Assembly: GCF_904846285.1 (NCBI RefSeq)
Contig: NZ_CAJHAD010000017.1
Location: 1 to 64,000 of the forward strand
Direction of reading: 5' to 3'
DNA: 64,000 bases
Source: Psychrobacter immobilis
Lineage (GTDB): Bacteria > Pseudomonadota > Gammaproteobacteria > Pseudomonadales > Moraxellaceae
Part shown: piece after piece, positions 1 through 64,000 of the stretch
How positions within the stretch are numbered: position 1 is the first letter of the stretch
Layout: each line of letters starts with the position of its first letter
Notes under the pieces: generated by a model
Database searches by the model: none
The model's input: only the letters and a program-made list of their open reading frames with translations
Told to the model about the DNA's origin: nothing
Translations under genes and position numbers: made by a program

Positions 1-187
1 GAATAGGTCATATATTCTTATACCATTTCGCTTGTTTTAAAACAATTGTATCTTATTTATAAAAGACTGACTATATATGCTATCCTCAATAAATTTATAG
101 ACTATTGTAATCATAAATAGCAATTTTTTACCTATTATTTTTCTATCCTTATACCATTTCTAATTGCCTGTATTACAGAGAGTTATC

Positions 188-1522
188 ATGAGCGATGTTG
201 AAGACAACAAGCTGCCAGTTGAATCTGAGCTACCACCTTACCGCCAAGCTGATACGCAAGCGCCTAAATCATCATCAAAATTCCCGTTATGGTTATTGCC
301 AGTATTGGCTATCGTACTTGTCATTGGGGTGTTGGTTGGTAAATACTGGGGCGGCGATAAAGCAGCGAGTGATGAGTTACCAGGGGCTAGCAGTGCGCAA
401 AGCGCAACTGCCGACCCAAAAGATAGCAGCAACCAGCAAGCGGTATTATCAGTCGAAACAATATCGCCAAGCCAAGATAGTATTGGTAACACGCTGAGTG
501 CCGATGGCACCATCAATGCTAAAGACGTGGCTAATGTCAGCGCCAAAGTAAACGGCGTTGCGATTGAGCGTATATTGGTTCAAGAGGGCGATCGCGTCAA
601 AGCGGGGCAAGTACTAGCGATATTTGATACTGATGCCATGGAGCAACAGGTTTTACAAGCTGAGGCAGATGTTGCCGAAGCAGAAGCAACGCTTGCCAAT
701 GCGACTGCCGATGCAGCCCGCGTCCTGCCGCTGATTGAGATAGATGCCATTAGTAGACAAGAAGCGGATCGCTATCGTACCTCTAAACTTCAAGCACAGG
801 CGGCACTACAAGCATCTAAAGCGCGACTCAGTACCCAGCGTTTAAGTGTCAATAATGCCAATGTGGTCGCACCGGTCAGCGGTGTCATCAGTGAAAAAAT
901 GGCTGAGGTTGGTATGGTTGCTGGTGGTGAGCCATTATTTACCATTATTAAAGGCGGTGTTTTGGAATGGCGCGCGGATATCGATCCTAAACTCCTTGGT
1001 GAAGTAAATGTCGGCACGCCAGTGCGTGTCAGCTTACCGGGTGGCGATTCTGTGATGGGGCAAGTCAGTCGTATTGCACCAACGGCCGATAATAACCGTC
1101 AAATCACTATTTATGCTAGCCTCGCTGCTAACTCAAAAGTGCGTGCTGGCATGTACCAAACGGGTGAATTCCTATTGGGTAGTACTAGTGCTCAGACCGT
1201 ACCAAATAGTGCCATTGTCAGCAATGATGGCTATGATTATGTGATGCTAGTGACCAATATCAGTAGCCAAGACGGTAAAAACATAGGACGTATCAAACAA
1301 CAACGCGTGACTTTGGGTGAGCGCTTTGGTGATAATGTGGCGCTGACAGAGCCGCTACCAGCAGACAGCCGACTTGTGAAGCAAGGCGGCAGCTTCTTAA
1401 ACGATGGCGACTTGGTACGTGTTGTTGATGGTCTAAATACAGCCAATGATAAATCAGGCAGCCAAACTGGCAAAGTTTCAAACGCTGCAAGCATTGGCAC
1501 AGCCACGCAGGCGCGCTCATGA
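188..1522 (+). CDS. RND efflux periplasmic adaptor (membrane fusion protein)
   Basis: Adaptor subunit that should link an inner-membrane RND pump to an outer-membrane channel. Seen: a short cytoplasmic N-terminus, one membrane segment (about residues 34-53), a lipoyl/barrel-sandwich half ('VQEGDRVKAGQVLAIFDTD'), an alpha-helical hairpin rich in Ala/Glu/Gln, the second lipoyl half ('VVAPVSGVISEKMAEVG'), then a beta-barrel region. About 444 residues, normal for the family. I chose the ATG at 188 because a purine-rich AGAGAG lies just upstream; a TTG at 164 would add eight residues. The stop overlaps the pump gene by 4 bp (ATGA), so the two are coupled. No outer-membrane factor gene is visible in the window. 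Substrate unknown. Confidence 0.9.
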   Translation: MSDVEDNKLPVESELPPYRQADTQAPKSSSKFPLWLLPVLAIVLVIGVLVGKYWGGDKAASDELPGASSAQSATADPKDSSNQQAVLSVETISPSQDSIGNTLSADGTINAKDVANVSAKVNGVAIERILVQEGDRVKAGQVLAIFDTDAMEQQVLQAEADVAEAEATLANATADAARVLPLIEIDAISRQEADRYRTSKLQAQAALQASKARLSTQRLSVNNANVVAPVSGVISEKMAEVGMVAGGEPLFTIIKGGVLEWRADIDPKLLGEVNVGTPVRVSLPGGDSVMGQVSRIAPTADNNRQITIYASLAANSKVRAGMYQTGEFLLGSTSAQTVPNSAIVSNDGYDYVMLVTNISSQDGKNIGRIKQQRVTLGERFGDNVALTEPLPADSRLVKQGGSFLNDGDLVRVVDGLNTANDKSGSQTGKVSNAASIGTATQARS

Positions 1523-4500
1523 GTTTAAATGTCTCCGCTTACTCGATTAGAAATCCTTTAGTTGCCATCTTACTGTTTGTGCTGCTGACTTTGGGCGGCA
1601 TCTACGGCTTTATGCAAATGAAGGTGCAACAATTCCCCGATATTGACCTACCAGCGGTGGTGGTTACCGTTACCTTACCGGGTGCCGCGCCATCGCAGCT
1701 CGAAAACGATATTGCAAAGAAGGTGGAGAATAAGCTCACCAGCATTGAGGGTGTCAAGCATATTCGCACCAGCCTACAGACGGGCGTAGCAACCATAGCC
1801 ACCGAGTTTGTCTTAGAAAAAGACATCCAAGAAGCGGTCGACGATGTACGTTCGGCAGTCGGTGAAGTGCGTAGCGATTTGCCAGCTGCAGCCAATGACC
1901 CCATCATTACCAAGGTTTCAACCTCAGGATTTCCCGTCGTTACCTATTATGTTGCGTCTGAAAATATGAATGTGGAAGACTTGTCTTGGTTCGTTGATGA
2001 TACGATTACCAAGCGTCTTTCCGACATACCGGGTGTCAGTACCGTCAGTCGCATCGGTGGGCTACAGCGAGAGATTACCGTTGCCGCTGACCCTATTACA
2101 TTAAGTGGTCTTAAGCTTTCTATCACTCAGTTATCCAATCAAATCACCGGTATCCAGCAAGACAGCTCAGGCGGTGAAGCAGAAGTAGGCAAAACCACAC
2201 AGACTATTCGCGTGCTTGGTGCTGTTGAACGTGTTAGCGATTTAAACAATTTACAAGTCGCTGTGCCGACAGGTGGTACGCAAGCGCTTGGACGTATGGC
2301 AGACATCACCGATGGCGCTGCTGACCCAAGCTCGATTGCCAAGCTCGATGGCGAAACGGTGGTGGCATTTAATATCACGCGTTCGCGCGGTGCTAGTGAA
2401 GTTGAAGTCATGGAGTTGGTTGACGCCGAGTTAGCCAAGCTGTCAGCCGATGTCGGCAATATCGATATTGAAAAAGTCTATGATCGAGCCACGCCCATCG
2501 CTGAAGATTATCAAGCGTCCTTACGCATGCTGATAGAAGGCGGTTTGCTTGCCGTAGTGGTAGTATTCTTATTTTTGCGCAATATCCGTGCCACCTTTGT
2601 GGCTGCAGTGGCATTGCCGTTGTCCGTTATCCCGACGTTTTTGGGCATGTACTTATTTGACTTTAGCTTAAATATTATCTCATTACTGGCACTATCACTG
2701 GTCATCGGCGTACTAGTTGATGATGCGATTGTAGAAGTTGAAAATATCATCCGCCATTTGCGTATGGGAAAGACGCCTTATGAAGCGGCGATGGAAGCGG
2801 CTGACGAGATTGGCTTAGCAGTCGTTGCGACCACTTTTACCCTAATTGCGGTGTTTTTACCGACTGCCTTTATGGGCGGGATTGTCGGGCAATTTTTCCG
2901 ACAATTTGGTTGGACCGCAGCCTTATCCATATTTGCGTCGTTAATGGTCGCGCGTCTTATCACGCCGATGATGGCTGCTTATATATTACGACCAGAAAAA
3001 AAGCACGTCGAAAAACAAAGCGCGTTGATGGATTGGTATTTAAAAGTGGTGTCATGGACGCTGCATCATCGCTGGATTACGATGGGGGCGACGTTAATAC
3101 TATTTGTGGCATCGTTGGCTTTAGTGAAATTACTACCAACCTCTTTTATTCCTGATAATGATATTGACCAGACGCGGGTTGAGATTGAGCTGACCCCTGA
3201 TGTGGCGCTAGAAGATACCGAGCGTGTTGCGGCGATGGCAAGTGAGCGTATATTGGCCATGCCTGAAGTAACCCATATTTTTACCTCGGTAGGGGAAGCG
3301 CAAGCGGCAATGGAAGCCAGCTCTGGCGGCAAAGCTGAAAATATCGCGGGTTTGGATGTGGTGCTTGCTCCAAGAGCAGAGCGTGCCTCTAAGCAAGAAA
3401 TCGAGCGTAAAATCAGTAGTATGTTGTCAGAAGTACCGGGTGCGCGCTTTACCGTTGGCTTATCGAGTGGCGGTGAAACTGGTTATAATTTTTCTTTGAC
3501 CAGTACTGATCCGCGCCTGCTTGAGCAGACAGCGCAGCAAATGATGGCAGAGATTCGGGCGTTACCAAGCGCGGGTGCTGTCACCAGTGATCGCAGTCTG
3601 CCGCGCCAAGAGCTGACAGTGACACCAAACAGGCTAGCAATGGCCGATAAAGGCGTGACCACGCAAGATATTGCCGCCACCTTACGTGTGGCGACCGTTG
3701 GCGACTATGAGCAGCGTTTATCTAAACTGAATCTCGATACGCGCCAAGTCCCTATCGTAGTGCGCCTGCCAGATATCGCTAAGCAAAACGTCAGTCAGTT
3801 AGAAGGCTTATATGTGCCGAGTGCCTTACCTGCAGGACAAGGCGTACGAGTAGGTGAAGTGGCGTCATTAAACTTTGGTACTGGACCTGCGCAAATCAGC
3901 CGCCTCGATCGTGAGCGGGCGATTAGTATCACCGTTCAGCCCGCCAATGGTGAGCTGGGCGACTTGGTACAAGCGGTTAAAAGCATCCCAAGTATGCAAC
4001 AGCTACCAGCCTCTATTACCATTATTGACCAAGGACAAGCAGAGAACATGGCTGAGCTATTTAGCGGCTTTGTGATTGCGATGTCGGTCGGTGTGGTCTG
4101 TATTTTAGGCGTGCTTATTTTATTATTTGGTCGTATATTGCAGCCATTTACTATTTTGATGGCGTTACCATTGTCTATCGGTGGCGCTTTTGTGGGCTTG
4201 GTGATTACTAATAGTAGTCTATCGATGCCATCGATGATTGGTTTTATTATGCTGATGGGCATCGCGACTAAAAACTCTATCTTATTGGTCGATTATGCAT
4301 TGATTGCGCAGCGTCGAGGTTTGGCGCGTTTTGATGCCATTATCGACTCTTGTCGTAAGCGTGCTCGGCCGATTATTATGACCACCATTGCGATGGGCGC
4401 GGGTATGATGCCCTTGGTCTTTGGTTGGGGCGATGCCGATCCTACCTTCCGTCGTCCAATGGCCGCCGCTGTCTTGGGCGGTTTAGTTACCTCAACCTTA

Positions 4501-4617
4501 TTAAGCCTGGTGGTCATACCCGTGGTTTATACCTTGATGGACGACTTATCAGGATGGTTTGGCAAATGGTTAATACCGCATGGCAAAGATAAGGAAAGTG
4601 TCGTTATTGAAAAGTAA
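1519..4617 (+). CDS. RND efflux transporter, inner-membrane pump
   Basis: Proton-driven efflux pump of the AcrB/MexB-like superfamily, 1032 residues, the usual length. Seen: N-terminal membrane segment ('NPLVAILLFVLLTLGGIYGF'), two large periplasmic loops, and a central TM block with the proton-relay pair in 'GVLVDDAIVEVEN'. The relay lysine is in 'GIATKNSILLVDYA' near residue 920. The sequence is closer to the less well characterised HAE-type pumps than to AcrB itself, so no drug substrate can be assigned. It starts inside the stop of the adaptor gene. A 525-bp gene-free stretch follows, so the unit is only two genes. Confidence 0.93.
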   Translation: MSLNVSAYSIRNPLVAILLFVLLTLGGIYGFMQMKVQQFPDIDLPAVVVTVTLPGAAPSQLENDIAKKVENKLTSIEGVKHIRTSLQTGVATIATEFVLEKDIQEAVDDVRSAVGEVRSDLPAAANDPIITKVSTSGFPVVTYYVASENMNVEDLSWFVDDTITKRLSDIPGVSTVSRIGGLQREITVAADPITLSGLKLSITQLSNQITGIQQDSSGGEAEVGKTTQTIRVLGAVERVSDLNNLQVAVPTGGTQALGRMADITDGAADPSSIAKLDGETVVAFNITRSRGASEVEVMELVDAELAKLSADVGNIDIEKVYDRATPIAEDYQASLRMLIEGGLLAVVVVFLFLRNIRATFVAAVALPLSVIPTFLGMYLFDFSLNIISLLALSLVIGVLVDDAIVEVENIIRHLRMGKTPYEAAMEAADEIGLAVVATTFTLIAVFLPTAFMGGIVGQFFRQFGWTAALSIFASLMVARLITPMMAAYILRPEKKHVEKQSALMDWYLKVVSWTLHHRWITMGATLILFVASLALVKLLPTSFIPDNDIDQTRVEIELTPDVALEDTERVAAMASERILAMPEVTHIFTSVGEAQAAMEASSGGKAENIAGLDVVLAPRAERASKQEIERKISSMLSEVPGARFTVGLSSGGETGYNFSLTSTDPRLLEQTAQQMMAEIRALPSAGAVTSDRSLPRQELTVTPNRLAMADKGVTTQDIAATLRVATVGDYEQRLSKLNLDTRQVPIVVRLPDIAKQNVSQLEGLYVPSALPAGQGVRVGEVASLNFGTGPAQISRLDRERAISITVQPANGELGDLVQAVKSIPSMQQLPASITIIDQGQAENMAELFSGFVIAMSVGVVCILGVLILLFGRILQPFTILMALPLSIGGAFVGLVITNSSLSMPSMIGFIMLMGIATKNSILLVDYALIAQRRGLARFDAIIDSCRKRARPIIMTTIAMGAGMMPLVFGWGDADPTFRRPMAAAVLGGLVTSTLLSLVVIPVVYTLMDDLSGWFGKWLIPHGKDKESVVIEK

Positions 4618-5013
4618 ACTATGTTGAGAAAGCATAAAGCATGATGCTCAAATATAGCCAACTACCAAAATCATCAAGTAGATAAGGTAAGTTATCCATT
4701 GAATATTGATATTGAAGGTGTAAAGTATTAGTTTTGTTTAAGGAGCTTTATTAAAATATTAATTAATATTCATAAAATTTCATATAATCTTGTAAAAGAG
4801 TGTTTTCAAGTTTGGATGCTTATTAATATTTGATATATTATAAAACCTTGAATTTAAAACATAAATAAAATTAACTTTTGTAAAAATAATGCGATTGGGT
4901 CGATAAAAGTATTGAAATCCATTAAATATTGCTTTATTGTAGCGGTATCAATTTTACTGAAAATGACAATGCTATAACGTTGTAGTATCACTATTGCGCT
5001 ACAGCATTTTACA
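4618..5013. other. gene-free AT-rich intergenic stretch
   Basis: Between the RND pump and the surface lipoprotein I see no credible reading frame. The sequence is strongly AT-rich. Near its right end two similar words occur, TTGTAGCGGTATCA near 4937 and TTGTAGTATCA near 4980. The second is part of a TGTAG/CTACA inverted repeat at 4981-5003, just upstream of a clear promoter, so it could be an operator. Confidence 0.5.
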
Positions 5014-5042
5014 TTGACATAAAGCAGACGGTTTGGTAATCT
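5014..5042 (+). promoter_or_regulatory. sigma70-type promoter for the surface-lipoprotein cassette
   Basis: TTGACA at 5014-5019 and TAATCT at 5037-5042, separated by exactly 17 bp. The -35 box is perfect and the -10 box is a 4/6 match. The implied transcript would carry a leader of about 95 nt before the ATG at 5143. The inverted repeat TGTAG...CTACA (4981-5003) lies directly upstream. Confidence 0.6.
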
Positions 5043-5142
5043 GAGCGTTAAGCTGTTCGCTTCCTACATGCTGTAGTTAATAGCGAAGTATACCGTACTA
5101 TCTATACATGAGTAGTTCTTACATCGATATGAGGAAATAAAG

Positions 5143-6717
5143 ATGAAACAAAAATATCTAGCAGTAGCATTGAGTGCTGTCTTCGCAGCAACAGCATTAG
5201 CAGGTTGTGGTAGTGATGGCGATAGCAGTTATAATCCTACGCCTACGCCTACGCCTACGCCTACGCCTACGCCTACGCCTACTCCAACACCTACGCCTAC
5301 TCCAACACCTACGCCTACTCCAACACCTACTCCAACACCTACTCCAACACCTACTCCAACACCTACTCCAGGTCAAGGTGATGAAGACAACACTGGTGCA
5401 GCAGCTGAAGGTAACTTGGATCTAAACACTAAGACTACTGTTGGTGGTCAGCAGTATGTACGTGGTGATGCTGCTAACTTTGACCGTGTCTTAAACACTC
5501 CTAACACTACTAACGCTAACGCGACTGTATTGAACGGTATTACTCTACAGAACAAAAAACTTGATAACATCGTTATCGGTCGTGAAACTGTAAATCGTGA
5601 AGACGGTACACCTGAAGAAGCGGTACGTTATGCTGGTGAAGCGGTTGATGGCTTCTCTCTAGAAACTGAAGCTGCTACTACTGGCCTTCAAGAATATAAC
5701 GTTGCCAATGGTATTGATGTAACTAGTGCTGATAATACTAAAAATGGTTTAGTTGTAATCAGTAAAGCACCTTCAGATACTAACTTTACTGTTACAGGTC
5801 AAGAAAACGACTCAGCTTCAAAAGGTAAAGTAAACGCAGTAACTGGTTCGAATCTTAACACTCGTATTTTCGGTAACAAATCTCTTGATACAACCAATGC
5901 TGCAGCTCTGAACAGCGTTCGCTTTGTTGCAGCTACTGATGCTGCTGGTAATCTAGTTGTTGATACAACAACTGCAACGCCATCGTTCAAAGAAATCAAA
6001 CTTGATGATGTTCAATATGGTCGTGTGACTTCAAACATCGACAAACTACCTGATGCTACAACTGTAGATGGCACTACTTATTATCAGTCTGCTATTTCTG
6101 CAGCTGCTGATAGAAATTCTGCAGATACTGCTGATAAAGCTACAGTAGATACTTATTTCTACCGTGGTACTAACGAAACTACTGTTGCGCAAATGAATGC
6201 TATGCAAGCAACTGGCGGTAACGTTAGCTATGCAGGTCATGCATTAATGTATGGTATCGATAACTCGTACCATGGTAACCTAGGTGATCCTAACAGTAAC
6301 TCTTTCGGTGATGCTGATAGAGCTTTAGAAGGTAAAGGTAACTTCGTACAAGCCAATGTAAACATGGCTGATAGAACTATCGCTGGTAACATCTTTAACG
6401 TTTGGGATGTACAACCAGGTGCAGCAGGTTCTGCAGTTGTTACTAAGCAAGATAACTTAGTTAACTTCAAAGGTCAGATCTTCGGTAACACTGCTAAAGG
6501 TGAATCACAATTAGCTTATGGTACTGATAAAACAGAAGGTACGTTTAAAGGTACTTTCTTCGGTCCTAACGCCGATGAGCTTGGTGGTGCTGTAAACTCT
6601 GTAACTAATGGTTATGGTGCTCCAGCTTGGGGTGGTGTATTTGGTGCAGAGAAAGTAGAAACTCCAAAACCACCTGTAATCACTCCTCCTGGCGGTAACG
6701 CTAACCAAACTGAGTAA
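5143..6717 (+). CDS. Slam-dependent surface lipoprotein with Pro-Thr repeat stalk (TbpB-barrel-like)
   Basis: Predicted outer-membrane, surface-exposed lipoprotein of 524 residues. Seen: a lipoprotein signal peptide ending in the lipobox LAGC (Cys21), a flexible stalk of 22 Pro-Thr pairs (about residues 32-76), then a large beta-rich region. Near the C-terminus, 'FKGTFFGPNADELGGAV' and 'WGGVFGAEK' match the closing beta-barrel signature of TbpB and other Slam substrates. 'YAGHALMYGID' (about residue 365) looks like another barrel strand. The next gene encodes a Slam exporter, which supports the call. The ligand is unknown: in relatives these proteins bind host iron or heme proteins, complement factors or heme. 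The TbpB-like fold is my reading of motifs, not a search result. The start is supported by GAGGA about 10 bp upstream. Confidence 0.78.
   Translation: MKQKYLAVALSAVFAATALAGCGSDGDSSYNPTPTPTPTPTPTPTPTPTPTPTPTPTPTPTPTPTPTPTPTPTPTPGQGDEDNTGAAAEGNLDLNTKTTVGGQQYVRGDAANFDRVLNTPNTTNANATVLNGITLQNKKLDNIVIGRETVNREDGTPEEAVRYAGEAVDGFSLETEAATTGLQEYNVANGIDVTSADNTKNGLVVISKAPSDTNFTVTGQENDSASKGKVNAVTGSNLNTRIFGNKSLDTTNAAALNSVRFVAATDAAGNLVVDTTTATPSFKEIKLDDVQYGRVTSNIDKLPDATTVDGTTYYQSAISAAADRNSADTADKATVDTYFYRGTNETTVAQMNAMQATGGNVSYAGHALMYGIDNSYHGNLGDPNSNSFGDADRALEGKGNFVQANVNMADRTIAGNIFNVWDVQPGAAGSAVVTKQDNLVNFKGQIFGNTAKGESQLAYGTDKTEGTFKGTFFGPNADELGGAVNSVTNGYGAPAWGGVFGAEKVETPKPPVITPPGGNANQTE
5236..5370 (+). repeat. 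in-frame hexanucleotide/dodecamer tandem repeat encoding (PT)22-P
   Basis: The tract begins with seven pure CCTACG units (5236-5277), followed by a mixture of CCTACG, CCTACT and CCAACA units, the last dominated by the 12-mer CCTACTCCAACA. All units are multiples of three, so slippage would lengthen or shorten the stalk of the lipoprotein without shifting frame. Confidence 0.95.
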
Positions 6718-6746
6718 TAGTTTAGTTATTATCTAGTAATGAACAA

Positions 6747-6776
6747 GCAGACGGCCACCTTTGAGTGGTCGTTTGC
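6747..6776 (+). terminator. hairpin between lipoprotein and Slam genes
   Basis: GCAGACGGCCAC and GTGGTCGTTTGC form a 12-bp stem (two G-U pairs) around a 6-nt loop. Only a weak T-rich tail follows. It may be a leaky terminator that lets the lipoprotein be made in excess over its exporter, or an mRNA-stabilising 3' hairpin. Confidence 0.5.
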
Positions 6777-6812
6777 GTATTTGATGATTAACAATTACTG
6801 ATTGGAACCGTT

Positions 6813-8315
6813 ATGCAATATTTTCGACACTCTGATATGTATAGTGCATTGGCTTTTATAGTAAGCTGTAGCGCTATGAACTTGCAAGCTGCTGAACCAT
6901 CAACAGTGCCACTAGCCCCACAAGACAACTCCATTGAAACAATTAATAAGTTAATCAATCAATCGCGCCCAGATGAATTTGAAAGACTGCCAACAGATTT
7001 GCCTTCAGATGATTCTGGCCCAAAGATGAGTAAAGAAGAAAGCAAAGCTTATTTAAAAGCTAATCCTGCTGAGTTTGAGAAATTATTAAGTAATATGCTC
7101 AGACAAGCCAATGCTGAGTCATTAGAGGAATTACTCCCAGTTTATCAACAAGTACCTAATTATGATCCTTCAGTGATAGACTGGGGTAATGCTATTATCG
7201 CTGCAAAAAAAGGTAAGTTAGATGAAGCGGTAACTATGTATCGTAAGGTGAATGCGCAGTTACCTGAAGTTCAGATTTTAAGATTTCAGTTGGCCATGGC
7301 TCTGTACTACAACCGGCAATTTGATGCTGCACAGTCGGAGTTTGAAGCATTGCGTAGTGAAGCGCCTACTGAAGATGATGTAAAAGTTATTAATAACTAT
7401 CTAAATGCTATTAACGCTCAAGACCGTTGGAGTTTTAATGGTTCAGTATCGTATATGGACGATAGTAATATCACTAACTCACCAGAGCAAGGTACACAGA
7501 TCGTTAGACCTGATGGCTCAGTTCTTACTTACACATCGCCTAGAGAGTCAGGGAAAGGTTTTAACTTTAATGCAAGTGGTGATAGAAAATGGTTGTATGA
7601 CAACAAGATATTTACCACTGTTAACTTAAATAGCTATGGTAAATACTACTGGGATAATAAAGACTATAATGATGTCACTGCTGGTATCGGCGCTGGTATT
7701 GGCTATCAGAATGCTGTTACAGAAGTGGAGATTGGTCCATTTTATAACAAACGCTGGTATGCGCAAGGTAAAAGCGGCGATGGTGGTTTACAGAGCTATG
7801 CAGATACTACGGGGATAAAGCTTAGCGCTAATCAATGGCTTAGTCCAAAGCTACGGTATCAGGGTTTGGCACGCTACGCTAAATCAAGCTATATAGATAA
7901 GTATGAATTTAATGATGGTGAAGACTGGCTGTTAGCAAATACCGCAGTTTATCTGCCAAATGGTCAGCAATTTTGGACATTTGGTGTTGATTATTCTACT
8001 CGAGATTCTGAAGATGATTCCTTAGCTTATGACCGTCCAGGTGTCAGAGTAGGTTGGGGTCAAACATGGCCAAAAGGTTATACTACAAGATTAGATCTTG
8101 GTTACGCAGAGCGTAATTATGATGGTGCAGACTTCTTTGGTATTCAACGTGAAAACAAAGAATACAGTGCGGGTATTACCGCATGGAATAGAGGTTTCTC
8201 TTTCTTGGGTCTGACACCGAGATTAAGTTGGAACTATAATAAAGTAACCAGTAATTCACCTTTTGAAGAATATGATAAAAATGATGTTTCAGTCGAATTG
8301 ACTAAAGCATTCTAA
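6813..8315 (+). CDS. Slam, surface lipoprotein assembly modulator (DUF560)
   Basis: Outer-membrane protein that moves lipoproteins to the cell surface. Seen: an N-terminal hydrophobic segment that looks like a signal peptide (cleavage near residue 27, after 'LQAA'), a TPR-like helical region (about residues 95-200, 'AIIAAKKGKLDEAVTMYRKV'), then a C-terminal beta-barrel. The barrel opens with 'WSFNGSVSYMDDSNITNSP', the usual DUF560 entry, and ends in aromatic residues ('VSVELTKAF'). At 500 residues it is full length. The gene follows its presumed substrate by 95 bp with a hairpin between. M9 is an alternative start that would give a more typical signal peptide. Confidence 0.85.
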   Translation: MQYFRHSDMYSALAFIVSCSAMNLQAAEPSTVPLAPQDNSIETINKLINQSRPDEFERLPTDLPSDDSGPKMSKEESKAYLKANPAEFEKLLSNMLRQANAESLEELLPVYQQVPNYDPSVIDWGNAIIAAKKGKLDEAVTMYRKVNAQLPEVQILRFQLAMALYYNRQFDAAQSEFEALRSEAPTEDDVKVINNYLNAINAQDRWSFNGSVSYMDDSNITNSPEQGTQIVRPDGSVLTYTSPRESGKGFNFNASGDRKWLYDNKIFTTVNLNSYGKYYWDNKDYNDVTAGIGAGIGYQNAVTEVEIGPFYNKRWYAQGKSGDGGLQSYADTTGIKLSANQWLSPKLRYQGLARYAKSSYIDKYEFNDGEDWLLANTAVYLPNGQQFWTFGVDYSTRDSEDDSLAYDRPGVRVGWGQTWPKGYTTRLDLGYAERNYDGADFFGIQRENKEYSAGITAWNRGFSFLGLTPRLSWNYNKVTSNSPFEEYDKNDVSVELTKAF

Positions 8316-8349
8316 TTTTATTATTCATATATATAAGAGATATTAACTT

Positions 8350-9624
8350 ATGCGCCGTTCGCTACCCATTGTTATAGGATTGCGCTTTACTCGTTCAGAA
8401 AATGCTAATAAGTTTTTATCTTTTATCTCATCGGTATCTATGGCAGGTCTAATACTTGGCGTTGCTGCATTAATTGTGGTGACGTCAGTCTTAAATGGTT
8501 TTGAAGAAGCGTTATCTAAAAAAATATTAGGAATGGTGCCACAGGCGGCGGTCTATTCGTCATTTCCCTTAGATGATTGGAAGCCGTTTGCGCAAGCCAT
8601 AGAAAAAAACGATAGCAATGTAGTAGGGACCGCACCTTTTGTGCAGGCTCGAGGTATGTTGTCGCTAAATGGTGATGTAAATAGCACCATCATAAACGGT
8701 ATAGAGCCAACTTCTCATGCTAAGGTATCTATTCTTAAACAAAGCATGGTAGCGGGTGATTTTGAAAGTTTAAATGCTGGTGCTAATAATATTATCCTCG
8801 GCAAATATGTCGTCGATAAATATGCTTTAAAGCTCGGTGATGAAGTTGGAATTATAATCTCTAAACCTTCTAATTCTACAGTCGGTATCACACCTACTTT
8901 TCATACTTATACGCTTACGGGCGTATTTCATGTCAGCCAAGAGATAGAGAAGTGGATGAGTTATATCGCCATGGATGATGCTTCTGATGCGGTAGGCTTA
9001 AATCACGGTGCGACTGGTATTCGTCTAAATTTAAAAGATGTTTTTACCTCTCAGGACTCAGCTAAGCAAGCATTAACTAGTGTTTCTACCCAAGCTTCTA
9101 CTCTCCAAGATGTTCAAAAAGACGTTACTTTTTCTAGTGGAGACTGGACGCAGACCCATGGCAGTTTATATACTTCTATTCGTATGCAAAAAACCATGAT
9201 GTCGTTACTTCTATTTCTCATTATTTTAGTTGCAGCATTTAACGTTATTTCAACATTAGTGATGAGCGTTACAGAAAAAAGATCAGATGTGGCGATACTA
9301 AAAACTTTTGGAGCGTCATCAAGTCTTATTTCCCGAATATTTATCGTTCAGGGGACTGTTATTGGCGTATTAGGTGTGCTTATTGGTTTAGCCTTAGGTA
9401 TTGTACTGTCGCTTAGCATTCCTAGTGTGTCAGCTTGGATCAATGTCACTTTTGATTTAGGGCTTTTTGATAATTACTTTGTGGAGTCATTACCTTCCAA
9501 AATTAAACTCATAGATATACTGCTTATCTTAATATCTTCTTTAGTTGTCGTTTTATTATCTACTCTATATCCGTCATACAGTGCTGCTAAAATTGAACCT
9601 GTACAAGCATTAAAAGGTGAATAA
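8350..9624 (+). CDS. LolC/LolE-family lipoprotein-releasing permease (orphan)
   Basis: Inner-membrane permease of the type that, with the ATPase LolD, extracts mature lipoproteins for transfer to LolA. Seen: the N-terminal 'GLRFTRSENANKFLSFISSVSMAGL' region typical of LolC/LolE, a first TM at about 27-50, a large periplasmic domain, and three C-terminal TMs (about 275-300, 325-350, 383-405) with the FtsX core and the ending 'YPSYSAAKIEPVQALKGE'. 424 residues, normal. It begins 34 bp after the Slam gene, same strand. There is no lolD next to it. It may be the only Lol permease (a LolF-like hybrid is used in related genera) with lolD elsewhere, or a copy dedicated to the surface lipoprotein; the window cannot decide. 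Confidence 0.88.
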   Translation: MRRSLPIVIGLRFTRSENANKFLSFISSVSMAGLILGVAALIVVTSVLNGFEEALSKKILGMVPQAAVYSSFPLDDWKPFAQAIEKNDSNVVGTAPFVQARGMLSLNGDVNSTIINGIEPTSHAKVSILKQSMVAGDFESLNAGANNIILGKYVVDKYALKLGDEVGIIISKPSNSTVGITPTFHTYTLTGVFHVSQEIEKWMSYIAMDDASDAVGLNHGATGIRLNLKDVFTSQDSAKQALTSVSTQASTLQDVQKDVTFSSGDWTQTHGSLYTSIRMQKTMMSLLLFLIILVAAFNVISTLVMSVTEKRSDVAILKTFGASSSLISRIFIVQGTVIGVLGVLIGLALGIVLSLSIPSVSAWINVTFDLGLFDNYFVESLPSKIKLIDILLILISSLVVVLLSTLYPSYSAAKIEPVQALKGE

Positions 9625-9961
9625 TTACCTATAATATTATCTGCTTCTCCATTTAGTTAATATAGTACAGCAACATATTCAGTCTGATACCTTTGCCATT
9701 TTCTTTATCATTTGTATTTTGAGTTCTACGTTATATGCGACTTCAATTTATGATAGTAAAATGCGAGTCAGTTGCTAAACCTGCTACATTATTCTCTTCA
9801 ATCATCCAAGATTTTTCCATTCCTTTATAAATCTCATTTCCCGTAAAATAATCCACCAAAATCCCTGCTATCAAATCCTTCTCTATAATCAAATCTTAGT
9901 AACATGAATTTAACTCATCTTTAATTTAAATAGTATCATTTTTATTCATGATTGAGTTCGG
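9625..9961. other. intergenic region with a possible gene remnant
   Basis: Between the Lol permease and mesX, 403 bp hold no intact gene. The left part carries a minus-strand open stretch described separately (9743-9895). The right end carries symmetric sites upstream of mesX. Confidence 0.5.
9743..9895 (-). pseudogene. possible C-terminal remnant of an unrecognised protein
   Basis: On the minus strand 50 codons are open and end in a normal stop. The conceptual peptide has ordinary globular composition ('LIAGILVDYFTGNEIYKGME' ... 'GLATDSHFTIIN'). It is preceded in frame by a stop and has no start codon with a ribosome site at its head; the first Met is residue 26. This looks like the tail of a decayed gene rather than chance, but it is short and I do not recognise the family. 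Confidence 0.3.
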
Positions 9962-10010
9962 GTATGATTTATCTCATACACAAATTTGGTTTTATCTCAC
10001 ATAATGAGAT
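9962..10010 (+). promoter_or_regulatory. pair of inverted repeats upstream of mesX (candidate operator)
   Basis: Two symmetric sites sit 18-66 bp upstream of the mesX ATG. The first is GTATGA-N6-TCATAC (9962-9979). The second is ATCTCA-N5-TGAGAT (9994-10010). The half-site ATCTCA also occurs at 9971-9976, 23 bp (about two helical turns) before its second copy. This spacing fits a dimeric regulator binding two sites. A regulator of methionine synthesis is a natural guess, but the sites are not a clear match to a known MetJ or MetR box. Confidence 0.45.
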
Positions 10011-10027
10011 TAGGGTAGCGGATTATC

Positions 10028-11065
10028 ATGAGTAAACAATTTACATATTCCATCTCGAGCATTCGTTTTGATGAAAACTATCATCCTGCAGATAGCACGC
10101 GTCTAACGACTAACTTTGCCAATTTGGCACGCGGTGAACATCGCGAAGAAAATCTGCGTAAAACGTTAAGAATGATCAATAATCGTTTTAATGCCTTGGC
10201 GCATTGGGATAACCCAACTGCCGACCGTTATTCTGTTGAAGTTGATATTATTTCAGCAGATTTGGATATCGAAGGTCATGGGCATACCTTTCCTATCATT
10301 GAAACGCTTAAAACAACGATTGTCGACCATAAAAACAACACCCGTATCGACGGTATGATTGGCAATAGCTTCTCCTCTTATGTGCGCGATTATGACTTTA
10401 GCATCGTCCTATTAGAGCATTTTGACAAGAACCCAACTTTACCACCGCCAGCAGATTTTGGTGATTTGCACGGAAAACTGTTTCAGTATTTATTGAATTC
10501 AGAAGCCTATCAAGCTGAGTTTAATAAACAGCCGGTGATTTGCCTGAGTGTATCAACCAGTAAAACCTATCATCGTACGATTAATCAGCATCCGGTATTA
10601 GGGGTGGAGTATAGACAAGATGGCTGCTCTTCGAACAAGGGGTCGTTGACTGATGAGTACTTTTCCAAAATGGGTTTAACCGTGCGCTACTTTATGCCTG
10701 CTGGTAGTGTGGCGCCTTTAGCGTTTTATTTTGCCGGTGACTTGCTGAGCGATTACACCGACCTTGAGCTCATCAGTGCGATTGCTACCATGGAAACTTT
10801 CCAAAAGATTTATCGTCCCGAAATTTATAATGCCAACTCGACAGCAGGTCAGGTGTATCAACCCAGCTTAAAGTATCAGGATTATTCCCTAACGCAAATT
10901 GTCTATGACCGCGAAGAGCGTAGCCAAATGGCGGTGAAGCAAGGCAAGTTTACGGAAGCGCAATTTATTCAGCCCTATCAAGCTATTCTTGAAGAATGGG
11001 CAGCAAGCTATGATGTGAATGAGCGCGTGGTAGAAGAGTGTGCAGATAAAGAATACGCCGCCTAA
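10028..11065 (+). CDS. mesX: DUF1852 protein, partner of the MesD methionine synthase
   Basis: 345-residue cytoplasmic protein of the DUF1852 family. Established knowledge: the MesD family of core methionine synthases from aerobic bacteria needs a DUF1852 protein and oxygen for activity, and does not need cobalamin or 5-methyltetrahydrofolate. Seen: no signal peptide and no membrane segment. The family call rests on overall resemblance ('TYSISSIRFDENYHPADSTR', 'NTRIDGMIGNSFSSYVRDYD') and on the synthase gene 68 bp downstream. Its chemistry is not known; an oxygenase-like role that frees a methyl group is an inference. Symmetric sites upstream suggest regulation. Confidence 0.85.
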   Translation: MSKQFTYSISSIRFDENYHPADSTRLTTNFANLARGEHREENLRKTLRMINNRFNALAHWDNPTADRYSVEVDIISADLDIEGHGHTFPIIETLKTTIVDHKNNTRIDGMIGNSFSSYVRDYDFSIVLLEHFDKNPTLPPPADFGDLHGKLFQYLLNSEAYQAEFNKQPVICLSVSTSKTYHRTINQHPVLGVEYRQDGCSSNKGSLTDEYFSKMGLTVRYFMPAGSVAPLAFYFAGDLLSDYTDLELISAIATMETFQKIYRPEIYNANSTAGQVYQPSLKYQDYSLTQIVYDREERSQMAVKQGKFTEAQFIQPYQAILEEWAASYDVNERVVEECADKEYAA

Positions 11066-11133
11066 ATACGTTCAATTTAGATACGTTCAATCTAGCTGAA
11101 ATGAGAATACGAATAAATAAGAAGATAAATCCT

Positions 11134-12180
11134 ATGACACTATTATTACCGAAACAAAAATTATTACCGACATCAACCGCGGGCAGCTTGCCAAAACCTT
11201 CTTGGCTAGCTGAACCTGAAAAAATTTGGTCACCTTGGGCTTTAGAAGGCGAGCAACTGCTTGAAGCCAAACAAGATGCGCTACGGGTGTCATTACAAGA
11301 GCAACTACAGGCAGGGATTGATATCGTCAGTGATGGCGAGCAGACGCGTCAGCATTTTGTCACCACCTTTATTGAACATCTCGATGGTGTCGATTTCGAA
11401 AAGCGTGAAACCGTTAAAATTCGTAATCGCTATGAGGCCAGTGTGCCGTCAGTGGTTGGGGATGTGAGCCGTCAAAAACCTGTGTTTGTTGACGATGCCA
11501 AATTTTTACGCTCGCAAACCGATCAGCTAATCAAATGGGCGTTGCCCGGCCCGATGACGATGATTGATACCTTATATGATGGTCATTATAAAAGCCGCGA
11601 AAAATTGGCTTGGGAATTTGCTAAAATCCTCAATCAAGAAGCGAAAGACTTAGAAGCGGCTGGTGTCGATATTATCCAATTTGATGAACCGGCTTTTAAT
11701 GTTTTCTTCGATGATGTCAACGATTGGGGTATCGCCACTTTAGAGCGTGCTATCGAAGGTTTAAAGTGTGAAACAGCGGTGCATATTTGCTATGGCTACG
11801 GCATCAAAGCCAATACCGATTGGAAGAAAACCTTAGGTACAGAGTGGCGTCAATATGAACAAGCCTTTCCAAAATTGCAGCAGTCAAATATTGATATTGT
11901 CTCTTTAGAGTGTCAAAACTCGCATGTGCCGATGGATTTGATTGAGTTAATCCGCGGTAAAAAGGTGATGGTTGGCGCCATTGATGTGGCAACCAATAGC
12001 ATTGAAACCCCAGAAGAAGTGGCAGATACCTTACGCAAAGCGCTGCAGTTTGTTGATGCGGATAAGCTTTACCCTTCGACTAACTGCGGCATGGCACCGT
12101 TATCTCGCCAAGTTGCACGCGACAAATTGTATGCTTTGAGCGCGGGCGCAGAAATCGTACGCCAAGAGCTAAGCGTTTAG
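11134..12180 (+). CDS. mesD: MesD-type core methionine synthase (MetE C-terminal-like)
   Basis: Transfers a methyl group to homocysteine to make methionine. Only the catalytic (C-terminal) half of a MetE protein is present: 348 residues against about 750 for MetE, with no N-terminal folate-binding half. Seen: likely zinc ligands His217 and Cys219 ('HICYG'), Glu259 ('SLECQNS') and Cys318 ('STNCGMAP'), and the barrel motif 'IIQFDEPAF'. I chose the ATG at 11134 because AAGAAG lies just upstream and 'LPTSTAGSLPKP' is the usual start of the fold. An ATG at 11101 would add 11 residues and has no clear ribosome site. Forms a unit with mesX and probably the flavin reductase. Confidence 0.87.
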   Translation: MTLLLPKQKLLPTSTAGSLPKPSWLAEPEKIWSPWALEGEQLLEAKQDALRVSLQEQLQAGIDIVSDGEQTRQHFVTTFIEHLDGVDFEKRETVKIRNRYEASVPSVVGDVSRQKPVFVDDAKFLRSQTDQLIKWALPGPMTMIDTLYDGHYKSREKLAWEFAKILNQEAKDLEAAGVDIIQFDEPAFNVFFDDVNDWGIATLERAIEGLKCETAVHICYGYGIKANTDWKKTLGTEWRQYEQAFPKLQQSNIDIVSLECQNSHVPMDLIELIRGKKVMVGAIDVATNSIETPEEVADTLRKALQFVDADKLYPSTNCGMAPLSRQVARDKLYALSAGAEIVRQELSV

Positions 12181-12267
12181 CATTTCTTAACAAACGCTAG
12201 CTTGTTTAAACCTATGAGTGACCTCAGTTATCAATGTACTTAAAGATTAAAATTTAGGAGTTAAGTC

Positions 12268-12768
12268 ATGATTGAAGCAACTGATTTTAGAGAGGGCATG
12301 TCTCTATTACCGACGGCGGTCAATGTGATCACCACAAAAGGCAACTCTGGTTGTCATGGGTTTACCGCTTCTGCGGTATGTAGCGTGACTGACACACCGC
12401 CAACCTTGCTTGTCTGTATGAATCAGACCTCTCGCTCACACGCCCATTTTCTTGAAAATAAAACGTTAAGTGTCAATGTGTTAGGCACCCAGCATGAGTC
12501 TATATCCAATGCCTTTGCCTCCAAACTATGCTCAGAAGAGCGATTTGAGCATGGCGCTTGGACGACATTAGCCACAGGTGCGCCTATTTTAGAAGACGCA
12601 TTGGTCAGTTTCGATTGTGAGATTGAAGACATTCAACAAGTGGGTACACATAGTATCTTTATGTGCCGAGTTGTTGCTATCAAACAAAGTGAGAGCGATG
12701 AAAGTTTGGTATATTTTAATCGCTCATACCATCAAGTAGGTCAAGTCGCTCAAATAGAAATCGCTTAA
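12268..12768 (+). CDS. flavin reductase family protein
   Basis: Small (166-residue) NAD(P)H:flavin oxidoreductase of the HpaC/RutF-like split-barrel family. Seen: the N-terminal 'FREGMSLLPTAVNVITTKG', the flavin-binding stretch 'GFTASAVCSVTDTPPTLLVCMN' (about residues 32-53), 'SVNVLG', and the C-terminal 'VYFNRSYHQVG'. Such proteins usually supply free reduced flavin to a partner oxygenase. It lies 87 bp after mesD with a good site (AGGAG) before its ATG. Since MesD/MesX activity needs oxygen, it may feed reduced flavin to MesX; that is inference from position. Confidence 0.83.
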   Translation: MIEATDFREGMSLLPTAVNVITTKGNSGCHGFTASAVCSVTDTPPTLLVCMNQTSRSHAHFLENKTLSVNVLGTQHESISNAFASKLCSEERFEHGAWTTLATGAPILEDALVSFDCEIEDIQQVGTHSIFMCRVVAIKQSESDESLVYFNRSYHQVGQVAQIEIA

Positions 12769-12863
12769 ATTAGCGTTCAAGTTAGTTTTTAAGTCGGCCC
12801 TCGAATCGATGAGCATTTCACTCACATAACCCTTCAATCATTTAACCGAGAAGTAACTATCCT

Positions 12864-13715
12864 GTGGAAATACTCATTTTCTTAATAATAGGCGCGCTAG
12901 CAGGATTTGCTGCGGGGCTGTTTGGCGTGGGTGGTGGCACCATCATCGTACCGTTGTTATTTATCGTCTTTACCCAAATGGGCTACAGCCCTGACAATAT
13001 AATGCATCTGGCGTTAGGGACGTCACTGGCGACCATCATTGTCACCTCTATCAGTTCGCTCATGGCGCATAATAAGAAAGGCGCTGTTATGTGGCCGGTG
13101 TTTAAAAACTTGGCACCAGGTTTAGCCATTGGTTGCTTTTTTGGCGCAGGAATTGCGGGACAGATATCTGGATTGTATCTTCAGCTGATTGTTGGGGTGT
13201 TTTTACTGTGGGTCGCTTATAAGATGTTTTTTGGTGGCAAAAAACCAGTTTCTAGCCATACTAATGATGCCAATGGCGCTAGTAATATCAGGGGAGTGAA
13301 CCATGCCAATACAGCACTGCCGTCAAAACCTAAGCAACTAGCGTCAGGCGGCGTTATCGGTATCGCTTCTGCTATCTTTGGTATTGGCGGTGGCAGCTTA
13401 ACCGTCCCTTACCTCACGCGTTATGGCGTGGTTATGCAAAAAGCAGTTGGTACGTCAGCGGCATGTGGCTTGCCGATTGCCATTGCCGGTGCGTTAGGGT
13501 TTATGCTCTTTGGGATGCAGCAGCAAGTCGATGTACCAAATACCATTGGCTTTGTCCATATTTATGCCTTTTTAGGCATTAGTATCATGAGTTTTTTCAC
13601 CGCGAAGTTAGGTGCAAAAGTCGCTCATATACTATCGCCAGAACTATTAAAGAAATGCTTTGCGGTGTTATTAACGGTGGTTGGGTGCTATTTTCTTTAT
13701 AAAGGGCTGGTTTAA
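12864..13715 (+). CDS. TSUP family (TauE/SafE) membrane exporter
   Basis: 283-residue integral membrane protein of the sulfite/sulfonate exporter family. Seen: the internal duplication typical of the family, with 'GLFGVGGGTIIVPLL' (about residue 18) in the first half and 'AIFGIGGGSLTVPYL' (about residue 170) in the second. Each half has about four membrane segments, separated by a cytoplasmic loop rich in Ser/Asn/Lys (about residues 125-155). It starts with GTG. The substrate is not determined. Its place after mesX-mesD hints at sulfur metabolism, but the 95-bp gap leaves a shared operon uncertain. Confidence 0.85.
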   Translation: MEILIFLIIGALAGFAAGLFGVGGGTIIVPLLFIVFTQMGYSPDNIMHLALGTSLATIIVTSISSLMAHNKKGAVMWPVFKNLAPGLAIGCFFGAGIAGQISGLYLQLIVGVFLLWVAYKMFFGGKKPVSSHTNDANGASNIRGVNHANTALPSKPKQLASGGVIGIASAIFGIGGGSLTVPYLTRYGVVMQKAVGTSAACGLPIAIAGALGFMLFGMQQQVDVPNTIGFVHIYAFLGISIMSFFTAKLGAKVAHILSPELLKKCFAVLLTVVGCYFLYKGLV

Positions 13716-13735
13716 ATATTCATATTTGTATAATA

Positions 13736-13768
13736 GGGCGTGTTCTCTTTAGAATGAGGACACGCCCT
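13736..13768 (+). terminator. strong hairpin after the TSUP exporter gene
   Basis: GGGCGTGTTCTC pairs with GAGGACACGCCC (one G-U pair) around an 8-nt loop. No long T-run follows, so it may act as a terminator or as an mRNA 3' hairpin. The next gene starts only 22 bp downstream. Confidence 0.55.
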
Positions 13769-13790
13769 AATCATATTATTTTGGATAATT

Positions 13791-14267
13791 ATGTTTAATA
13801 AACTTAAAGCATTGGCTGTACTTTCAGCTTTTCTAATACTTATCGCCTGTTCGGATGACAACTCTAATTTAGCTCCTGATGAAAGCGTTACTAAGGCTAG
13901 CAATCACGAGCGTGATGTACAGGAGATGTATCGTAATATCGATATGTTGACAAGAGAGTTGCCAAGCGTACTTGATGAAGTCACCACTTTAGAAAAGATT
14001 GATTTTGATGGAACAACGGTCACTTTCGGTTATAGGCTGAAGGTATCTGGTTATAATGCATCTGAAAGAAAAGAGATTGAAACGGTAATGCGCAATGAAC
14101 ATACTGAGTTAGCCTGTGCAGAAGCAGAGGTTATTCAAGGTATAAATATGGGATTTGATTATCAGTATAGCTATTACGATTTAGATGATATTAAAGTGGG
14201 TAGTTTTGATGTCACAAAAGACATTTGCGACAACCTAAATAAGGCTGAGTCTGAAATAGGAACATAA
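13791..14267 (+). CDS. small predicted lipoprotein of unknown function
   Basis: 158 residues with a lipoprotein signal peptide ('LSAFLILIAC', lipobox Cys about residue 20) followed by an acidic, Asp/Ser/Asn-rich linker. Position +2 after the Cys is Asp, which in enterobacteria signals inner-membrane retention. The mature part contains a helix-rich stretch and two further Cys ('ELACAEAEVI', 'TKDICDNLN') that could form a disulfide. I do not recognise the family. It stands alone, between a hairpin and the convergent glmS terminator. Confidence 0.7.
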   Translation: MFNKLKALAVLSAFLILIACSDDNSNLAPDESVTKASNHERDVQEMYRNIDMLTRELPSVLDEVTTLEKIDFDGTTVTFGYRLKVSGYNASERKEIETVMRNEHTELACAEAEVIQGINMGFDYQYSYYDLDDIKVGSFDVTKDICDNLNKAESEIGT

Positions 14268-14355
14268 TCAATTCCGGTTTGCTTTGCTGCTCAATATAAT
14301 ACTTATACAGACATATATCCAAGTTAATGAAATTTTCCATGTTCATTACACAAAA

Positions 14356-14395
14356 AATCCTTTGCTATCTAGTTAATACTAGACAGCAAAGGATT
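14356..14395 (-). terminator. rho-independent terminator of glmS
   Basis: An 18-bp stem (AATCCTTTGCTATCTAGT against ACTAGACAGCAAAGGATT, one mismatch or wobble) with a short loop. On the minus strand the stem is followed by TTTTTT, the direction of glmS, which ends about 65 bp upstream of it. Confidence 0.85.
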
Positions 14396-14460
14396 CAGTA
14401 TTATACAATACTATGATAAGTAATTTATGATTAAAAATACTTTAAAATCAAATACTTAAG

Positions 14461-16305
14461 CTACTCAACCGTCACTGATTTTGCGAGGTTACGTGGCTGA
14501 TCGACATCTGTACCGCGCATTACCGCTACATGATACGAAAGTAATTGTACTGGCACACTATAAACGATAGGGGCAAGCGTCTCGCAAACCTCAGGTACAT
14601 AGACCACGTGCATTCTATCTTCTGCGACCATCTTACTTTCTTCACTGGCAAATACAAACAACTCACCGTGGCGCGCATGTACCTCTTGCATGTTGGCTTT
14701 TAGCTTATCAAACATACTGTCTTTTGGTGCTAGCACCACGATAGGCATATCTTTATCAACCAATGCCAATGGGCCATGTTTTAGCTCACCTGCGGCATAG
14801 CCTTCTGCGTGAATATAAGAGATTTCTTTTAGCTTTAGGGCACCTTCTAGAGCAATAGGGAACTGTAAACCGCGACCTAAGAATAAGCAGCTTTTCTTAT
14901 ATTCAAAGTGCTCACTCATGGCTTTGATAGGCGCATCAAGGTTCAAGCTGGCATGTAGTTGACCGGGTAATTGTTGTAATTGACCAAGCAGAATGGTCAA
15001 GTTTTCGCCCGTCATACGCTCTTGCAGGACACCCACTTTTAACACCAGTAGCATCAAAGCAGCTAGCTGAGTCGTAAAGGCTTTGGTAGAAGCAACACCA
15101 ATCTCAGGGCCAGCAAGCGTTGGTAAAAAAATGTCTGTCTCACGGACCAAAGATGATGTCGGTACATTACATAAGGCCAAGCTTACCAGACCTATTGGCG
15201 CTTGCTTTTGGGTATCACGAAGCGCGGATAAGGTATCCGCTGTTTCACCAGATTGCGAAATACAAATGACCAATGTGTTGTCGACGACGACCGGATTGCG
15301 GTAGCGGAACTCACTAGCAACTTCAACGGAACAAGGCACACGAATTAGGCTCTCAAACCAATATTTTGCCACCAAACCTGAGTGATAACTGGTGCCACAA
15401 GCGATGACTTGGACGTGCTTAATGCCTTTTAATTGCGCTTCATGACGTTGTAAAAAGTCGTCGCGCAATTTAAAAGTTGTACCGTTATCAACTGCCATCT
15501 CAACAGTTCTTCTGACAGCATCTGGCTGCTCATAGATTTCTTTAAGCATATAATGCTTAAACTCACCTTTATCGGCATTATGCTGGGTCGCGTCAATTTC
15601 ATGTATCTGACGTTTTACTTCAACGCCATCGGCATAAACGGTAATACTGTCGCGAGTCATTCTGGCAATATCGCCTTCTTCTAGATACATAAAGCGATTG
15701 GTGACCGGTAATAGGGCTAATTGATCAGAGGCAATAAAGTTCTCGCCAATCCCAACACCGATGACCAAAGGAGAACCTAAGCGGACGGTAATAAGCTCAT
15801 CTGGGCAATCGATATGCAAAATACCAAGGGCAAAAGCGCCATGTAATAAAGGAATAACCGCACGAACGGCTTCTAATAAATCAGGCGTGCTTTTGTAGAT
15901 ATCATTTATTAAATGGGCGACAACTTCGGTATCGGTTTGCGAGGTAAACTCGTAGCCTTTGGCAATCAGATCTTCTTTTAATTCGGCATAGTTCTCAACG
16001 ATACCGTTGTGGACGACAGCGATTTTACCTGATATGTGCGGGTGCGCGTTACGCTGAGCAGGTTCGCCATGCGTTGCCCAACGTGTATGAGCAATACCGA
16101 TATGACCATCGAAAAATTCAGGATTCGTTGCAACGGCATCGACCAGCGCTTGCACTTTACCTACTTGACGCTCGCGATGTAGCTCGCCATCACGAATGAC
16201 AGTCAGACCGGCAGAGTCATAACCACGGTATTCTAGGCGCTTAAGACCTTCAAGTAAGATATTGGCGATATTACGCTCAGCGACTGCTCCAACGATTCCA
16301 CACAT
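14461..16305 (-). CDS. glmS: glutamine-fructose-6-phosphate aminotransferase
   Basis: Makes glucosamine-6-phosphate from fructose-6-phosphate and glutamine, the first step to UDP-GlcNAc. 614 residues, the usual length. Seen: the N-terminal glutaminase domain with the catalytic Cys right after Met ('MCGIVGA'), 'RLEYRGYDSAG' and 'HTRWATHG', then two SIS sugar-isomerase domains with 'CGTSYHSG' and 'SQSGETADTLSAL', and the C-terminal 'VDQPRNLAKSVTVE'. The gene lies downstream of glmU on the same strand with a small exported protein between. Its 149-bp leader contains one of two related hairpins noted in the findings. No glmS ribozyme is evident. Confidence 0.97.
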   Translation of the reverse strand: MCGIVGAVAERNIANILLEGLKRLEYRGYDSAGLTVIRDGELHRERQVGKVQALVDAVATNPEFFDGHIGIAHTRWATHGEPAQRNAHPHISGKIAVVHNGIVENYAELKEDLIAKGYEFTSQTDTEVVAHLINDIYKSTPDLLEAVRAVIPLLHGAFALGILHIDCPDELITVRLGSPLVIGVGIGENFIASDQLALLPVTNRFMYLEEGDIARMTRDSITVYADGVEVKRQIHEIDATQHNADKGEFKHYMLKEIYEQPDAVRRTVEMAVDNGTTFKLRDDFLQRHEAQLKGIKHVQVIACGTSYHSGLVAKYWFESLIRVPCSVEVASEFRYRNPVVVDNTLVICISQSGETADTLSALRDTQKQAPIGLVSLALCNVPTSSLVRETDIFLPTLAGPEIGVASTKAFTTQLAALMLLVLKVGVLQERMTGENLTILLGQLQQLPGQLHASLNLDAPIKAMSEHFEYKKSCLFLGRGLQFPIALEGALKLKEISYIHAEGYAAGELKHGPLALVDKDMPIVVLAPKDSMFDKLKANMQEVHARHGELFVFASEESKMVAEDRMHVVYVPEVCETLAPIVYSVPVQLLSYHVAVMRGTDVDQPRNLAKSVTVE

Positions 16306-16355
16306 AACTATTCCTTAAATTCGATTTTTTAATATTTTCATACATGATGATATTT

Positions 16356-16412
16356 AATTAAGCTATAAATATGAATAAGCAGCACCACAAATCATTGCCG
16401 TACTGCTTAATT
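16356..16412 (-). promoter_or_regulatory. structured leader element upstream of glmS
   Basis: AATTAAGC (16356-16363) is perfectly complementary to GCTTAATT (16405-16412). Inside it an alternative hairpin can form between AGCAG (16378-16382) and CTGCT (16403-16407), so the two structures compete. A related sequence lies at 16838-16893. Confidence 0.4.
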
Positions 16413-16454
16413 TTGCTTACTTTTTAACATTATTAGGCGTATCTAGTTTCAGAC

Positions 16455-16826
16455 TTATTCTGATCCTTTAGTAAATTCAAAAACTTCGCCTTGATTCGTG
16501 ATGACTTTTTCAAAACCTTTTTTTGATTTTAATGACTTGGCTGGAATATCATTTACAGTAGCAGAGTCATCATCATTGATATATATCCAAACTTCATTGC
16601 TATTAGGGTAGGTCATGATATAACGCTGATAGGTCTTAATATGACCTTGGTCATCCGGGGATTCCATGCCAACGCCCCAATTGAAATGGCACCTACCTGA
16701 GTATTTCAGTACTGTCTTAGCATCAAAGTATTTGCACTCGGCATCATATTCTAGCGTCGTACTCGCTGACGCTATTGAAAATGGCATCATGATTAGTACT
16801 AAAGTAACGGATAATATATTTTTCAT
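16455..16826 (-). CDS. small exported protein of unknown function between glmU and glmS
   Basis: 123 residues with a clear Sec signal peptide ('MKNILSVTLVLIMMPFSIASA', cleavage near residue 21) and no lipobox. The mature part has two Cys ('DAECKYFD', 'SGRCHFNWG') that could form a disulfide, Tyr/Trp-rich strands ('YIMTYPNSNEVWIYINDDD') and an ending 'GEVFEFTKGSE'. I do not recognise the family. It sits in the same direction as glmU and glmS, and hairpin-forming sequences of similar make-up precede both it and glmS. Confidence 0.7.
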   Translation of the reverse strand: MKNILSVTLVLIMMPFSIASASTTLEYDAECKYFDAKTVLKYSGRCHFNWGVGMESPDDQGHIKTYQRYIMTYPNSNEVWIYINDDDSATVNDIPAKSLKSKKGFEKVITNQGEVFEFTKGSE

Positions 16827-16837
16827 AACATTTACCC

Positions 16838-16893
16838 TTAAGTCAAGCTAGATTAGGAAGAGCAGTGCTACAAGGGTTTTCGTACTGCTTAAG
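16838..16893 (-). promoter_or_regulatory. structured element upstream of the small exported protein gene
   Basis: CTTAAG at 16838-16843 and 16888-16893 are complementary, and AGCAGT (16861-16866) pairs with ACTGCT (16884-16889). The order and words resemble the element in the glmS leader (shared AGCAG...GTACTGCTTAA). Confidence 0.35.
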
Positions 16894-16938
16894 CTTAGTT
16901 AAAAACCCTTATCCTTGATTTAAGTACCAGTTCATCCG

Positions 16939-18315
16939 TTATTTTTTGGTCGGACGTTGGAAATCATCTTTTTGTGTTTGACGAGCGCGACCAAAGGCTA
17001 ATGCTTTATCATCAACGTCTTTGGTGATCACAGAACCTGCAGCAACCGTTGCGGTATCACCAATCGTTACGGGAGCAACTAAGCTAGTGTTTGAACCAAT
17101 GAAGGCATTGTCGTTAATGATGGTTTGCGATTTATTGACGCCATCATAATTACAAGTAATCGTGCCCGCACCAATATTGACGTTCGTACCGATGATGGCG
17201 TCACCAATATAACTCAGATGATTTACTTTGCTGCCATGACCAACGGTTGATTTTTTAATTTCGACAAAATTTCCAACTTTACTGTTGTCAGCCAAGACGG
17301 TCTCAGGACGCAAATGGGCAAAAGGACCAACATCAACACCTGCACCAATCTCAGCACGATCAATCACGCAATAAGGTTTGATATGACAAGCGTTGCCAAT
17401 ACGAGCGTTTTTAATCACACAGCCCGCTTCGATATAAACGTTATCGCCTAAGACGCAATCGCCCTCAAATACCACTCCCACATCAACGAACACATCTTGA
17501 CCGGTAGTTAAGGTACCACGAATATCAACACGATTTGGGTCGGCAAACTGCACACCGGCTTCTTGCAGGTCTGCAACCAATTTTCCTTGCCACGTGCGCT
17601 CTAAATTGGCAAGCTGTTGGCGGTTATTGACGCCTTCAATCTCAAAGGTATGCTCAGGCTCAATCGCAACGATATTAATGCCTTCAGCGACCGCCATTTT
17701 AACAATATCAGTTAGATAATATTCTTGCTGCGCATTATTATTAGACAGTTTTGGCAGATATTTATGCAATAGTGCATTATCAACGCAATAAATACCGCTA
17801 TTAATCTCTTGAATTTTTTGCTCATCGGCGCTGGCATCTTTTTGCTCGACGATCGCTTCAATATTGCCATCTTTATCACGTTTGATACGACCGAGACCAA
17901 AAGGGTTTTCAACCGTCAAGGTCAACATCGACATACCGTCAGTATTGGCAGACTTTAATGCCGTTAACGTCTGGCAGCTGACCAATGGCACATCACCATA
18001 AAGAATCAGACTTTGACCTTCTTTTGGTAAATCAGACAGCGTCACTTTTACCGCATGTCCTGTCCCTAACTGCTCAGTCTGGGCGACCCAAGTAATAGGC
18101 AGGTGCGCATATTGCTCACTAATGTCTGCTTGGACTTGCTCGCCGCCAAAACCATGAACAATAATAGTGTCATCAACGATCAATTGATGACAGGTATCAA
18201 GCACATGACCCAATAGTGACTTGCCAGCCAGTGTCTGCAGCACTTTTGGCTTGGCTGACTGCATACGCGTGCCTTTGCCAGCAGCGAGGATAATTACCGA
18301 AAGAGAAGATGTCAT
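16939..18315 (-). CDS. glmU: bifunctional UDP-N-acetylglucosamine pyrophosphorylase / glucosamine-1-phosphate acetyltransferase
   Basis: Last two steps to UDP-GlcNAc. 458 residues, the usual length. Seen: the N-terminal nucleotidyltransferase signature 'LAAGKGTRMQSAKPKVL' (about residues 10-26) with 'QTEQLGTGHAV' and 'YGDVPL', then the left-handed beta-helix acetyltransferase made of hexapeptide repeats (about residues 255-440) with 'VGNFVEIKKSTVG', 'HLSYIGDA' and 'NIGAGTITCNYDG'. Located upstream of glmS, so the pathway is clustered, with one small gene in between. Confidence 0.97.
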   Translation of the reverse strand: MTSSLSVIILAAGKGTRMQSAKPKVLQTLAGKSLLGHVLDTCHQLIVDDTIIVHGFGGEQVQADISEQYAHLPITWVAQTEQLGTGHAVKVTLSDLPKEGQSLILYGDVPLVSCQTLTALKSANTDGMSMLTLTVENPFGLGRIKRDKDGNIEAIVEQKDASADEQKIQEINSGIYCVDNALLHKYLPKLSNNNAQQEYYLTDIVKMAVAEGINIVAIEPEHTFEIEGVNNRQQLANLERTWQGKLVADLQEAGVQFADPNRVDIRGTLTTGQDVFVDVGVVFEGDCVLGDNVYIEAGCVIKNARIGNACHIKPYCVIDRAEIGAGVDVGPFAHLRPETVLADNSKVGNFVEIKKSTVGHGSKVNHLSYIGDAIIGTNVNIGAGTITCNYDGVNKSQTIINDNAFIGSNTSLVAPVTIGDTATVAAGSVITKDVDDKALAFGRARQTQKDDFQRPTKK

Positions 18316-18536
18316 AATAGCCTACAAATGTAACAAAATATAAGTTTGAATTATAACGTAAATCGTCATTTAACCAAAATGCTATGTCGTGACATCTTTG
18401 TAATCTTAATATTGTTTTATCCAGCTAGCACCAAAAATTCTAGCGCATAAAATTAGGGAGACGATAAAAGATGTTAAGAAATGAAAGACGTGAAAGCATA
18501 AAGGTAGTCTAACTAAAAATTAGATAATGATGATTG

Positions 18537-19127
18537 TTAATCAGCAAGGGTAAAAATAAAAGTATAAACAATCACCCAAATAGCTGCCGCCATGATGCCA
18601 GCGATAATATCATCGAGCATAATACCCAGACCGCCCGCGACTTTTTTATCCGCCCAGCTAATCGGCGGTGGCTTAATAATGTCAAAAAAGCGGAATAATA
18701 TAAAGGCGATAATGATTGCTACGATAGTAGATATTTGGGCGATATTTTGCCAAAAATTGCCGTCAGCAATACCCATATAAGATAGCGGCAGTAATGTAAG
18801 CCACATACCTGCCCATTCATCCCAAACAATGTGCGGATTATCGTGACCGCCCATCAGCTCTGAGGTACGACCGCATATCGCATTACCAAGCAAACAAGCT
18901 AAAATGGTCATAATCAAAAACGGCACAAAGCCTAAACTTAATAAAGGTATCGCAACGATTAAACCGCCAACTGTGCCCCAAGTACCGGGGGCACGGCGAG
19001 GCAGACCACTGCCTAAACCAATACCAAGCCAATAAATTAAACGGTCAAGCGCACTGGCATTGGCGGGAAGAGGCGGGCAATCATTGGCTTTACGGATGTC
19101 AGGCTTAATAAGGTCGTGATCAATCAT
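18537..19127 (-). CDS. pgpA: phosphatidylglycerophosphatase A
   Basis: Dephosphorylates phosphatidylglycerol-phosphate to phosphatidylglycerol in the inner membrane. 196 residues. Seen: 'GSGLPRRAPGTWGTVGGL' (about residues 38-55), 'NPHIVWDEWAGMWLTLL' with the family's acidic residues, and 'KVAGGLGIMLDDIIAGIMAA' at the C-terminus, plus about four membrane segments. It ends the common ribH-nusB-thiL-pgpA order; only 3 bp separate it from thiL. Confidence 0.94.
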   Translation of the reverse strand: MIDHDLIKPDIRKANDCPPLPANASALDRLIYWLGIGLGSGLPRRAPGTWGTVGGLIVAIPLLSLGFVPFLIMTILACLLGNAICGRTSELMGGHDNPHIVWDEWAGMWLTLLPLSYMGIADGNFWQNIAQISTIVAIIIAFILFRFFDIIKPPPISWADKKVAGGLGIMLDDIIAGIMAAAIWVIVYTFIFTLAD

Positions 19128-19130
19128 GGG

Positions 19131-20171
19131 TTAACCTGCAAAATGTTGGTAACCCATCAGATTGGGCCAAGTAGGAAATGGGGTTGGATGAGTCGGTGTG
19201 ACTGGCTGACCTTGATAAAAAAGCGCTGGTCGTAAATTCGTAGTAGCATTTGCCTGGTTTATGGCTATTACTTCACCTATACAGGTAACAGGCGTATTAG
19301 CGTCCTTACTATTAGGCGGTTCGATATGAGCAGGCAAGGTAAAAGCCAGTTCATAATCATCGCCACCTGCCAATTGACACAATAAACGCTCAGATAAATC
19401 GATGCTGACTAATGGTTTGCTAGTAGGCAGATTTTCCAAATTAAGTCGCATAGCGATACCGCTTTGCTGGCAGATATGCCCAAGGTCTTGATACAAACCA
19501 TCAGAGATATCTATCATAGAAGTTGCACCAACTTTCGCTAGTGCGGTACCTAAGGTAATACGAGGCGTTGGCATATGCAATCGATGTGCAAGCTCAATAC
19601 CGACAGCATTATCAGGATGTTGTAGCGCATAAGCGGCATCGCCAAGCGTGCCTGAGACATAGACTTTATCACCAACTTGCGCGCCTGAGCGGTAAACAGC
19701 TGGTGTGTTGGCATCAAGCAATCCTTGCGCGCTGACACTGAGTATCAAGCTATCACTGCGCGTGGTATCACCGCCAATAAGCGTCACACCAAATAGCTGG
19801 CAAGCATGAAATAAACCGTTGGCAAACTCAGTCAGCCATTGCTCATTCGCCAAACGCTCAGGTAAGGCTAATGCCAATAAAATACTGTGCGGGGTGGCGC
19901 CCATCGCGGCAATATCTGAGACATTTACCGCAACGGCTTTATAGCCGATAGAAAAGGCAAGCTTATTCACTTGCTCCCAATCAGCGCTAAAGTGACGACC
20001 TTGAACGAGGGTATCAATACAGCTGACCAAGCGCGCGCCTGCAGGCAAGCTCATTACCGCGGCATCATCACCAATGCCTTTTTCGACATTGCCTTTATCG
20101 ACAATGCTAGACGATGACTGTGCAGCTTGGATTTGGGAAAATATACGCTCAATCAGCTCAAACTCATTCAT
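19131..20171 (-). CDS. thiL: thiamine-monophosphate kinase
   Basis: Phosphorylates thiamine phosphate to thiamine diphosphate. 346 residues, normal. Seen: N-terminal 'NEFELIERIF', 'GIGDDAAVM' (nucleotide and metal site), 'DTLVQGRHF', 'NVSDIAAMGATP', 'LIGGDTTRS' and 'DISDGLYQDLGHI'. It follows nusB by 2 bp and precedes pgpA, a conserved order, and is likely translationally coupled to both. Confidence 0.95.
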   Translation of the reverse strand: MNEFELIERIFSQIQAAQSSSSIVDKGNVEKGIGDDAAVMSLPAGARLVSCIDTLVQGRHFSADWEQVNKLAFSIGYKAVAVNVSDIAAMGATPHSILLALALPERLANEQWLTEFANGLFHACQLFGVTLIGGDTTRSDSLILSVSAQGLLDANTPAVYRSGAQVGDKVYVSGTLGDAAYALQHPDNAVGIELAHRLHMPTPRITLGTALAKVGATSMIDISDGLYQDLGHICQQSGIAMRLNLENLPTSKPLVSIDLSERLLCQLAGGDDYELAFTLPAHIEPPNSKDANTPVTCIGEVIAINQANATTNLRPALFYQGQPVTPTHPTPFPTWPNLMGYQHFAG

Positions 20172-20173
20172 GA

Positions 20174-21334
20174 CTAGTCTTTACTTTTTGCATCAGTATC
20201 ATCTGACACAATGTTATCTAAGTTGTCTGACATAGTATCGTCTAGCTCAGTATTATCTAACGAGCTGCTATCTGCGGCAGCATCTTCTTGGTCAGCGACT
20301 TCTTGGTCAGTACTAACAATATTAGAGTCTTGTAGCGCAATATCGGCGGCGCTATTGTTCTCGTTGCTAGCATCATTGCTATCTGCGCTACTATCTAAAT
20401 TACTGTCTTCATCAATGTCAGTATTGGCCGCAGTATTTTCTTCGACAAGCTGTTCATTAACGATAGAGTCGGCAGCAACGACATCTTTTGCCGCTTCGTT
20501 TTGCTTGCCTATCTTATAATCAATGATATTTGCTAATGCTTTACTCGCGCTATTGCGTTTAACACTGGCATTATTCGCACTGATACGTGGTTTGTTTGAG
20601 CCAGTTACCGTGCTGTCGATATCAGATTCGGCAGGGGTTTCAGTAGCTTCTTCAACATTAGCAGATTGAGCTTCAGCCTGCTTAGTCTTAGATTGAGTCG
20701 CCGCTTTTTGTGACGTGCGTAGATTGGCTTTGCTATCTGCTTCTACTTCAAGCGCACGCAATTCAACCGCCATTTTATCAAGGACGGCATTAATCAATTT
20801 ATGCGCATCTGTAGCGCCAAAATGATTATTTAGCTTCATCGCCTCATCAAGCACCACTTTATAAGGAATCTCTAAGCGGTTTTGTAGCTCATACGCGCCA
20901 ATTAATAAAATAGCGTGCTCGACGGTATCAAGCTTATCGATTTCACGATCAAGATGCTGACTGATTAGCACATCGAGAGCGTCAATCTGCTCTGGAATAT
21001 CACGCATCATTTCATGGTAATAACCGATATGTACGGTATGCATGGCATTGGTCGCACGGGTACGGGCAGCGATATCATGCGGGGCATTGGCTTTCCAGCC
21101 AAGCTTGCCATCGATATCAAAACGGCGGTCGGTGACGAGCCATTCGTATAGACCTTGCATAGCAAAGCGACGAGCCTTACGCACAGCAGTGTGGCTGGTC
21201 TTATAAGTGGTTTCACTCATATCGAAGGTTTGATCGCCCGCACTACTGCTTGCGATACGCGTCGCTTCAGCTTGTCCATCAATGAGTTGTGCGGTTTGCG
21301 CAGCGCTAATAGCGCGCTTGAGTTGGTCAGTCAT
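20174..21334 (-). CDS. nusB: transcription antitermination factor NusB with long N- and C-terminal extensions
   Basis: NusB binds boxA RNA with S10 (NusE) in rRNA antitermination. The NusB fold is at about residues 50-195 ('[18 protein letters not shown]', '[23 protein letters not shown]', '[34 protein letters not shown]'). The protein is 386 residues, against about 140-150 for typical NusB. It has about 50 extra N-terminal residues and about 190 extra C-terminal residues, the tail being rich in Asp, Ser, Asn and Ala and strongly acidic ('[17 protein letters not shown]'). The tail is likely disordered. The operon position (ribH-nusB-thiL-pgpA) confirms identity. An internal Met near the NusB core could be an alternative start. 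Confidence 0.9.
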
Positions 21335-21619
21335 AAGGGGTTTGTACCTAGGTTTTAAGATAATAAGTTTAAAAATAAGATGTTAAATAGTAGTCGGCTG
21401 ACAGCTATGACATTCAAGTGTTACATCGACGCTTGCTAGCGCCGTTTACAATGTTTTTTGTAGTATTATTATTCTTTATAGCAATGACACTGTGGTTTTT
21501 TTATAATAAACAATAGCTTATAACAAACCACAGTACCTATTAAGCTGATTAAATAAGCAAAAACGATCTATAAAATGACGGTTTAATTAAGCGCCATCCT
21601 TAAGCATCGTTACTATTAT
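21335..21619. other. intergenic region with a 10-bp inverted repeat
   Basis: Between ribH and nusB I see no gene. ACTGTGGTTT at 21489-21498 is perfectly complementary to AAACCACAGT at 21525-21534, with a 26-nt loop. In the transcript running from ribH to nusB it would be a stable hairpin that could partly terminate or process the message. Confidence 0.5.
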
Positions 21620-22150
21620 CTAAGCATCGTCGCTACTATCATAGTCATCATTAATATCTAACTGTGATAATACCGCAATCATCTCTAGTACCACCATCGC
21701 CGCTTCTGAGCCTTTATTACCGGCTTTCGTACCAGAGCGCTCAATCGCTTGCTCGATGCTGTCAGTGGTCAATACACCATTGGCAACAGGAATATTATAA
21801 TCGATAGCAACACTGCTTAAACCTTTGGCAGATTCGCTAGCCACAAAGTCAAAATGCGGCGTGCTACCACGAATAATCGCGCCTAACGCAATGATGGCGT
21901 CAAAGCGATCAGACTCAGCAGCGCGCTGGGCAACCAATGGCAACTCAAAGGCACCAGGAACACGAATCACGGTAATGTTGCTACCCAAAACGCCATGACG
22001 CAGTAGCGCATCGATTGCGCCATCTACCAATGATTCAACGACAAAACCGTTAAAACGACCAACGACGATACCGATACGCGCATCTTCATTTTGATGTAAA
22101 TTACCATCGATGTGGGTCACATCATTGCGCTGCTGTTGTAAATTCGACAT
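21620..22150 (-). CDS. ribH: 6,7-dimethyl-8-ribityllumazine synthase
   Basis: Condenses the ribitylamino-pyrimidine with dihydroxybutanone phosphate in riboflavin synthesis. 176 residues from the start I prefer. Seen: '[22 protein letters not shown]', '[20 protein letters not shown]', '[22 protein letters not shown]', '[20 protein letters not shown]' and '[13 protein letters not shown]'. A longer frame begins at 22216, but on the minus strand AAAGGA lies right before the ATG at 22150 ('MSNLQQQ'). First gene of the ribH-nusB-thiL-pgpA series. Confidence 0.95.
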
Positions 22151-22328
22151 AAAAATATCCTTTGCTGAATGGGCTTTTAATAAAATATAGGAATCTAAAT
22201 ATAACGTTGGGTTCAAATAGTCTATTTAAGCGGTTAATTATCCGTTAAATGAACGAAAATCAAATGATAATAAGTAGTTAGCGCTATGATAACATTTTTT
22301 ACCGCTGCATTTGTATTTTACAAAGGCG

Positions 22329-23111
22329 TTATAAGCGCATTGCTATGCCTTGTGCTGCCATATATTCTTTCGCTTCTTGCACCGTATATTCGCCAAAGTG
22401 AAAAATACTGGCAGCGAGCACGGCATCGACGCCGCCTTCTAATACGCCTTCGGCTAAATGTTGTAAATTGCCGACGCCGCCTGAAGCGATAACCGGCACA
22501 GTGACGCGACTGGTAATTTGCTTCATGAGTGCTAAATCATAGCCTTTTTTGGTACCATCACCATCCATCGAAGTCACCAATAATTCACCGGCACCAAGCT
22601 CAGCCATTTTGCTTGCCCAAGCAACGGCATCAATACCGGTTGGCTTACGACCACCGTGGGTAAAAATCTCCCAACGCGGCATAATAACGCCATCGACCGT
22701 AACATCTGCAACGCGTTTGGCATCGATAGCCACGACGATACATTGATTACCAAATTTTTGTGCCGCTTCGCCGACGAACTCAGGGGTAAATACCGCTGCT
22801 GAATTAATCGCTACTTTATCCGCACCTGCATTGAGTAAGTTGCGGATATCCGCAATCTTACGCACACCGCCGCCGACTGTAAGCGGAACAAATACCGTTT
22901 CTGCCATACGCTCAACGGTATGATAGGTGGTATCACGCTCATCATTGGTTGCGGTAATGTCTAAAAAAGTAATCTCATCGGCACCTTGTTCATTGTAGCG
23001 CTTAGCGACTTCAACAGGGTCGCCTGCGTCTTTAATATCGACAAATTGTACGCCTTTGACCACACGGCCATTATCAACGTCCAAACAAGGAATGATACGC
23101 TTTGCTAACAT
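22329..23111 (-). CDS. hisF: imidazole glycerol phosphate synthase, cyclase subunit
   Basis: With HisH makes imidazole-glycerol phosphate and AICAR in histidine synthesis. 260 residues. Seen: '[23 protein letters not shown]' with the catalytic Asp11, '[12 protein letters not shown]', 'PLTVGGGVR', '[12 protein letters not shown]', the second catalytic Asp in 'VIAIDAKR'-like 'VVAIDAKRV', '[14 protein letters not shown]' and 'PVIASGGVG'. A (beta-alpha)8 barrel with repeated phosphate sites. hisH is not adjacent in the window. Confidence 0.96.
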
Positions 23112-23292
23112 AGGGACTTTCGCCTTATAATCAATTCATTCTATAAGCGCTAGTCTAGCAAAATCACCGCCATATCAGGCAGATTTTCGCAAGATTATTA
23201 TGCTGTTAACCAAAGTTTGCTCATGCGCGGTACAATCACTGTCATTACCGTAACTATTTACCTTTTTATTCTATTGCCATAAGTGAGATGTC

Positions 23293-24531
23293 ATGTCCGT
23301 CTATACCCAGTTAACCGATGACCAGTTTGCCGATTTTTGCCAGCGTTTTGGCGTGTCATTTGCGCGCGCCATTCCGATTACCCAAGGCATTAAAAACTCT
23401 AACTGGTTTATTCAGACGACTGATGATGTGGATGGTGCGCACTCTTATGTATTTACGTTATTTGAAGAGCGTCCACCAGAAGACATCGAAAAAATGGCGG
23501 TCATTTTAAATCAATTAGATGGTAAATTACCGGTCGCTGCGCCGTTATCGTTGGTTGATAGTGAAGAAAAATGTTATGTCATTCAATACGATAATAAAGC
23601 AATTACGCTAGTGCCATGCCTAGCAGGCTCGCACCCACAACAAACCACGCAAGCAATGTGTTATGAGATTGGCGCCGCTTTAGCCATGCTACATGAGACT
23701 TTGCAAGCATTACAACCTGCGGAAGAATATGGTGTGCCTTTATATCCATGGGCGGAAGTACGCGACCGTGAAATGCAGTTTATGCCCGGTGACGAAGCCA
23801 AATTGATGAGCGATATTTGGCGCGCTTACTCAGATTTGCCGCTTGCGACTTTGCCAAAAGGCTTATGTCATTTAGACATGTTCGCTGATAATACCTTATG
23901 GAACTTATCGTTAAATAATAGCCAAAAAGGCGAAGAGCGCTTAACGGGATTGCTAGACTTTACCGAAGTCAGTGTTGAGCATTATGTGATGGATATTGCT
24001 ATTACCATTAATGATTTTTGTACGACTTGGGGCGATGCCGAGCAAGGCGAAACCGTCAATTTTGACCGCAGTAAAATGGCGGCTTTTTTGCAAGGCTATG
24101 AGTCGAAACGCGCGCTTGGTGAAGATGAAAAACGCGCCTTACCAGTGATGCTCGCAAAAGCGGCGGTGATTTTTTGGCTATTACGTTTAAACGTTATTCA
24201 TTATAACCGTACCGAAGGGCGGACTGGCGATAACATTATGGTCAAAAATCCTGACTTGATGAAGCGTCTAGCCGCTTACCATTGGTCACATGTTGAAAAA
24301 GAGCAAAATACGGTATTTGTACTTGAACACGCACGCTGTAAAGACGATGATGAAAACAACGATGTCGAAGATTTTAAATTAATCGGTGTATTTGCTACTG
24401 AGCAACAAGCGCAAGCCGCTATAAATCAATTGAAATTACAGCCGGGTTTTAAAGATTATCCAAACGGCTTCCATATTGATGCTTATCCGTTAAATCAAAT
24501 TAACTGGTCATCAGGATTCGGTTGCAACTAG
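23293..24531 (+). CDS. thrB: homoserine kinase (APH-type) fused to a C-terminal DUF7336-like domain
   Basis: Phosphorylates homoserine for threonine synthesis. Residues about 1-325 are an aminoglycoside-phosphotransferase-like ThrB: 'MSVYTQLTDDQFADFCQRFG', 'QGIKNSNWFIQT', catalytic loop 'GLCHLDMFADNTLW' (His193, Asp195, Asn200) and 'GLLDFTEVSVEHYVMDIAIT'. Residues about 325-412 are extra: 'FVLEHARCKDDDE', 'FKLIGVFATEQQAQAAINQL', 'PGFKDYPNGFHIDAYPLNQ' and a Trp-rich end. This resembles a small stand-alone DUF7336-type domain usually encoded alone. I see no stop or frameshift at the junction. Family length without it is about 315. Confidence 0.88.
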   Translation: MSVYTQLTDDQFADFCQRFGVSFARAIPITQGIKNSNWFIQTTDDVDGAHSYVFTLFEERPPEDIEKMAVILNQLDGKLPVAAPLSLVDSEEKCYVIQYDNKAITLVPCLAGSHPQQTTQAMCYEIGAALAMLHETLQALQPAEEYGVPLYPWAEVRDREMQFMPGDEAKLMSDIWRAYSDLPLATLPKGLCHLDMFADNTLWNLSLNNSQKGEERLTGLLDFTEVSVEHYVMDIAITINDFCTTWGDAEQGETVNFDRSKMAAFLQGYESKRALGEDEKRALPVMLAKAAVIFWLLRLNVIHYNRTEGRTGDNIMVKNPDLMKRLAAYHWSHVEKEQNTVFVLEHARCKDDDENNDVEDFKLIGVFATEQQAQAAINQLKLQPGFKDYPNGFHIDAYPLNQINWSSGFGCN

Positions 24532-24594
24532 AAACAGAATAACTAGAAGTATAGCAACGTGTCATATTTATAAATACTTACAAGGAATTCCACC

Positions 24595-24906
24595 ATGACC
24601 GATCAAGTTGATAACTGGCACAAACTGGCGCGTTACGATACCAATATGCAAGGTGAGTTACATGCCAATCTGCTGCGTAATAACGGCATTACGGTGTCTC
24701 TGCAACCGCTGAGTGCGATGCCTGGTATGAATTCTGGGATTGTGCTGTGGGTGCAAGATACCGATGTGGAACATGCCAAACGCATCTTGGATAGCATCGA
24801 TACAGAGGGAGTAACGCCTTACGAGATATTTGATGAATCAACAGAGACTGTCTCAAGCAGCGATTTAAATCCTGAACCAGACGACAATAACGGTGGTAAT
24901 CAATAA
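24595..24906 (+). CDS. DUF2007-type small protein
   Basis: 103 residues. Seen: 'WHKLARYDTNMQGELHANLLRNNGITVSLQPL' and 'LWVQDTDVEHAKRILDSI', the pattern of the DUF2007 'putative signal transducing protein' family, which resembles a ferredoxin-like fold, then an acidic Asn/Asp-rich tail. Function unknown. It is followed with no spacer by the amidotransferase gene (TAA immediately before ATG). Confidence 0.7.
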   Translation: MTDQVDNWHKLARYDTNMQGELHANLLRNNGITVSLQPLSAMPGMNSGIVLWVQDTDVEHAKRILDSIDTEGVTPYEIFDESTETVSSSDLNPEPDDNNGGNQ

Positions 24907-25803
24907 ATGTGTCAACTCTTAGGAATGAACTGTAATACCCCAACGGATATTGGTTTTAGCTTTGCAGGGTTTCGGCGTCGCGGCGGCATGACCGACAGCC
25001 ATGAAGATGGCTTTGGTATTGCGTTCTTTGAGCGTAGTGAATGCGATTCGGGTAATGCTTCGACTGGCCTGCGTCTGTTTCATGATAATAAACCAAGCCA
25101 CTTATCACCTGTTGCTGATTTGGTTAATAATTATCCGATTAAAGCCATGAACGTCATTGCTCATATTCGTAAAGCCACCCAAGGGCAGAATTGCTTGGCA
25201 AACACCCATCCTTTTGTCCGTGAAGTGTGGGGCGAGCAGTGGGTTTTTGCCCATAACGGACAGATGAATAGCGAATTTATTAAACGCTGTCAGCGCTTAC
25301 AAGACAATGGTAATGCCTCACATTGTCAGCCAGTCGGTAATACCGATTCTGAAATGGCGTTTTGCTACCTTGTTAATCGCCTGAAAAGCAGCTTTAAAAC
25401 TCGCCCCGATGACCAAACGCTGTTTAATTTTTTGACTACCCAATGTCGCTACCTTTCTGCCAACGGTTTGTTTAATTGCTTAATATCAAATGGTCAATGG
25501 CAATTGGCTTATGCTGGTAGCTTACTGTTTTATCTCACGCGAAAAGCACCATTTGGTGAAGCGAAATTAGCAGATGATGATTTGGCGATTAACTTTAGCG
25601 ATGTGACCACAGACACAGATAAAGTTACGATTCTAGTGACTGTTCCACTCACTGAAAATGAAAAATGGCAACAATTAGCCGTTAATGAATGCTTGATATT
25701 CCAAGATGGCGATGTCATTTATAAAGACAGTCCAAGCCAGCGTAAATTTTTGACGATTGAGGAAGGCATCGCGGTAGCAAGAGCAGTTGGGGCGAGTGTT
25801 TAG
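24907..25803 (+). CDS. class II glutamine amidotransferase, YafJ-like
   Basis: 298 residues. Seen: the catalytic Cys immediately after the start ('MCQLLGMNCNTP'), 'FRRRGGMTDSHEDGFGIAFFE', 'IAHIRKATQG', 'NTHPFVREVWGEQWVFAHNGQM' and 'GNTDSEMAFCYL', all typical of the Ntn-hydrolase glutaminase fold of YafJ-type proteins. The acceptor for the released ammonia is not known. The ATG directly follows the stop of the upstream DUF2007 gene, so the two are coupled. Confidence 0.88.
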   Translation: MCQLLGMNCNTPTDIGFSFAGFRRRGGMTDSHEDGFGIAFFERSECDSGNASTGLRLFHDNKPSHLSPVADLVNNYPIKAMNVIAHIRKATQGQNCLANTHPFVREVWGEQWVFAHNGQMNSEFIKRCQRLQDNGNASHCQPVGNTDSEMAFCYLVNRLKSSFKTRPDDQTLFNFLTTQCRYLSANGLFNCLISNGQWQLAYAGSLLFYLTRKAPFGEAKLADDDLAINFSDVTTDTDKVTILVTVPLTENEKWQQLAVNECLIFQDGDVIYKDSPSQRKFLTIEEGIAVARAVGASV

Positions 25804-25837
25804 AGTTGGAAAATAGTTAATATTGGTTAAATATCAG

Positions 25838-26389
25838 TTAGATATAAGCGCCACAACAGCGCTTAAACTTCTCACCCGAACCGCAAATACACGGCTGTTT
25901 CTGTGTGACAGACATAGAAACGGTCGGATCCAAAAAGTACCAACTCGCATCATTATCAGCTTTGTTTTTTGTTTTTACAAAAGCAGATAATTCATGATGC
26001 GCGTGTAATCCTTCAGGCGTCTTGAAGTAAGCTTTAAACTCAACTTGCGCATGGCGTTTGCCTAGCTTTGGCGTATGCGCGATGATTTGGAGTCCCGCCC
26101 AAACCGTCTCCTTTGCCCAAGACTCAATAGCCTGAATATCTAGCAAGTTTTGCTGCGCCGGCAAGGTGGTTTTGACGATGTACTCTGGCTTGACCAAGAC
26201 AAAGGCGCTATAGCGCGACCGCATTAGACGTTCAGCAGTGTCCGCTTTTATGCCGTCTAACTTACCAAAGTCTTTATCAAAAAGCCCGTCGTGGTAAGGC
26301 TGGCAGCACTCCTTATAAAGTAGTGCTGAGCCTATATCATCTGATGACGGGTTAATCTGGCAAGGGCAGGTTTGTATGGCTATCGACAT
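25838..26389 (-). CDS. YchJ family protein with C-terminal SEC-C zinc motif
   Basis: 183 residues. Seen: an N-terminal Cys-rich segment ('QTCPCQINPSSDD', 'YKECCQPYHDG'), the family core 'AERLMRSRYSAFVLVKPEYIVKTT' and 'ETVWAGLQIIA', and a C-terminal SEC-C motif 'PCICGSGEKFKRCCG' that should bind zinc. Function unknown. It converges with the amidotransferase gene 34 bp away. Confidence 0.88.
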   Translation of the reverse strand: MSIAIQTCPCQINPSSDDIGSALLYKECCQPYHDGLFDKDFGKLDGIKADTAERLMRSRYSAFVLVKPEYIVKTTLPAQQNLLDIQAIESWAKETVWAGLQIIAHTPKLGKRHAQVEFKAYFKTPEGLHAHHELSAFVKTKNKADNDASWYFLDPTVSMSVTQKQPCICGSGEKFKRCCGAYI

Positions 26390-26433
26390 TATTTACTCAA
26401 GTTATTATTTGTTTTTTAGTAGCGTTACAAATT

Positions 26434-27150
26434 TTATTGCAGCCAATTTTCGATCATTTCTGGCCATAGACCGATTTTAAGCTTTGCCCAAGGCGCTGGG
26501 TCACGTAGCTGCTGCCAAAACCCATCAAACGGTGGCGCAAAATATATCAAGAGCGCAAGGATGACGTACAAGAGCAAGTACCACCATTTGTCTTTATGTT
26601 GATAGAACTTCATCGCCGTACCCGATGAGCGCTTCATTTTCATGCCCATCAAATTGACGCTATATAACTCATCTAATGCCAAATGCACCATCGCGCCACC
26701 GAATAAAAACAAGCCGTAGAACCAACTAACCGTTAACGGTAAGTTTAAAATATCATAGCTTAGATAGGTCATTCCAAGCCCCAGTATCGCCATATAGGGT
26801 ACGGAATGAATGACACCGCGATGGACGGTCATGTTGGTAAAAATAGAGAATACGACATAACGCATAAAGCCGTATCCTGCTAGCCATAACGCTATCAGTG
26901 CCAGCAAACTCAGCTCACTACGCCAATGCATCACGAGACCAAAGGCAAAAATAAATGAGGTAATGTTAAACCCAAGCTTAATCGGCGTTGAGTTATCAGA
27001 ATCCAAATCAGGTAATAATCCCCCAGTGGTACCAAGCGCCACGCACATTAAAAACCCGGAATCATCAATCAATCCCGCTTTGTAAACAGCCAAACTCATC
27101 GTACCACTGACCATGAATGCGACATTTAAGTGGGTGTTAAAATTAGCCAT
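26434..27150 (-). CDS. DUF457/YdjM-like inner-membrane protein (putative metal-dependent hydrolase)
   Basis: 238 residues with about six membrane segments. Seen: conserved polar residues in membrane context, 'GGLLPDLDSDNSTPIK' (about residue 45), 'VHRGVIHSVPYMA' (about residue 112) and 'MVHLALDELYSVNLMG', which together make the DUF457 (LexA-regulated YdjM) metal-site pattern. The substrate is unknown; the 'hydrolase' label comes from the family. Confidence 0.8.
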   Translation of the reverse strand: MANFNTHLNVAFMVSGTMSLAVYKAGLIDDSGFLMCVALGTTGGLLPDLDSDNSTPIKLGFNITSFIFAFGLVMHWRSELSLLALIALWLAGYGFMRYVVFSIFTNMTVHRGVIHSVPYMAILGLGMTYLSYDILNLPLTVSWFYGLFLFGGAMVHLALDELYSVNLMGMKMKRSSGTAMKFYQHKDKWWYLLLYVILALLIYFAPPFDGFWQQLRDPAPWAKLKIGLWPEMIENWLQ

Positions 27151-27264
27151 AAAAACTCATCAATAAATAGCGCTCGAAAACGTCATTTCGAGCGGCTCGT
27201 CTAGCCGTAAAAAAGCGCTCCATGATACCATAGACATGCCAGTCGTCTAATAGAGATAGTCAAT

Positions 27265-28278
27265 ATGACCACCACTGATTTACCTGCTAAGCCTTATCAA
27301 ACTACTTCTTTTGATGCTTCTACCAATAAGCCGTCTGCATGTAATAGCACGCTTGATGACACTTTTGCTGCTATTGATTGGCAAGCACCGTGGCTCTGTC
27401 ACTTAAACCAGTTAGGCTATATAAGTAAAGCCATCACAAAGCTAAGTGGCTTAAAAAATGAGCCTGCTCAGACAGATAGAATTGAAAATACGCCTGATAT
27501 TATCGCCAAGGTTTTGAATACAGCGTTGCAGCAACAGGCTGATGATTTACAACAGCCATTACCGAAAACCAAACCTGCACTAAACAATCAAGCCCAAACC
27601 TTACAGTTTGTCTCACAAAATGCGTTGCCAGAAGGTGAAGCGTACGAGAGTTTTATCGGCACGACTGGTAATATTCCAACCCGCGATAACTTGCATGATT
27701 TATTTAACGGTAGTATTTGGCTAACCTTTCCCAAGACCAAAGCATTGCTGAATTATTATCATATGCTTGAGATTGAGCAGCAAGGTATTGGTGCCAGTCG
27801 CGGGCGTGTTCGCGATACCATTACCGTATTTGATGAAAATGGCGCGATTTTAGTGACAGCAGAGCCTAGTATTGGTGAGGCGTTGATTGATTTCGATTGG
27901 CAGGCAAGTTTGGTTGCACCGCGTGACAAATGGGATAAACCACAAGCGCTAAATAGCGACTCTCGAGCTGCGGTTTATATTTTTGGTCATGCACTATTAG
28001 AGAAGCTACTTCAGCCGCGCAAGGCATTATGCGCCCATAGTATTGTTATTTATGTGACGCCAGATTTTTTTGCCTTATCGCTATCTGAGCGCATTAGTCA
28101 TTTGGATAAAAGAGTAGCTGATTATATGGAGGCGTTATTATCACAGCCGGATGTGACACCGCGCAAACTGTCTCCATTACCCATTTTGGGTGTGCCGCAC
28201 TATTGGGCAGAAAATGCCCATTCGAGCTTTTATGAGGATAGCCAAGTCTTTCGTAGCGGTCGTCGCCGTCAAAAATAA
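27265..28278 (+). CDS. DUF3025 domain protein
   Basis: 337 residues, cytoplasmic, unknown function. Seen: 'IDWQAPWLCHL' near the N-terminus, 'EGEAYESFIGTTGNIPTRDNLHDLFNGSIWLTFPKTKALLN' split over about residues 125-170, which is the family hallmark, 'RVRDTITVFDENGAIL', 'AAVYIFGHALLEKLLQPRK', and 'LPILGVPHYWAENA' near the end. Stands alone. Confidence 0.8.
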   Translation: MTTTDLPAKPYQTTSFDASTNKPSACNSTLDDTFAAIDWQAPWLCHLNQLGYISKAITKLSGLKNEPAQTDRIENTPDIIAKVLNTALQQQADDLQQPLPKTKPALNNQAQTLQFVSQNALPEGEAYESFIGTTGNIPTRDNLHDLFNGSIWLTFPKTKALLNYYHMLEIEQQGIGASRGRVRDTITVFDENGAILVTAEPSIGEALIDFDWQASLVAPRDKWDKPQALNSDSRAAVYIFGHALLEKLLQPRKALCAHSIVIYVTPDFFALSLSERISHLDKRVADYMEALLSQPDVTPRKLSPLPILGVPHYWAENAHSSFYEDSQVFRSGRRRQK

Positions 28279-28370
28279 AAGATAAGTTCATACCTTGCCA
28301 GTTAACTGTTAAACCTTATCCGCTAAAGCATTGCCGCGTTTACGATTGTGCCACGATTCAACACCATCTA

Positions 28371-28457
28371 GACGTTAACAAAGGGCGGGTTATTTGTTAT
28401 GGTAAAAGAGCGTTACTGTTAAACGCTAAACAGATGCTTATAACTTTTGTTAACGTC
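28371..28457 (+). promoter_or_regulatory. 12-bp perfect inverted repeat with nested hairpin upstream of acnA
   Basis: GACGTTAACAAA (28371-28382) is perfectly complementary to TTTGTTAACGTC (28446-28457), 63 nt apart. Inside, AGCGTT (28409-28414) pairs with AACGCT (28422-28427). The rest of the 443-bp gap (28279-28721) holds no gene. The pair could be an RNA stem or two binding sites of one regulator. Confidence 0.5.
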
Positions 28458-28721
28458 GCTGTATTAGTAAAACCGTTATTAACACAGGGTTTGTTAGAGT
28501 AAAAGCACCTTTGGCTAGGGCACTTAGCTATTGTGAAACATTTAGCGCTTGTTAGAAACTAAGTATAGCCATTCAATTTAACAAAGCCATTTAATTTAAG
28601 AACAACTAAACCACCATCTATTTAGCCACCAGTTATCAGCATAAATGCTTATTGATTGATAGTCATATTAGTTCAAGAGTCATTTATGTTCAGGATCTAT
28701 AACAACGATAAGGAAGCTACC

Positions 28722-31529
28722 ATGAGTGATATTTTTAATGTAAAAGACACCATTTCGGTCGATGGCAAGGAGCATGCTTATTACAGCCTGCCAAAGCTGA
28801 CCAACACTTACGAGAACATCAGTAAGCTGCCATTTTGTATGAAAATCGTCTTAGAGAACCTATTACGTAATGAAGATGATGGCCAATCTGTCGGTAAAAA
28901 TCACATCGAAGCGGTTGCCAATTGGGACGCAGGTGCAGAAGCGTCAAAAGAAATTGCCTTTATGCCAGCGCGTGTTGTCCTGCAAGATTTTACTGGTGTA
29001 CCATCGGTGGTCGATTTGGCAGCGATGCGTGATGCGGTGGTTGAGCTTGGCGGTAACGCTGAGCAAATTAACCCGTTTATCCCAAGTGAATTGGTCGTTG
29101 ACCACTCTGTACAGGTCGATGCCTATGGCCGCGAAGATGCACTGGATTTAAACGAGAAAATTGAGTTTAAACGTAATAATGAGCGTTATGAGTTTTTACA
29201 TTGGGGCAAAAATGCCTTTAAAAACTTTGTGGTCGTGCCACCAGCAACAGGTATTGTGCATCAGGTTAACCTTGAATATCTAGCTCGCGTGGTAATGGCT
29301 GCTGATGTCGACGGTGAGCTGACTGCGTATCCTGATACCGTGTTTGGTACGGACAGTCACACCACGATGATTAATGGTATTGGCGTCCTTGGTTGGGGTG
29401 TTGGCGGTATTGAAGCGGAAGCGGCAATGCTTGGTCAACCATCATCGATGCTGATTCCACAAGTCGTTGGCTTTGAGCTGACGGGTAAATTAACCGAAGG
29501 CGTCACCGCGACGGATTTGGTATTACGTGTGGTTGAAATGCTACGTGCGCATGGCGTGGTTGGTAAGTTCGTCGAGTTCTACGGCGAAGGTTTACATAGT
29601 ATGCCACTTGCTGATCGTGCAACGATTGCCAACATGGCACCAGAGTATGGCGCGACTTGTGGTATTTTCCCGATTGACCAAATGGCGATTGATTATCTAC
29701 GTCTGTCAGGTCGTGAAGAAAGCCAGATTGAGCTGGTTGAAAAATATGCCAAAGCGCAAGGCTTATGGCACGATGCCGATACGCCAGCAGCGACTTACTC
29801 AAGTAAGTTAGAGTTGGATTTATCATCCGTACAGCCAGCACTTGCCGGTCCGAACTTGCCACAGCAGCGTATTAACCTCTCTGATATGCATGAAAAATTT
29901 GGCGAAACCTTGACGGCGATGACCAAAGACCGTAAAAAAGAAGTTGAAGCTAAGGTACGCTTTGATGAAGAAGGCGGTAAGCAAGATCAAGCAAAAACGC
30001 TCGCGGCAAAACCCAATCCTTTCTGCGCGGAAGGCAGTACTTATTGCACGGTCAAAATCGAAGACGAAGAGTATAGATTGCGTGATGGCTCTGTCGTTAT
30101 CGCAGCGATTACTTCTTGTACCAATACCTCAAACCCAGCAGTTATGATAGGTGCAGGTCTGGTTGCGAAAAAAGCCGCTGCAAAAGGTCTAACGGCTAAG
30201 CCATGGGTTAAGACTTCACTGGCTCCTGGCTCAAAAGTGGTGACTGATTACCTTGAAAAGTCTCAGCTAATGGATGAGCTCGAGAAAATCGGCTTCTACC
30301 TAGTTGGTTATGGTTGTACCACTTGTATCGGTAACTCAGGTCCGCTATTAGGGGCGATTGAAGAGGCTATCGAAGAAGGCGATTTGGTTGCCGCAGCTGT
30401 ACTCTCAGGTAACCGTAACTTTGAAGGTCGTATTCACTCACACGTCAAAGCCAGTTATTTGGCGTCACCACCGCTCGTTGTTGCGTATGCGCTGGCAGGT
30501 ACTGTCGATATTGACTTAACCACCCATCCACTAGGTCAGGATAACGACGGTAATGATGTCTTCCTAAAAGACATCTGGCCAACGTCAGAAGAAATTAATG
30601 AGCTGATTGCCAATAATATCGACGCTGATATGTTCCGTAAAAACTATGGTGAAGTGTTTGACGGTAGTGCCGCATGGAACGCCATTAGCTCAGCTGATAG
30701 CCAGCTGTACCCATGGAGCGAAGAGTCTACTTACATTAAAAACCCACCGTTCTTTGATGGTATGACCATGGAGCCAGAGGGTATCCTCGATATCGAAGGC
30801 GCGCGTATCTTGGGTCTATTCGGTGATTCAATCACCACTGACCATATCTCACCAGCCGGTAATATCGATGCCAATTCTCCTGCGGGTAAGTACCTGCAAG
30901 AGCGCGGTGTAATGGAAGCTGACTTCAACAGCTATGGCTCACGCCGTGGTAATGATGCGGTCATGACGCGCGGTACGTTTGCCAATATCCGTATCAAAAA
31001 CACTATGATGGGCGGTAAAGAGGGCGGCTACACTTATTACTTCAACGGCGATAGCGCGACGCTACAAGACGGTCAAGAAATGGCCATCTATGATGCGGCG
31101 ATGAAGTATAAAGAAGACAAGCGTCCGCTCGTGGTACTTGGCGGGGCAGAATATGGTTCTGGCTCTAGTCGTGACTGGGCCGCGAAGGGTACGATTTTGC
31201 TCGGCGTAAAAGCGGTATTGACCAGCTCATTTGAGCGTATTCACCGCTCAAACCTAGTAGGTATGGGTGTGTTGCCATTAACCTTTAAAGACGGTGAAAA
31301 TGCTGCGACCTATAATTTAGACGGTTCTGAGGTGCTTAGCATCACAGGTCTTAATAATGGCGAAAGCAAAACCGCCAAGGTTACGGCCACACGTGCCGAT
31401 GGCTCAACTGAGAGCTTTGATGTCAATGTCATGCTACAGACGCCAAAAGAGCGCGAGTATGTGCGCCACGGCGGTGTATTGCACTATGTGCTACGTCAAC
31501 TGGCAGCTGAGAGCAAAGACGCTGCGTAA
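28722..31529 (+). CDS. acnA: aconitate hydratase A
   Basis: Interconverts citrate and isocitrate in the TCA cycle. 935 residues from the chosen start, slightly longer than E. coli AcnA (about 890). Seen: [4Fe-4S] ligands Cys466 ('SCTNTSNPAVMIG'), Cys532 and Cys535 ('GCTTCIGNSGP'), with the same spacing as in AcnA. Also 'GTDSHTTMINGIGVLGWGVGG' split across about residues 208-228, and the C-terminal swivel domain 'GGAEYGSGSSRDWAAKG'. A TTG-started frame begins at 28656, but AAGGA lies before the ATG at 28722 ('MSDIFNVKDT'). There is a long structured leader. Confidence 0.96.
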   Translation: MSDIFNVKDTISVDGKEHAYYSLPKLTNTYENISKLPFCMKIVLENLLRNEDDGQSVGKNHIEAVANWDAGAEASKEIAFMPARVVLQDFTGVPSVVDLAAMRDAVVELGGNAEQINPFIPSELVVDHSVQVDAYGREDALDLNEKIEFKRNNERYEFLHWGKNAFKNFVVVPPATGIVHQVNLEYLARVVMAADVDGELTAYPDTVFGTDSHTTMINGIGVLGWGVGGIEAEAAMLGQPSSMLIPQVVGFELTGKLTEGVTATDLVLRVVEMLRAHGVVGKFVEFYGEGLHSMPLADRATIANMAPEYGATCGIFPIDQMAIDYLRLSGREESQIELVEKYAKAQGLWHDADTPAATYSSKLELDLSSVQPALAGPNLPQQRINLSDMHEKFGETLTAMTKDRKKEVEAKVRFDEEGGKQDQAKTLAAKPNPFCAEGSTYCTVKIEDEEYRLRDGSVVIAAITSCTNTSNPAVMIGAGLVAKKAAAKGLTAKPWVKTSLAPGSKVVTDYLEKSQLMDELEKIGFYLVGYGCTTCIGNSGPLLGAIEEAIEEGDLVAAAVLSGNRNFEGRIHSHVKASYLASPPLVVAYALAGTVDIDLTTHPLGQDNDGNDVFLKDIWPTSEEINELIANNIDADMFRKNYGEVFDGSAAWNAISSADSQLYPWSEESTYIKNPPFFDGMTMEPEGILDIEGARILGLFGDSITTDHISPAGNIDANSPAGKYLQERGVMEADFNSYGSRRGNDAVMTRGTFANIRIKNTMMGGKEGGYTYYFNGDSATLQDGQEMAIYDAAMKYKEDKRPLVVLGGAEYGSGSSRDWAAKGTILLGVKAVLTSSFERIHRSNLVGMGVLPLTFKDGENAATYNLDGSEVLSITGLNNGESKTAKVTATRADGSTESFDVNVMLQTPKEREYVRHGGVLHYVLRQLAAESKDAA

Positions 31530-31550
31530 TAATTGATTGGATTTAGAATA

Positions 31551-31581
31551 AAAAAGCCCAGTCGTAATGACTGGGCTTTTT
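31551..31581 (+). terminator. rho-independent terminator after acnA
   Basis: AAAAAGCCCAGTC pairs with GACTGGGCTTTTT around a 5-nt loop, followed by T's. It is symmetric and should work in both directions, serving acnA and the convergent gene at 31622. Confidence 0.92.
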
Positions 31582-31621
31582 CGTGTCTGGTTTTTGAATG
31601 ATTTTTTTAGGCTGAGGAAGC

Positions 31622-32584
31622 TTATTCTGCCATGAACTTTTCCCATTTATATTGGCAGTAACTACATTTACCTTCATTGTATTGATCCTCTAAGCTTAGG
31701 CCATCTCCGCATACTTCACATTCAGTGTATTCCATTTCATAGCCACATGCCACGCAACAGTCCTCTTCGTGAATAAAGGTGCCTTTTCCGCATTCGTGGC
31801 AGTCGTCATAAGGAGATTCGCCGCCATCCTTTATATTTAGATGTGCTTCTCCAGCTAAAGAGTCTGTAATATATTCTTCAAGTACGTCATAAAAGCTGAA
31901 GTCCTCCCCGCATGATTTACAATGCAGGTCAATCAGTGGATAAACATCTTCAGCATGTGGAGCTTGTATTAATGAAGAGTGACAATTATCACAACGAAGG
32001 TTTTTAAGAGCTATTTCAACTGAATGATATTTCCAATCGACTGCATCAAGACTTGCTTTACAAGAATTTTCTTCTGCTGAGTAAACATCATTTACCTCAA
32101 GTAAAGTTGTCCAGCAATCATCGCCCAGAATTTCTTGAGGATCTTCTTGCAAATGCTCTGATAGGAAGTCTCTAATCAGCAAAAAGGACTTGGCTATAAT
32201 TTCTCTGATAGCATCAGGAGATTTGGATGTATAATAATGCTCTAAATCGTTTCTTAGTCTACTGATTTCATCAAACCTATCCCAATCTACTGTTGTAATG
32301 TTTAAACTTTTGAATCTTTCTTTTATGGACTGGACATCAACTGTCTTAGTACCTTTGCCTTCAAAAGATATTTCACCTTTCGCATTTTGCACAGGCCTAA
32401 TATTCTGCTTTATCAGCAATTCTTTATTATCAGATGGAGATAATCGACAAAGCTTTTCTTTGTAAAGTAATAAAATCCCAGCTGCAATGTTTCTTACAGC
32501 AGACACACTACGTCTACCATCATCACTTCCAAAATCTTCAACTCCAATTTGAATTGAATCGATTGCATTCTGAATAATGCTCAT
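31622..32584 (-). CDS. HEPN-like domain protein with C-terminal zinc ribbons, unknown function
   Basis: About 320 residues. The N-terminal half is all-helical and contains 'SRLRNDLEHYYTS' (about residue 110), which fits the HEPN RNase motif R-N-x3-H. The C-terminal third (about residues 198-321) has repeated Cys pairs: 'RCDNCHS', 'HCKSCGE', 'CHECGKG', 'CCVACGY', 'CEVCGDG' and 'CSYCQYKW', consistent with two or three zinc ribbons. Two Met codons are adjacent at the start; AGGAG on the minus strand is 5 nt from the second, so I begin at 32584. No antitoxin-like neighbour is present. Could be an RNA-targeting nuclease or toxin; function is inference. Confidence 0.6.
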   Translation of the reverse strand: MSIIQNAIDSIQIGVEDFGSDDGRRSVSAVRNIAAGILLLYKEKLCRLSPSDNKELLIKQNIRPVQNAKGEISFEGKGTKTVDVQSIKERFKSLNITTVDWDRFDEISRLRNDLEHYYTSKSPDAIREIIAKSFLLIRDFLSEHLQEDPQEILGDDCWTTLLEVNDVYSAEENSCKASLDAVDWKYHSVEIALKNLRCDNCHSSLIQAPHAEDVYPLIDLHCKSCGEDFSFYDVLEEYITDSLAGEAHLNIKDGGESPYDDCHECGKGTFIHEEDCCVACGYEMEYTECEVCGDGLSLEDQYNEGKCSYCQYKWEKFMAE

Positions 32585-32661
32585 CATTTCTCCTAACTAA
32601 TCCGCGATGAAGTTAGTATAGCTTTATAAATCTATCTTTAGATACTCTGATTCGCATTTAC

Positions 32662-33321
32662 TCAACCCTTCTCAGTCAACAGCCTAATTCCTAAGCCAAT
32701 AAATACCACACCGCTTATCTTGTTTAAAATGGCTTCGATAGAGGGGTTTTTTCTCAGGTTTTCACTGAATTTTGACGCCAATAATGCTAAGCATAAGCAC
32801 CATATAAAGCCAGTGACAGCAAAGGTCAGTCCTAAAATGACGAACGACACCATACTATAAGCATAACTGGCATCGATAAATTGAGGGAAGAACGCCAAAA
32901 AGAATAATGCAACTTTTGGATTAAAGGTATTGGTGAGCACACCTTGCTTATATATTTGCCAGTGATCTAAAGGCTGAACGGGCTTTGGCTTCTGGTCATC
33001 CTGCAAACTCGCGGCTATCAAAGGCGGTTGTTTACTTATGAGCATTTTGACGCCTAGATAGCACAAATAGCTGGCACCAATATATTTTACGAGCAAAAAT
33101 GCCGTAGGGGAGTTAGCCAGCAACACGGACAATCCTAGCGAAGCCAGTAGCGTATGCACCAGAATGCCTGAGATGATACCTAACACAGAATAAAACCCTG
33201 CTTGGCTACCCTGTGAAATGCTACGGGTGATGATATACATGCTATCACTGCCAGGGGCTAGGTTTAGCAAAATGGCTGCCATGACAAACCCTAGATAATT
33301 CTCAATACCAAACATAGCCAA
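32662..33321 (-). CDS. LysE family amino-acid/threonine-type exporter
   Basis: 219 residues with about six membrane segments. Seen: 'AAILLNLAPGSDSMYIITRSISQG' near the N-terminus, 'LVKYIGASYLCYLGVKML' (about residues 78-95), and 'FNPKVALFFLAFFPQFID' in the middle, the family pattern of RhtB/LysE exporters. The frame opens with TTG; an ATG two codons later (33315) is an alternative, and the ribosome site (AAGGA) fits neither perfectly. Substrate unknown. Confidence 0.88.
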   Translation of the reverse strand: MAMFGIENYLGFVMAAILLNLAPGSDSMYIITRSISQGSQAGFYSVLGIISGILVHTLLASLGLSVLLANSPTAFLLVKYIGASYLCYLGVKMLISKQPPLIAASLQDDQKPKPVQPLDHWQIYKQGVLTNTFNPKVALFFLAFFPQFIDASYAYSMVSFVILGLTFAVTGFIWCLCLALLASKFSENLRKNPSIEAILNKISGVVFIGLGIRLLTEKG

Positions 33322-33439
33322 TACATCCTTGTGATAGCTTCAAATATCTATAGTTTATAGAGCGCCTTTACCTTGCATTCTATCAATATTCCCAAGGACT
33401 TATACAGCCTTGATAGCCATTTTTAAAAACCACAGACAT

Positions 33440-33477
33440 AAAAAAGCCCAGTCACCATATGATGACTGGGCTTTTTT
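33440..33477 (-). terminator. rho-independent terminator downstream of the tRNA genes
   Basis: AAAAAAGCCCAGTCA pairs with TGACTGGGCTTTTTT around an 8-nt loop, with T's on both strands, so it is bidirectional. Read on the minus strand it ends the tRNA-Ala/tRNA-Glu transcript. The core GCCCAGTC/GACTGGGC is the same as in the terminator at 31551. Confidence 0.88.
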
Positions 33478-33550
33478 ATTGTTCGCTTATTAGTCTAACC
33501 TGATGCTTAAAAGGTGCTAAGCAAAAGTGCTAATAAGTGACGCCGAATAG

Positions 33551-33626
33551 TGGCGTCCCCAGGGGGATTCGAACCCCCGTTACCGCCGTGAAAGGGCGGT
33601 GTCCTAGGCCTCTAGACGATGGGGAC
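33551..33626 (-). tRNA. tRNA-Glu (TTC)
   Basis: 76 nt on the minus strand. Seen: acceptor stem GTCCCCA/TGGGGAC, discriminator G and encoded CCA. The anticodon loop CTTTCAC gives anticodon TTC, flanked by CCGCC-type stem bases, and the T-arm GGGGGTTCGAATCCCCC is perfect. Second gene after tRNA-Ala. Confidence 0.97.
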
Positions 33627-33783
33627 GCATAGAGTGTTATAACCAATGGTTACAACGGTACTTCACAATATCAGAGAGCTTATCTATTAATAACAGAGAA
33701 AGCTGTGCCTAGGTGCTGATATCGTCCTACTAGCGAGTATTTATATCAAGTTTCAGTAATACTGAGCGTTGCGATAAATAGTA

Positions 33784-33859
33784 TGGTGGAGCTAAACGGA
33801 GTCGAACCGTTGACCCCTTGCATGCCATGCAAGTGCTCTACCAACTGAGCTATAGCCCC
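33784..33859 (-). tRNA. tRNA-Ala (GGC)
   Basis: 76 nt on the minus strand. Seen: acceptor GGGGCTA/TAGCTCC with one G-U pair, discriminator A and encoded CCA, D-arm AGCTCAGTTGGTAGAGC, anticodon stem TTGCA/TGCAA with anticodon GGC, and T-arm AACGGTTCGACTCCGTT. It lies about 157 bp upstream of tRNA-Glu and is probably cotranscribed with it. Confidence 0.97.
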
Positions 33860-33981
33860 TCGCTAAGAGTGTGCGTATTTTATGTAAGACCGGCAGTCTT
33901 GTCAACTGCTATTTGAAAAATAATGCATAAATATGCGAAAAAAAGCGTTTAAAGCGAATTTAGCTACTTAATAAACCTAAA

Positions 33982-34347
33982 TTAGCGTGGGTTTTGCTGA
34001 CTAGCTAGCTCTTTAATGGCTTTATCGGTAAAGAATTCCTCTTGTGTACCATCTGAAAAAATAATGGCAGCACATTCTGTGGGGACATATTGCCCCCCTT
34101 TTTGTTGTACTGTGCTGATACCTTTAAAACCAACGATATCAGAACTGCCTAATTTATCTAAATTATGATTAGTGTAATTGCAATAAGAGCTATATATCCA
34201 CTTTAGGTCTTCAAAATCTTGCCCAGTCGTGAGAGTTAGCTTGGCATCGTATAACTCTTTTACGATTGCATCATAGTATCTTTGCGCTTCTTTGAGCGTG
34301 TTAAAAACATAATCTTTGCTTTCGATGGTGACGGTCTTGGCGGCCAT
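33982..34347 (-). CDS. small protein of unknown function (possible DUF3223-like)
   Basis: About 121 residues, cytoplasmic. Seen: 'VTIESKDYVFNTLKEAQRYYDAIVKEL', 'FEDLKWIYSSYCNY', 'GSSDIVGFKGI' and 'AAIIFSDGTQEEFFTDKAIKEL', which follow the order of motifs I associate with DUF3223 proteins, but the match is not certain. A TTG four codons earlier is an alternative start. The ATG at 34347 has GGAT about 8 nt upstream on the minus strand. It lies behind gltX with a terminator between. Confidence 0.6.
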   Translation of the reverse strand: MAAKTVTIESKDYVFNTLKEAQRYYDAIVKELYDAKLTLTTGQDFEDLKWIYSSYCNYTNHNLDKLGSSDIVGFKGISTVQQKGGQYVPTECAAIIFSDGTQEEFFTDKAIKELASQQNPR

Positions 34348-34395
34348 ATTTATATCCAATGAAGGTGTTGAATTTTAAATGCTGAGATTAACGTA

Positions 34396-34428
34396 AAAAG
34401 GGATCAGTTCAGCCTGACCCCTTTTTGT
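34396..34428 (-). terminator. terminator of gltX
   Basis: AAAAAGGGATCAG pairs with CTGACCCCTTTTT (one A-C mismatch) around a 6-nt loop. On the minus strand it is followed by TTTTT, downstream of gltX, about 55 bp past its stop. Confidence 0.75.
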
Positions 34429-34482
34429 TATTTATTAATCCTATTTTTAATTAAAAATTGAAAAAACTATTCAGCTGCCCAA

Positions 34483-36012
34483 CTATTTATCAGCTAAGAA
34501 GTCTGGCAATTCTTCTGCTTGTTTCTCAAGTTTTTTTAGTTTCTTTTTACCCAAGCCACCCAGTACATCAACCGCATGGCGCAAGCGCGTCAGCGTCATA
34601 TCAGCGCCGATAATTGCCATAGAATTCATAACTGGCGTCGATGAGGTGCTACCAGCGATAGCGATAAAGAATGGCGCCATAAAGTCACGCATCTTAATAT
34701 CAAGGTGAGCCGCAAGACCTTTTAGGGTGGCGTAGATATTTTCTTCTGACCACGTTGGCAAGGTTTCTAGCTGCCAAAGCGCCAGTTGCAGCATCTCTGT
34801 AATTTGCTCGGGCGTCAGAGATTTATGGGTAAAGCTCTCAGCATTGATATCAGGTAAGTTTTGGAAATAGAAACCGCCCCAATTGATCGCATCAGACAAT
34901 AATTCAATACGTGGCTGAATAGCAGCGGCGATAGCGGTTAATTTATCGCTGTTACTTGCCCAGTCAAGGATTTTATTCTTTAACTCTTCAGGGGTTAGCG
35001 CACGTAGCCATTCGGCGTTAAGCCAATTGAGCTTTTCGATATCGAAAATAGGGCCACCAAGGGACACACGCTGAATATCAAAGCTGGCAATCATTTCCTC
35101 TAAGGTAAATTTCTCCGCTTCGTCAGGCATAGAGTAGCCCATACGACCAAGATAATTGAGCAGCGCTTCAGGTAGCACGCCGGCATCACGGTAGTAGGTG
35201 ATAGAGGTTGGGTTTTTACGTTTAGACAGCTTTGATTTATCAGGGTTACGTAGCAGTGGCATATGGCAAAGAACGGGCATCTCCCATCCAAAATACTCAT
35301 AAAGCAGCTGATGTTTCGGCGCAGAGTTGAGCCATTCTTCACCGCGCAATACGTGACTGATATCCATTAAATGGTCATCAACGACGTTGGCTAAATGATA
35401 GGTTGGCATACCATCAGTTTTTAGCAGTACTTGCATATCGACTTGCGTCCAAGGAATCTCAACCGTACCGCGTAGCATGTCTTGTACCTGACAAATGCCT
35501 TCGGTTGGCACGCGCATGCGAATCACGTGCGGTTTACCCTCAGCGACCAATTGCTCGGTTTTTTCAGGTGCTAAATGGGCACAGCGACCATCATAACGTG
35601 GGGTTTCGCCATTGGCCATTTGCTCAGCGCGCATCGTATCCAATTCTTCGCTAGTACAAAAACAACGAAAGGCGTGGTCGCTATCTATAAGCTCCTCAGC
35701 GTGTTTTTTGTAAATATCACTGCGCTCGCTTTGACGGTAAGGCGCGTGCGGTCCACCGATATCTGGACCTTCTGCCCAATCAAGACCCACCCAACGGAGC
35801 GCATCCAGAATCAATTTTTCAGACTGCTCGGTTGAGCGCGTTTGATCCGTGTCTTCGATACGTAAAATAAACTCGCCGCCATGGGCTTTAGCAAAAGCTA
35901 AGTTAAATAGCGCGATATAAGCAGTGCCAACGTGCGGAAAACCGGTCGGTGAGGGTGCGATACGGGTACGGATAGGGCGAGTGCTGTTAGTTAAAGTCGA
36001 TGATTGCATCAT
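34483..36012 (-). CDS. gltX: glutamate-tRNA ligase
   Basis: Class I aminoacyl-tRNA synthetase charging tRNA-Glu. 509 residues. Seen: '[27 protein letters not shown]' with the HIGH-like HVGT, '[11 protein letters not shown]', '[27 protein letters not shown]', the KMSKS-like 'SKLSKRK' and the C-terminal anticodon-binding helices. Some gammaproteobacteria carry two GltX forms; this one keeps the full core. Its substrate tRNA-Glu lies about 1 kb downstream. Two Met codons at the start make the first residue ambiguous. Confidence 0.96.
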
Positions 36013-36333
36013 AAAAATCTCAAAATAGGGTAGTTAATGAATATGGCAGTGAAAAATGGCAAAAAAATAGCAATTAAAAATGCTAATAATAAATGTGAAT
36101 GACAACTTTGAACAAAAAATACGGCACAAACAATAGCCGTCAATGTAGAAAAATAGCGTAAAATATAGCCCTAGTATAACAGAGAGATGGGATATTTTTA
36201 ACGAAAAGCCCGTCTAGCGCTTGACTACCAGTGTATCCTTGCGATAATAATGTCACGTAAGCCATAACTTGTTTATTTTCATCTGATTTTTTACTATTAC
36301 CGGTCAAAATGACCGTCATTTACTGAGTTGTTT
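36013..36333. other. divergent intergenic region between gltX and the division cluster
   Basis: No gene is visible. In particular no mraZ, which commonly precedes rsmH. The region is AT-rich and contains the promoter candidate at 36221-36248. Confidence 0.5.
36221..36248 (+). promoter_or_regulatory. candidate sigma70 promoter of the division/cell-wall cluster
   Basis: TTGACT (36221-36226) and GATAAT (36243-36248) with a 16-bp spacer, each one base from consensus. About 85 bp upstream of the rsmH start. Confidence 0.5.
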
Positions 36334-37503
36334 GTGTCCATATCGAATAGTAAGCCAAAAAATACGCCAAATTCTAAAGAAACCCCTTCTTCAGCCATTG
36401 ATAGCTCTGAATCAGAGGTCAATTCGTCTATTGTTGAAAATGATTCTGCTAATCAGCTTGCTCAAGAATCTGCAACAGAACAAGCTACTTCTGATGAATT
36501 AAGTTTTGTTCATGATGCGGTGCTGTTAGAAGAAACAGTCGCTGCGGTTTTGGGCGTCAAATCGCTACCAAAGCAAACAGACAATACTGAACAAAGTAGT
36601 GAAAGCCAAAACGGCTTAAAAATGAGTGGCATCTACGTCGATGCAACCTTCGGGCGTGGTGGTCATAGTCGATTGCTATTAAGCCAACTTGCCGATGATG
36701 CAACTTTAATTGTCTTCGATAAAGACCCAACCGCCATTAGTGTGGCGCAAGCGTTGGCAAATACTGATAGCCGTGTAAAAGTGGTTCATGACAGTTTTGC
36801 GACATTGACTGACAGTCTAGCAGCTATGAGCATCAAGCAAGTTGATGGTTTAATGGCGGATTTGGGTATTTCCTCACCGCAAATTGACGATGGCAGCCGT
36901 GGTTTTAGCTTTATGCGTGATGGCGCAGTCGATATGCGTATGGATACCAGTCGTGGGCAGTCGGTTGCCCGGTGGCTTGAGACGGTCGATGATGAAACCT
37001 TAGCCAACGTGCTTTATGAGTTTGGCGAAGAGCGCCATAGCCGCCGTATTGCCCGTGCGATTAAGCAGATGGACAGTTTTGACTCTACTTTAGCATTGGC
37101 TGAAGTGATTAAAGTCGCGCATCCAAATTGGCAACGTGGCAAGCATCCAGCCACGCAAAGTTTTCAAGCCATGCGCATTTTTATTAATAATGAGCTTGGC
37201 GATGTTGACGACTTTTTAGAACAAAGTATTCCTGTTTTAAAGTCAGGTGGGCAGTTGGCAGTGATTAGTTTTCATTCCTTAGAAGATCGCCGTATTAAAC
37301 AATTTTTGCAGCGTCATAGTAAAGGGCAATATCCGGAAGATGAGAATTTGCCGATGCCGCCGAAGCGTCCGCGCTACTTTAGTAAGCCTAAACGTGTGGG
37401 TCCAAGTAAGACAGAAGTCAGTCAAAACCCACGCTCGCGTAGCGCATGGTTACGCATGGCAACTCGTACCGATACGGATTATGTAGCAGATGAAAATTCA
37501 TAA
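36334..37503 (+). CDS. rsmH: 16S rRNA (cytosine1402-N4)-methyltransferase
   Basis: Methylates C1402 in the decoding centre of 16S rRNA. About 389 residues against about 310 for the family: the first 60 or so are a Ser/Asn/Glu-rich low-complexity extension, and a short insert ('QTDNTEQSSESQNG') lies inside the first core strand region. Core motifs seen: 'HDAVLLEETVAAV', 'YVDATFGRGGHSRLLL', 'GLMADLGISSPQIDDGSRGFSFMRDGAVDMRMD', split by position, 'HPATQSFQAMRIFINNEL' and 'ISFHSLEDRRIKQF'. The start is uncertain: GTG at 36334 or TTG at 36328. First gene of the cluster. Confidence 0.93.
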   Translation: MSISNSKPKNTPNSKETPSSAIDSSESEVNSSIVENDSANQLAQESATEQATSDELSFVHDAVLLEETVAAVLGVKSLPKQTDNTEQSSESQNGLKMSGIYVDATFGRGGHSRLLLSQLADDATLIVFDKDPTAISVAQALANTDSRVKVVHDSFATLTDSLAAMSIKQVDGLMADLGISSPQIDDGSRGFSFMRDGAVDMRMDTSRGQSVARWLETVDDETLANVLYEFGEERHSRRIARAIKQMDSFDSTLALAEVIKVAHPNWQRGKHPATQSFQAMRIFINNELGDVDDFLEQSIPVLKSGGQLAVISFHSLEDRRIKQFLQRHSKGQYPEDENLPMPPKRPRYFSKPKRVGPSKTEVSQNPRSRSAWLRMATRTDTDYVADENS

Positions 37504-37755
37504 ACTAAGCCATAGAAGAATACCCTAAAGACTGCTATTAAGTTATGTGGTTAAAATATGACTGAATGTTTTAATGATTACGCGGCTGTTAAAAAGCTGT
37601 AAACATTCTCTGCTAGGCTCAGCAGTTACTTTTTGCTTGGTTTTACTTCTAATCCTATTTGTTTTTATTGATGGTGCTGATGGCTCATGAGGGTGTGATC
37701 ACTCGCAAATGGTTAGCGCTTTTTATATTTGAAGTTCACTTTTTTTGAGATCGTC

Positions 37756-38226
37756 ATGGCAATATCTGACAAACCTGTCAACCGTCGCACCGCAATGCCT
37801 GCTGATACTGATGTTGGCGAATTATTCGTGCGCCGATTTAATGTGGTCAATATTTATGTGGCCATATTATTAATATTGGCGGCAGCAATTATCTGGAGCG
37901 GCATCAAAACTGCCGAGGGTGTGCAGCAATATCATCAGGATTATAAAACCTTGCAAGACATGAAAAAACAAGAGCGCAAGCTGCAGGTAGAACATCAGCG
38001 TTTGCTTATCGAGCAGCAAACCTTTAGTGCCACCCCCCAAATTGCCAGTCGCGCCGTCGCCGAATTGGGTATGTTTTCGCCAACCCTTAAAGACAAGCTG
38101 ATTATTCAACCGGGTGCGGCGGTTGCAGTAGCACCAGTCGTCGAAGCTGATGGCTCAGATGCCGCAGCTGTCAATGAAACAGATTTTTTTGAAGCGGATG
38201 CTGATGTAGCGGAGGCAGGACGATGA
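37756..38226 (+). CDS. ftsL: cell division protein FtsL
   Basis: 156-residue bitopic protein of the FtsQLB division complex. Seen: a short cytoplasmic N-terminus, one membrane segment ('VVNIYVAILLILAAAIIW', about residues 37-55), a coiled coil ('LQDMKKQERKLQVEHQRLLIEQQTF') and the 'IASRAVAELGMFSP' motif typical of FtsL, then an Ala/Asp-rich tail. Identified mainly by position between rsmH and ftsI. The ATG at 37756 ('MAISDKP') has GAGA upstream; a longer frame starts at 37729. Its stop overlaps the ftsI start by 4 bp. Confidence 0.88.
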   Translation: MAISDKPVNRRTAMPADTDVGELFVRRFNVVNIYVAILLILAAAIIWSGIKTAEGVQQYHQDYKTLQDMKKQERKLQVEHQRLLIEQQTFSATPQIASRAVAELGMFSPTLKDKLIIQPGAAVAVAPVVEADGSDAAAVNETDFFEADADVAEAGR

Positions 38227-40331
38227 CTGATAAAAAATCCAATGCCAATAGTGCTAAAGATGCCGCTAAGAATAACAGCAAAAAACCTGCCAGTGGCAAA
38301 GTCACTAAGCCATTACGCCGTGCCAGTGCTGCCAAATCTGGGCAAACCAGCAGCAAACCTGACAATAAAGCGGCCGATAACCGTAAAGCCAAGCTATTTA
38401 GTCGCCTAAAAAAGAACGAAGAGCAGGGCGCTTATACCAGTGTTAAAACCCAAAAAAGTAAAAGATCTTTTTTGGGTAAAGCCTCTGGGGCGTCGTCGCG
38501 TGGCGGTGTCGAGCAGGATAAAAACCGCTTTCGTACGATTTGGGGACTGGCGCTGCTGATTTTAGTAGGGCTTATCGGTCGTGCCTATTATTTACAGGTA
38601 GCCAATGCTCAGTTTTACCAAGATAAAGGTAACGAGCTGATTACCAGCGTGCGTACGCAAAAATCCTATCGAGGTATGATTACCGATCGCAATGATTTGC
38701 CATTAGCCGTTAGTGCGCCATTAGCGACCGTGTCGTTTAGCCCGCATGATTATGCACGCGAATATTACGAGCTTAAGCGTATTATCCTCACCAATCCTGA
38801 TAGTCCAAAGCTGGTCGCGCGTATGCAAAAGCGCCTAGATAATATGGATTTGACCACGCTTGCTGCTGCTGCCAATATTTCGGTAGATGAGCTGAAACGA
38901 GTGACTGCTATCGACCCTAGTATCGATGTGACAGATGAGGAAGCGGTCAAAGCGGCGTTGCCATCGGGTGCAGGCTCGCATTATCTGCCGCTACTTAATA
39001 AAGTCACGCCTGAGATTGCTCAAAGTGTCAGCTCGCTTGATTTCCCGGGTGTGAATGAGAAAAACTTTTTCCAGCGCTACTATCCACAGCCGCAACCGAA
39101 CTCGCAACTGTTAGGTTTTATGGGACAAAATGCCAATGACCCTGAAGGTGGTTATGAAGGGCGTGCCGGTATCGAACGTCAGTACGAAACCGAGCTGGCC
39201 GGTGAAGATGGTAAGGTATTAGTACTAAAAGATGCTAAGCAAAATAGCTTAAAAGAAATTAAGCAAGTTAAGCCGGAAGTACCGGGTAAAGATGTCGCGT
39301 TAACGATTGATTCACGCTTGCAGTATCTGCTTTATAAAGAGCTTGAAAAAGCCGGTCGCTTACAAAAAGCGCGCTGGTCAACGGGCATGATTGTCGATGT
39401 GCAAACCGGTGAAGTACTCGCCTTGTCGACGTGGCCTTCGTTTAACTCCAATAATCTTAATGAGATGACCGGTGAAAACCAGCGTAACCGTGCGCTGCTT
39501 GACGTCTTTGAGCCCGGCTCAGTCATGAAACCGTTTACCGTTGCTGCTGCTTTAGATTCAGGTAAATATACGGCGACATCATTGATCGATACCAATCCTG
39601 GCTCTATTCGTGTCCGTGGCTATACCATTCGTGACCATAATAATTTGGGTCGGATTACGTTGGCAACGCTACTACAGAAATCGAGTAACGTGGCCTCAAC
39701 CAAAATTGCTTTGTCGTTACCGGCTGACGGTATTACCAGTATGCAAAAACAGTTTGGTTTTGGCTCAAAAACACCGTTACAATTTCCAGGTGAAGGTAGT
39801 GGTCTTGTGGTCACACCGGAAGAAAAAGAAACTTCAAGACGGGCAACGGTCAGTTATGGCTATGGTATCCAAGTGACGTTGGCGCAGATTGCGCAAGCGT
39901 ACTCGGCGCTGGCGGCAGGCGGGGTGATGCATCCCTTAACGCTGACTAAAGATGGCGCGCGTCCGCCCAGTAAACGTATCATGGCACATGAGCAAGCCAT
40001 GTCTATCGTGCAAATGATGGAAAGTGTCACCGAACCAGGCGGTACAGCTAAGGGTGCTGCTATCGACGGTTATCGCGTCGCTGGTAAAACAGGGACGTCG
40101 CGCCGTATCAATCCAAAAGGTGGCTACTATACTGACCAGTATCGTAACGTCTTTGCCGGTATGGCGCCCGCGTCTAATCCTAAGCTGGTTGGCGTGATGT
40201 TAATCGAAGACCCACGTGGTCAGATTTATGCCGGCTTAACAGTCGCTCCTGTCTTTCATAACGTCATGAAAGAGGCGCTGCGTTTGTATAATGTGCCGTT
40301 AGATAAGCCATTAAAAACCGAAGACCAGTAG
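38223..40331 (+). CDS. ftsI: peptidoglycan D,D-transpeptidase FtsI (PBP3)
   Basis: Septal class B penicillin-binding protein. 702 residues, about 100 more than E. coli FtsI. The extra part is a Lys/Ser/Ala-rich N-terminal cytoplasmic tail (residues 1-105). Then one membrane segment ('IWGLALLILVGLIGRAYYL'), the pedestal domain, and the transpeptidase: active Ser433 in 'GSVMKPFTVA' (SxxK), 'KSSNVAS' (SxN) and 'AGKTGTSRR' (KTG). Translation is probably coupled to ftsL (ATGA overlap). Followed by murE. Confidence 0.95.
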   Translation: MTDKKSNANSAKDAAKNNSKKPASGKVTKPLRRASAAKSGQTSSKPDNKAADNRKAKLFSRLKKNEEQGAYTSVKTQKSKRSFLGKASGASSRGGVEQDKNRFRTIWGLALLILVGLIGRAYYLQVANAQFYQDKGNELITSVRTQKSYRGMITDRNDLPLAVSAPLATVSFSPHDYAREYYELKRIILTNPDSPKLVARMQKRLDNMDLTTLAAAANISVDELKRVTAIDPSIDVTDEEAVKAALPSGAGSHYLPLLNKVTPEIAQSVSSLDFPGVNEKNFFQRYYPQPQPNSQLLGFMGQNANDPEGGYEGRAGIERQYETELAGEDGKVLVLKDAKQNSLKEIKQVKPEVPGKDVALTIDSRLQYLLYKELEKAGRLQKARWSTGMIVDVQTGEVLALSTWPSFNSNNLNEMTGENQRNRALLDVFEPGSVMKPFTVAAALDSGKYTATSLIDTNPGSIRVRGYTIRDHNNLGRITLATLLQKSSNVASTKIALSLPADGITSMQKQFGFGSKTPLQFPGEGSGLVVTPEEKETSRRATVSYGYGIQVTLAQIAQAYSALAAGGVMHPLTLTKDGARPPSKRIMAHEQAMSIVQMMESVTEPGGTAKGAAIDGYRVAGKTGTSRRINPKGGYYTDQYRNVFAGMAPASNPKLVGVMLIEDPRGQIYAGLTVAPVFHNVMKEALRLYNVPLDKPLKTEDQ

Positions 40332-40403
40332 GCAAAAAAGTAAGTTTTTTTCGATACTCAGCTCTTAACCATTTGATGCGTTTTAACCGTTTAGGATTTG
40401 CCA

Positions 40404-42131
40404 ATGACTCTGTCTACCTCGCCGCTAAGCAGCACCACAGTCACCTTGCAACAGCTGATTGAAGCTAGTGGCAACGATAGCAAAAGTGATAAATCAAGCG
40501 GTAAAGATAAATGCAGTCTAGCGCAGGCATTGACAACGATGCTAGCAGTATCTAGCAGCCAATTATCTAATCTGAAAACTTCGGTTGCCAATATCGCATT
40601 TGAGCAGTTCTGCTTAGACAGCCGTCAATTGGCAGCCAACGATGTATTTGTCTTATTAAAAAGTCATATACCAAACTGTCAAAAAAGTCGTGACCACCTC
40701 TATCAAGCCGCTGAGCAGGCGGCTTTTATCCTAGCAGAAATTGACCCTCTTGTTTTACTGTCTAAGTCTACTATACCGCCGCATGCCAATCTTGCTTTGA
40801 CTGATGATAATGCAGAAGCTATGGCGCAGCAGCAATTAGATGCCTTGCCTTGCCCAGTATTATATGTACCCAATATCCGTGATTTTTTAGGTGACTTGAT
40901 TCAAGCACGTTTGCAATATCAGCAGTCCGTAACCTTGCCAACGGTCGTTGCAGTAACGGGCACCAATGGCAAAACAACCATCAGCCAATTGGTGGCGCAG
41001 TTAACACAGCTGACCGGCATGAGCAGCGCCGTGATGGGAACAGCGGGTAACGGTAGATTAGGCGCTTTGGTGCAAGCCAGCCATACCACCGGTGATGCCT
41101 TAGCAGTACAGCAGTTTTTATATCAAATGGGCACAGAGAATGCTGAGCTATTGGCATTAGAAGCGAGCTCGCACGGTCTCGATCAGCAGCGCTTACAAGG
41201 TATGCCTGTATCAGTAGCAATTTATACCAATTTAAGCCGCGATCACCTAGATTATCATGCTGATATGGCTGAGTATGCCGCGGCAAAAGCTAAGCTGTTT
41301 GATAAAGCACATTTCCCAGAGTTAACCCACGCCATTATCAATATCGATGACGAGCATGCACAGATTATGCTTGATACGGCGCATGCCAGCCAATTAACGG
41401 TTTGGACCTATAGTTTAGACCCAGCAAAAATGGCGACCTTTGTTGCCGCTGAAATCAAGCCAAGTCTGCAAGGTGTTGAGATTGCGCTGCGTACGGATTT
41501 TAAAAATAAAGAAACCAATCATATCAATATTGTCAGCCCGTTACTCGGGCGCTTTAACGTTGCCAATTTACTTGCTGCTATCGCCGCCGCCGTCGCTTTA
41601 GGGATTAGTCTGGAGCGCATTGCGACAGTGATACCGCAGCTACAAGGTGCGGTTGGGCGTATGCAGCGTGTGCCCTCTAATGACGGCTGCTTTATCGTTG
41701 ATTATGCCCATACGCCTGATGCATTAAGCCAAGTACTTGCCAGCCTAAAAACCCATTGTAAAGGTCAGCTGTGGGCAGTATTTGGTTGTGGCGGCGACCG
41801 TGATGCGGGTAAGCGCCCATTGATGGCGCAAGTAGGATTGGCAGGTGCCGATAAAGTCGTATTGACGGCAGACAATCCACGTACCGAAGACCCAAATATG
41901 ATCTTGCAAGATATGCAAGCGGGCATGACGAGCGAGCAATATCAACGTGCCCATATTGAACCGGCGCGCCAAACGGCCATCGAATATGCAGTTAATCAAG
42001 CTGCGCCTGATGATATCGTTGTTATCGCGGGCAAGGGTCATGAAACCTATCAAGAAATTAACCATGTTCGTTATGATTTTGACGACAGCGTTATTTTGCA
42101 AAACGCTTTAAAGCAAGCAGGGCGCGTATAG
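40404..42131 (+). CDS. murE: UDP-MurNAc-L-Ala-D-Glu:meso-diaminopimelate ligase
   Basis: Third amino-acid addition to the peptidoglycan precursor. About 575 residues, longer than the usual 495 because of a Ser/Lys-rich N-terminal segment and a low-complexity stretch. Seen: 'FEQFCLDSRQLAANDVFVLL', ATP loop 'AVTGTNGKTTISQLVAQL', 'LEASSHGLDQQRLQG', 'YTNLSRDHLDYHADMAEYAAAK' and 'VDYAHTPDALSQVL'. The C-terminal 'LTADNPRTEDP' carries the DNPR motif of DAP-adding enzymes, so the third residue is meso-DAP. The ATG at 40404 has AGGA 8 nt upstream. Confidence 0.96.
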   Translation: MTLSTSPLSSTTVTLQQLIEASGNDSKSDKSSGKDKCSLAQALTTMLAVSSSQLSNLKTSVANIAFEQFCLDSRQLAANDVFVLLKSHIPNCQKSRDHLYQAAEQAAFILAEIDPLVLLSKSTIPPHANLALTDDNAEAMAQQQLDALPCPVLYVPNIRDFLGDLIQARLQYQQSVTLPTVVAVTGTNGKTTISQLVAQLTQLTGMSSAVMGTAGNGRLGALVQASHTTGDALAVQQFLYQMGTENAELLALEASSHGLDQQRLQGMPVSVAIYTNLSRDHLDYHADMAEYAAAKAKLFDKAHFPELTHAIINIDDEHAQIMLDTAHASQLTVWTYSLDPAKMATFVAAEIKPSLQGVEIALRTDFKNKETNHINIVSPLLGRFNVANLLAAIAAAVALGISLERIATVIPQLQGAVGRMQRVPSNDGCFIVDYAHTPDALSQVLASLKTHCKGQLWAVFGCGGDRDAGKRPLMAQVGLAGADKVVLTADNPRTEDPNMILQDMQAGMTSEQYQRAHIEPARQTAIEYAVNQAAPDDIVVIAGKGHETYQEINHVRYDFDDSVILQNALKQAGRV

Positions 42132-42159
42132 CCTTTAGAGACAAATAATAGCGCTTGCC

Positions 42160-42181
42160 GCTCATTTTTTTGAGCTTTTTT
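42160..42181 (+). terminator. weak hairpin with T-run between murE and murF
   Basis: GCTCA pairs with TGAGC around a T-rich loop and is followed by six T's. With only five base pairs it is at best a partial terminator; the cluster continues. Confidence 0.3.
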
Positions 42182-42240
42182 AAACAACAGATATCATTAA
42201 ATATCAAAGATAAGTAGTCATCATATATAAGGTAATCATT

Positions 42241-43725
42241 ATGACAGCCGACAACGATAACAGCACTCAGTCGCAAGGGCTGTATGTTTGGCAAGTAGAC
42301 AATCTACTTGCGGCGACCGCAACACTGGATGGGCATTGGCAATTTGCTGAAGCGCAAGCAACATCAAGCAATAACAGCACGGACACAAACAGCACAAACG
42401 CAAGCAAACCCATTAGCAGCACTCGTATCGCTACCGATACTCGTACCATAAAGCCCGGTGATATTTTTTTAGCGCTCAGCGGAGATAATTTTGACGGTCA
42501 CGATTATATCGCTACTGCCATCAAACAAGGTGCGGTTGCGGCTATCGTTTCACGCCCCATTTCACCGTCTGATATCAATAGTATTCCTCAGCTAATCGTT
42601 AATGACACACGTTTGGCGTTAGGACAATTGGCAGCGTATCGTCGTCAGCAGCATAAAAACTTAAACGTCATTGCTATTACTGGCTCTAGTGGTAAGACCA
42701 CCTGTAAAGAGATGCTCGGTAGTATCTTTGGACGCTTGGCGCCGACGCTGATTACCCGTGGCAACCTAAATAATGACTTGGGTGTGCCGATGATGTTGCT
42801 CGAATTATCCGATCATCATCGTTATGCCATCCTAGAGCTTGGCGCAAACCATATTGGTGAGATTGCTTATACTACCGAGATTGTAAAGCCGGATGTCGCC
42901 TGTGTTCTCAATATTGGTACCGCGCATTTAGGAGAATTTGGCAGCCGTGAAGGCATTTGCCAAACCAAGGCTGAGATTTACCATACTTTGAATGAGACGC
43001 AGTACGCTATCGTTCCTGACAAAGATGATTTTACCAATAAGCTGCGCCGTATTGCCGAACAACATACTTCCAATGTTATCGGTTTTGGTAATACCGATGT
43101 CAGTGCCAGCCATTTAGATGTTGAGCCTGAGCGCAGTGAGTTTAAGCTGCATATCGACAGCCAAGTTCATGATATCAGTCTACCTTTAGCTGGTGAGCAT
43201 AATGTTAATAATGCCTTGGCTGCTGCTGCTTGTGCTCATGCGCTAAATATTGATATCAGCGACATCGTCATCGGACTTGAAAACGCTCGCCCTGCTAAGG
43301 GGCGCTTGAACAGCCAGCTATTGGGTATGCATCGTTTGATTGATGATACTTATAACGCCAATCCGCATTCGGTGCGGGCGGCAGCTAAGGTGCTTGCGGC
43401 GCAAACGGGTACGCAAGTGATGGTACTTGGCGATATTGCAGAGCTTGGAGAAGCGGCGGTCAGCGAGCATCAAAGCTTGGGTCGTACGATTGCGACCACC
43501 GGCATCAATGTGCTGCTATGTGTCGGTGAATATGCGCCTCATACCGTGGCAGGTGCGCAAGAGATTTCTGCTATCAGCGCCCATGCCTTTGCTGATAAAG
43601 ACAGTTTATTGGCGTATTTACAGTCTTATTTACAAGCACAGCAGGCGCAGCCTTGTACGGTGCTGTTTAAAGGCTCACGTTCCATGGAAATGGAAACCCT
43701 TATCAATGCGCTAGTCGAGGAGTAG
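42241..43725 (+). CDS. murF: UDP-MurNAc-tripeptide:D-Ala-D-Ala ligase
   Basis: Adds D-Ala-D-Ala to complete the muropeptide. 494 residues; the N-terminal region carries a Thr/Asn/Ser-rich insert ('NNSTDTNSTNASK'). Seen: 'ATDTRTIKPGDIFLALSGDNFDGHDYI', ATP loop 'IAITGSSGKTTCKEMLGSIF', 'TRGNLNNDLGVPMMLLEL', 'EHNVNNALAAAACA' and 'IDDTYNANPHSVRAA'. A gap of 109 bp separates it from murE, and mraY begins 3 bp after its stop. Confidence 0.96.
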   Translation: MTADNDNSTQSQGLYVWQVDNLLAATATLDGHWQFAEAQATSSNNSTDTNSTNASKPISSTRIATDTRTIKPGDIFLALSGDNFDGHDYIATAIKQGAVAAIVSRPISPSDINSIPQLIVNDTRLALGQLAAYRRQQHKNLNVIAITGSSGKTTCKEMLGSIFGRLAPTLITRGNLNNDLGVPMMLLELSDHHRYAILELGANHIGEIAYTTEIVKPDVACVLNIGTAHLGEFGSREGICQTKAEIYHTLNETQYAIVPDKDDFTNKLRRIAEQHTSNVIGFGNTDVSASHLDVEPERSEFKLHIDSQVHDISLPLAGEHNVNNALAAAACAHALNIDISDIVIGLENARPAKGRLNSQLLGMHRLIDDTYNANPHSVRAAAKVLAAQTGTQVMVLGDIAELGEAAVSEHQSLGRTIATTGINVLLCVGEYAPHTVAGAQEISAISAHAFADKDSLLAYLQSYLQAQQAQPCTVLFKGSRSMEMETLINALVEE

Positions 43726-43728
43726 GCG

Positions 43729-44847
43729 GTGTTAGTTTGGTTGTTTGGCTGGCTTGGTCAGTATTATACGCCGTTTTCTGCGGTTTCTTCGTTGACGCTG
43801 CGCGCGTTACTGGCGGTCATTACCGCGCTTGCCTTTAGCATGATTTTTGGTGGACGTGTCATTCGCCGTCTGCGTGCGCTGAAGTACGGTCAGGCGATTC
43901 GCAATGATGGTCCGCAGTCGCATTTGGCTAAAACTGGTACCCCTACGATGGGTGGGGTGCTGATTTTGAGCGCGATTGGGGTTTCAACCTTATTGTGGGC
44001 GCGATTGAACAATCCCTATATATGGATTTTGCTCATTGTCATGATTATCTTTGGCGCGGTCGGTTGGGCAGATGATTGGCTTAAAATTAAGTATAAAGAC
44101 CCCAAAGGCTTAATCGCTCGCAAAAAATACTTTTGGCTATCGATGGGTGCGTTATTCGTTGGTATATCTCTATATTATATTGCTACTTTACAGCCGGATA
44201 TGGCGACCACGCGTGAAATGCAGGATTTGCTGCTACCGATTTTTAAAGATTGGATTATTCCATTCTCAGCAGTGCCGTTTGGTATTGGATTTATTATCTT
44301 TACCTACTTTGTGATTAATGGTGCTTCTAACTCTGTCAACTTAACCGATGGCTTGGATGGTTTGGCAATTTTGCCAGTAGTCTTGGTTGCAGCAGGTTTA
44401 GGCGCGATGGCTTATGTGTCAGGTGACGTGCGCTTTGCGAATTACTTGCATGTACCTTATATTGCCTATAACTCGGAAGTGATTATTGTCTGTGGCTCGA
44501 TGATTGGCGCGGGGCTTGGTTTCCTATGGTTTAACGCTCATCCAGCGCAAGTATTTATGGGTGATGTTGGGGCGTTAGCATTGGGCGCGATGCTCGGTAC
44601 GATTGCCGTTATGACCCGTCAAGAGATTGCCTTTGCCATTATGGGTGGTTTATTTGTCGCTGAAGCATTGTCGGTCATGCTACAAGTTGGCTCGTATAAA
44701 CTGCGTAAAAAGCGCGTCTTTCGCATGGCACCATTGCATCATCACTTTGAAGAGATTGGCTGGAAAGAGACGCAAGTGGTGGCAAGGTTTTGGATTATTG
44801 CCATTATCCTTGTGATTCTTGGGCTGATGACCTTAAAACTGCGTTAA
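43729..44847 (+). CDS. mraY: phospho-N-acetylmuramoyl-pentapeptide transferase
   Basis: Makes lipid I in the inner membrane from UDP-MurNAc-pentapeptide and undecaprenyl phosphate. 372 residues, ten membrane segments. Seen: '[16 protein letters not shown]', '[19 protein letters not shown]' with the Asp pair, '[14 protein letters not shown]', '[14 protein letters not shown]' and '[13 protein letters not shown]'. GTG start preceded by GAGGAG, 3 bp after murF. The cluster stops here; murD, ftsW and murG, which often follow, are absent from the window. Confidence 0.97.
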
Positions 44848-44867
44848 GTCATCAAACAGTTTCAAAT

Positions 44868-44901
44868 CAAAAGCCATCTTAAAATCTGAGATGGCTTTTT
44901 T
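44868..44901 (+). terminator. rho-independent terminator after mraY
   Basis: AAAGCCATCTT pairs with GAGATGGCTTT (one G-U) around a 7-nt loop, followed by a T-run. It closes the rsmH-mraY unit. Confidence 0.88.
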
Positions 44902-45000
44902 ATGTCCTACACTATCTTCTCTTTTGCTATGCCTTTTATCCCTTACGAAGCCTGAACTTTGTTAAAATGATAGCCATATTGCGATGACGTTGAGATACTT

Positions 45001-45948
45001 GTGAGCTTATTTATTTGTCCCCTTTGCCAATCACCTCTGCAGCCAGCTGACGATACGTGGCGCTGTGATGGCAGCTTGCACCCAAAACAAACGTCTCATC
45101 CGTTTGATGTTGCGCGTCAGGGTTATGTCAATCTATTACCGGTACAACAAAAAAAATCCAAAGCACCGGGCGACAGTCAGCAATCAATTGATGCGCGCAA
45201 ACGGTTTTTAAATGCCGGACATTATCAGCCCTTAAATGACTTAATTTGCCAAAAGATGGTGGCATTATTGACGGCAAAAAAAGCCAGTATTAACCAAAAA
45301 GATAAGCCTATCAACTGGCTGGATATTGGCTGTGGTGAAGGCTATTACACGCAGGCAATGGCACAGACCGGAATGGATGTACTGATTGCGGCGGATATCA
45401 GTAAACCTGCCGTCGTAGAGCTGGCAAAAACCAGTAAGGCTTTAGGTCGTCTTTGGTATCAGCCAGTTAAAGACGATTCTGCCACAGAGGTAATTAAAGC
45501 GGCAGCCATCTATCCACTGGTCACTAGCGCGGCGCATTTGCCATTACGGGCGCATAGCATCAATGGCATTAGCAGTATTTTTAGCCCAATCTTGCCAGAA
45601 GCGTTTAATGAGGTATTAAGCGATGAGGGCTATCTAATCATTGCCAAGCCCGATATGGGGCATTTGGCGACGATGCGTGAGGCGTTATTTGATGACGTCC
45701 GTGAGCATGATTCTGAGAAGTTTTTACAGGAATTAGCGCCTTATTTTCAACTTTTAGAAACCCATCATATCAGCAGTAGTTTAAATTTATCGGCAGAGGA
45801 ATTGGCGGATTTAATGACCATGACCCCTTATGCGTATCGTGCGCGTAGCGACAAGAGGCAGGCGCTACTAGCAGAAGTGGCAGCGAAACCTTTTACGACA
45901 GAAGCCAAGTTTGTCATCTATATTTTGCAAAAAACAGCTACTCAATAG
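45001..45948 (+). CDS. rlmA: 23S rRNA (guanine745-N1)-methyltransferase
   Basis: Methylates G745 of 23S rRNA. 315 residues (about 270 usual), with a Lys-rich insert before the SAM domain. Seen: an N-terminal zinc site ('FICPLCQSPL' with 'WRCDGSLHPKQTSHPFDVARQGYVNLLPVQ'), 'PGDSQQSIDARKRFLNAGHYQPL', the SAM motif 'WLDIGCGEGYYTQAMA' (about residue 103) and 'ISSIFSPILPEAFNEVL'. The C-x2-C is clear; the second pair is less canonical. GTG start. Confidence 0.92.
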   Translation: MSLFICPLCQSPLQPADDTWRCDGSLHPKQTSHPFDVARQGYVNLLPVQQKKSKAPGDSQQSIDARKRFLNAGHYQPLNDLICQKMVALLTAKKASINQKDKPINWLDIGCGEGYYTQAMAQTGMDVLIAADISKPAVVELAKTSKALGRLWYQPVKDDSATEVIKAAAIYPLVTSAAHLPLRAHSINGISSIFSPILPEAFNEVLSDEGYLIIAKPDMGHLATMREALFDDVREHDSEKFLQELAPYFQLLETHHISSSLNLSAEELADLMTMTPYAYRARSDKRQALLAEVAAKPFTTEAKFVIYILQKTATQ

Positions 45949-46028
45949 AATTAACAAATCATATTTAATGACAAATTATTTCATGTTAATACTTTCTCTT
46001 TAACAAGGACTCATTAATAAGTACTCAT

Positions 46029-47495
46029 TTATAAAACAGGTCCCATAGTGGCAACGATATTATTCCAAATCCGATAAGACAGCGGCCAGTTTTTCACTTC
46101 TTCGCGCGTCACTTCATCAGAGTCAGCGATATACTGATATTGGCGCTCCATAATATCCGCGGTGAGAGCTTTATCACTAAAGAGAATGTTGTTTTCATAA
46201 TTTAAATCAAAGCTGCGTAAATCTAAATTGGTTGAGCCAATCAAGCTGATTTGACCATCGACGGTCAGAGTTTTGGCGTGTAGCAGCCCAGGCTTATATT
46301 CATAGATTTTCACCCCTGCTTCTAGCAATTGCCAATAGTAGCTATGACTGGTTGCAGCGACGATAAAGGAGTCGTTTTTCTTCGGGAAAACCATCGTCAC
46401 CTCAACCCCGCGATAGGCGGTCGCACATAGAGTGCTCACCAGTGAATAATCGGGTACGAAATAAGGCGTAGAAATCATTAGCGTGTGCTGAGCTTGGCTA
46501 ATCAAAGCGCCCAAAAACTGCGGCGTGGTGCCATGGCGCTGGGTCGGTCCATCAGAGAAAACTTGCGCAGCAAAATCATTGGTCGGCAAATTTGGCTGCA
46601 AATCCGTCGCATACGGAAAGCTATCGAGCGGCGTATCAGGGTTTTCAGTCAGCCAATCACTGGCAAATAGCATCTGAGTTTGCGCAACGATGGGACCTTC
46701 GATGCGCAGCATAATATCGACCCAAGGGGCGTATTTGGGTTTTACCATAAACTCAGGGTCGGCACAATTTCGGCTGCCAGCGTAGCCAATCTTGCCATCA
46801 ATCACGGTAATTTTACGGTGATTACGCAAGTCAATACGGCTGAATAGCAGCACTTTGAATATATTGGTCAAGGGTAGGGCGACACTGAGTTGTACACCCG
46901 CGTCCTTCATTTCTTGCCATAGTTTTGAGCCGACCATCTTGCGCGAGCCCATACCATCGACCATTGCTCGGCAGGTAACGCCGCGCTTTGCGGCCCGAAT
47001 CAGTGCTTGGGCGGTAGCAGTGCCCATACCATCGACCAGCCAAATATAATACAGCACATGGATATGATCGGTTGCCGCATCAAAATCGGCAATCATACGT
47101 CTGCGGGTTTCAGCGGCATCAGCCATCAGCTCGGCGCGATTGCCCACCGTGGTCTGAAAACCGGTGGCTTTTGCTGAATAAGCAAAGGCTGCTTGGTATT
47201 CAGGCTTGACGGCCAGTGTTAACGCCACATCGCTACCGAGCACTGCAGGACGGTGTTGACGTAATTTATTGATAATTTCTTCACGTTCACGCGCGAAGTT
47301 GCGCCCTAAATGCACCTCACCGAACATCCAATAAACCAATACGCCAAAATAAGGTAAGACGAATAAGATAACCATCCAAGCCAAGCGTGCTGGCGCGGTT
47401 AAGTCATCACGCGATAGGACGCGCAAGGATATTAGTACCAGTAGGATAAAGTGAATGGTTAATAAGATGTCGATGAGCATAGGGCTGCCGTCCAT
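46029..47495 (-). CDS. cls: cardiolipin synthase (phospholipase D family)
   Basis: Makes cardiolipin from phosphatidylglycerol. 488 residues. Seen: two N-terminal membrane segments ('DILLTIHFILLVLISLRV', 'LAWMVILFVLPYFGVLVYWMFG'), a first HKD motif in degenerate order 'NHRKITVIDGKIGYAGSRN' (about residue 230), and a second 'LHAKTLTVDGQISLIGSTNLDLRSF' split at about residue 405, the two phospholipase D catalytic sites. Met6 ('MLIDILL', 47480) has GGACGG upstream and is an alternative start. Confidence 0.9.
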   Translation of the reverse strand: MDGSPMLIDILLTIHFILLVLISLRVLSRDDLTAPARLAWMVILFVLPYFGVLVYWMFGEVHLGRNFAREREEIINKLRQHRPAVLGSDVALTLAVKPEYQAAFAYSAKATGFQTTVGNRAELMADAAETRRRMIADFDAATDHIHVLYYIWLVDGMGTATAQALIRAAKRGVTCRAMVDGMGSRKMVGSKLWQEMKDAGVQLSVALPLTNIFKVLLFSRIDLRNHRKITVIDGKIGYAGSRNCADPEFMVKPKYAPWVDIMLRIEGPIVAQTQMLFASDWLTENPDTPLDSFPYATDLQPNLPTNDFAAQVFSDGPTQRHGTTPQFLGALISQAQHTLMISTPYFVPDYSLVSTLCATAYRGVEVTMVFPKKNDSFIVAATSHSYYWQLLEAGVKIYEYKPGLLHAKTLTVDGQISLIGSTNLDLRSFDLNYENNILFSDKALTADIMERQYQYIADSDEVTREEVKNWPLSYRIWNNIVATMGPVL

Positions 47496-47583
47496 TATTA
47501 TTCTGGTTAATTATGGTTATTATTTTTATTTAAAAACGGTTTTATTTATCGGGCTAATTTATGAACCGCTTTATTAAATTCTA

Positions 47584-48378
47584 TCAATATTCCCCAAGTA
47601 GCCAACCACTGACAAAGGCAAAATACTCGCGAAACCACGCATTGTAGCGAATGGATAACGGTGTTGGGCTGGCGAGTAAAATAGGCTGCTGGTAGCCTTG
47701 ATGCTTGGCAATGGCAGCGGCGCGAATGGTATGGAAATCACTGGTCACAATGGCAATAGGCGCGGTAATAGAGATACCTTTTGCCGCCAAAATTACTTGG
47801 CTATAGATTAAGTTTTCGGCGGTACTGGTGCTTTTGCCCTCTTGTAAAATGTGCTCAAAGGCAATGCCATGTGTCTCATGTAAATAAGTCGCCATAATAC
47901 TGGCTTCACTGCGCGTCTGCCCCATACCTATACCGCCACTGGTCAGCGCTAGCGCCTCTGGCTGTGATTTAATCAGCGGGGCTGCTGTATCTAAACGCTG
48001 AGCAAGCGTCGGCGTTGGCTTGCCTGCGATAGTACCTGAACCTAATACAATAATCGCCGCGACCTCAGGTACAGGCTGTGCGCTGCGTTTAATCTGCTGC
48101 TGCAACGAGAAAATAAATAACCCGAAGCTAATAAGCCAGATAAAAAACAGCAGCCATAGCGCATACCAAAGACGATTGCGGAAAGGGTTTTGCCTAGTAA
48201 ATTTGCGGATGGCATGCCAAAATATCCCATGGGTGACAAAGACGCTGCCCAATAAGAATGGCACGACAGTGCCAAAGTTAATTTTGCCGACCGTCATTAA
48301 CACGGCACAATCAACCATGATAACGGCACCGATAGCCACCAATCCAACTCGCGCTATAATGAGTAATTTTTTTGCCAT
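47584..48378 (-). CDS. YdcF/SanA family (DUF218) membrane protein
   Basis: 264 residues with about three N-terminal membrane segments followed by a DUF218 domain. Seen: 'AIIVLGSGTIAGKPTPTLAQRLDTA', 'ALTSGGIGMGQTRSEASIMATYL', 'ILQEGKSTSTAENLIYSQVIL' and 'IVTSDFHTIRAAAIAKHQGY', the usual order of DUF218 motifs. Relatives such as ElyC and SanA are linked to cell-envelope integrity; the biochemical activity is not known. Confidence 0.85.
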   Translation of the reverse strand: MAKKLLIIARVGLVAIGAVIMVDCAVLMTVGKINFGTVVPFLLGSVFVTHGIFWHAIRKFTRQNPFRNRLWYALWLLFFIWLISFGLFIFSLQQQIKRSAQPVPEVAAIIVLGSGTIAGKPTPTLAQRLDTAAPLIKSQPEALALTSGGIGMGQTRSEASIMATYLHETHGIAFEHILQEGKSTSTAENLIYSQVILAAKGISITAPIAIVTSDFHTIRAAAIAKHQGYQQPILLASPTPLSIRYNAWFREYFAFVSGWLLGEY

Positions 48379-48495
48379 AGTTTTGCTTTTATTAGGTAAA
48401 GATACTTCTCTTTAGTTTAATTTTTAATGAATCAAATGTTGCTTTGTTTATTTCATAAAACGTTGTTTTAATTACCTGGCTGTTTGGTAATATTC

Positions 48496-48648
48496 ATATA
48501 TATCAAATCCAATTTAAAAAGAAGACAGTACTGCTGGGATAAATTTTTCGAAGCCTATGGAGTGCGAAGCACACAGCAAGCGAGGAAAATTTATACCAGC
48601 AAAACACTATTCTTAACATACTTCTTTTATATTGGATTCAATATATAC
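48496..48648. mobile_element. MITE-like palindromic element upstream of arsC
   Basis: About 150 bp with terminal inverted repeats of about 28 bp (ATATATCAAATCCAAT...AAAAGAAG at the left against CTTCTTTTATATTGGATTCA...ATATAT at the right, few mismatches). Inside lie a second arm pair, TGCTGGGATAAATTTT and AAAATTTATACCAGCA, and the central hairpin AGTGCGAAGCACACAG. No transposase is encoded. The short open frame across it is a by-product of the palindrome. Confidence 0.7.
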
Positions 48649-48684
48649 CAAATCCAATCCCTTTAACGTTAAGAGGAAAACCTT

Positions 48685-49092
48685 ATGACGCCAATGATTT
48701 TTCATAATCCAAAGTGCGGCACCTCTCGTAATACACTGGCCATTATGCAAGCTTCAGGTGAAACACCAGACGTGGTGGAATACCTAAAAACACCGCCGTC
48801 TCGTGAGTACTTAGTTGAGCTATTGGCATTGATGCACATCACGCCGCGCGAGCTAATACGCAGTAAAGAAAACGTCTATAGCGAGATTGGCTTAGACAAT
48901 CCAACATTGACCGATGCGCAATTGATTGATGCCATGATAGCGCACCCTATTTTAATCAATCGTCCTATTGTTGTTACCAATAAAGGCGTGGCGCTGTGCC
49001 GACCGTCAGAGCGAGTGTTTGAATTACTGGAAAATCCAGTCAGTAGTTTTACCAAAGAAGATGGGGAAATCGTCAAACATGTCAAAGGTTAA
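48685..49092 (+). CDS. arsC: arsenate reductase (glutaredoxin-dependent)
   Basis: Reduces arsenate to arsenite for export. 135 residues. Seen: N-terminal '[19 protein letters not shown]' with the catalytic Cys11, and a '[29 protein letters not shown]' region holding the conserved Arg residues. The ATG follows AGAGGAAAA, and the MITE-like element ends about 40 bp upstream. The stop overlaps the start of arsH. Confidence 0.94.
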
Positions 49093-49897
49093 AGATACCG
49101 CAACGCTAGCAGTAGAAGAAGACGGTCTTAATAATAAAAGTGATAGCAATATTGGCGCTACTGATTTACCCGCTGCTGATTTACTTAAAAACGATTTGCC
49201 CAATATTGATTTCAGTCAAATACAAGCTATTGATATTGAGTCTTTGATAGGTAAAGATGACCCACGCCATGCACCAAGAATATTGGTGTTATATGGCTCT
49301 TTACGTGCGCGCTCATTTTCCAGATTGGCGGCAGAAGAAGCAAGCCGTCTATTGCGTTGGTACGGCTGCGAGGTGCGAATGTTTAATCCATCAGGCTTGC
49401 CACTGCCAGATGACGCCGATAGCGACCACCCAAAGGTACAAGAGTTACGCGAGCTGGCACAGTGGTCGGAGGGCATGCTATGGGTCAGTCCAGAACGCCA
49501 TGGCAGCATTACCAGTATTATGAAGGCGCAAATTGACTGGATTCCGTTGGCGCTAGGCGGCGTACGTCCGACCCAAGGTAAAACGCTGGCTATTATGCAA
49601 GTCAGTGGCGGCAGCCAAAGTTTTAATACCGTCAATCAATTGCGTATTCTTGGGCGCTGGATGCGCATGATTACCATCCCTAATCAATCTTCTATCCCAA
49701 AAGCGTTTTTGGAATTCGATGATAATGATCGCATGAAAATGTCACCATTATATTTGCGAGTCGTCGATGTCTGCGAAGAGTTGGTCAAATTTACGTGGCT
49801 TACCCGTGGGCGCTCGGCGTATCTGACCGATCGCTATTCAGAACGGGTCGAAAGCGCTGCAGAAGTATCGCAACGCGTCAATCAAAAATCGCTCTAA
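49079..49897 (+). CDS. arsH: ArsH family NADPH-dependent FMN reductase / organoarsenical resistance protein
   Basis: 272 residues from the ATG at 49079. Seen: '[26 protein letters not shown]' (FMN phosphate loop, about residue 62), '[26 protein letters not shown]', '[35 protein letters not shown]' split over about residues 165-200, all typical of ArsH, which oxidises trivalent organoarsenicals. The first 55 residues are an acidic, Asn/Asp-rich extension. An ATG at 49061 is an alternative start. It overlaps arsC by 14 bp. Confidence 0.93.
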
Positions 49898-49986
49898 CGT
49901 TGTTGTTTTATTATTGGTTTTATTATTGCCCTGATTAGATTTTCATTGTTTTATTATTGCTTCAATTGCCCCATTAAGGTTACTTC

Positions 49987-51297
49987 ATGCTCGCATTCGC
50001 TATTTTTATCGTAACTTTGGCCTTAGTCATCTGGCAGCCTAAAGGGCTTGGCATTGGTTGGAGTGCGATGGGCGGCGCTTTGGTCGCCTTGGTATTTGGT
50101 GTGGTGCAATGGTCTGACGTTGGTCTCGTTTGGGATATCGTTTGGGATGCCACTTTTACCTTTGTCGCCCTGATTATTATCTCCCTTATTTTAGATGAAG
50201 CGGGATTTTTTGGCTGGGCGGCATTACACGTCGCTCGGCTTGGCAATGGGCGCGGGCGTTTGTTGTTTCCGATGATTGTGCTGTTAGGAGCGTTTATCTC
50301 CGCTTTCTTTGCCAATGATGGCGCGGCCTTACTACTGACGCCAATTGTGATTGCTATTCTACTGCGCCTTGATTTTGCTCCCAAATCCGCTTTAGCCTTT
50401 ATTATTGCCACTGGTTTTATTGCTGATACCGCAAGTTTGCCATTGGTGACATCTAATCTGGTCAATATCGTCAGTGCCAATTATTTTGATATTGGTTTTG
50501 GTCGCTATGCGGCGGTGATGGTACCGGTAAATATCGTCTCTGTCCTAGCGACGCTATTGGTATTGTGGATTGCTTATGCGCGGCATATTCCTACACACTA
50601 CTCAACGGCAAATCTTAGCTCACCACAATCCGCTATCAAAGACCCGCTGGTGTTTCGAGCGGCTTTTCCACTGCTGGCATTATTATTAATCGCTTATTTC
50701 GCGACTGAATCGCTCGGGCTGGTTATCTCCGTAGTGACGAGTGCCGCGGCGCTTATACTAATGGCGATTGCTGGACGCTGGTGGCAAGGCGGACGTGATG
50801 CCAAGTTTTCTATGACTAATATTCTTAAGAAAGCACCGTGGCAAATTGTGTTGTTTTCAATTGGTATGTATTTGGTGGTTTATGGTTTGGGCAATGCAGG
50901 ACTTACTGCCTATGGTGCGCAAATACTTAACTGGTTAGGTCAACAAGGCGCGCTCGTTGCGACGGTTGGCACAGGATTCTTATCCGCTATCGTAGCGTCT
51001 GTGATGAACAATATGCCGTCGACGCTGATAGGCGCGCTGGCAATTGATAGCGCCCAAGTGCCCACTGCTACTCGAGAGTTGATGATTTATGCCAATGTTA
51101 TTGGCAATGACTTGGGACCAAAATTCACGCCTATTGGTAGTTTGGCGACGTTATTGTGGTTACACGTATTGGCAGAAAAGGATTATAAGATAAGCTGGGG
51201 ACAATATATGAAGGTCGGACTGCTGCTAACGCCGCCGGTGTTATTAGCCACACTATTGGCATTGGTGTTTTGGTTGCCTACATTTCCTAGCGTTTAA
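49987..51297 (+). CDS. arsB: arsenite efflux permease ArsB
   Basis: Exports As(III) and Sb(III) across the inner membrane. 436 residues, about 11-12 membrane segments. Seen: 'ISLILDEAGFFGWAALHVARLGNGRG', 'ISAFFANDGAALLLTPIVIA', 'TGFIADTASLPLVTSNLVNIV' and 'NNMPSTLIGALAI' with 'NVIGNDLGPKFTPIGSLATLLWLHVL', the family pattern. Last gene of arsC-arsH-arsB. No arsA and no arsR is visible. Confidence 0.95.
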   Translation: MLAFAIFIVTLALVIWQPKGLGIGWSAMGGALVALVFGVVQWSDVGLVWDIVWDATFTFVALIIISLILDEAGFFGWAALHVARLGNGRGRLLFPMIVLLGAFISAFFANDGAALLLTPIVIAILLRLDFAPKSALAFIIATGFIADTASLPLVTSNLVNIVSANYFDIGFGRYAAVMVPVNIVSVLATLLVLWIAYARHIPTHYSTANLSSPQSAIKDPLVFRAAFPLLALLLIAYFATESLGLVISVVTSAAALILMAIAGRWWQGGRDAKFSMTNILKKAPWQIVLFSIGMYLVVYGLGNAGLTAYGAQILNWLGQQGALVATVGTGFLSAIVASVMNNMPSTLIGALAIDSAQVPTATRELMIYANVIGNDLGPKFTPIGSLATLLWLHVLAEKDYKISWGQYMKVGLLLTPPVLLATLLALVFWLPTFPSV

Positions 51298-51820
51298 GAA
51301 AAGGTTTTAAAAAGTTAAATATAAGATTTAAGGTTTGTATTTTATAGGTGTTTAGGACAAGGCAGAGAAACTGAAGGCTTTGATTGAGTAGAATAAGATT
51401 GGCGGTGAAGGAGGAAGTCTAACTATATATATAAGTATTTGATTTAATTATCATTGTAATAATAGATATGCACGTTAGACCATCAAATAGACCAACAGCG
51501 CAACAGTATTGGAGGCAAGGCAAATAATGGGATTTATCTCACAATAAAATGTAACTAAATATTTCTACGACATTATTTGATTTCAAACATATACTATCAC
51601 TAAAAAACTATTTCTAGTAGTTAGGATTACGTTTCCTACCATTACCGCTTAATGCTACTTGCCACCATTCTAAATAGAGCACTGCAAGATGGCTATAGTG
51701 GCATAATAAAATAGCGCCCATATTAGGCGCTATTTGTTGTTTCGCTGCTTGTAAGAAAAATAGTAACCACTCACTATTAAAAGCTACCAAACCTTAAATT
51801 TAAACCTTAGCTATACTCGA
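51298..51820. other. gene-free stretch between arsB and the convergent lipoprotein gene
   Basis: No credible gene. A 64-bp AT-rich segment is bounded by GTCTAAC (51417-51423) and GTTAGAC (51474-51480), a perfect 7-bp inverted repeat. A terminator lies at 51709-51735. Confidence 0.5.
51709..51735. terminator. hairpin terminator between arsB and the lipoprotein gene
   Basis: AAATAGCGCC pairs perfectly with GGCGCTATTT around a 7-nt loop, with A/T-rich flanks on both sides, so it may serve both convergent transcripts. Confidence 0.7.
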
Positions 51821-52753
51821 TTAATTCTGATAAACAGCTTTAATTTGTGTTTCTAAGAACTTGGTGGCAACGCTATTGTATTGATTACAGTAGACCTCTG
51901 CGATATTAGGGTCGATATCTTCTTTCTCTTGAATACCTTTTTGGTAATAATAAGCTTCATAAATTAAGCCTTTGTATACCACAGCAGCATTAATATCGCC
52001 ATCTTCATCAGTATATCTTACCGCTTGCAATTCATTTTTGCTTCCGACATTTTCTTTGACAAGATTGCTGACAGTATTGTATTTTTTCTCTTTAGCAATC
52101 CACTGATCTATTGTCATATTACCTTCTTCATCATAATCAGAAAAAGTATAGTAGTCTTGATCAGGTGTTTCTAAAAATATGTAACACTGCGAGCCACTAG
52201 GGAAAGTAGCGTTAAAGCTATCAGGAAAATAATCTAAATCTGTCTCTATCCCAGTCTGAGCATTTCCTGGCTGCTTGCCGACGCCAGTGAGGTCAAGAGT
52301 AATGATGTCATAAGTCGAATTAACGATGCTGCTACCTGACTGAATTTTTAGCTTGAACGTATCGCTATCGACGAAGTTAATTTTATAGAACTTACTATCA
52401 TAACTTTCAGGAACAGCGACAAATAGACTATTACCAACATAGTATTCTAACCCAAGATTGTCGCTTCTGCTGTCTTGATAAGCGGTAGGCGAGCTTCCAA
52501 CAAGGGTAGAGATAATTTGTGTTAAACCTTTATTACTTAATGTGGAAGCAAACTTGCCCCATCCTGTTTTGTACTCTCCGTCGACCACGTCGCTGAAAGG
52601 GTCAAACGTTGCATATTTCAGCTCATTGTTGACGATAGGCCCACCATTGCCACTGCCGCCTCCTACATACTCACCATCATCGTCACTTCCACAGCCTGAC
52701 ACCATTAATGCGCCTGCCAATACGATACCTGTATATAGCTTATTTATTTTCAT
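51821..52753 (-). CDS. predicted lipoprotein of unknown function
   Basis: 310 residues with a lipoprotein signal peptide ending in VSGC (Cys21), followed by an Asp/Gly-rich linker ('GSDDDGEYVGGGSGNGGP'). The mature part is acidic and aromatic-rich, with two Cys ('SGSQCYIF', 'AEVYCNQY') that could form a disulfide. I do not recognise the family. It stands alone on the minus strand next to the defence island. Confidence 0.7.
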   Translation of the reverse strand: MKINKLYTGIVLAGALMVSGCGSDDDGEYVGGGSGNGGPIVNNELKYATFDPFSDVVDGEYKTGWGKFASTLSNKGLTQIISTLVGSSPTAYQDSRSDNLGLEYYVGNSLFVAVPESYDSKFYKINFVDSDTFKLKIQSGSSIVNSTYDIITLDLTGVGKQPGNAQTGIETDLDYFPDSFNATFPSGSQCYIFLETPDQDYYTFSDYDEEGNMTIDQWIAKEKKYNTVSNLVKENVGSKNELQAVRYTDEDGDINAAVVYKGLIYEAYYYQKGIQEKEDIDPNIAEVYCNQYNSVATKFLETQIKAVYQN

Positions 52754-53034
52754 GTTGTTACCTGTCGTTATATTTCAGTAAGAAACTTAATAGTAGTTAA
52801 AGCTATTTTAAATTGCAAAACAAAAATTTAGTAATAACATTATTGCTACGATGACTTAGTGCTTCTAACTGTTACTTATATCTAAATTAGTAGCATTTTC
52901 ACAAGCCAAAATTGGAGTGTAGTGAGTCTTATTAGAAACGACAATGTGCGCTATACTTCTAAGCAAAGCGAATGCATGACACCATAATCGACCCTTATAA
53001 AACTTATATCTTTCAAAGTATTCAGGAACCATAA

Positions 53035-54582
53035 ATGCCAACCAGCGCACCTAATAGTATTAACCAAATCAATCAAGACGATATCAATAAAGCGGTCTGG
53101 AACGCCTGTGATACTTTTAACGGGGTCATCAGTCCAGATACTTATAAAGACTTTATCTTAACCATGCTATTTCTCAAGTATTTGTCTGATGTCTATCGCG
53201 ATGAGTACAACAAGCTGGTTGAGCAGTTTGGCGGCTCTGGCAATGAGAATCCTGAACTAATCACCGCGATGATGTCGAAGCAGCGTTTTGTATTGCCTGA
53301 TGGCGCAAGCTTTTGGGACTTGTACGAGCAGCGTCATCAGCCGGGTAACGGTCAACGTATTGATGAAGCGCTTCATGCTATTGAAGAAGCTAACGGTACT
53401 AAGCTCAAAAACGTCTTCCAAGATATCAGCTATAACACCGATAGATTGGGTCCAGAAAAGCAAAAAAACGAGCTACTACGCCATTTATTAGAAGACTTTG
53501 GCAAAGACATCCTCAATCTAAGTGCTGAGCGCGTGGGTAGCTTGGATGTGATTGGTAATGCTTACGAGTATTTAATTAAACACTTTGCTGCCAATGCTGG
53601 CGCAAAAGCAGGTGAGTTCTATACGCCGCCTGAGGTATCGAATTTACTAGCGACTATCCTTGAGCCTGTTGAGGGCGATGAAATCTGTGATCCAGCCTGC
53701 GGTTCAGGGTCGCTGCTCATTAAGTGCGGGGCGATGGTACGCAAAAACTCAAACTCTAAAAAGTATGCGCTATACGGTCAAGAAGCCATTGGCTCGACAT
53801 GGGCACTGGCCAAAATGAATATGTTCCTACACGGTGAGGATAACCACCGTATCGAGTGGGGCGATACCATCCGTAATCCGCTGCTACTTGATAAGGACGG
53901 CAAGCAATTATTACAGTTCGATGTGGTGACCGCCAACCCGCCGTTTTCATTGGATAAATGGGGTCATGAAGATGCCAGTAGCGATCCCTATGGGCGCTTC
54001 CATCGCGGTGTCCCGCCCAAGACCAAGGGCGACTATGCCTTTATCAGTCATATGGTCGAAACGCTCAAACCTAGCACTGGCAGAATGGGTGTGGTCGTAC
54101 CGCATGGCGTGCTATTCCGTGCGTCAAGTGAAGGCAAAATCCGTCAGCAACTCATCGAAGAAAACTTGCTCGATACGGTGATTGGCTTACCAGCTAACTT
54201 ATTCTTTGGAACGGGAATACCAGCCGCTATTTTGCTGTTTAAAAAGAATAAAACCGATGACAAAGTTCTGTTTATTGACGCTAGCAATGAGTTTAAATCA
54301 GGTAAAAACCAAAACCAGCTCACCGATAGCAATATCGCTAAAGTCATTGAGACTTATAAAACACGAGAAAGCGTCGATAAATATGCGTATCTAGCGAGCT
54401 TTGATGAAATTAAAGAAAACGACTTTAACCTAAACATTCCACGCTATGTCGATACCTTTGAAGAAGAGGTGGAGATCGATTTAGAGGCGGTTCGTGCTGA
54501 GCGTTTGGCGCTTAAAGCCGAGTTAAACCTGTTAGAGGATGAGATGGCAGGGTTTTTACAGGAGTTGGGTTATGGTGCCTAA
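53035..54582 (+). CDS. hsdM: type I restriction-modification system, DNA methyltransferase subunit
   Basis: 515 residues, N6-adenine methyltransferase. Seen: the N-terminal helical HsdM domain ('DDINKAVWNACDTFNGVISPDTYKDFILTMLFLKYLSD', residues about 11-48), 'GAKAGEFYTPPEVSNLLA', SAM motif I 'DPACGSGSLL' (about residue 220) and catalytic motif IV 'NPPFSLDKW' (about residue 301). Then 'GDYAFISHMVETLKP', 'VVPHGVLFRASSEG' and the helical tail. First gene of the operon; its stop overlaps hsdS by 11 bp. Confidence 0.97.
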   Translation: MPTSAPNSINQINQDDINKAVWNACDTFNGVISPDTYKDFILTMLFLKYLSDVYRDEYNKLVEQFGGSGNENPELITAMMSKQRFVLPDGASFWDLYEQRHQPGNGQRIDEALHAIEEANGTKLKNVFQDISYNTDRLGPEKQKNELLRHLLEDFGKDILNLSAERVGSLDVIGNAYEYLIKHFAANAGAKAGEFYTPPEVSNLLATILEPVEGDEICDPACGSGSLLIKCGAMVRKNSNSKKYALYGQEAIGSTWALAKMNMFLHGEDNHRIEWGDTIRNPLLLDKDGKQLLQFDVVTANPPFSLDKWGHEDASSDPYGRFHRGVPPKTKGDYAFISHMVETLKPSTGRMGVVVPHGVLFRASSEGKIRQQLIEENLLDTVIGLPANLFFGTGIPAAILLFKKNKTDDKVLFIDASNEFKSGKNQNQLTDSNIAKVIETYKTRESVDKYAYLASFDEIKENDFNLNIPRYVDTFEEEVEIDLEAVRAERLALKAELNLLEDEMAGFLQELGYGA

Positions 54583-55801
54583 GGGTTGGAAGGATGGTCG
54601 AGTAGAAGACTTATTAAATGGTTTAGAATCTGGTGTAAGTGTAAACGGTGAAGATCGACAATTACTAGATGGTGAGAAAGGTGTTTTAAGAGTTAGCGCA
54701 GTTACTTACGGAACATTTGACCCAAGTGCCGTTAAAGTCATTGAAAGACAAGATGAGCTTGATAGAGCAAAAATTAATCCTAAAAAATCTCAAATTATAA
54801 TTAGTAGAAGCAACACAGAAAGTTTAGTAGGAGCTAGTGCTTATATAAACTTTGATTATCCTGAATTATTTTTACCCGATAAATTATGGCAGACTATTCC
54901 AAAACCTGATGCCAATATGAAATGGTTAAGCTACGTATTGTCATCTGAACCAGTTAGATATACGTTATCGAATTTAGCCACTGGTACAAGTGGCTCAATG
55001 AAAAACATTACTAAAGGTGAATTCCTTAGCCTTAAAATTGCTATTCCACCTCTCCCAGAACAAAAAAAAATCGCCAAAATCCTATCGACTTGGGATAAAG
55101 CGATTAGCACCACTGAGCGTTTGATTGACAATAGTACCCAGCAGAAAAAGGCGTTGATGCAGCAATTGCTGACGGGTAAAAAGCGTTTGCTTGATGAGTC
55201 GGGGAAAAGGTTTGAGGGTGAGTGGGAAGAGGTTAAGTTATCAGAAATAGCCCAAATCACAATGGGTTCTTCTCCAAAATCTGATGCCTATAATGATATG
55301 GGGGACGGTCTGCCTTTGCTCCAAGGTAATGCAGATATTAAAAATAGAAAATCAGCACCAAGAATCTATACGTCACAAATAACTAAAGAATGTCACGTTG
55401 ATGATATTTTATTTAGTGTAAGAGCACCAGTTGGTACAGTTGCACTATCCAATCATAATGCTTGTATTGGACGTGGTATTGCTGCCATAAAAGCTAAGAA
55501 AAACCACTCTCAAGATTACTTATATCAGTGGCTTTTATCTTTTGAGCTGAAGTGGGAACGCTATTCGCAAGGTAGTACTTTTGAAGCGGTAAATAGCGAT
55601 GATATTAAATCGTTAAATCTTTCTATTCCAAACTATAAAGAACAACAAAAAATCGCCACCGTATTAACCAATGCTGATAAAGAAATTGAGTTGCTTGAGC
55701 AGCAATTGGCGGATTTACAGCAAGAGAAAAAGGCGCTGACGCAGCAGTTATTGACGGGTAAAAAGCGGGTGGTAATTGATGGGGCGGTTGCTGGATCTTG
55801 A
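54572..55801 (+). CDS. hsdS: type I restriction-modification system, specificity subunit
   Basis: About 409 residues. Two target-recognition domains (about residues 1-155 and 215-345), each followed by a conserved helical region: 'LPEQKKIAKILSTWDKAISTTE' with 'QQKKALMQQLLTGKKRLL' and 'EQQKIATVLTNADKEIELLEQQ' with 'EKKALTQQLLTGKKRV'. The repeat of 'QQLLTGKKR' marks the two spacer helices that set the distance between half-sites. The first recognition domain ('VPKGWKDGRVEDLLNG') is AT-rich compared with hsdM. The ATG at 54572 ('MVPKGW') follows CAGGAG inside the end of hsdM. Target sequence cannot be predicted here. Confidence 0.95.
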   Translation: MVPKGWKDGRVEDLLNGLESGVSVNGEDRQLLDGEKGVLRVSAVTYGTFDPSAVKVIERQDELDRAKINPKKSQIIISRSNTESLVGASAYINFDYPELFLPDKLWQTIPKPDANMKWLSYVLSSEPVRYTLSNLATGTSGSMKNITKGEFLSLKIAIPPLPEQKKIAKILSTWDKAISTTERLIDNSTQQKKALMQQLLTGKKRLLDESGKRFEGEWEEVKLSEIAQITMGSSPKSDAYNDMGDGLPLLQGNADIKNRKSAPRIYTSQITKECHVDDILFSVRAPVGTVALSNHNACIGRGIAAIKAKKNHSQDYLYQWLLSFELKWERYSQGSTFEAVNSDDIKSLNLSIPNYKEQQKIATVLTNADKEIELLEQQLADLQQEKKALTQQLLTGKKRVVIDGAVAGS

Positions 55802-55828
55802 GTAGGCTGGGTTAAAAACCCAGCCTAC
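55802..55828. repeat. palindromic repeat just after hsdS
   Basis: GTAGGCTGGGT and ACCCAGCCTAC are perfect 11-bp arms around a 5-nt A/T loop, 1 bp after the hsdS stop. It could double as a terminator. A degraded relative lies at 58708-58755. Confidence 0.75.
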
Positions 55829-55914
55829 GACACTGCCAACATTGCTAACATTGCCAATCGCATATTGATATATTGACATATTGAAAGAACCTTTATAGAG
55901 AGTGCCCAAACACT

Positions 55915-56391
55915 ATGACTGTCTTACGTCGCCTATTTCTAAGCTCACTTCTGATCGTATCTGCGGGCTATGCAGCAGCCACTGAGTATAGTGAAGATGC
56001 CGATGACTATCAGGATCAAACCACGACTCGGGTTTATCCTTACTATCAGCTACCGCTCACTGACAAGGACTTCCGTCAGTATGACGACTCAATCGATATC
56101 GACCAACTGCCTATCACCGATCCCAAACTTCTAGAGCAGCTTGCCACACTGCAGCAAGGGGCCTCGGATAGTGGTTTTTTTCAACTACAGGCAGGAGGGG
56201 GCTATCAAGCATTTGTATCGTTTGGCTTATACGAAGATGAAGGCGACGCCTATGTCACCGAAGACAATCCTGACGGCGCCTATGTCGATCAAGAGAATGT
56301 ATTGGTCTTGCTCAAAAACCAAAAATTGTTAATCGTCACGTTGGATAAGGGTTTTAGAATTGATAAGAATTTCAACGTTACTTACGACTAG
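55915..56391 (+). CDS. predicted periplasmic protein of unknown function
   Basis: 158 residues with a Sec signal peptide ('RLFLSSLLIVSAGYAAA', cleavage near residue 22). The mature part is acidic and Asp/Tyr-rich ('YSEDADDYQDQTTTRVYPYYQLPLTD') and ends in a small beta domain ('VLVLLKNQKLLIVTLDKGFRI'). I do not recognise the family. It lies between hsdS and a decayed copy of the hsdS 3' end, so it came in by a recombination event. A secreted protein is unlikely to be part of the restriction system. Confidence 0.65.
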   Translation: MTVLRRLFLSSLLIVSAGYAAATEYSEDADDYQDQTTTRVYPYYQLPLTDKDFRQYDDSIDIDQLPITDPKLLEQLATLQQGASDSGFFQLQAGGGYQAFVSFGLYEDEGDAYVTEDNPDGAYVDQENVLVLLKNQKLLIVTLDKGFRIDKNFNVTYD

Positions 56392-56411
56392 CTAATAACT
56401 TACTAGCTTGT

Positions 56412-56525
56412 AAGGAAATGGAGTTACTTGAGCAACAGGGGGCTGATTTGTAGCAAGAGAAAAAGGCGTTGATGCAGGTTTTATTGACGGGTAAGGTTCG
56501 GGTGGTGGTTGATGGGGAAGAGTGA
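56412..56525 (+). pseudogene. decayed duplicate of the hsdS 3' end
   Basis: In one frame the 38 codons read 'KEMELLEQQGADL', stop, 'QEKKALMQVLLTGKVRV' and 'VVDGEE', stop. This parallels the true hsdS end 'KEIELLEQQLADLQQEKKAL' and 'QQLLTGKKRVVIDG'. DNA identity is high with scattered changes, including an in-frame stop replacing a Gln codon (CAG to TAG). It has no start and no recognition domain. Confidence 0.85.
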
Positions 56526-56553
56526 TAGAGGTGTGATGCGTGAATCGATAAAG

Positions 56554-57270
56554 CTAAACGACGTGTAGATAAGCGTCAATAAAATACTCATAGACATACT
56601 TTTCTTCGAACAATGTCATAACTACTCTAGAGCCGCCTCTTTCCCAGTATAGTATTTGCCATTCATTAGGGTTTACTTGTTGCACCGTTTCGCAATCATT
56701 AGCCGTTTTTGGATCGCCCCATGACCATGTATTTATACTTGAAGTATCCATGTAAGGATATAGGATTGTTTTATCAAAGGTGCTTTCAATGAGCCTTACC
56801 CTATTTATAAACGCTTCAAAGCTATTTAACGGCATTATCATGATTTGCATTGCCAAGTTTATTTGCGTAGCGGTTTCATATTGACGATCATGATAAATAT
56901 CTGAAACGCCTAATTCAGGTAAGGGCTGTTCATTATCTCGAAAATGGTCAAGAAAAATTTGTAGTAAGAAAAATCCACTCGTATAAGTAGAGATTTTACT
57001 GACCGCGTGCTCGTTTATGCGACAGATGTAAAACGGTTCCTTTATTTTTACGGACGCTATACCATCCTTGATCGGTATACCAAAAGCGCCCACTCGCTCA
57101 AAATCGATAGGGTAGTTTTTAAAGAATAAGTTATTGTGTATATTCTCACTGTTTTGTAATAAGTATTTTTTATCTTTAACGGCTTCAATGACTTTAACGG
57201 CTTCCAAAGGCATGTCTTGTTTTTTTCGCTCATTAAGCCTTGCTTTGATACTATTCCAGAAGCTTATCAT
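56554..57270 (-). CDS. unrecognised cytoplasmic protein in the defence island
   Basis: 238 residues, no signal peptide. Seen: a basic N-terminus ('NSIKARLNERKKQD'), 'YPIDFERVGAFGIPIKDGIASVKI', an aromatic-rich middle ('TYTSGFFLLQIFLDHF') and a C-terminus with 'NEWQILYWERGGSRVVMTLFEEKYVYEYFIDAY'. I cannot place it in a family. It runs opposite to the restriction operon. Confidence 0.6.
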   Translation of the reverse strand: MISFWNSIKARLNERKKQDMPLEAVKVIEAVKDKKYLLQNSENIHNNLFFKNYPIDFERVGAFGIPIKDGIASVKIKEPFYICRINEHAVSKISTYTSGFFLLQIFLDHFRDNEQPLPELGVSDIYHDRQYETATQINLAMQIMIMPLNSFEAFINRVRLIESTFDKTILYPYMDTSSINTWSWGDPKTANDCETVQQVNPNEWQILYWERGGSRVVMTLFEEKYVYEYFIDAYLHVV

Positions 57271-57383
57271 TTGTCGGTTCGCCTGTTTGGTTTTGATGGC
57301 TTAAGTAGCAAAAACGCTGGGATATCAATATTTCAACCACTTCTGAGCCTTTAACATCAAGCCATAATTAGGAATAAATATTC

Positions 57384-57833
57384 TTGCACACTAAATATAA
57401 AATCTTAAAAGTATTACTGCTCTGGCTATTAAAATTCTTTGTACCACCTTTGGTAGGCGCTATATTTTTGGCGGTAATTAATTATATATCGACTTTTGAT
57501 ACCGTACTTTGGGGCTATGCGACGTTACTTGAGAACATAAGAATATCTATAATACTATTAGTAGGCACTATAGTTACCTTTTACGTTTATTATGTATTGG
57601 CTTACCTCGTATTCTTCTTATATCTGATTGTTTTGGAAAAAATAAAGAAACTTAGCTTAGTAATCGTGATGGTCAGTGGTTTTATTTACGGACTGATACC
57701 ACTTCTATTTGACCATAAAAGCCTAGAGTCAATTTTGATAGTGGTCGTTATCGCCATCAGCGGCGCGATGTGTGCGGCTTGCTATTACTATTTGGATAAG
57801 AGATTTAGATCGTTATATTTAGCAAAAAATTAG
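57384..57833 (+). CDS. small multi-pass membrane protein, unknown
   Basis: 149 residues with four likely membrane segments (about 8-30, 50-70, 72-88 and 93-135, the last long enough for two). Starts with TTG; AGGA lies about 11 nt upstream. No motif recognised. A 9-bp hairpin (TAGAGCATC/GATGCTCTA, 57831-57868) overlaps its end. Confidence 0.55.
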   Translation: MHTKYKILKVLLLWLLKFFVPPLVGAIFLAVINYISTFDTVLWGYATLLENIRISIILLVGTIVTFYVYYVLAYLVFFLYLIVLEKIKKLSLVIVMVSGFIYGLIPLLFDHKSLESILIVVVIAISGAMCAACYYYLDKRFRSLYLAKN

Positions 57834-57913
57834 AGCATCAGAATGTATAAAGCGCATAGGATGCTCTACAGCACAGCTGGAGTTTCAACCAGTACCTTTT
57901 TAATAGCGACAAA

Positions 57914-58660
57914 TTAATTCGTCTGCTTCTTTAAGATAAGGTCTATATTCTTATCTTCTAACATAGAAGGCATATTCATTTTGCCATCTAAGATGTCGCC
58001 TGCTTGATTAATCTCATAACAAGTCTTCACGACAGTCTCTTCTCCTGCTGACTGGTCCGAATATTCAAAGGTATCGCACAGCCAAGCCGTGTCGGACGTG
58101 GCTTTGGTCAATGACCATGACGATTTGATGTTATCAAAAATATTGTTATAAGTAGCTTTTGGGATATAGTTTTGCGATGCGCCAAGCTTGGCATATTTTG
58201 GTATCGGTTTAGATTTGCTGACTATGGTATCTATCTCATAGTCTTCATTGATAAGGTATAAGTAGATCTGTAGAGGATTTGAGGAATAATAATGCTCCTT
58301 TGGGAAATAAATATTCGGTGCATCCCCTAATTTGTAGATATTTTGAATCTTAGCAGATTTAACCGCTTTGCCGTCGAGCTCAGTATCTCCGGTTTTCACT
58401 GTTTTAAGTCGCAGTTCATGAGCGTCCTCCGGATTTACGGACACGAAGGTAAAGTCCACGTCTTCCATTAATTTAATCAGCACTGATGCCACAGGGTATT
58501 GACCTTTTGCTATCGCGCTTTTATCAGCTTTGCTGATTGACGCAACGTCATCACCAACGGCTGAGTGGGCTTTGTTTTGGCTATGAGCCGTACCCTCTAT
58601 GGCCGCCAAAGCAAAACTACTCGAAAACAATAGGGTAAACCCTAACCATAATTTCAACAT
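57914..58660 (-). CDS. predicted exported protein of unknown function
   Basis: 248 residues with a clear signal peptide ('MLKLWLGFTLLFSSSFALAAIEG', cleavage near residue 19). The mature part contains two Cys ('TAWLCDTFEYS', 'VVKTCYEIN') that may pair, and the rest is Lys/Asp-rich. I do not recognise the family. It ends the cargo stretch before the ATPase gene and is on the opposite strand to the restriction operon. Confidence 0.65.
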   Translation of the reverse strand: MLKLWLGFTLLFSSSFALAAIEGTAHSQNKAHSAVGDDVASISKADKSAIAKGQYPVASVLIKLMEDVDFTFVSVNPEDAHELRLKTVKTGDTELDGKAVKSAKIQNIYKLGDAPNIYFPKEHYYSSNPLQIYLYLINEDYEIDTIVSKSKPIPKYAKLGASQNYIPKATYNNIFDNIKSSWSLTKATSDTAWLCDTFEYSDQSAGEETVVKTCYEINQAGDILDGKMNMPSMLEDKNIDLILKKQTN

Positions 58661-59035
58661 AATTATCCTAAGCTTAGTAGAGCTATTAAAAATTCATTAT
58701 ACAGAGCGTAGGCTCGGCTTTTAAATCTGAAAAGCGTTAAAAATCCAGCCTATACAAATAGATATTAACGAGCATAACGGCTACGTCCTTTGGGTAACGT
58801 GCAACGGTGGCGGTTTTTTGTTACCTTTTTTATATAGTCGATACACTTCAAAGTTGTTATACCAGTAGGGTATTTAAACCTATATAACAGTTTTATTTTC
58901 AGCTGAATAGTGGTATCAGACGAAATGCGACTATCTATAGCGATTGCTAACGACTCACTGCTATACTGACTCAATATAGTTTGACCCTTTATCGATAAAT
59001 CCTGCAAATGTAAAGCGTAAATCTTGGACATAAAA
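58661..59035. other. divergent intergenic region before the ATPase gene
   Basis: About 375 bp. It holds the degenerate repeat at 58708-58755 and a GGTAAC...GTTACC pair (58793-58798 and 58820-58825) followed by T's. A minus-strand open frame across it overlaps the ATPase gene and has no family features. The promoter for the ATPase should lie here, but I see no clear boxes. Confidence 0.45.
58708..58755. repeat. degenerate relative of the palindromic repeat at 55802
   Basis: GTAGGCTCGGCTTTTAA (58708-58724) and TTAAAAATCCAGCCTATAC (58737-58755) are imperfect inverted arms of the same GTAGGCTGG/CCAGCCTAC type, with a larger loop. Confidence 0.5.
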
Positions 59036-60514
59036 ATGGAAATAAAAAAGTTAACGCTAAGTAATTTAGGACGTTTTGAGAACCTTGAAGTAGACTTTGC
59101 CCCGAGTGAGGATAACCAGTCGAATGTTACCGTGTTTATTGGTAATAACGGCGCAGGTAAGACGTCAATACTAGAAGCATTAGCGACTTCCTTAAGTTGG
59201 TTCGTCGCGCGTGTGCGTAGCGAAAAGGGCAACGGTCATGCTATCAATGAACTAGCTGTTATTGATGATGCGCCAGCTGCCAGTATCACTTTGAAGTTAT
59301 CTGATGATATTAAAACCGATAGCGAAGTCGCGCTTTTATCGTATCAATGGACGTTAGTTAAAGCACGGAAGGGTCGCAAGAGTGACAAGCCTAGTAATCT
59401 TAGTGAATTAACTAAACTTGCAGATAACTATCGCCAATTATTAACAGATGATGCTAACACAAGCTTACCTCTGATTGCTTATTATCCTGTCGAGCGTTCA
59501 GTCCTTGATATTCCTTTAAAAATTATGGGCAAACACAGCTTTACTCAGATAGAGGGCTACGAGAGTGCTTTGAATCAAGGCGTAGACTTTCGACGCTTCT
59601 TTGAATGGTTTCGTGAGCGTGAAGATATTGAGAATGAGGAACAAAGTAGAAGAATGGAGTTTTTTCTAGATAATGACTCAAATATCCTGGATAAAATGAA
59701 AATGTTACTTGATGATTATGCCAGTAATGATAATAAAAGAAAGCAGGACGGTGTAGAGGTTATAAAAGATAGTGGCGTAGAATCTATAACAATAAACGTA
59801 AAACATGTATTTGATGAAATAGAACGTATTAAAAGTTCGGAGTTTCGTCTTCAAGACAAACAACTAAACGCGGTTCGAACCGCGATAACAGCTTTTATGC
59901 CAGATTTAAGCAATATCAGAGTACAACGCAAACCTCGTCTACATATGGCTGTTGATAAAAATGGTCGATCACTAAATGTTCTACAACTGTCGCAAGGTGA
60001 GAAGTCTTTAATGGCCTTAGTAGGCGATATCGCCAGACGTTTAGCTATGATGAATCCTGCGCTAGATAGTCCTCTACATGGCGATGGCATTATCTTGATA
60101 GATGAAGTGGATATGCACTTGCATCCTAGTTGGCAGCGCAATCTGGTGCAACGTTTTACCGATACCTTTCCTAACTGCCAAATCGTCCTAAGTACCCATT
60201 CGCCTTTAGTCATTAGCGACCAAAAGGACATTTTAGTCTACTTGTTAAATGATGGAGATATCACCGCATTGCCACCTTTATATGGTGAAGACGTTAATAC
60301 TGTCTTACTAGAAGCAATGGATACCGACATTCGTGATCATGATATTACCGAAAAGCTTGGCAATCTATTAGATGCCATACAGGATGCTGATATTGTCACT
60401 GCTAAGATCCTGCTGAAAAAGTTAGAAAATGAGTTGCCGTCAGGAAATATGGAGCTTGCCAAAGCAAGATTGCTACTTCGTAAAAAGGAGTTACAACTTG
60501 CGAAAAATAACTAA
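59036..60514 (+). CDS. ptuA: AAA/ABC-type ATPase, probable Septu PtuA
   Basis: 492 residues from the ATG at 59036. Seen: SMC/RecF-like N-terminus 'KKLTLSNLGRFENLEVDF', Walker A 'FIGNNGAGKTS' (about residues 34-44), signature 'QLSQGEKSLMALVGDIARRLAM' (about 318), Walker B 'GIILIDEVDMHLHPSWQRNL' (about 352) and the switch His in 'VLSTHSPLVI' (about 386). No TOPRIM domain, so it is not an OLD-type nuclease. It overlaps the HNH gene by 17 bp. An ATPase directly followed by an HNH nuclease is the layout of Septu anti-phage systems. There is no reverse transcriptase, so it is not the retron version. A TTG at 59024 is an alternative start. Confidence 0.75.
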   Translation: MEIKKLTLSNLGRFENLEVDFAPSEDNQSNVTVFIGNNGAGKTSILEALATSLSWFVARVRSEKGNGHAINELAVIDDAPAASITLKLSDDIKTDSEVALLSYQWTLVKARKGRKSDKPSNLSELTKLADNYRQLLTDDANTSLPLIAYYPVERSVLDIPLKIMGKHSFTQIEGYESALNQGVDFRRFFEWFREREDIENEEQSRRMEFFLDNDSNILDKMKMLLDDYASNDNKRKQDGVEVIKDSGVESITINVKHVFDEIERIKSSEFRLQDKQLNAVRTAITAFMPDLSNIRVQRKPRLHMAVDKNGRSLNVLQLSQGEKSLMALVGDIARRLAMMNPALDSPLHGDGIILIDEVDMHLHPSWQRNLVQRFTDTFPNCQIVLSTHSPLVISDQKDILVYLLNDGDITALPPLYGEDVNTVLLEAMDTDIRDHDITEKLGNLLDAIQDADIVTAKILLKKLENELPSGNMELAKARLLLRKKELQLAKNN

Positions 60515-61130
60515 GCAAGTAGGTTTCGAACCACAAAGTTTGACGAGTTGGAAAAAGAGAATAAATAATAAAGACAAGGACTATCTTGGTTTAACTAGCA
60601 CTGAAAAAGATGATATTCGCTCCGCTTGTGCAATGGAACAGTTTTATTTATGTGCTTATTGTTGTAAGCCAATCTCTGGAGCAATTAAAGATTGTATGAA
60701 TGAGCATGTTGTTGCTAGAGATATAGCTCCTAATAGAAGCCTTGATTTCGATAATATAGTAGCAAGCTGTATAACGCCTAATCAATGTGATAGCGCACAT
60801 GGTTCGCAGCCATTACCGCTTACGCCTTTTGACATTGAATGTGAGACAGACTTAACCTTTAAGTTGAGCGGTAGAGTAGAAGGTAAAACTGCCGATGCCA
60901 AAGAAACTATCCGTGTTTTGAATTTAGGTAATAACAATAAATCTTTGGTCGAGCAAAGAAGACAGTTTGTACAAGCCTTATTGTTAGGCGATGGTATTGA
61001 CCCTGACGATGTCATAGATGATAGCGATTTAATTCAAATGGTCATTGATGATTTATCAAAACCAAAAAATGGCAAACTTGAAGCGTTTGCACCAATTGCA
61101 ATAAATGTTTTGAGTCAATGGGTAGCTTAA
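60498..61130 (+). CDS. ptuB: HNH endonuclease, probable Septu PtuB
   Basis: 210 residues from a TTG at 60498. Seen: 'FYLCAYCCKPIS' (Cys52, Cys55), 'NEHVVARDIA' (His70), 'LDFDNIVASC' (Asn86, Cys91), 'NQC' (Cys97) and His101, which fit a zinc-bound HNH fold with the H-N-H residues in order. 'QRRQFVQALLLGD' is a helical tail typical of PtuB-like proteins. The start is decided by AAGGAG 8 nt upstream of the TTG, inside the end of ptuA; an earlier ATG at 60429 lacks such a site. The last base of its stop is the first base of the hsdR ATG (TAATG). Confidence 0.75.
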   Translation: MRKITKQVGFEPQSLTSWKKRINNKDKDYLGLTSTEKDDIRSACAMEQFYLCAYCCKPISGAIKDCMNEHVVARDIAPNRSLDFDNIVASCITPNQCDSAHGSQPLPLTPFDIECETDLTFKLSGRVEGKTADAKETIRVLNLGNNNKSLVEQRRQFVQALLLGDGIDPDDVIDDSDLIQMVIDDLSKPKNGKLEAFAPIAINVLSQWVA

Positions 61131-64000
61131 TGTCTGAAAATAACTATTCAACGCTGAACTTCCAAGAAGAATTTGCCTCAAAAATCCCTGCCTTAACACT
61201 GCTTACTACGCTAGGCTATCAGTTTATTCCACCAAGTGAATGCAACACCATGCGTAGCAGTAAGTTGCTAGCGAATCAAGCGAATGCTAACAAAGCCACC
61301 AACCAAGTGGTGTTATTACCTATCATGCGTGCGTTTTTAGCCAAGCAAACCTTTACGTTTGAAGGCAAGCCACATCATTTATCAGATAGCGCCTTTGATA
61401 AGATCATGCACGAGCTCAACCCAGCGATGAACTTAGGCTTGCAACTTGCCAATGAAACCCTCTATAACGCTATGCTCTATGGCGTGACGGTGACCGAGTT
61501 TATCGATGGCAAAAGAACTTCCCAAACCATCAGCTTGATAGATTGGAATCATATCGATAATAATAGCTTCCACTTTACCGAAGAGCTGGTAGTACAGAAT
61601 GCTGAAGGGACAGGTAATATCATTCCTGATATCGTCTGCTTTGTAAACGGTCTACCGCTAGCAGTGATTGAAGCCAAACGTCCTGATTCGAGTAGAGAGT
61701 GGCAGTCAACCAACGTGCAAGCCGTCTCTCAGCACATTCGTAACCAAGGTCAAAAACAAATCCCGCATCTATTTGCCTATAGCCAGTTATTGCTTGCGGT
61801 GAATGGGCATGACGGTCTGTATGGCACCTGCGGTACGCCTGAAAAGTTTTGGGCAAAATGGGTCGAAGAAGAGATCTCTGAGCCTGAGTTTAATCGTCTA
61901 AAAAATCAAGCACTCAGTCCTGAGCAGATTGAGAATCTGTTTGCTCATCGTCCTACCTCTGCTAAAAAAGAATACCTGTCGCTCATTAGTTCAGGCGAGC
62001 TGGTCGTTACCGATCAAGACCGCCTTATCATTAGCTTATTGCAGCCTGAGCGTTTGCTTGAGATGACGCGCATGTTTACCTTGTTTGATAAAAAGGCGGG
62101 CAAAATCGTTGCCCGTTATCAGCAAGTCTTTGGTATCAAAGCTCTGATTGAACGAATCAGTACCTTTGACGAGAAGGGCGGTCGTGAGGGTGGAGTGATT
62201 TGGCATACCACCGGCAGTGGTAAATCTTTCACGATGGTGTTTTTCTCTAAGGCGCTTATTTGGTTAGAGGAGCTCGCAAAGTGCCGTGTTATTGTCGTCA
62301 CCGACCGTGTTGATCTTGAAACTCAGCTTAGTCAAACCTTTGCGTCAGGCGGCGTACTTAGTGATCGTGATAAAACGGAGGCGATGGCAACCTCTGGTCG
62401 CCGCTTAGCGCAGCAAATAGGTCATGGTAATGAGCGGGTTATATTCTCCATTATTAACAAGTTTGGCTCAGCCGTTAAGTATGAGGAATGCTATAACGAC
62501 AGCCCAAATATCATCGTCATGGTCGATGAAGGTCACCGCAGCCAAAACGGTGAGAATAATATCCGCATGAGCCAGGCTCTGCCAAATGCTGCCTTTATTG
62601 CCTTTACTGGTACGCCACTCCTAAAAGACGATAAGACTGAAAACAAATTCGGTAGCATCATTCACTCTTACACCATGCAGCAAGCGGTCAAAGACAAAAC
62701 CGTTACGCCACTGTTATATGAAGAGCGTATCCCTGAGCTCAATACCAATGACCAAGCCATTGATGCGTGGTTTGACCGTATTACCCAAAAGCTCACCGAT
62801 GATCAAAAATCTGATCTTAAACGTAAGTTTTCTCAGAAAGGTCAAATCTATCAGGTTGAGGGTCGTATCGAGCTGATTGCTCATGATATCTCTGATCATT
62901 TTCAAAACTTTAAACAGCAGCATCTAAAGGGTCAATTGGCTTGTGATTCTAAAGCCTCCGCTATTCGCTATAAGATCGCTTTAGATAAGATTGGCAAAGT
63001 GACCTCTGTGGTTGCTATGTCACCACCTGATACCCGTGAGGGGCATGACACCGTCGATGGCGAATCAAAAGACATCGTCCAAAACTGGTGGCAAGATAAT
63101 GTCGCCAGTCAGTATGGCGGTGATGAAAAAGCGTACACCAAAGCCATTATAGAAGCCTTTAGTACTGATGATGGCCCCGATATTATGATCGTCGTTGATA
63201 AGCTCTTGACTGGTTTTGATGAACCAAAGAACACCGTTCTTTATATCGATAAGCCACTAAAGCAGCATAACCTGATTCAAGCGATTGCGCGGGTGAACCG
63301 CTTGCACGAGAAAAAACGTTTTGGTTATCTAATTGATTATCGGGGCATCTTAAAAGAGCTGGATATTACTATTGAGAAGTACCAAGATTTAGCGGAACGT
63401 ACGCAAGGCGGCTTTGATATCGAAGACCTTAAAGGTCTGTATAACGCTATGGACACTGAGTACAAGCAACTACCAAGGCTACATAATGAGCTGTGGGCGA
63501 TCTTCTCATCAGTAAAAAACAAGCAAGACGGTCAAGCGCTAAGACAAGTGCTAGCGCCAAAGATGCAGGAAGTAGACGGGAGAGTAGTCGATACCAAGCT
63601 TAAAGCGCGTGACGACTTTTATGCTGCCTTGACCGAGTTTTCTAACGCCATGAAGATTGCGTTGCAATCGGCATCTTTCTTTGCAGATAAATCTTTTGAT
63701 AGCAAGCGTGATCGCTACAAGGCCGATCTAAAAGCCTTTATTAATCTACGCAAGCAAGTGCGCGAAGATGCTGATGAGACCATTGATTATGATGAGTACG
63801 AAGCAGATATTCGCAGCTTACTCGACAAGCATATTGCGGGGCTTGAGGTTAAAGAGGCGAAAGGGGCTTACTTGGTCGGCAATTTAGGCAAGGATGTTAA
63901 GCCTGAAGAATTAAGTGATGATGAAGCCCGTAACCAAACCGATAAAATTACAGGTCGTGTTACTAAGATGATTGAGCAAGATTTGGCTGATGATCCGTAT
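61130..64000 (+). CDS. hsdR: type I restriction-modification system, restriction subunit (runs off the window)
   Basis: 957 codons are visible and no stop is reached, so the gene is cut by the window edge. Seen: N-terminal 'STLNFQEEFASKIPALTLLTTLGYQF', a PD-(D/E)xK nuclease with 'PDIVCFVNGLPLAVIEAKRP' (about residues 165-184), Walker A 'WHTTGSGKSFTMVFF' (about residue 360), the DEAD-box-type 'VDEGHRSQ' (about residue 466), 'AFTGTPL', and a later helicase motif 'DKLLTGFDEPKNTVLYIDKPL'. The ATG overlaps the ptuB stop (TAATG), so it is probably translated by re-initiation after ptuB. Confidence 0.95.
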   Translation, partial: MSENNYSTLNFQEEFASKIPALTLLTTLGYQFIPPSECNTMRSSKLLANQANANKATNQVVLLPIMRAFLAKQTFTFEGKPHHLSDSAFDKIMHELNPAMNLGLQLANETLYNAMLYGVTVTEFIDGKRTSQTISLIDWNHIDNNSFHFTEELVVQNAEGTGNIIPDIVCFVNGLPLAVIEAKRPDSSREWQSTNVQAVSQHIRNQGQKQIPHLFAYSQLLLAVNGHDGLYGTCGTPEKFWAKWVEEEISEPEFNRLKNQALSPEQIENLFAHRPTSAKKEYLSLISSGELVVTDQDRLIISLLQPERLLEMTRMFTLFDKKAGKIVARYQQVFGIKALIERISTFDEKGGREGGVIWHTTGSGKSFTMVFFSKALIWLEELAKCRVIVVTDRVDLETQLSQTFASGGVLSDRDKTEAMATSGRRLAQQIGHGNERVIFSIINKFGSAVKYEECYNDSPNIIVMVDEGHRSQNGENNIRMSQALPNAAFIAFTGTPLLKDDKTENKFGSIIHSYTMQQAVKDKTVTPLLYEERIPELNTNDQAIDAWFDRITQKLTDDQKSDLKRKFSQKGQIYQVEGRIELIAHDISDHFQNFKQQHLKGQLACDSKASAIRYKIALDKIGKVTSVVAMSPPDTREGHDTVDGESKDIVQNWWQDNVASQYGGDEKAYTKAIIEAFSTDDGPDIMIVVDKLLTGFDEPKNTVLYIDKPLKQHNLIQAIARVNRLHEKKRFGYLIDYRGILKELDITIEKYQDLAERTQGGFDIEDLKGLYNAMDTEYKQLPRLHNELWAIFSSVKNKQDGQALRQVLAPKMQEVDGRVVDTKLKARDDFYAALTEFSNAMKIALQSASFFADKSFDSKRDRYKADLKAFINLRKQVREDADETIDYDEYEADIRSLLDKHIAGLEVKEAKGAYLVGNLGKDVKPEELSDDEARNQTDKITGRVTKMIEQDLADDPY

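Follow-up and report, generated by a model that had tools for sequence, protein, structure and literature searches.

The window, a 64,000-nucleotide stretch of Psychrobacter immobilis DNA, contains the genes of a type I restriction-modification (RM) system together with a ptuA-ptuB pair (Table 1). hsdM, hsdS and hsdR are all present and unbroken in this genome, the full-length HsdR comprising 1116 aa. Order and coordinates place ptuAB between hsdS and hsdR on the same strand, as the earlier note on this DNA had claimed, but hsdS is not the immediate neighbour of ptuA: they are 3.2 kb apart, separated by a terminator-like hairpin and four ORFs, two of which run on the minus strand. Because of this long gap and its minus-strand genes, the window is a looser case of embedding than loci L027, L118, L110 and L112. 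Direct reading of the sequence gives ptuA an ATG at 59036 and a TAA at 60512–60514. In phmmer searches, relatives of the 158-aa ORF occupy the same hsdS-hsdR gap, hereafter the slot, in L160 and L164, and a relative of the 149-aa ORF is found in the slot of L185. The N-terminus of the 248-aa product resembles a signal peptide, as judged by eye.

Table 1. Genes and features of the hsd-ptuAB locus in the window.
Feature	Coordinates	Strand	Evidence
hsdM, type I methyltransferase subunit	53035..54582	+	PADLOC MTase_I 445 bits; Pfam N6_Mtase 355 bits; NCBIfam hsdM above cut-off
hsdS, specificity subunit	54539..55801	+	PADLOC Specificity_I 398 bits
Slot cargo ORF, 158 aa	55915..56391	+	No Pfam, NCBIfam or PADLOC match
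Slot cargo ORF, 238 aa	56554..57270	-	No Pfam, NCBIfam or PADLOC match
Slot cargo ORF, 149 aa, TTG start	57384..57833	+	No Pfam, NCBIfam or PADLOC match
Slot cargo ORF, 248 aa	57914..58660	-	No Pfam, NCBIfam or PADLOC match
Slot hairpin, terminator-like (stem, then T-run)	58762..58835	+	Hairpin scan, core search
Putative extended -10 (TGCTATACT) of ptuA-ptuB-hsdR	58959..58967	+	Alignment, by eye
ptuA, Septu ABC-type ATPase, 492 aa	59036..60514	+	PADLOC PtuA, PDB match, motifs
ptuB, Septu HNH nuclease, 210 aa from TTG	60498..61130	+	PADLOC PtuB, AlphaFold model, fold matches
hsdR, type I restriction subunit	61130..64000, past window end	+	PADLOC REase_I 1158 bits; NCBIfam hsdR above cut-off

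Profile search and fold model both give PtuA and PtuB, in agreement with the Septu assignment made previously. PtuA matches PADLOC profile PDLC00271 over residues 1–489 (522 bits, E 6e-157) and contains intact Walker A (GNNGAGKT), signature (LSQGE), Walker B (IILIDEVDMHLHP) and STHSP motifs. PtuB matches PDLC00344 with 273 bits, while a Pfam search for an HNH match to PtuB returned none. The AlphaFold model of PtuB (pLDDT 90.7) has chains from Septu or retron I-A complexes as its top ten PDB fold matches and matches chain G of the E. coli Septu complex 8eea with an E of 4.8e-7; sequence identity to the fold matches is 17–21%. H70 and N86 are unchanged in 45 of 45 alignment rows. The locus thus shares with Septu the PtuA profile and motifs, the fold of PtuB with its intact H and N, and the order ptuA then ptuB, the differences being that a type I RM locus surrounds the pair and that the pair is joined to hsdR. 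On our best reading of profile, motifs and fold, the pair is an ordinary, complete Septu module, for which protection against phage is predicted.

Effectors of retron I-A (Ec78/Eco7, Ec83) are the closest solved PtuA sequences, the best PDB match being the retron Ec83 ATPase (E 2e-57), and are among the top PtuB folds. The pair could accordingly be imagined as a degraded retron I-A in which the PtuA/PtuB effectors are left after loss of the reverse transcriptase and msr-msd. However, the NCBIfam retron Ec78 models remain below cut-off for both PtuA (342 bits against 500) and PtuB (105 against 150), and, unlike in a retron, no reverse-transcriptase match was detected by Pfam or NCBIfam among the window ORFs between hsdS and hsdR. 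A retron remnant is thus extremely improbable.

The 17-nt ptuA/ptuB overlap and the TTG start of ptuB at 60498, preceded by AAGGAG at 60485–60490 with a spacing of 7 nt, were both reproduced by direct reading. An overlap of 17 or 14 nt, based on candidate starts, is also present in pairs for which no hsd gene was found nearby (L104, L119, L102, L120 and L028–L034), and the stand-alone E. coli pair L151 has such a 17- or 14-nt overlap as annotated. Since stand-alone pairs have the overlap too, it characterizes PtuAB in general rather than this operon, and it was dropped as proof of coupling to the RM system.

At the other end of the pair, the last A of the ptuB TAA (61128–61130) is the first A of the hsdR ATG (61130), forming the TAATG described in the earlier note. 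The same gene order and TAATG are observed in 6/6 unbroken Psychrobacter loci of this PtuAB clade (the window and L023–L027, L025 having its ptuA start truncated by a contig edge). Two Enterobacter sp. MGH 14 plasmids have them as well, behind Tn7-like genes; the arrangement is therefore not unique to this genome. The order ptuA-ptuB-hsdR is shared by three further loci: L103, where there is a gap of 27 nt, and L110 and L112, where 4-nt ATGA overlaps are present at both sides. The best matches of HsdM and HsdR from L110 and L112 are other type I profiles, HsdR reaching just 62–67 bits against the window HsdR, and by these matches a divergent PtuAB fills the same slot in a second, unrelated type I family.

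Recurrence in other genomes and conservation of the ptuB-hsdR overlap make coupled expression of ptuAB with hsdR likely, as judged from sequence comparison. The proposal that the nuclease pair and the restriction subunit are made together is thus retained with respect to the conserved TAATG but loses the ptuA/ptuB overlap as evidence, and the fixed protein ratio proposed with it is not supported, as overlaps do not fix one. Nor is coupling to the whole type I operon, as previously suggested, supported: ptuA is 3.2 kb from hsdS with four ORFs, including the minus-strand genes, and the terminator-like hairpin between them, so that the visible coupling is to hsdR. The putative extended -10 upstream of ptuA is identical in L023 and L024 when aligned; a promoter consensus scan gave no excess of matches, 25 versus a shuffle mean of 23.5.

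This HsdR family was compared across 46 Psychrobacter loci, six of which have PtuAB in the slot; the others contain different genes, including Pycsar, CBASS, Abi and candidate defence genes. Acinetobacter loci have CBASS, HD-phosphohydrolase, Abi_2 and RhuM genes in this slot. The slot is filled in 39/39 measured loci (38 plus the window) and is never shorter than 909 bp, a count which excludes loci without hsdS in the stretch (7/45) and in which the first hsdR ORF, in L177 a 78-aa 5′ fragment, marks the far end of the spacing. The locus set excludes G037 and G048, in which hsdR is broken, as well as a partial second match in G022. Not all slot cargo consists of defence genes, as 5/20 representatives scanned lack a Pfam match, the scan covering 20 of the 57 clusters.

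The boundaries of the slot are evident at the nucleotide level. In blastn comparisons, similarity to other Psychrobacter loci stops at hsdS, the final piece before the slot ending at ∼55762–55827 in loci whose fetched stretch included hsdS. Similarity of hsdR to the window resumes at 61151–61166 (codons 8–13) in 31/40 non-PtuAB loci and at 61291–61397 in the other nine; in PtuAB loci, similarity continues through ptuB into hsdR. HsdR of L027 is 96% identical to that of L025 and L026, while the PtuA proteins share only 58–60% identity; PtuAB lineages have, by these identities, been swapped between nearly identical HsdR backgrounds.

The many unrelated cargoes, some located on the minus strand, and the separate hsdR leader kept in 16/46 loci would also be consistent with mere neighbours at a defence hot site, having no functional or expression link and only incidental overlaps. 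This is very unlikely, however, as all six PtuAB loci lack the leader and all have the 1-nt overlap, and overlaps of the TAATG and ATGA types are found in different RM families. We consider it probable that the Septu module is an exchangeable cassette in the hsdS-hsdR slot, expressed with hsdR. Exchange takes place in the slot: its contents are replaced wholesale from one lineage to the next, against a conserved background that comprises hsdM, the hsdS ends, hsdR and some or all of the following gene. In this genome, ptuA, ptuB and hsdR are probably transcribed together from a promoter of their own that follows the terminator-like hairpin, with the TAATG probably coupling translation of ptuB and hsdR. 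Judging from the family, the ATPase and the nuclease most likely assemble into a latent PtuA-PtuB complex, switched on by phage infection, which would cut host tRNA or nicked DNA as do the studied, distant relatives, PtuAB thereby providing a second defence layer after restriction. Septu and the type I system would then have expression and mobility in common, and not necessarily mechanism.

In the sampled loci, PtuAB is linked to an RM system in a minority of cases, 33 of the 44 loci carrying both ptuA and ptuB having no hsd gene in their fetched flanks. This tally includes the broken pairs L064, L068 and L100, and some contigs stop <3 kb from the pair (e.g. L064, L107, L111); the phmmer searches for hsd genes used window proteins as queries at E 1e-3, and a strongly divergent RM system could therefore escape detection. 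Relatives with PtuB 44–60% identical stand alone, with no hsd gene in fetched flanks. One stand-alone pair comes from E. coli (57% and 50% identity) and occupies the smrB-yfcO site in the two records examined; another is Paraburkholderia L120. The PtuA tree has 44 rows from a slightly different set, to which L151 and L152 from E. coli were added. The tree does not support the view that embedding arose once, as it gives five changes, at least three of them forced, and 0/200 bootstrap trees have one; the embedded label is nevertheless clustered, 0/500 shuffles being as low. The tree carries a long-branch warning, L110 and L112 included, and L106 was labelled embedded on the basis of an upstream hsdS, its contig ending 35 bp past ptuB; without L106, our own reading of the tree suggests at least two origins. 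From the divergent Acinetobacter loci L067–L077, the tree includes L067 and L069 and the tally L067, L068 and L069, the remainder being dropped for want of a ptuB match with the query used. Two distant loci on viral contigs, found in the PtuA search and without a ptuB match, were left out.

PrrC is a single protein from a different nuclease family whose gene, like ptuAB, lies within a type I operon, EcoprrI (type IC), with the difference that PrrC is held by the RM enzyme. By analogy, PtuAB could be restrained by, or sense, the type I enzyme, a phage that disables restriction then freeing PtuAB for tRNA cleavage and abortive infection. PrrC works in this manner with EcoprrI (PMC3874165), and tRNA-Tyr is cut by Septu EcB88 (PMC13096335) and by retron-Eco7 PtuAB (PMC11555353). 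The TAATG junction common to Psychrobacter and Enterobacter and the embedding of PtuAB in a second type I family would also fit. Nevertheless, such a guard function is unlikely: the E. coli and Paraburkholderia pairs and other relatives stand alone, PtuAB lineages are exchanged among HsdR backgrounds, and unrelated cargo is about as near to hsdR, the last cargo gene ending ≤34 nt from the hsdR start or overlapping hsdR in 17/40 non-PtuAB loci. For the same reasons, joint action with the type I system, raised in the earlier note, is not supported.

Defence modules nested in type I loci have precedents. DarTG2 in the EPEC RRDM island, which is controlled by RptR, sits between hsdS and hsdR, the same slot (PMC12255303), and TgvAB of V. 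cholerae VPI-2 confers protection without HsdR nuclease activity (PMC11411939); both resemble PtuAB as two-gene defence modules in a type I locus but are different modules. The Campylobacter rlo genes (R-linked ORFs), similar by description, are ORFs that lie between hsdR and hsdS and vary within a single species; no slot-specific hairpin like that of Psychrobacter is mentioned in the available part of that report (PMC5183652). Nested defence genes are thus already known case by case, from PrrC, DarTG2, TgvAB and the rlo genes. Here, one restriction family in one genus can be compared over 44 genomes, its slot having been filled anew with around a dozen types of known or candidate defence genes that are unrelated to one another; PtuAB is also found, with junctions just as seamless, in another type I family, unrelated to the first. 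As a result, two questions become testable, whether expression shared with hsdR yields synergy and how cassettes enter without damage to either flanking gene.

The slot hairpin, ∼70 nt in length, is new to us. A whole-genome search detected its core only inside this slot, bar one exception, and the 24-nt core of the window hairpin occurs once in the whole genome. The hairpins always have one orientation, with up to three per slot, and share a fold consisting of a simple stem followed by T-runs. The hairpin profile derives from 23 copies taken from the very loci later scanned with it, the whole-genome core search being the independent test. In the window, the scan gave a terminator-like hairpin at 58806–58825, and the full copy folds no better than shuffles. 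An integron cassette array, suggested by a likeness of the slot hairpins to cassette sites, was rejected: integrase TIGR02249 is above cut-off in just 1/30 genomes (G017), not in G000, and this, together with the simple stem with T-runs, leads us to read the hairpin as terminator-like. We suggest, tentatively and as a rather doubtful extension, that the gap is a dedicated, always-filled site for defence cassettes with the hairpin as its own boundary element, insulating transcription and delimiting the exchange block, the cassettes coming under or replacing hsdR control. If so, the restriction enzyme would be a platform re-equipped by lineage with a second-line killer. One end of the hairpin, viewed by eye, resembles an attC core box.

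On re-reading, the sequence agrees exactly with the earlier note on the AAGGAG, the start codons, the ptuA/ptuB overlap of 17 nt and the TAATG junction of ptuB with hsdR; the note had taken the overlaps of a Septu-like ATPase-HNH pair with a type I restriction subunit to suggest possible shared control or joint action. The 3.2 kb between hsdS and ptuA hold four ORFs, of 158 aa (+), 238 aa (-), 149 aa (+) and 248 aa (-), all without a match in Pfam, NCBIfam or PADLOC. A terminator-like hairpin follows them, ahead of ptuA. A YgjP-like metallopeptidase gene lies 3' of hsdR; the Enterobacter gene in that place is annotated SprT.

Features of the type I restriction locus in the window
Feature	Position	Strand	Basis
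hsdM	53035-54582	+	read from sequence
hsdS	54539-55801	+	read from sequence
slot element, roughly 70 nt	58762-58835	+	nhmmer
terminator-like hairpin	58806-58825		window scan
ptuA	59036-60514	+	read from sequence
ptuB	60498-61130	+	read from sequence
hsdR	61130 to past window end	+	read from sequence

PADLOC assigns both PtuA (522 bits) and PtuB (273 bits) over their whole length, in agreement with the family first proposed. Both proteins score under the cut-offs of the NCBIfam retron Ec78 PtuA and PtuB models and PtuB has no HNH match in Pfam. The closest solved sequences to PtuA are retron and Septu PtuA. The ten best PDB matches of an AlphaFold model of PtuB (28 alignment rows, pLDDT 90.7) are all chains from complexes of Septu or retron I-A, at 17-21% identity, with query-based TM-scores of 0.65-0.72 and an rmsd of about 5 A. 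PtuA retains the Walker A, signature, Walker B and STHSP motifs, and PtuB H70 and N86 are invariant in 45/45 alignment rows. Judged by place in the motif, without pairwise alignment, these residues are taken as H75 and N91 of Septu EcB88, changes in which are reported to abolish defence (PMC13096335). With these motifs and residues kept, the PtuAB machinery looks intact.

The arrangement is not confined to the window genome. The window belongs to a Psychrobacter genome: PtuB is 75-88% identical on named contigs of that genus, which also supplies the best-matching genomes. A PtuB match is found in 14/105 Psychrobacter genomes. Six of the 14 (the window genome, G090, G092, G095, G068 and G018) carry ptuA-ptuB-hsdR, and the 1-nt TAATG overlap recurs in 6/6 of these loci; seven carry a stand-alone PtuAB pair, PtuB there being only 33-39% identical, and the remaining one (Psychrobacter sp. 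4Bb, G059) holds a decayed copy (L035, about 7357-8350). The order in L035 is a transposase frame (integrase core), the last quarter of ptuB and an apparent hsdR remnant. Beyond the genus, two Enterobacter sp. MGH 14 plasmids carry hsdM-hsdS-ptuA-ptuB-hsdR in one run with 17-nt and 1-nt overlaps; Enterobacter MGH 3 supplies a third plasmid record among the matches listed, the gene order being known from the two MGH 14 records. The order is also present in L103, with a gap of 27 nt; L110 and L112 have it as well, and there hsdS/ptuA and ptuB/hsdR both overlap by 4 nt (ATGA) and HsdM and HsdR are best matched by other type I profiles.

Among 44 loci with both ptu genes detected, ptuB adjoins hsdR in 10, one (L106) has hsdS upstream of the pair and reaches the contig edge, and in 33 the fetched flanks show no hsd genes. 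The embedded state is more clustered on the PtuA tree (44 rows) than in any of 500 shuffles. That tree requires five changes of state, at least three of them forced by well-supported branches, so embedding of PtuAB in type I loci probably occurred more than once. The two MGH 14 plasmids (L118 and L232) belong to one strain and carry the unit with identical protein accessions; in both it is preceded by Tn7-like transposition genes and an additional short hsdS. In E. coli, both records examined (L151, L152) have stand-alone PtuAB at the chromosomal smrB-yfcO site, the L151 pair overlapping by 17 nt. The Enterobacter pair has a DNA match of some kind in 187/5426 E. coli genomes, none over 80% of the query and one listed match spanning only 4%. 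In L100 (G497), ptuA and ptuB lie in separated pieces across about 6 kb and are apparently broken.

PtuAB is one of many occupants of the gap between hsdS and hsdR, here termed the slot. HsdR of the window family occurs in 46/105 Psychrobacter genomes, and 46 loci from 44 of these genomes were compared. The gap is at least 909 bp in all 39 loci with hsdS in reach (38 and the window). Slot ORFs of at least 90 aa in the 45 loci other than the window form 57 clusters, some surely not genes. Scans of 20 cluster representatives against Pfam, in which 5/20 had no match, and of 10 proteins against PADLOC named a Pycsar cyclase with membrane partner, a CBASS cyclase with SLATT effector, dCTP-deaminase-like and dGTPase-like proteins, Abi_2, an AbiZ-like protein, a KAP NTPase (PDC-S20), PDC-S26, PDC-S02, a DpnII-type nuclease, an ATPase nearest AriAB, a BLUF protein and a transposase. 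The BLUF (blue-light sensor) protein is on the minus strand in six of the 45 slots (L164, L176, L179-L182). The commonest cluster, a 226-aa ORF without Pfam match, occurs in 8/45 loci (L155, L159, L161, L162, L169, L181, L187, L189).

A related HsdR occurs in 9/149 Acinetobacter genomes, and in eight of the nine loci (L193-L200) a gene other than hsdS precedes hsdR: a HATPase-domain protein (L193), RhuM (L194), a CBASS sensor-domain protein with SLATT effector (L195; ORFs of the same sizes in L196), an HD phosphohydrolase (L197) or Abi_2 (L200; an ORF of the same size in L198 and L199). Several cargo types thus recur in the same slot of two genera. In L201, with a 42% identical HsdR, hsdS runs directly into hsdR with a 4-nt overlap, a picture of the empty slot.

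Nucleotide similarity to the window ends at the hsdS end, the exception being the 158-aa ORF in L160 and L164. It resumes at hsdR codons 8-13 in 31/40 loci without PtuAB and further in for 9/40, whereas PtuAB loci align with the window unbroken through ptuB into hsdR, suggesting that the cassette brings the first hsdR codons along. The history of HsdR conflicts with that of PtuA, L027 being 96% identical to L025 and L026 in HsdR and 58-60% in PtuA. The HsdR nearest to that of the window (L153, 95%) follows a slot with an Abi_2-type ORF instead of PtuAB. In L177 (G104), a 78-aa 5' hsdR fragment is followed by further ORFs and then full hsdR, as if insertion had copied the hsdR start.

Close coupling to hsdR is partly special to PtuAB. 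By hand tally, the last cargo stop lies between 34 nt before and 10 nt inside the hsdR start in 23/46 Psychrobacter loci, of which six hold PtuAB, overlapping by 1 nt, and 17 hold other cargo; a conserved hsdR leader is kept in 16/46, with a TACAAT box in 15 of the 16, and 7/46 have neither. In L155, L161, L162 and L169 the leader stands before the cargo rather than before hsdR, as if cargo had been inserted between leader and hsdR, and L179 and L181 have similar leader copies in front of cargo. The first cargo start overlaps the hsdS stop in 18/40 loci, L118 included, with the nearest start codon assumed. Since many different types of cargo are joined to hsdR, the proposal of shared control is supported and that of joint action is weakened.

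Known PtuA and PtuB relatives assemble into ATPase-nuclease complexes. Septu EcB88 and retron-Eco7 are reported to cut tRNA-Tyr, and nicked DNA is the reported substrate of the Septu system from E. coli ATCC 25922 (PMC13096335, PMC11555353). By analogy, an action of the same class is expected of the window pair. Restriction would be the first layer against phage, and PtuAB, made from one message with HsdR, would serve as back-up in cells where phage passes restriction. PtuAB might instead guard the type I enzyme as PrrC does (PMC3874165), a reading we disfavour, as PtuAB relatives also stand alone; one example is the E. coli pair, with 57% and 50% identity to that of the window. Embedded defence genes are known elsewhere: DarTG2 likewise lies between hsdS and hsdR, a site called a possible recombination hotspot for defence systems (PMC12255303), TgvAB likewise lies in a type I locus of V. 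cholerae (PMC11411939), rlo genes are described in Campylobacter (PMC5183652), and Pseudomonas type I loci hold embedded systems, PrrC included (PMC12629846). PMC12255303 mentions Septu within Hma systems, citing the PADLOC paper and Payne et al. 2024. Titles and abstract beginnings among the matches listed, with subscription journals and bioRxiv mostly outside coverage, name neither Septu inside a type I locus nor the Psychrobacter slot.

The roughly 70-nt element precedes ptuA in the window, L023 and L024, and at other loci lies between cassettes or ahead of the hsdR leader. An nhmmer scan of 48 loci gave 37 matches, 36 at E below 1e-5 and all on the plus strand: the window copy and 36 others from L023, L024 and members of the L153-L192 series, with at most three per slot (L189). 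All lie between hsdS and hsdR wherever hsdS is in reach; in L024, L154, L180 and L182, stretches without hsdS, they are upstream of hsdR. As the profile was built from copies in the loci scanned, a whole-genome search with the 24-nt core weighs more. The core occurs once in the whole window genome and 20 times in 18/36 other Psychrobacter genomes. Of these occurrences, 19/20 are on the hsdR contig, upstream of the gene, and coincide with copies from the nhmmer scan, and 1/20 (G101, contig 13) is on another contig. It is absent from 6/24 genomes chosen with the HsdR family and from 12/12 chosen without an HsdR match. PtuAB does not need the element, which is absent from the PtuAB loci L025, L026 and L027. 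Better folding than in shuffles is seen for the consensus (z -2.3) and not for the window copy (z -0.1). The copies share a stem of 8 pairs with T-runs after it, and one compensatory change. This predicted fold reads most simply as a terminator; the element might also take part in cassette exchange. In 6/8 loci with the 226-aa cargo ORF, the element lies about 127 nt upstream of that ORF.
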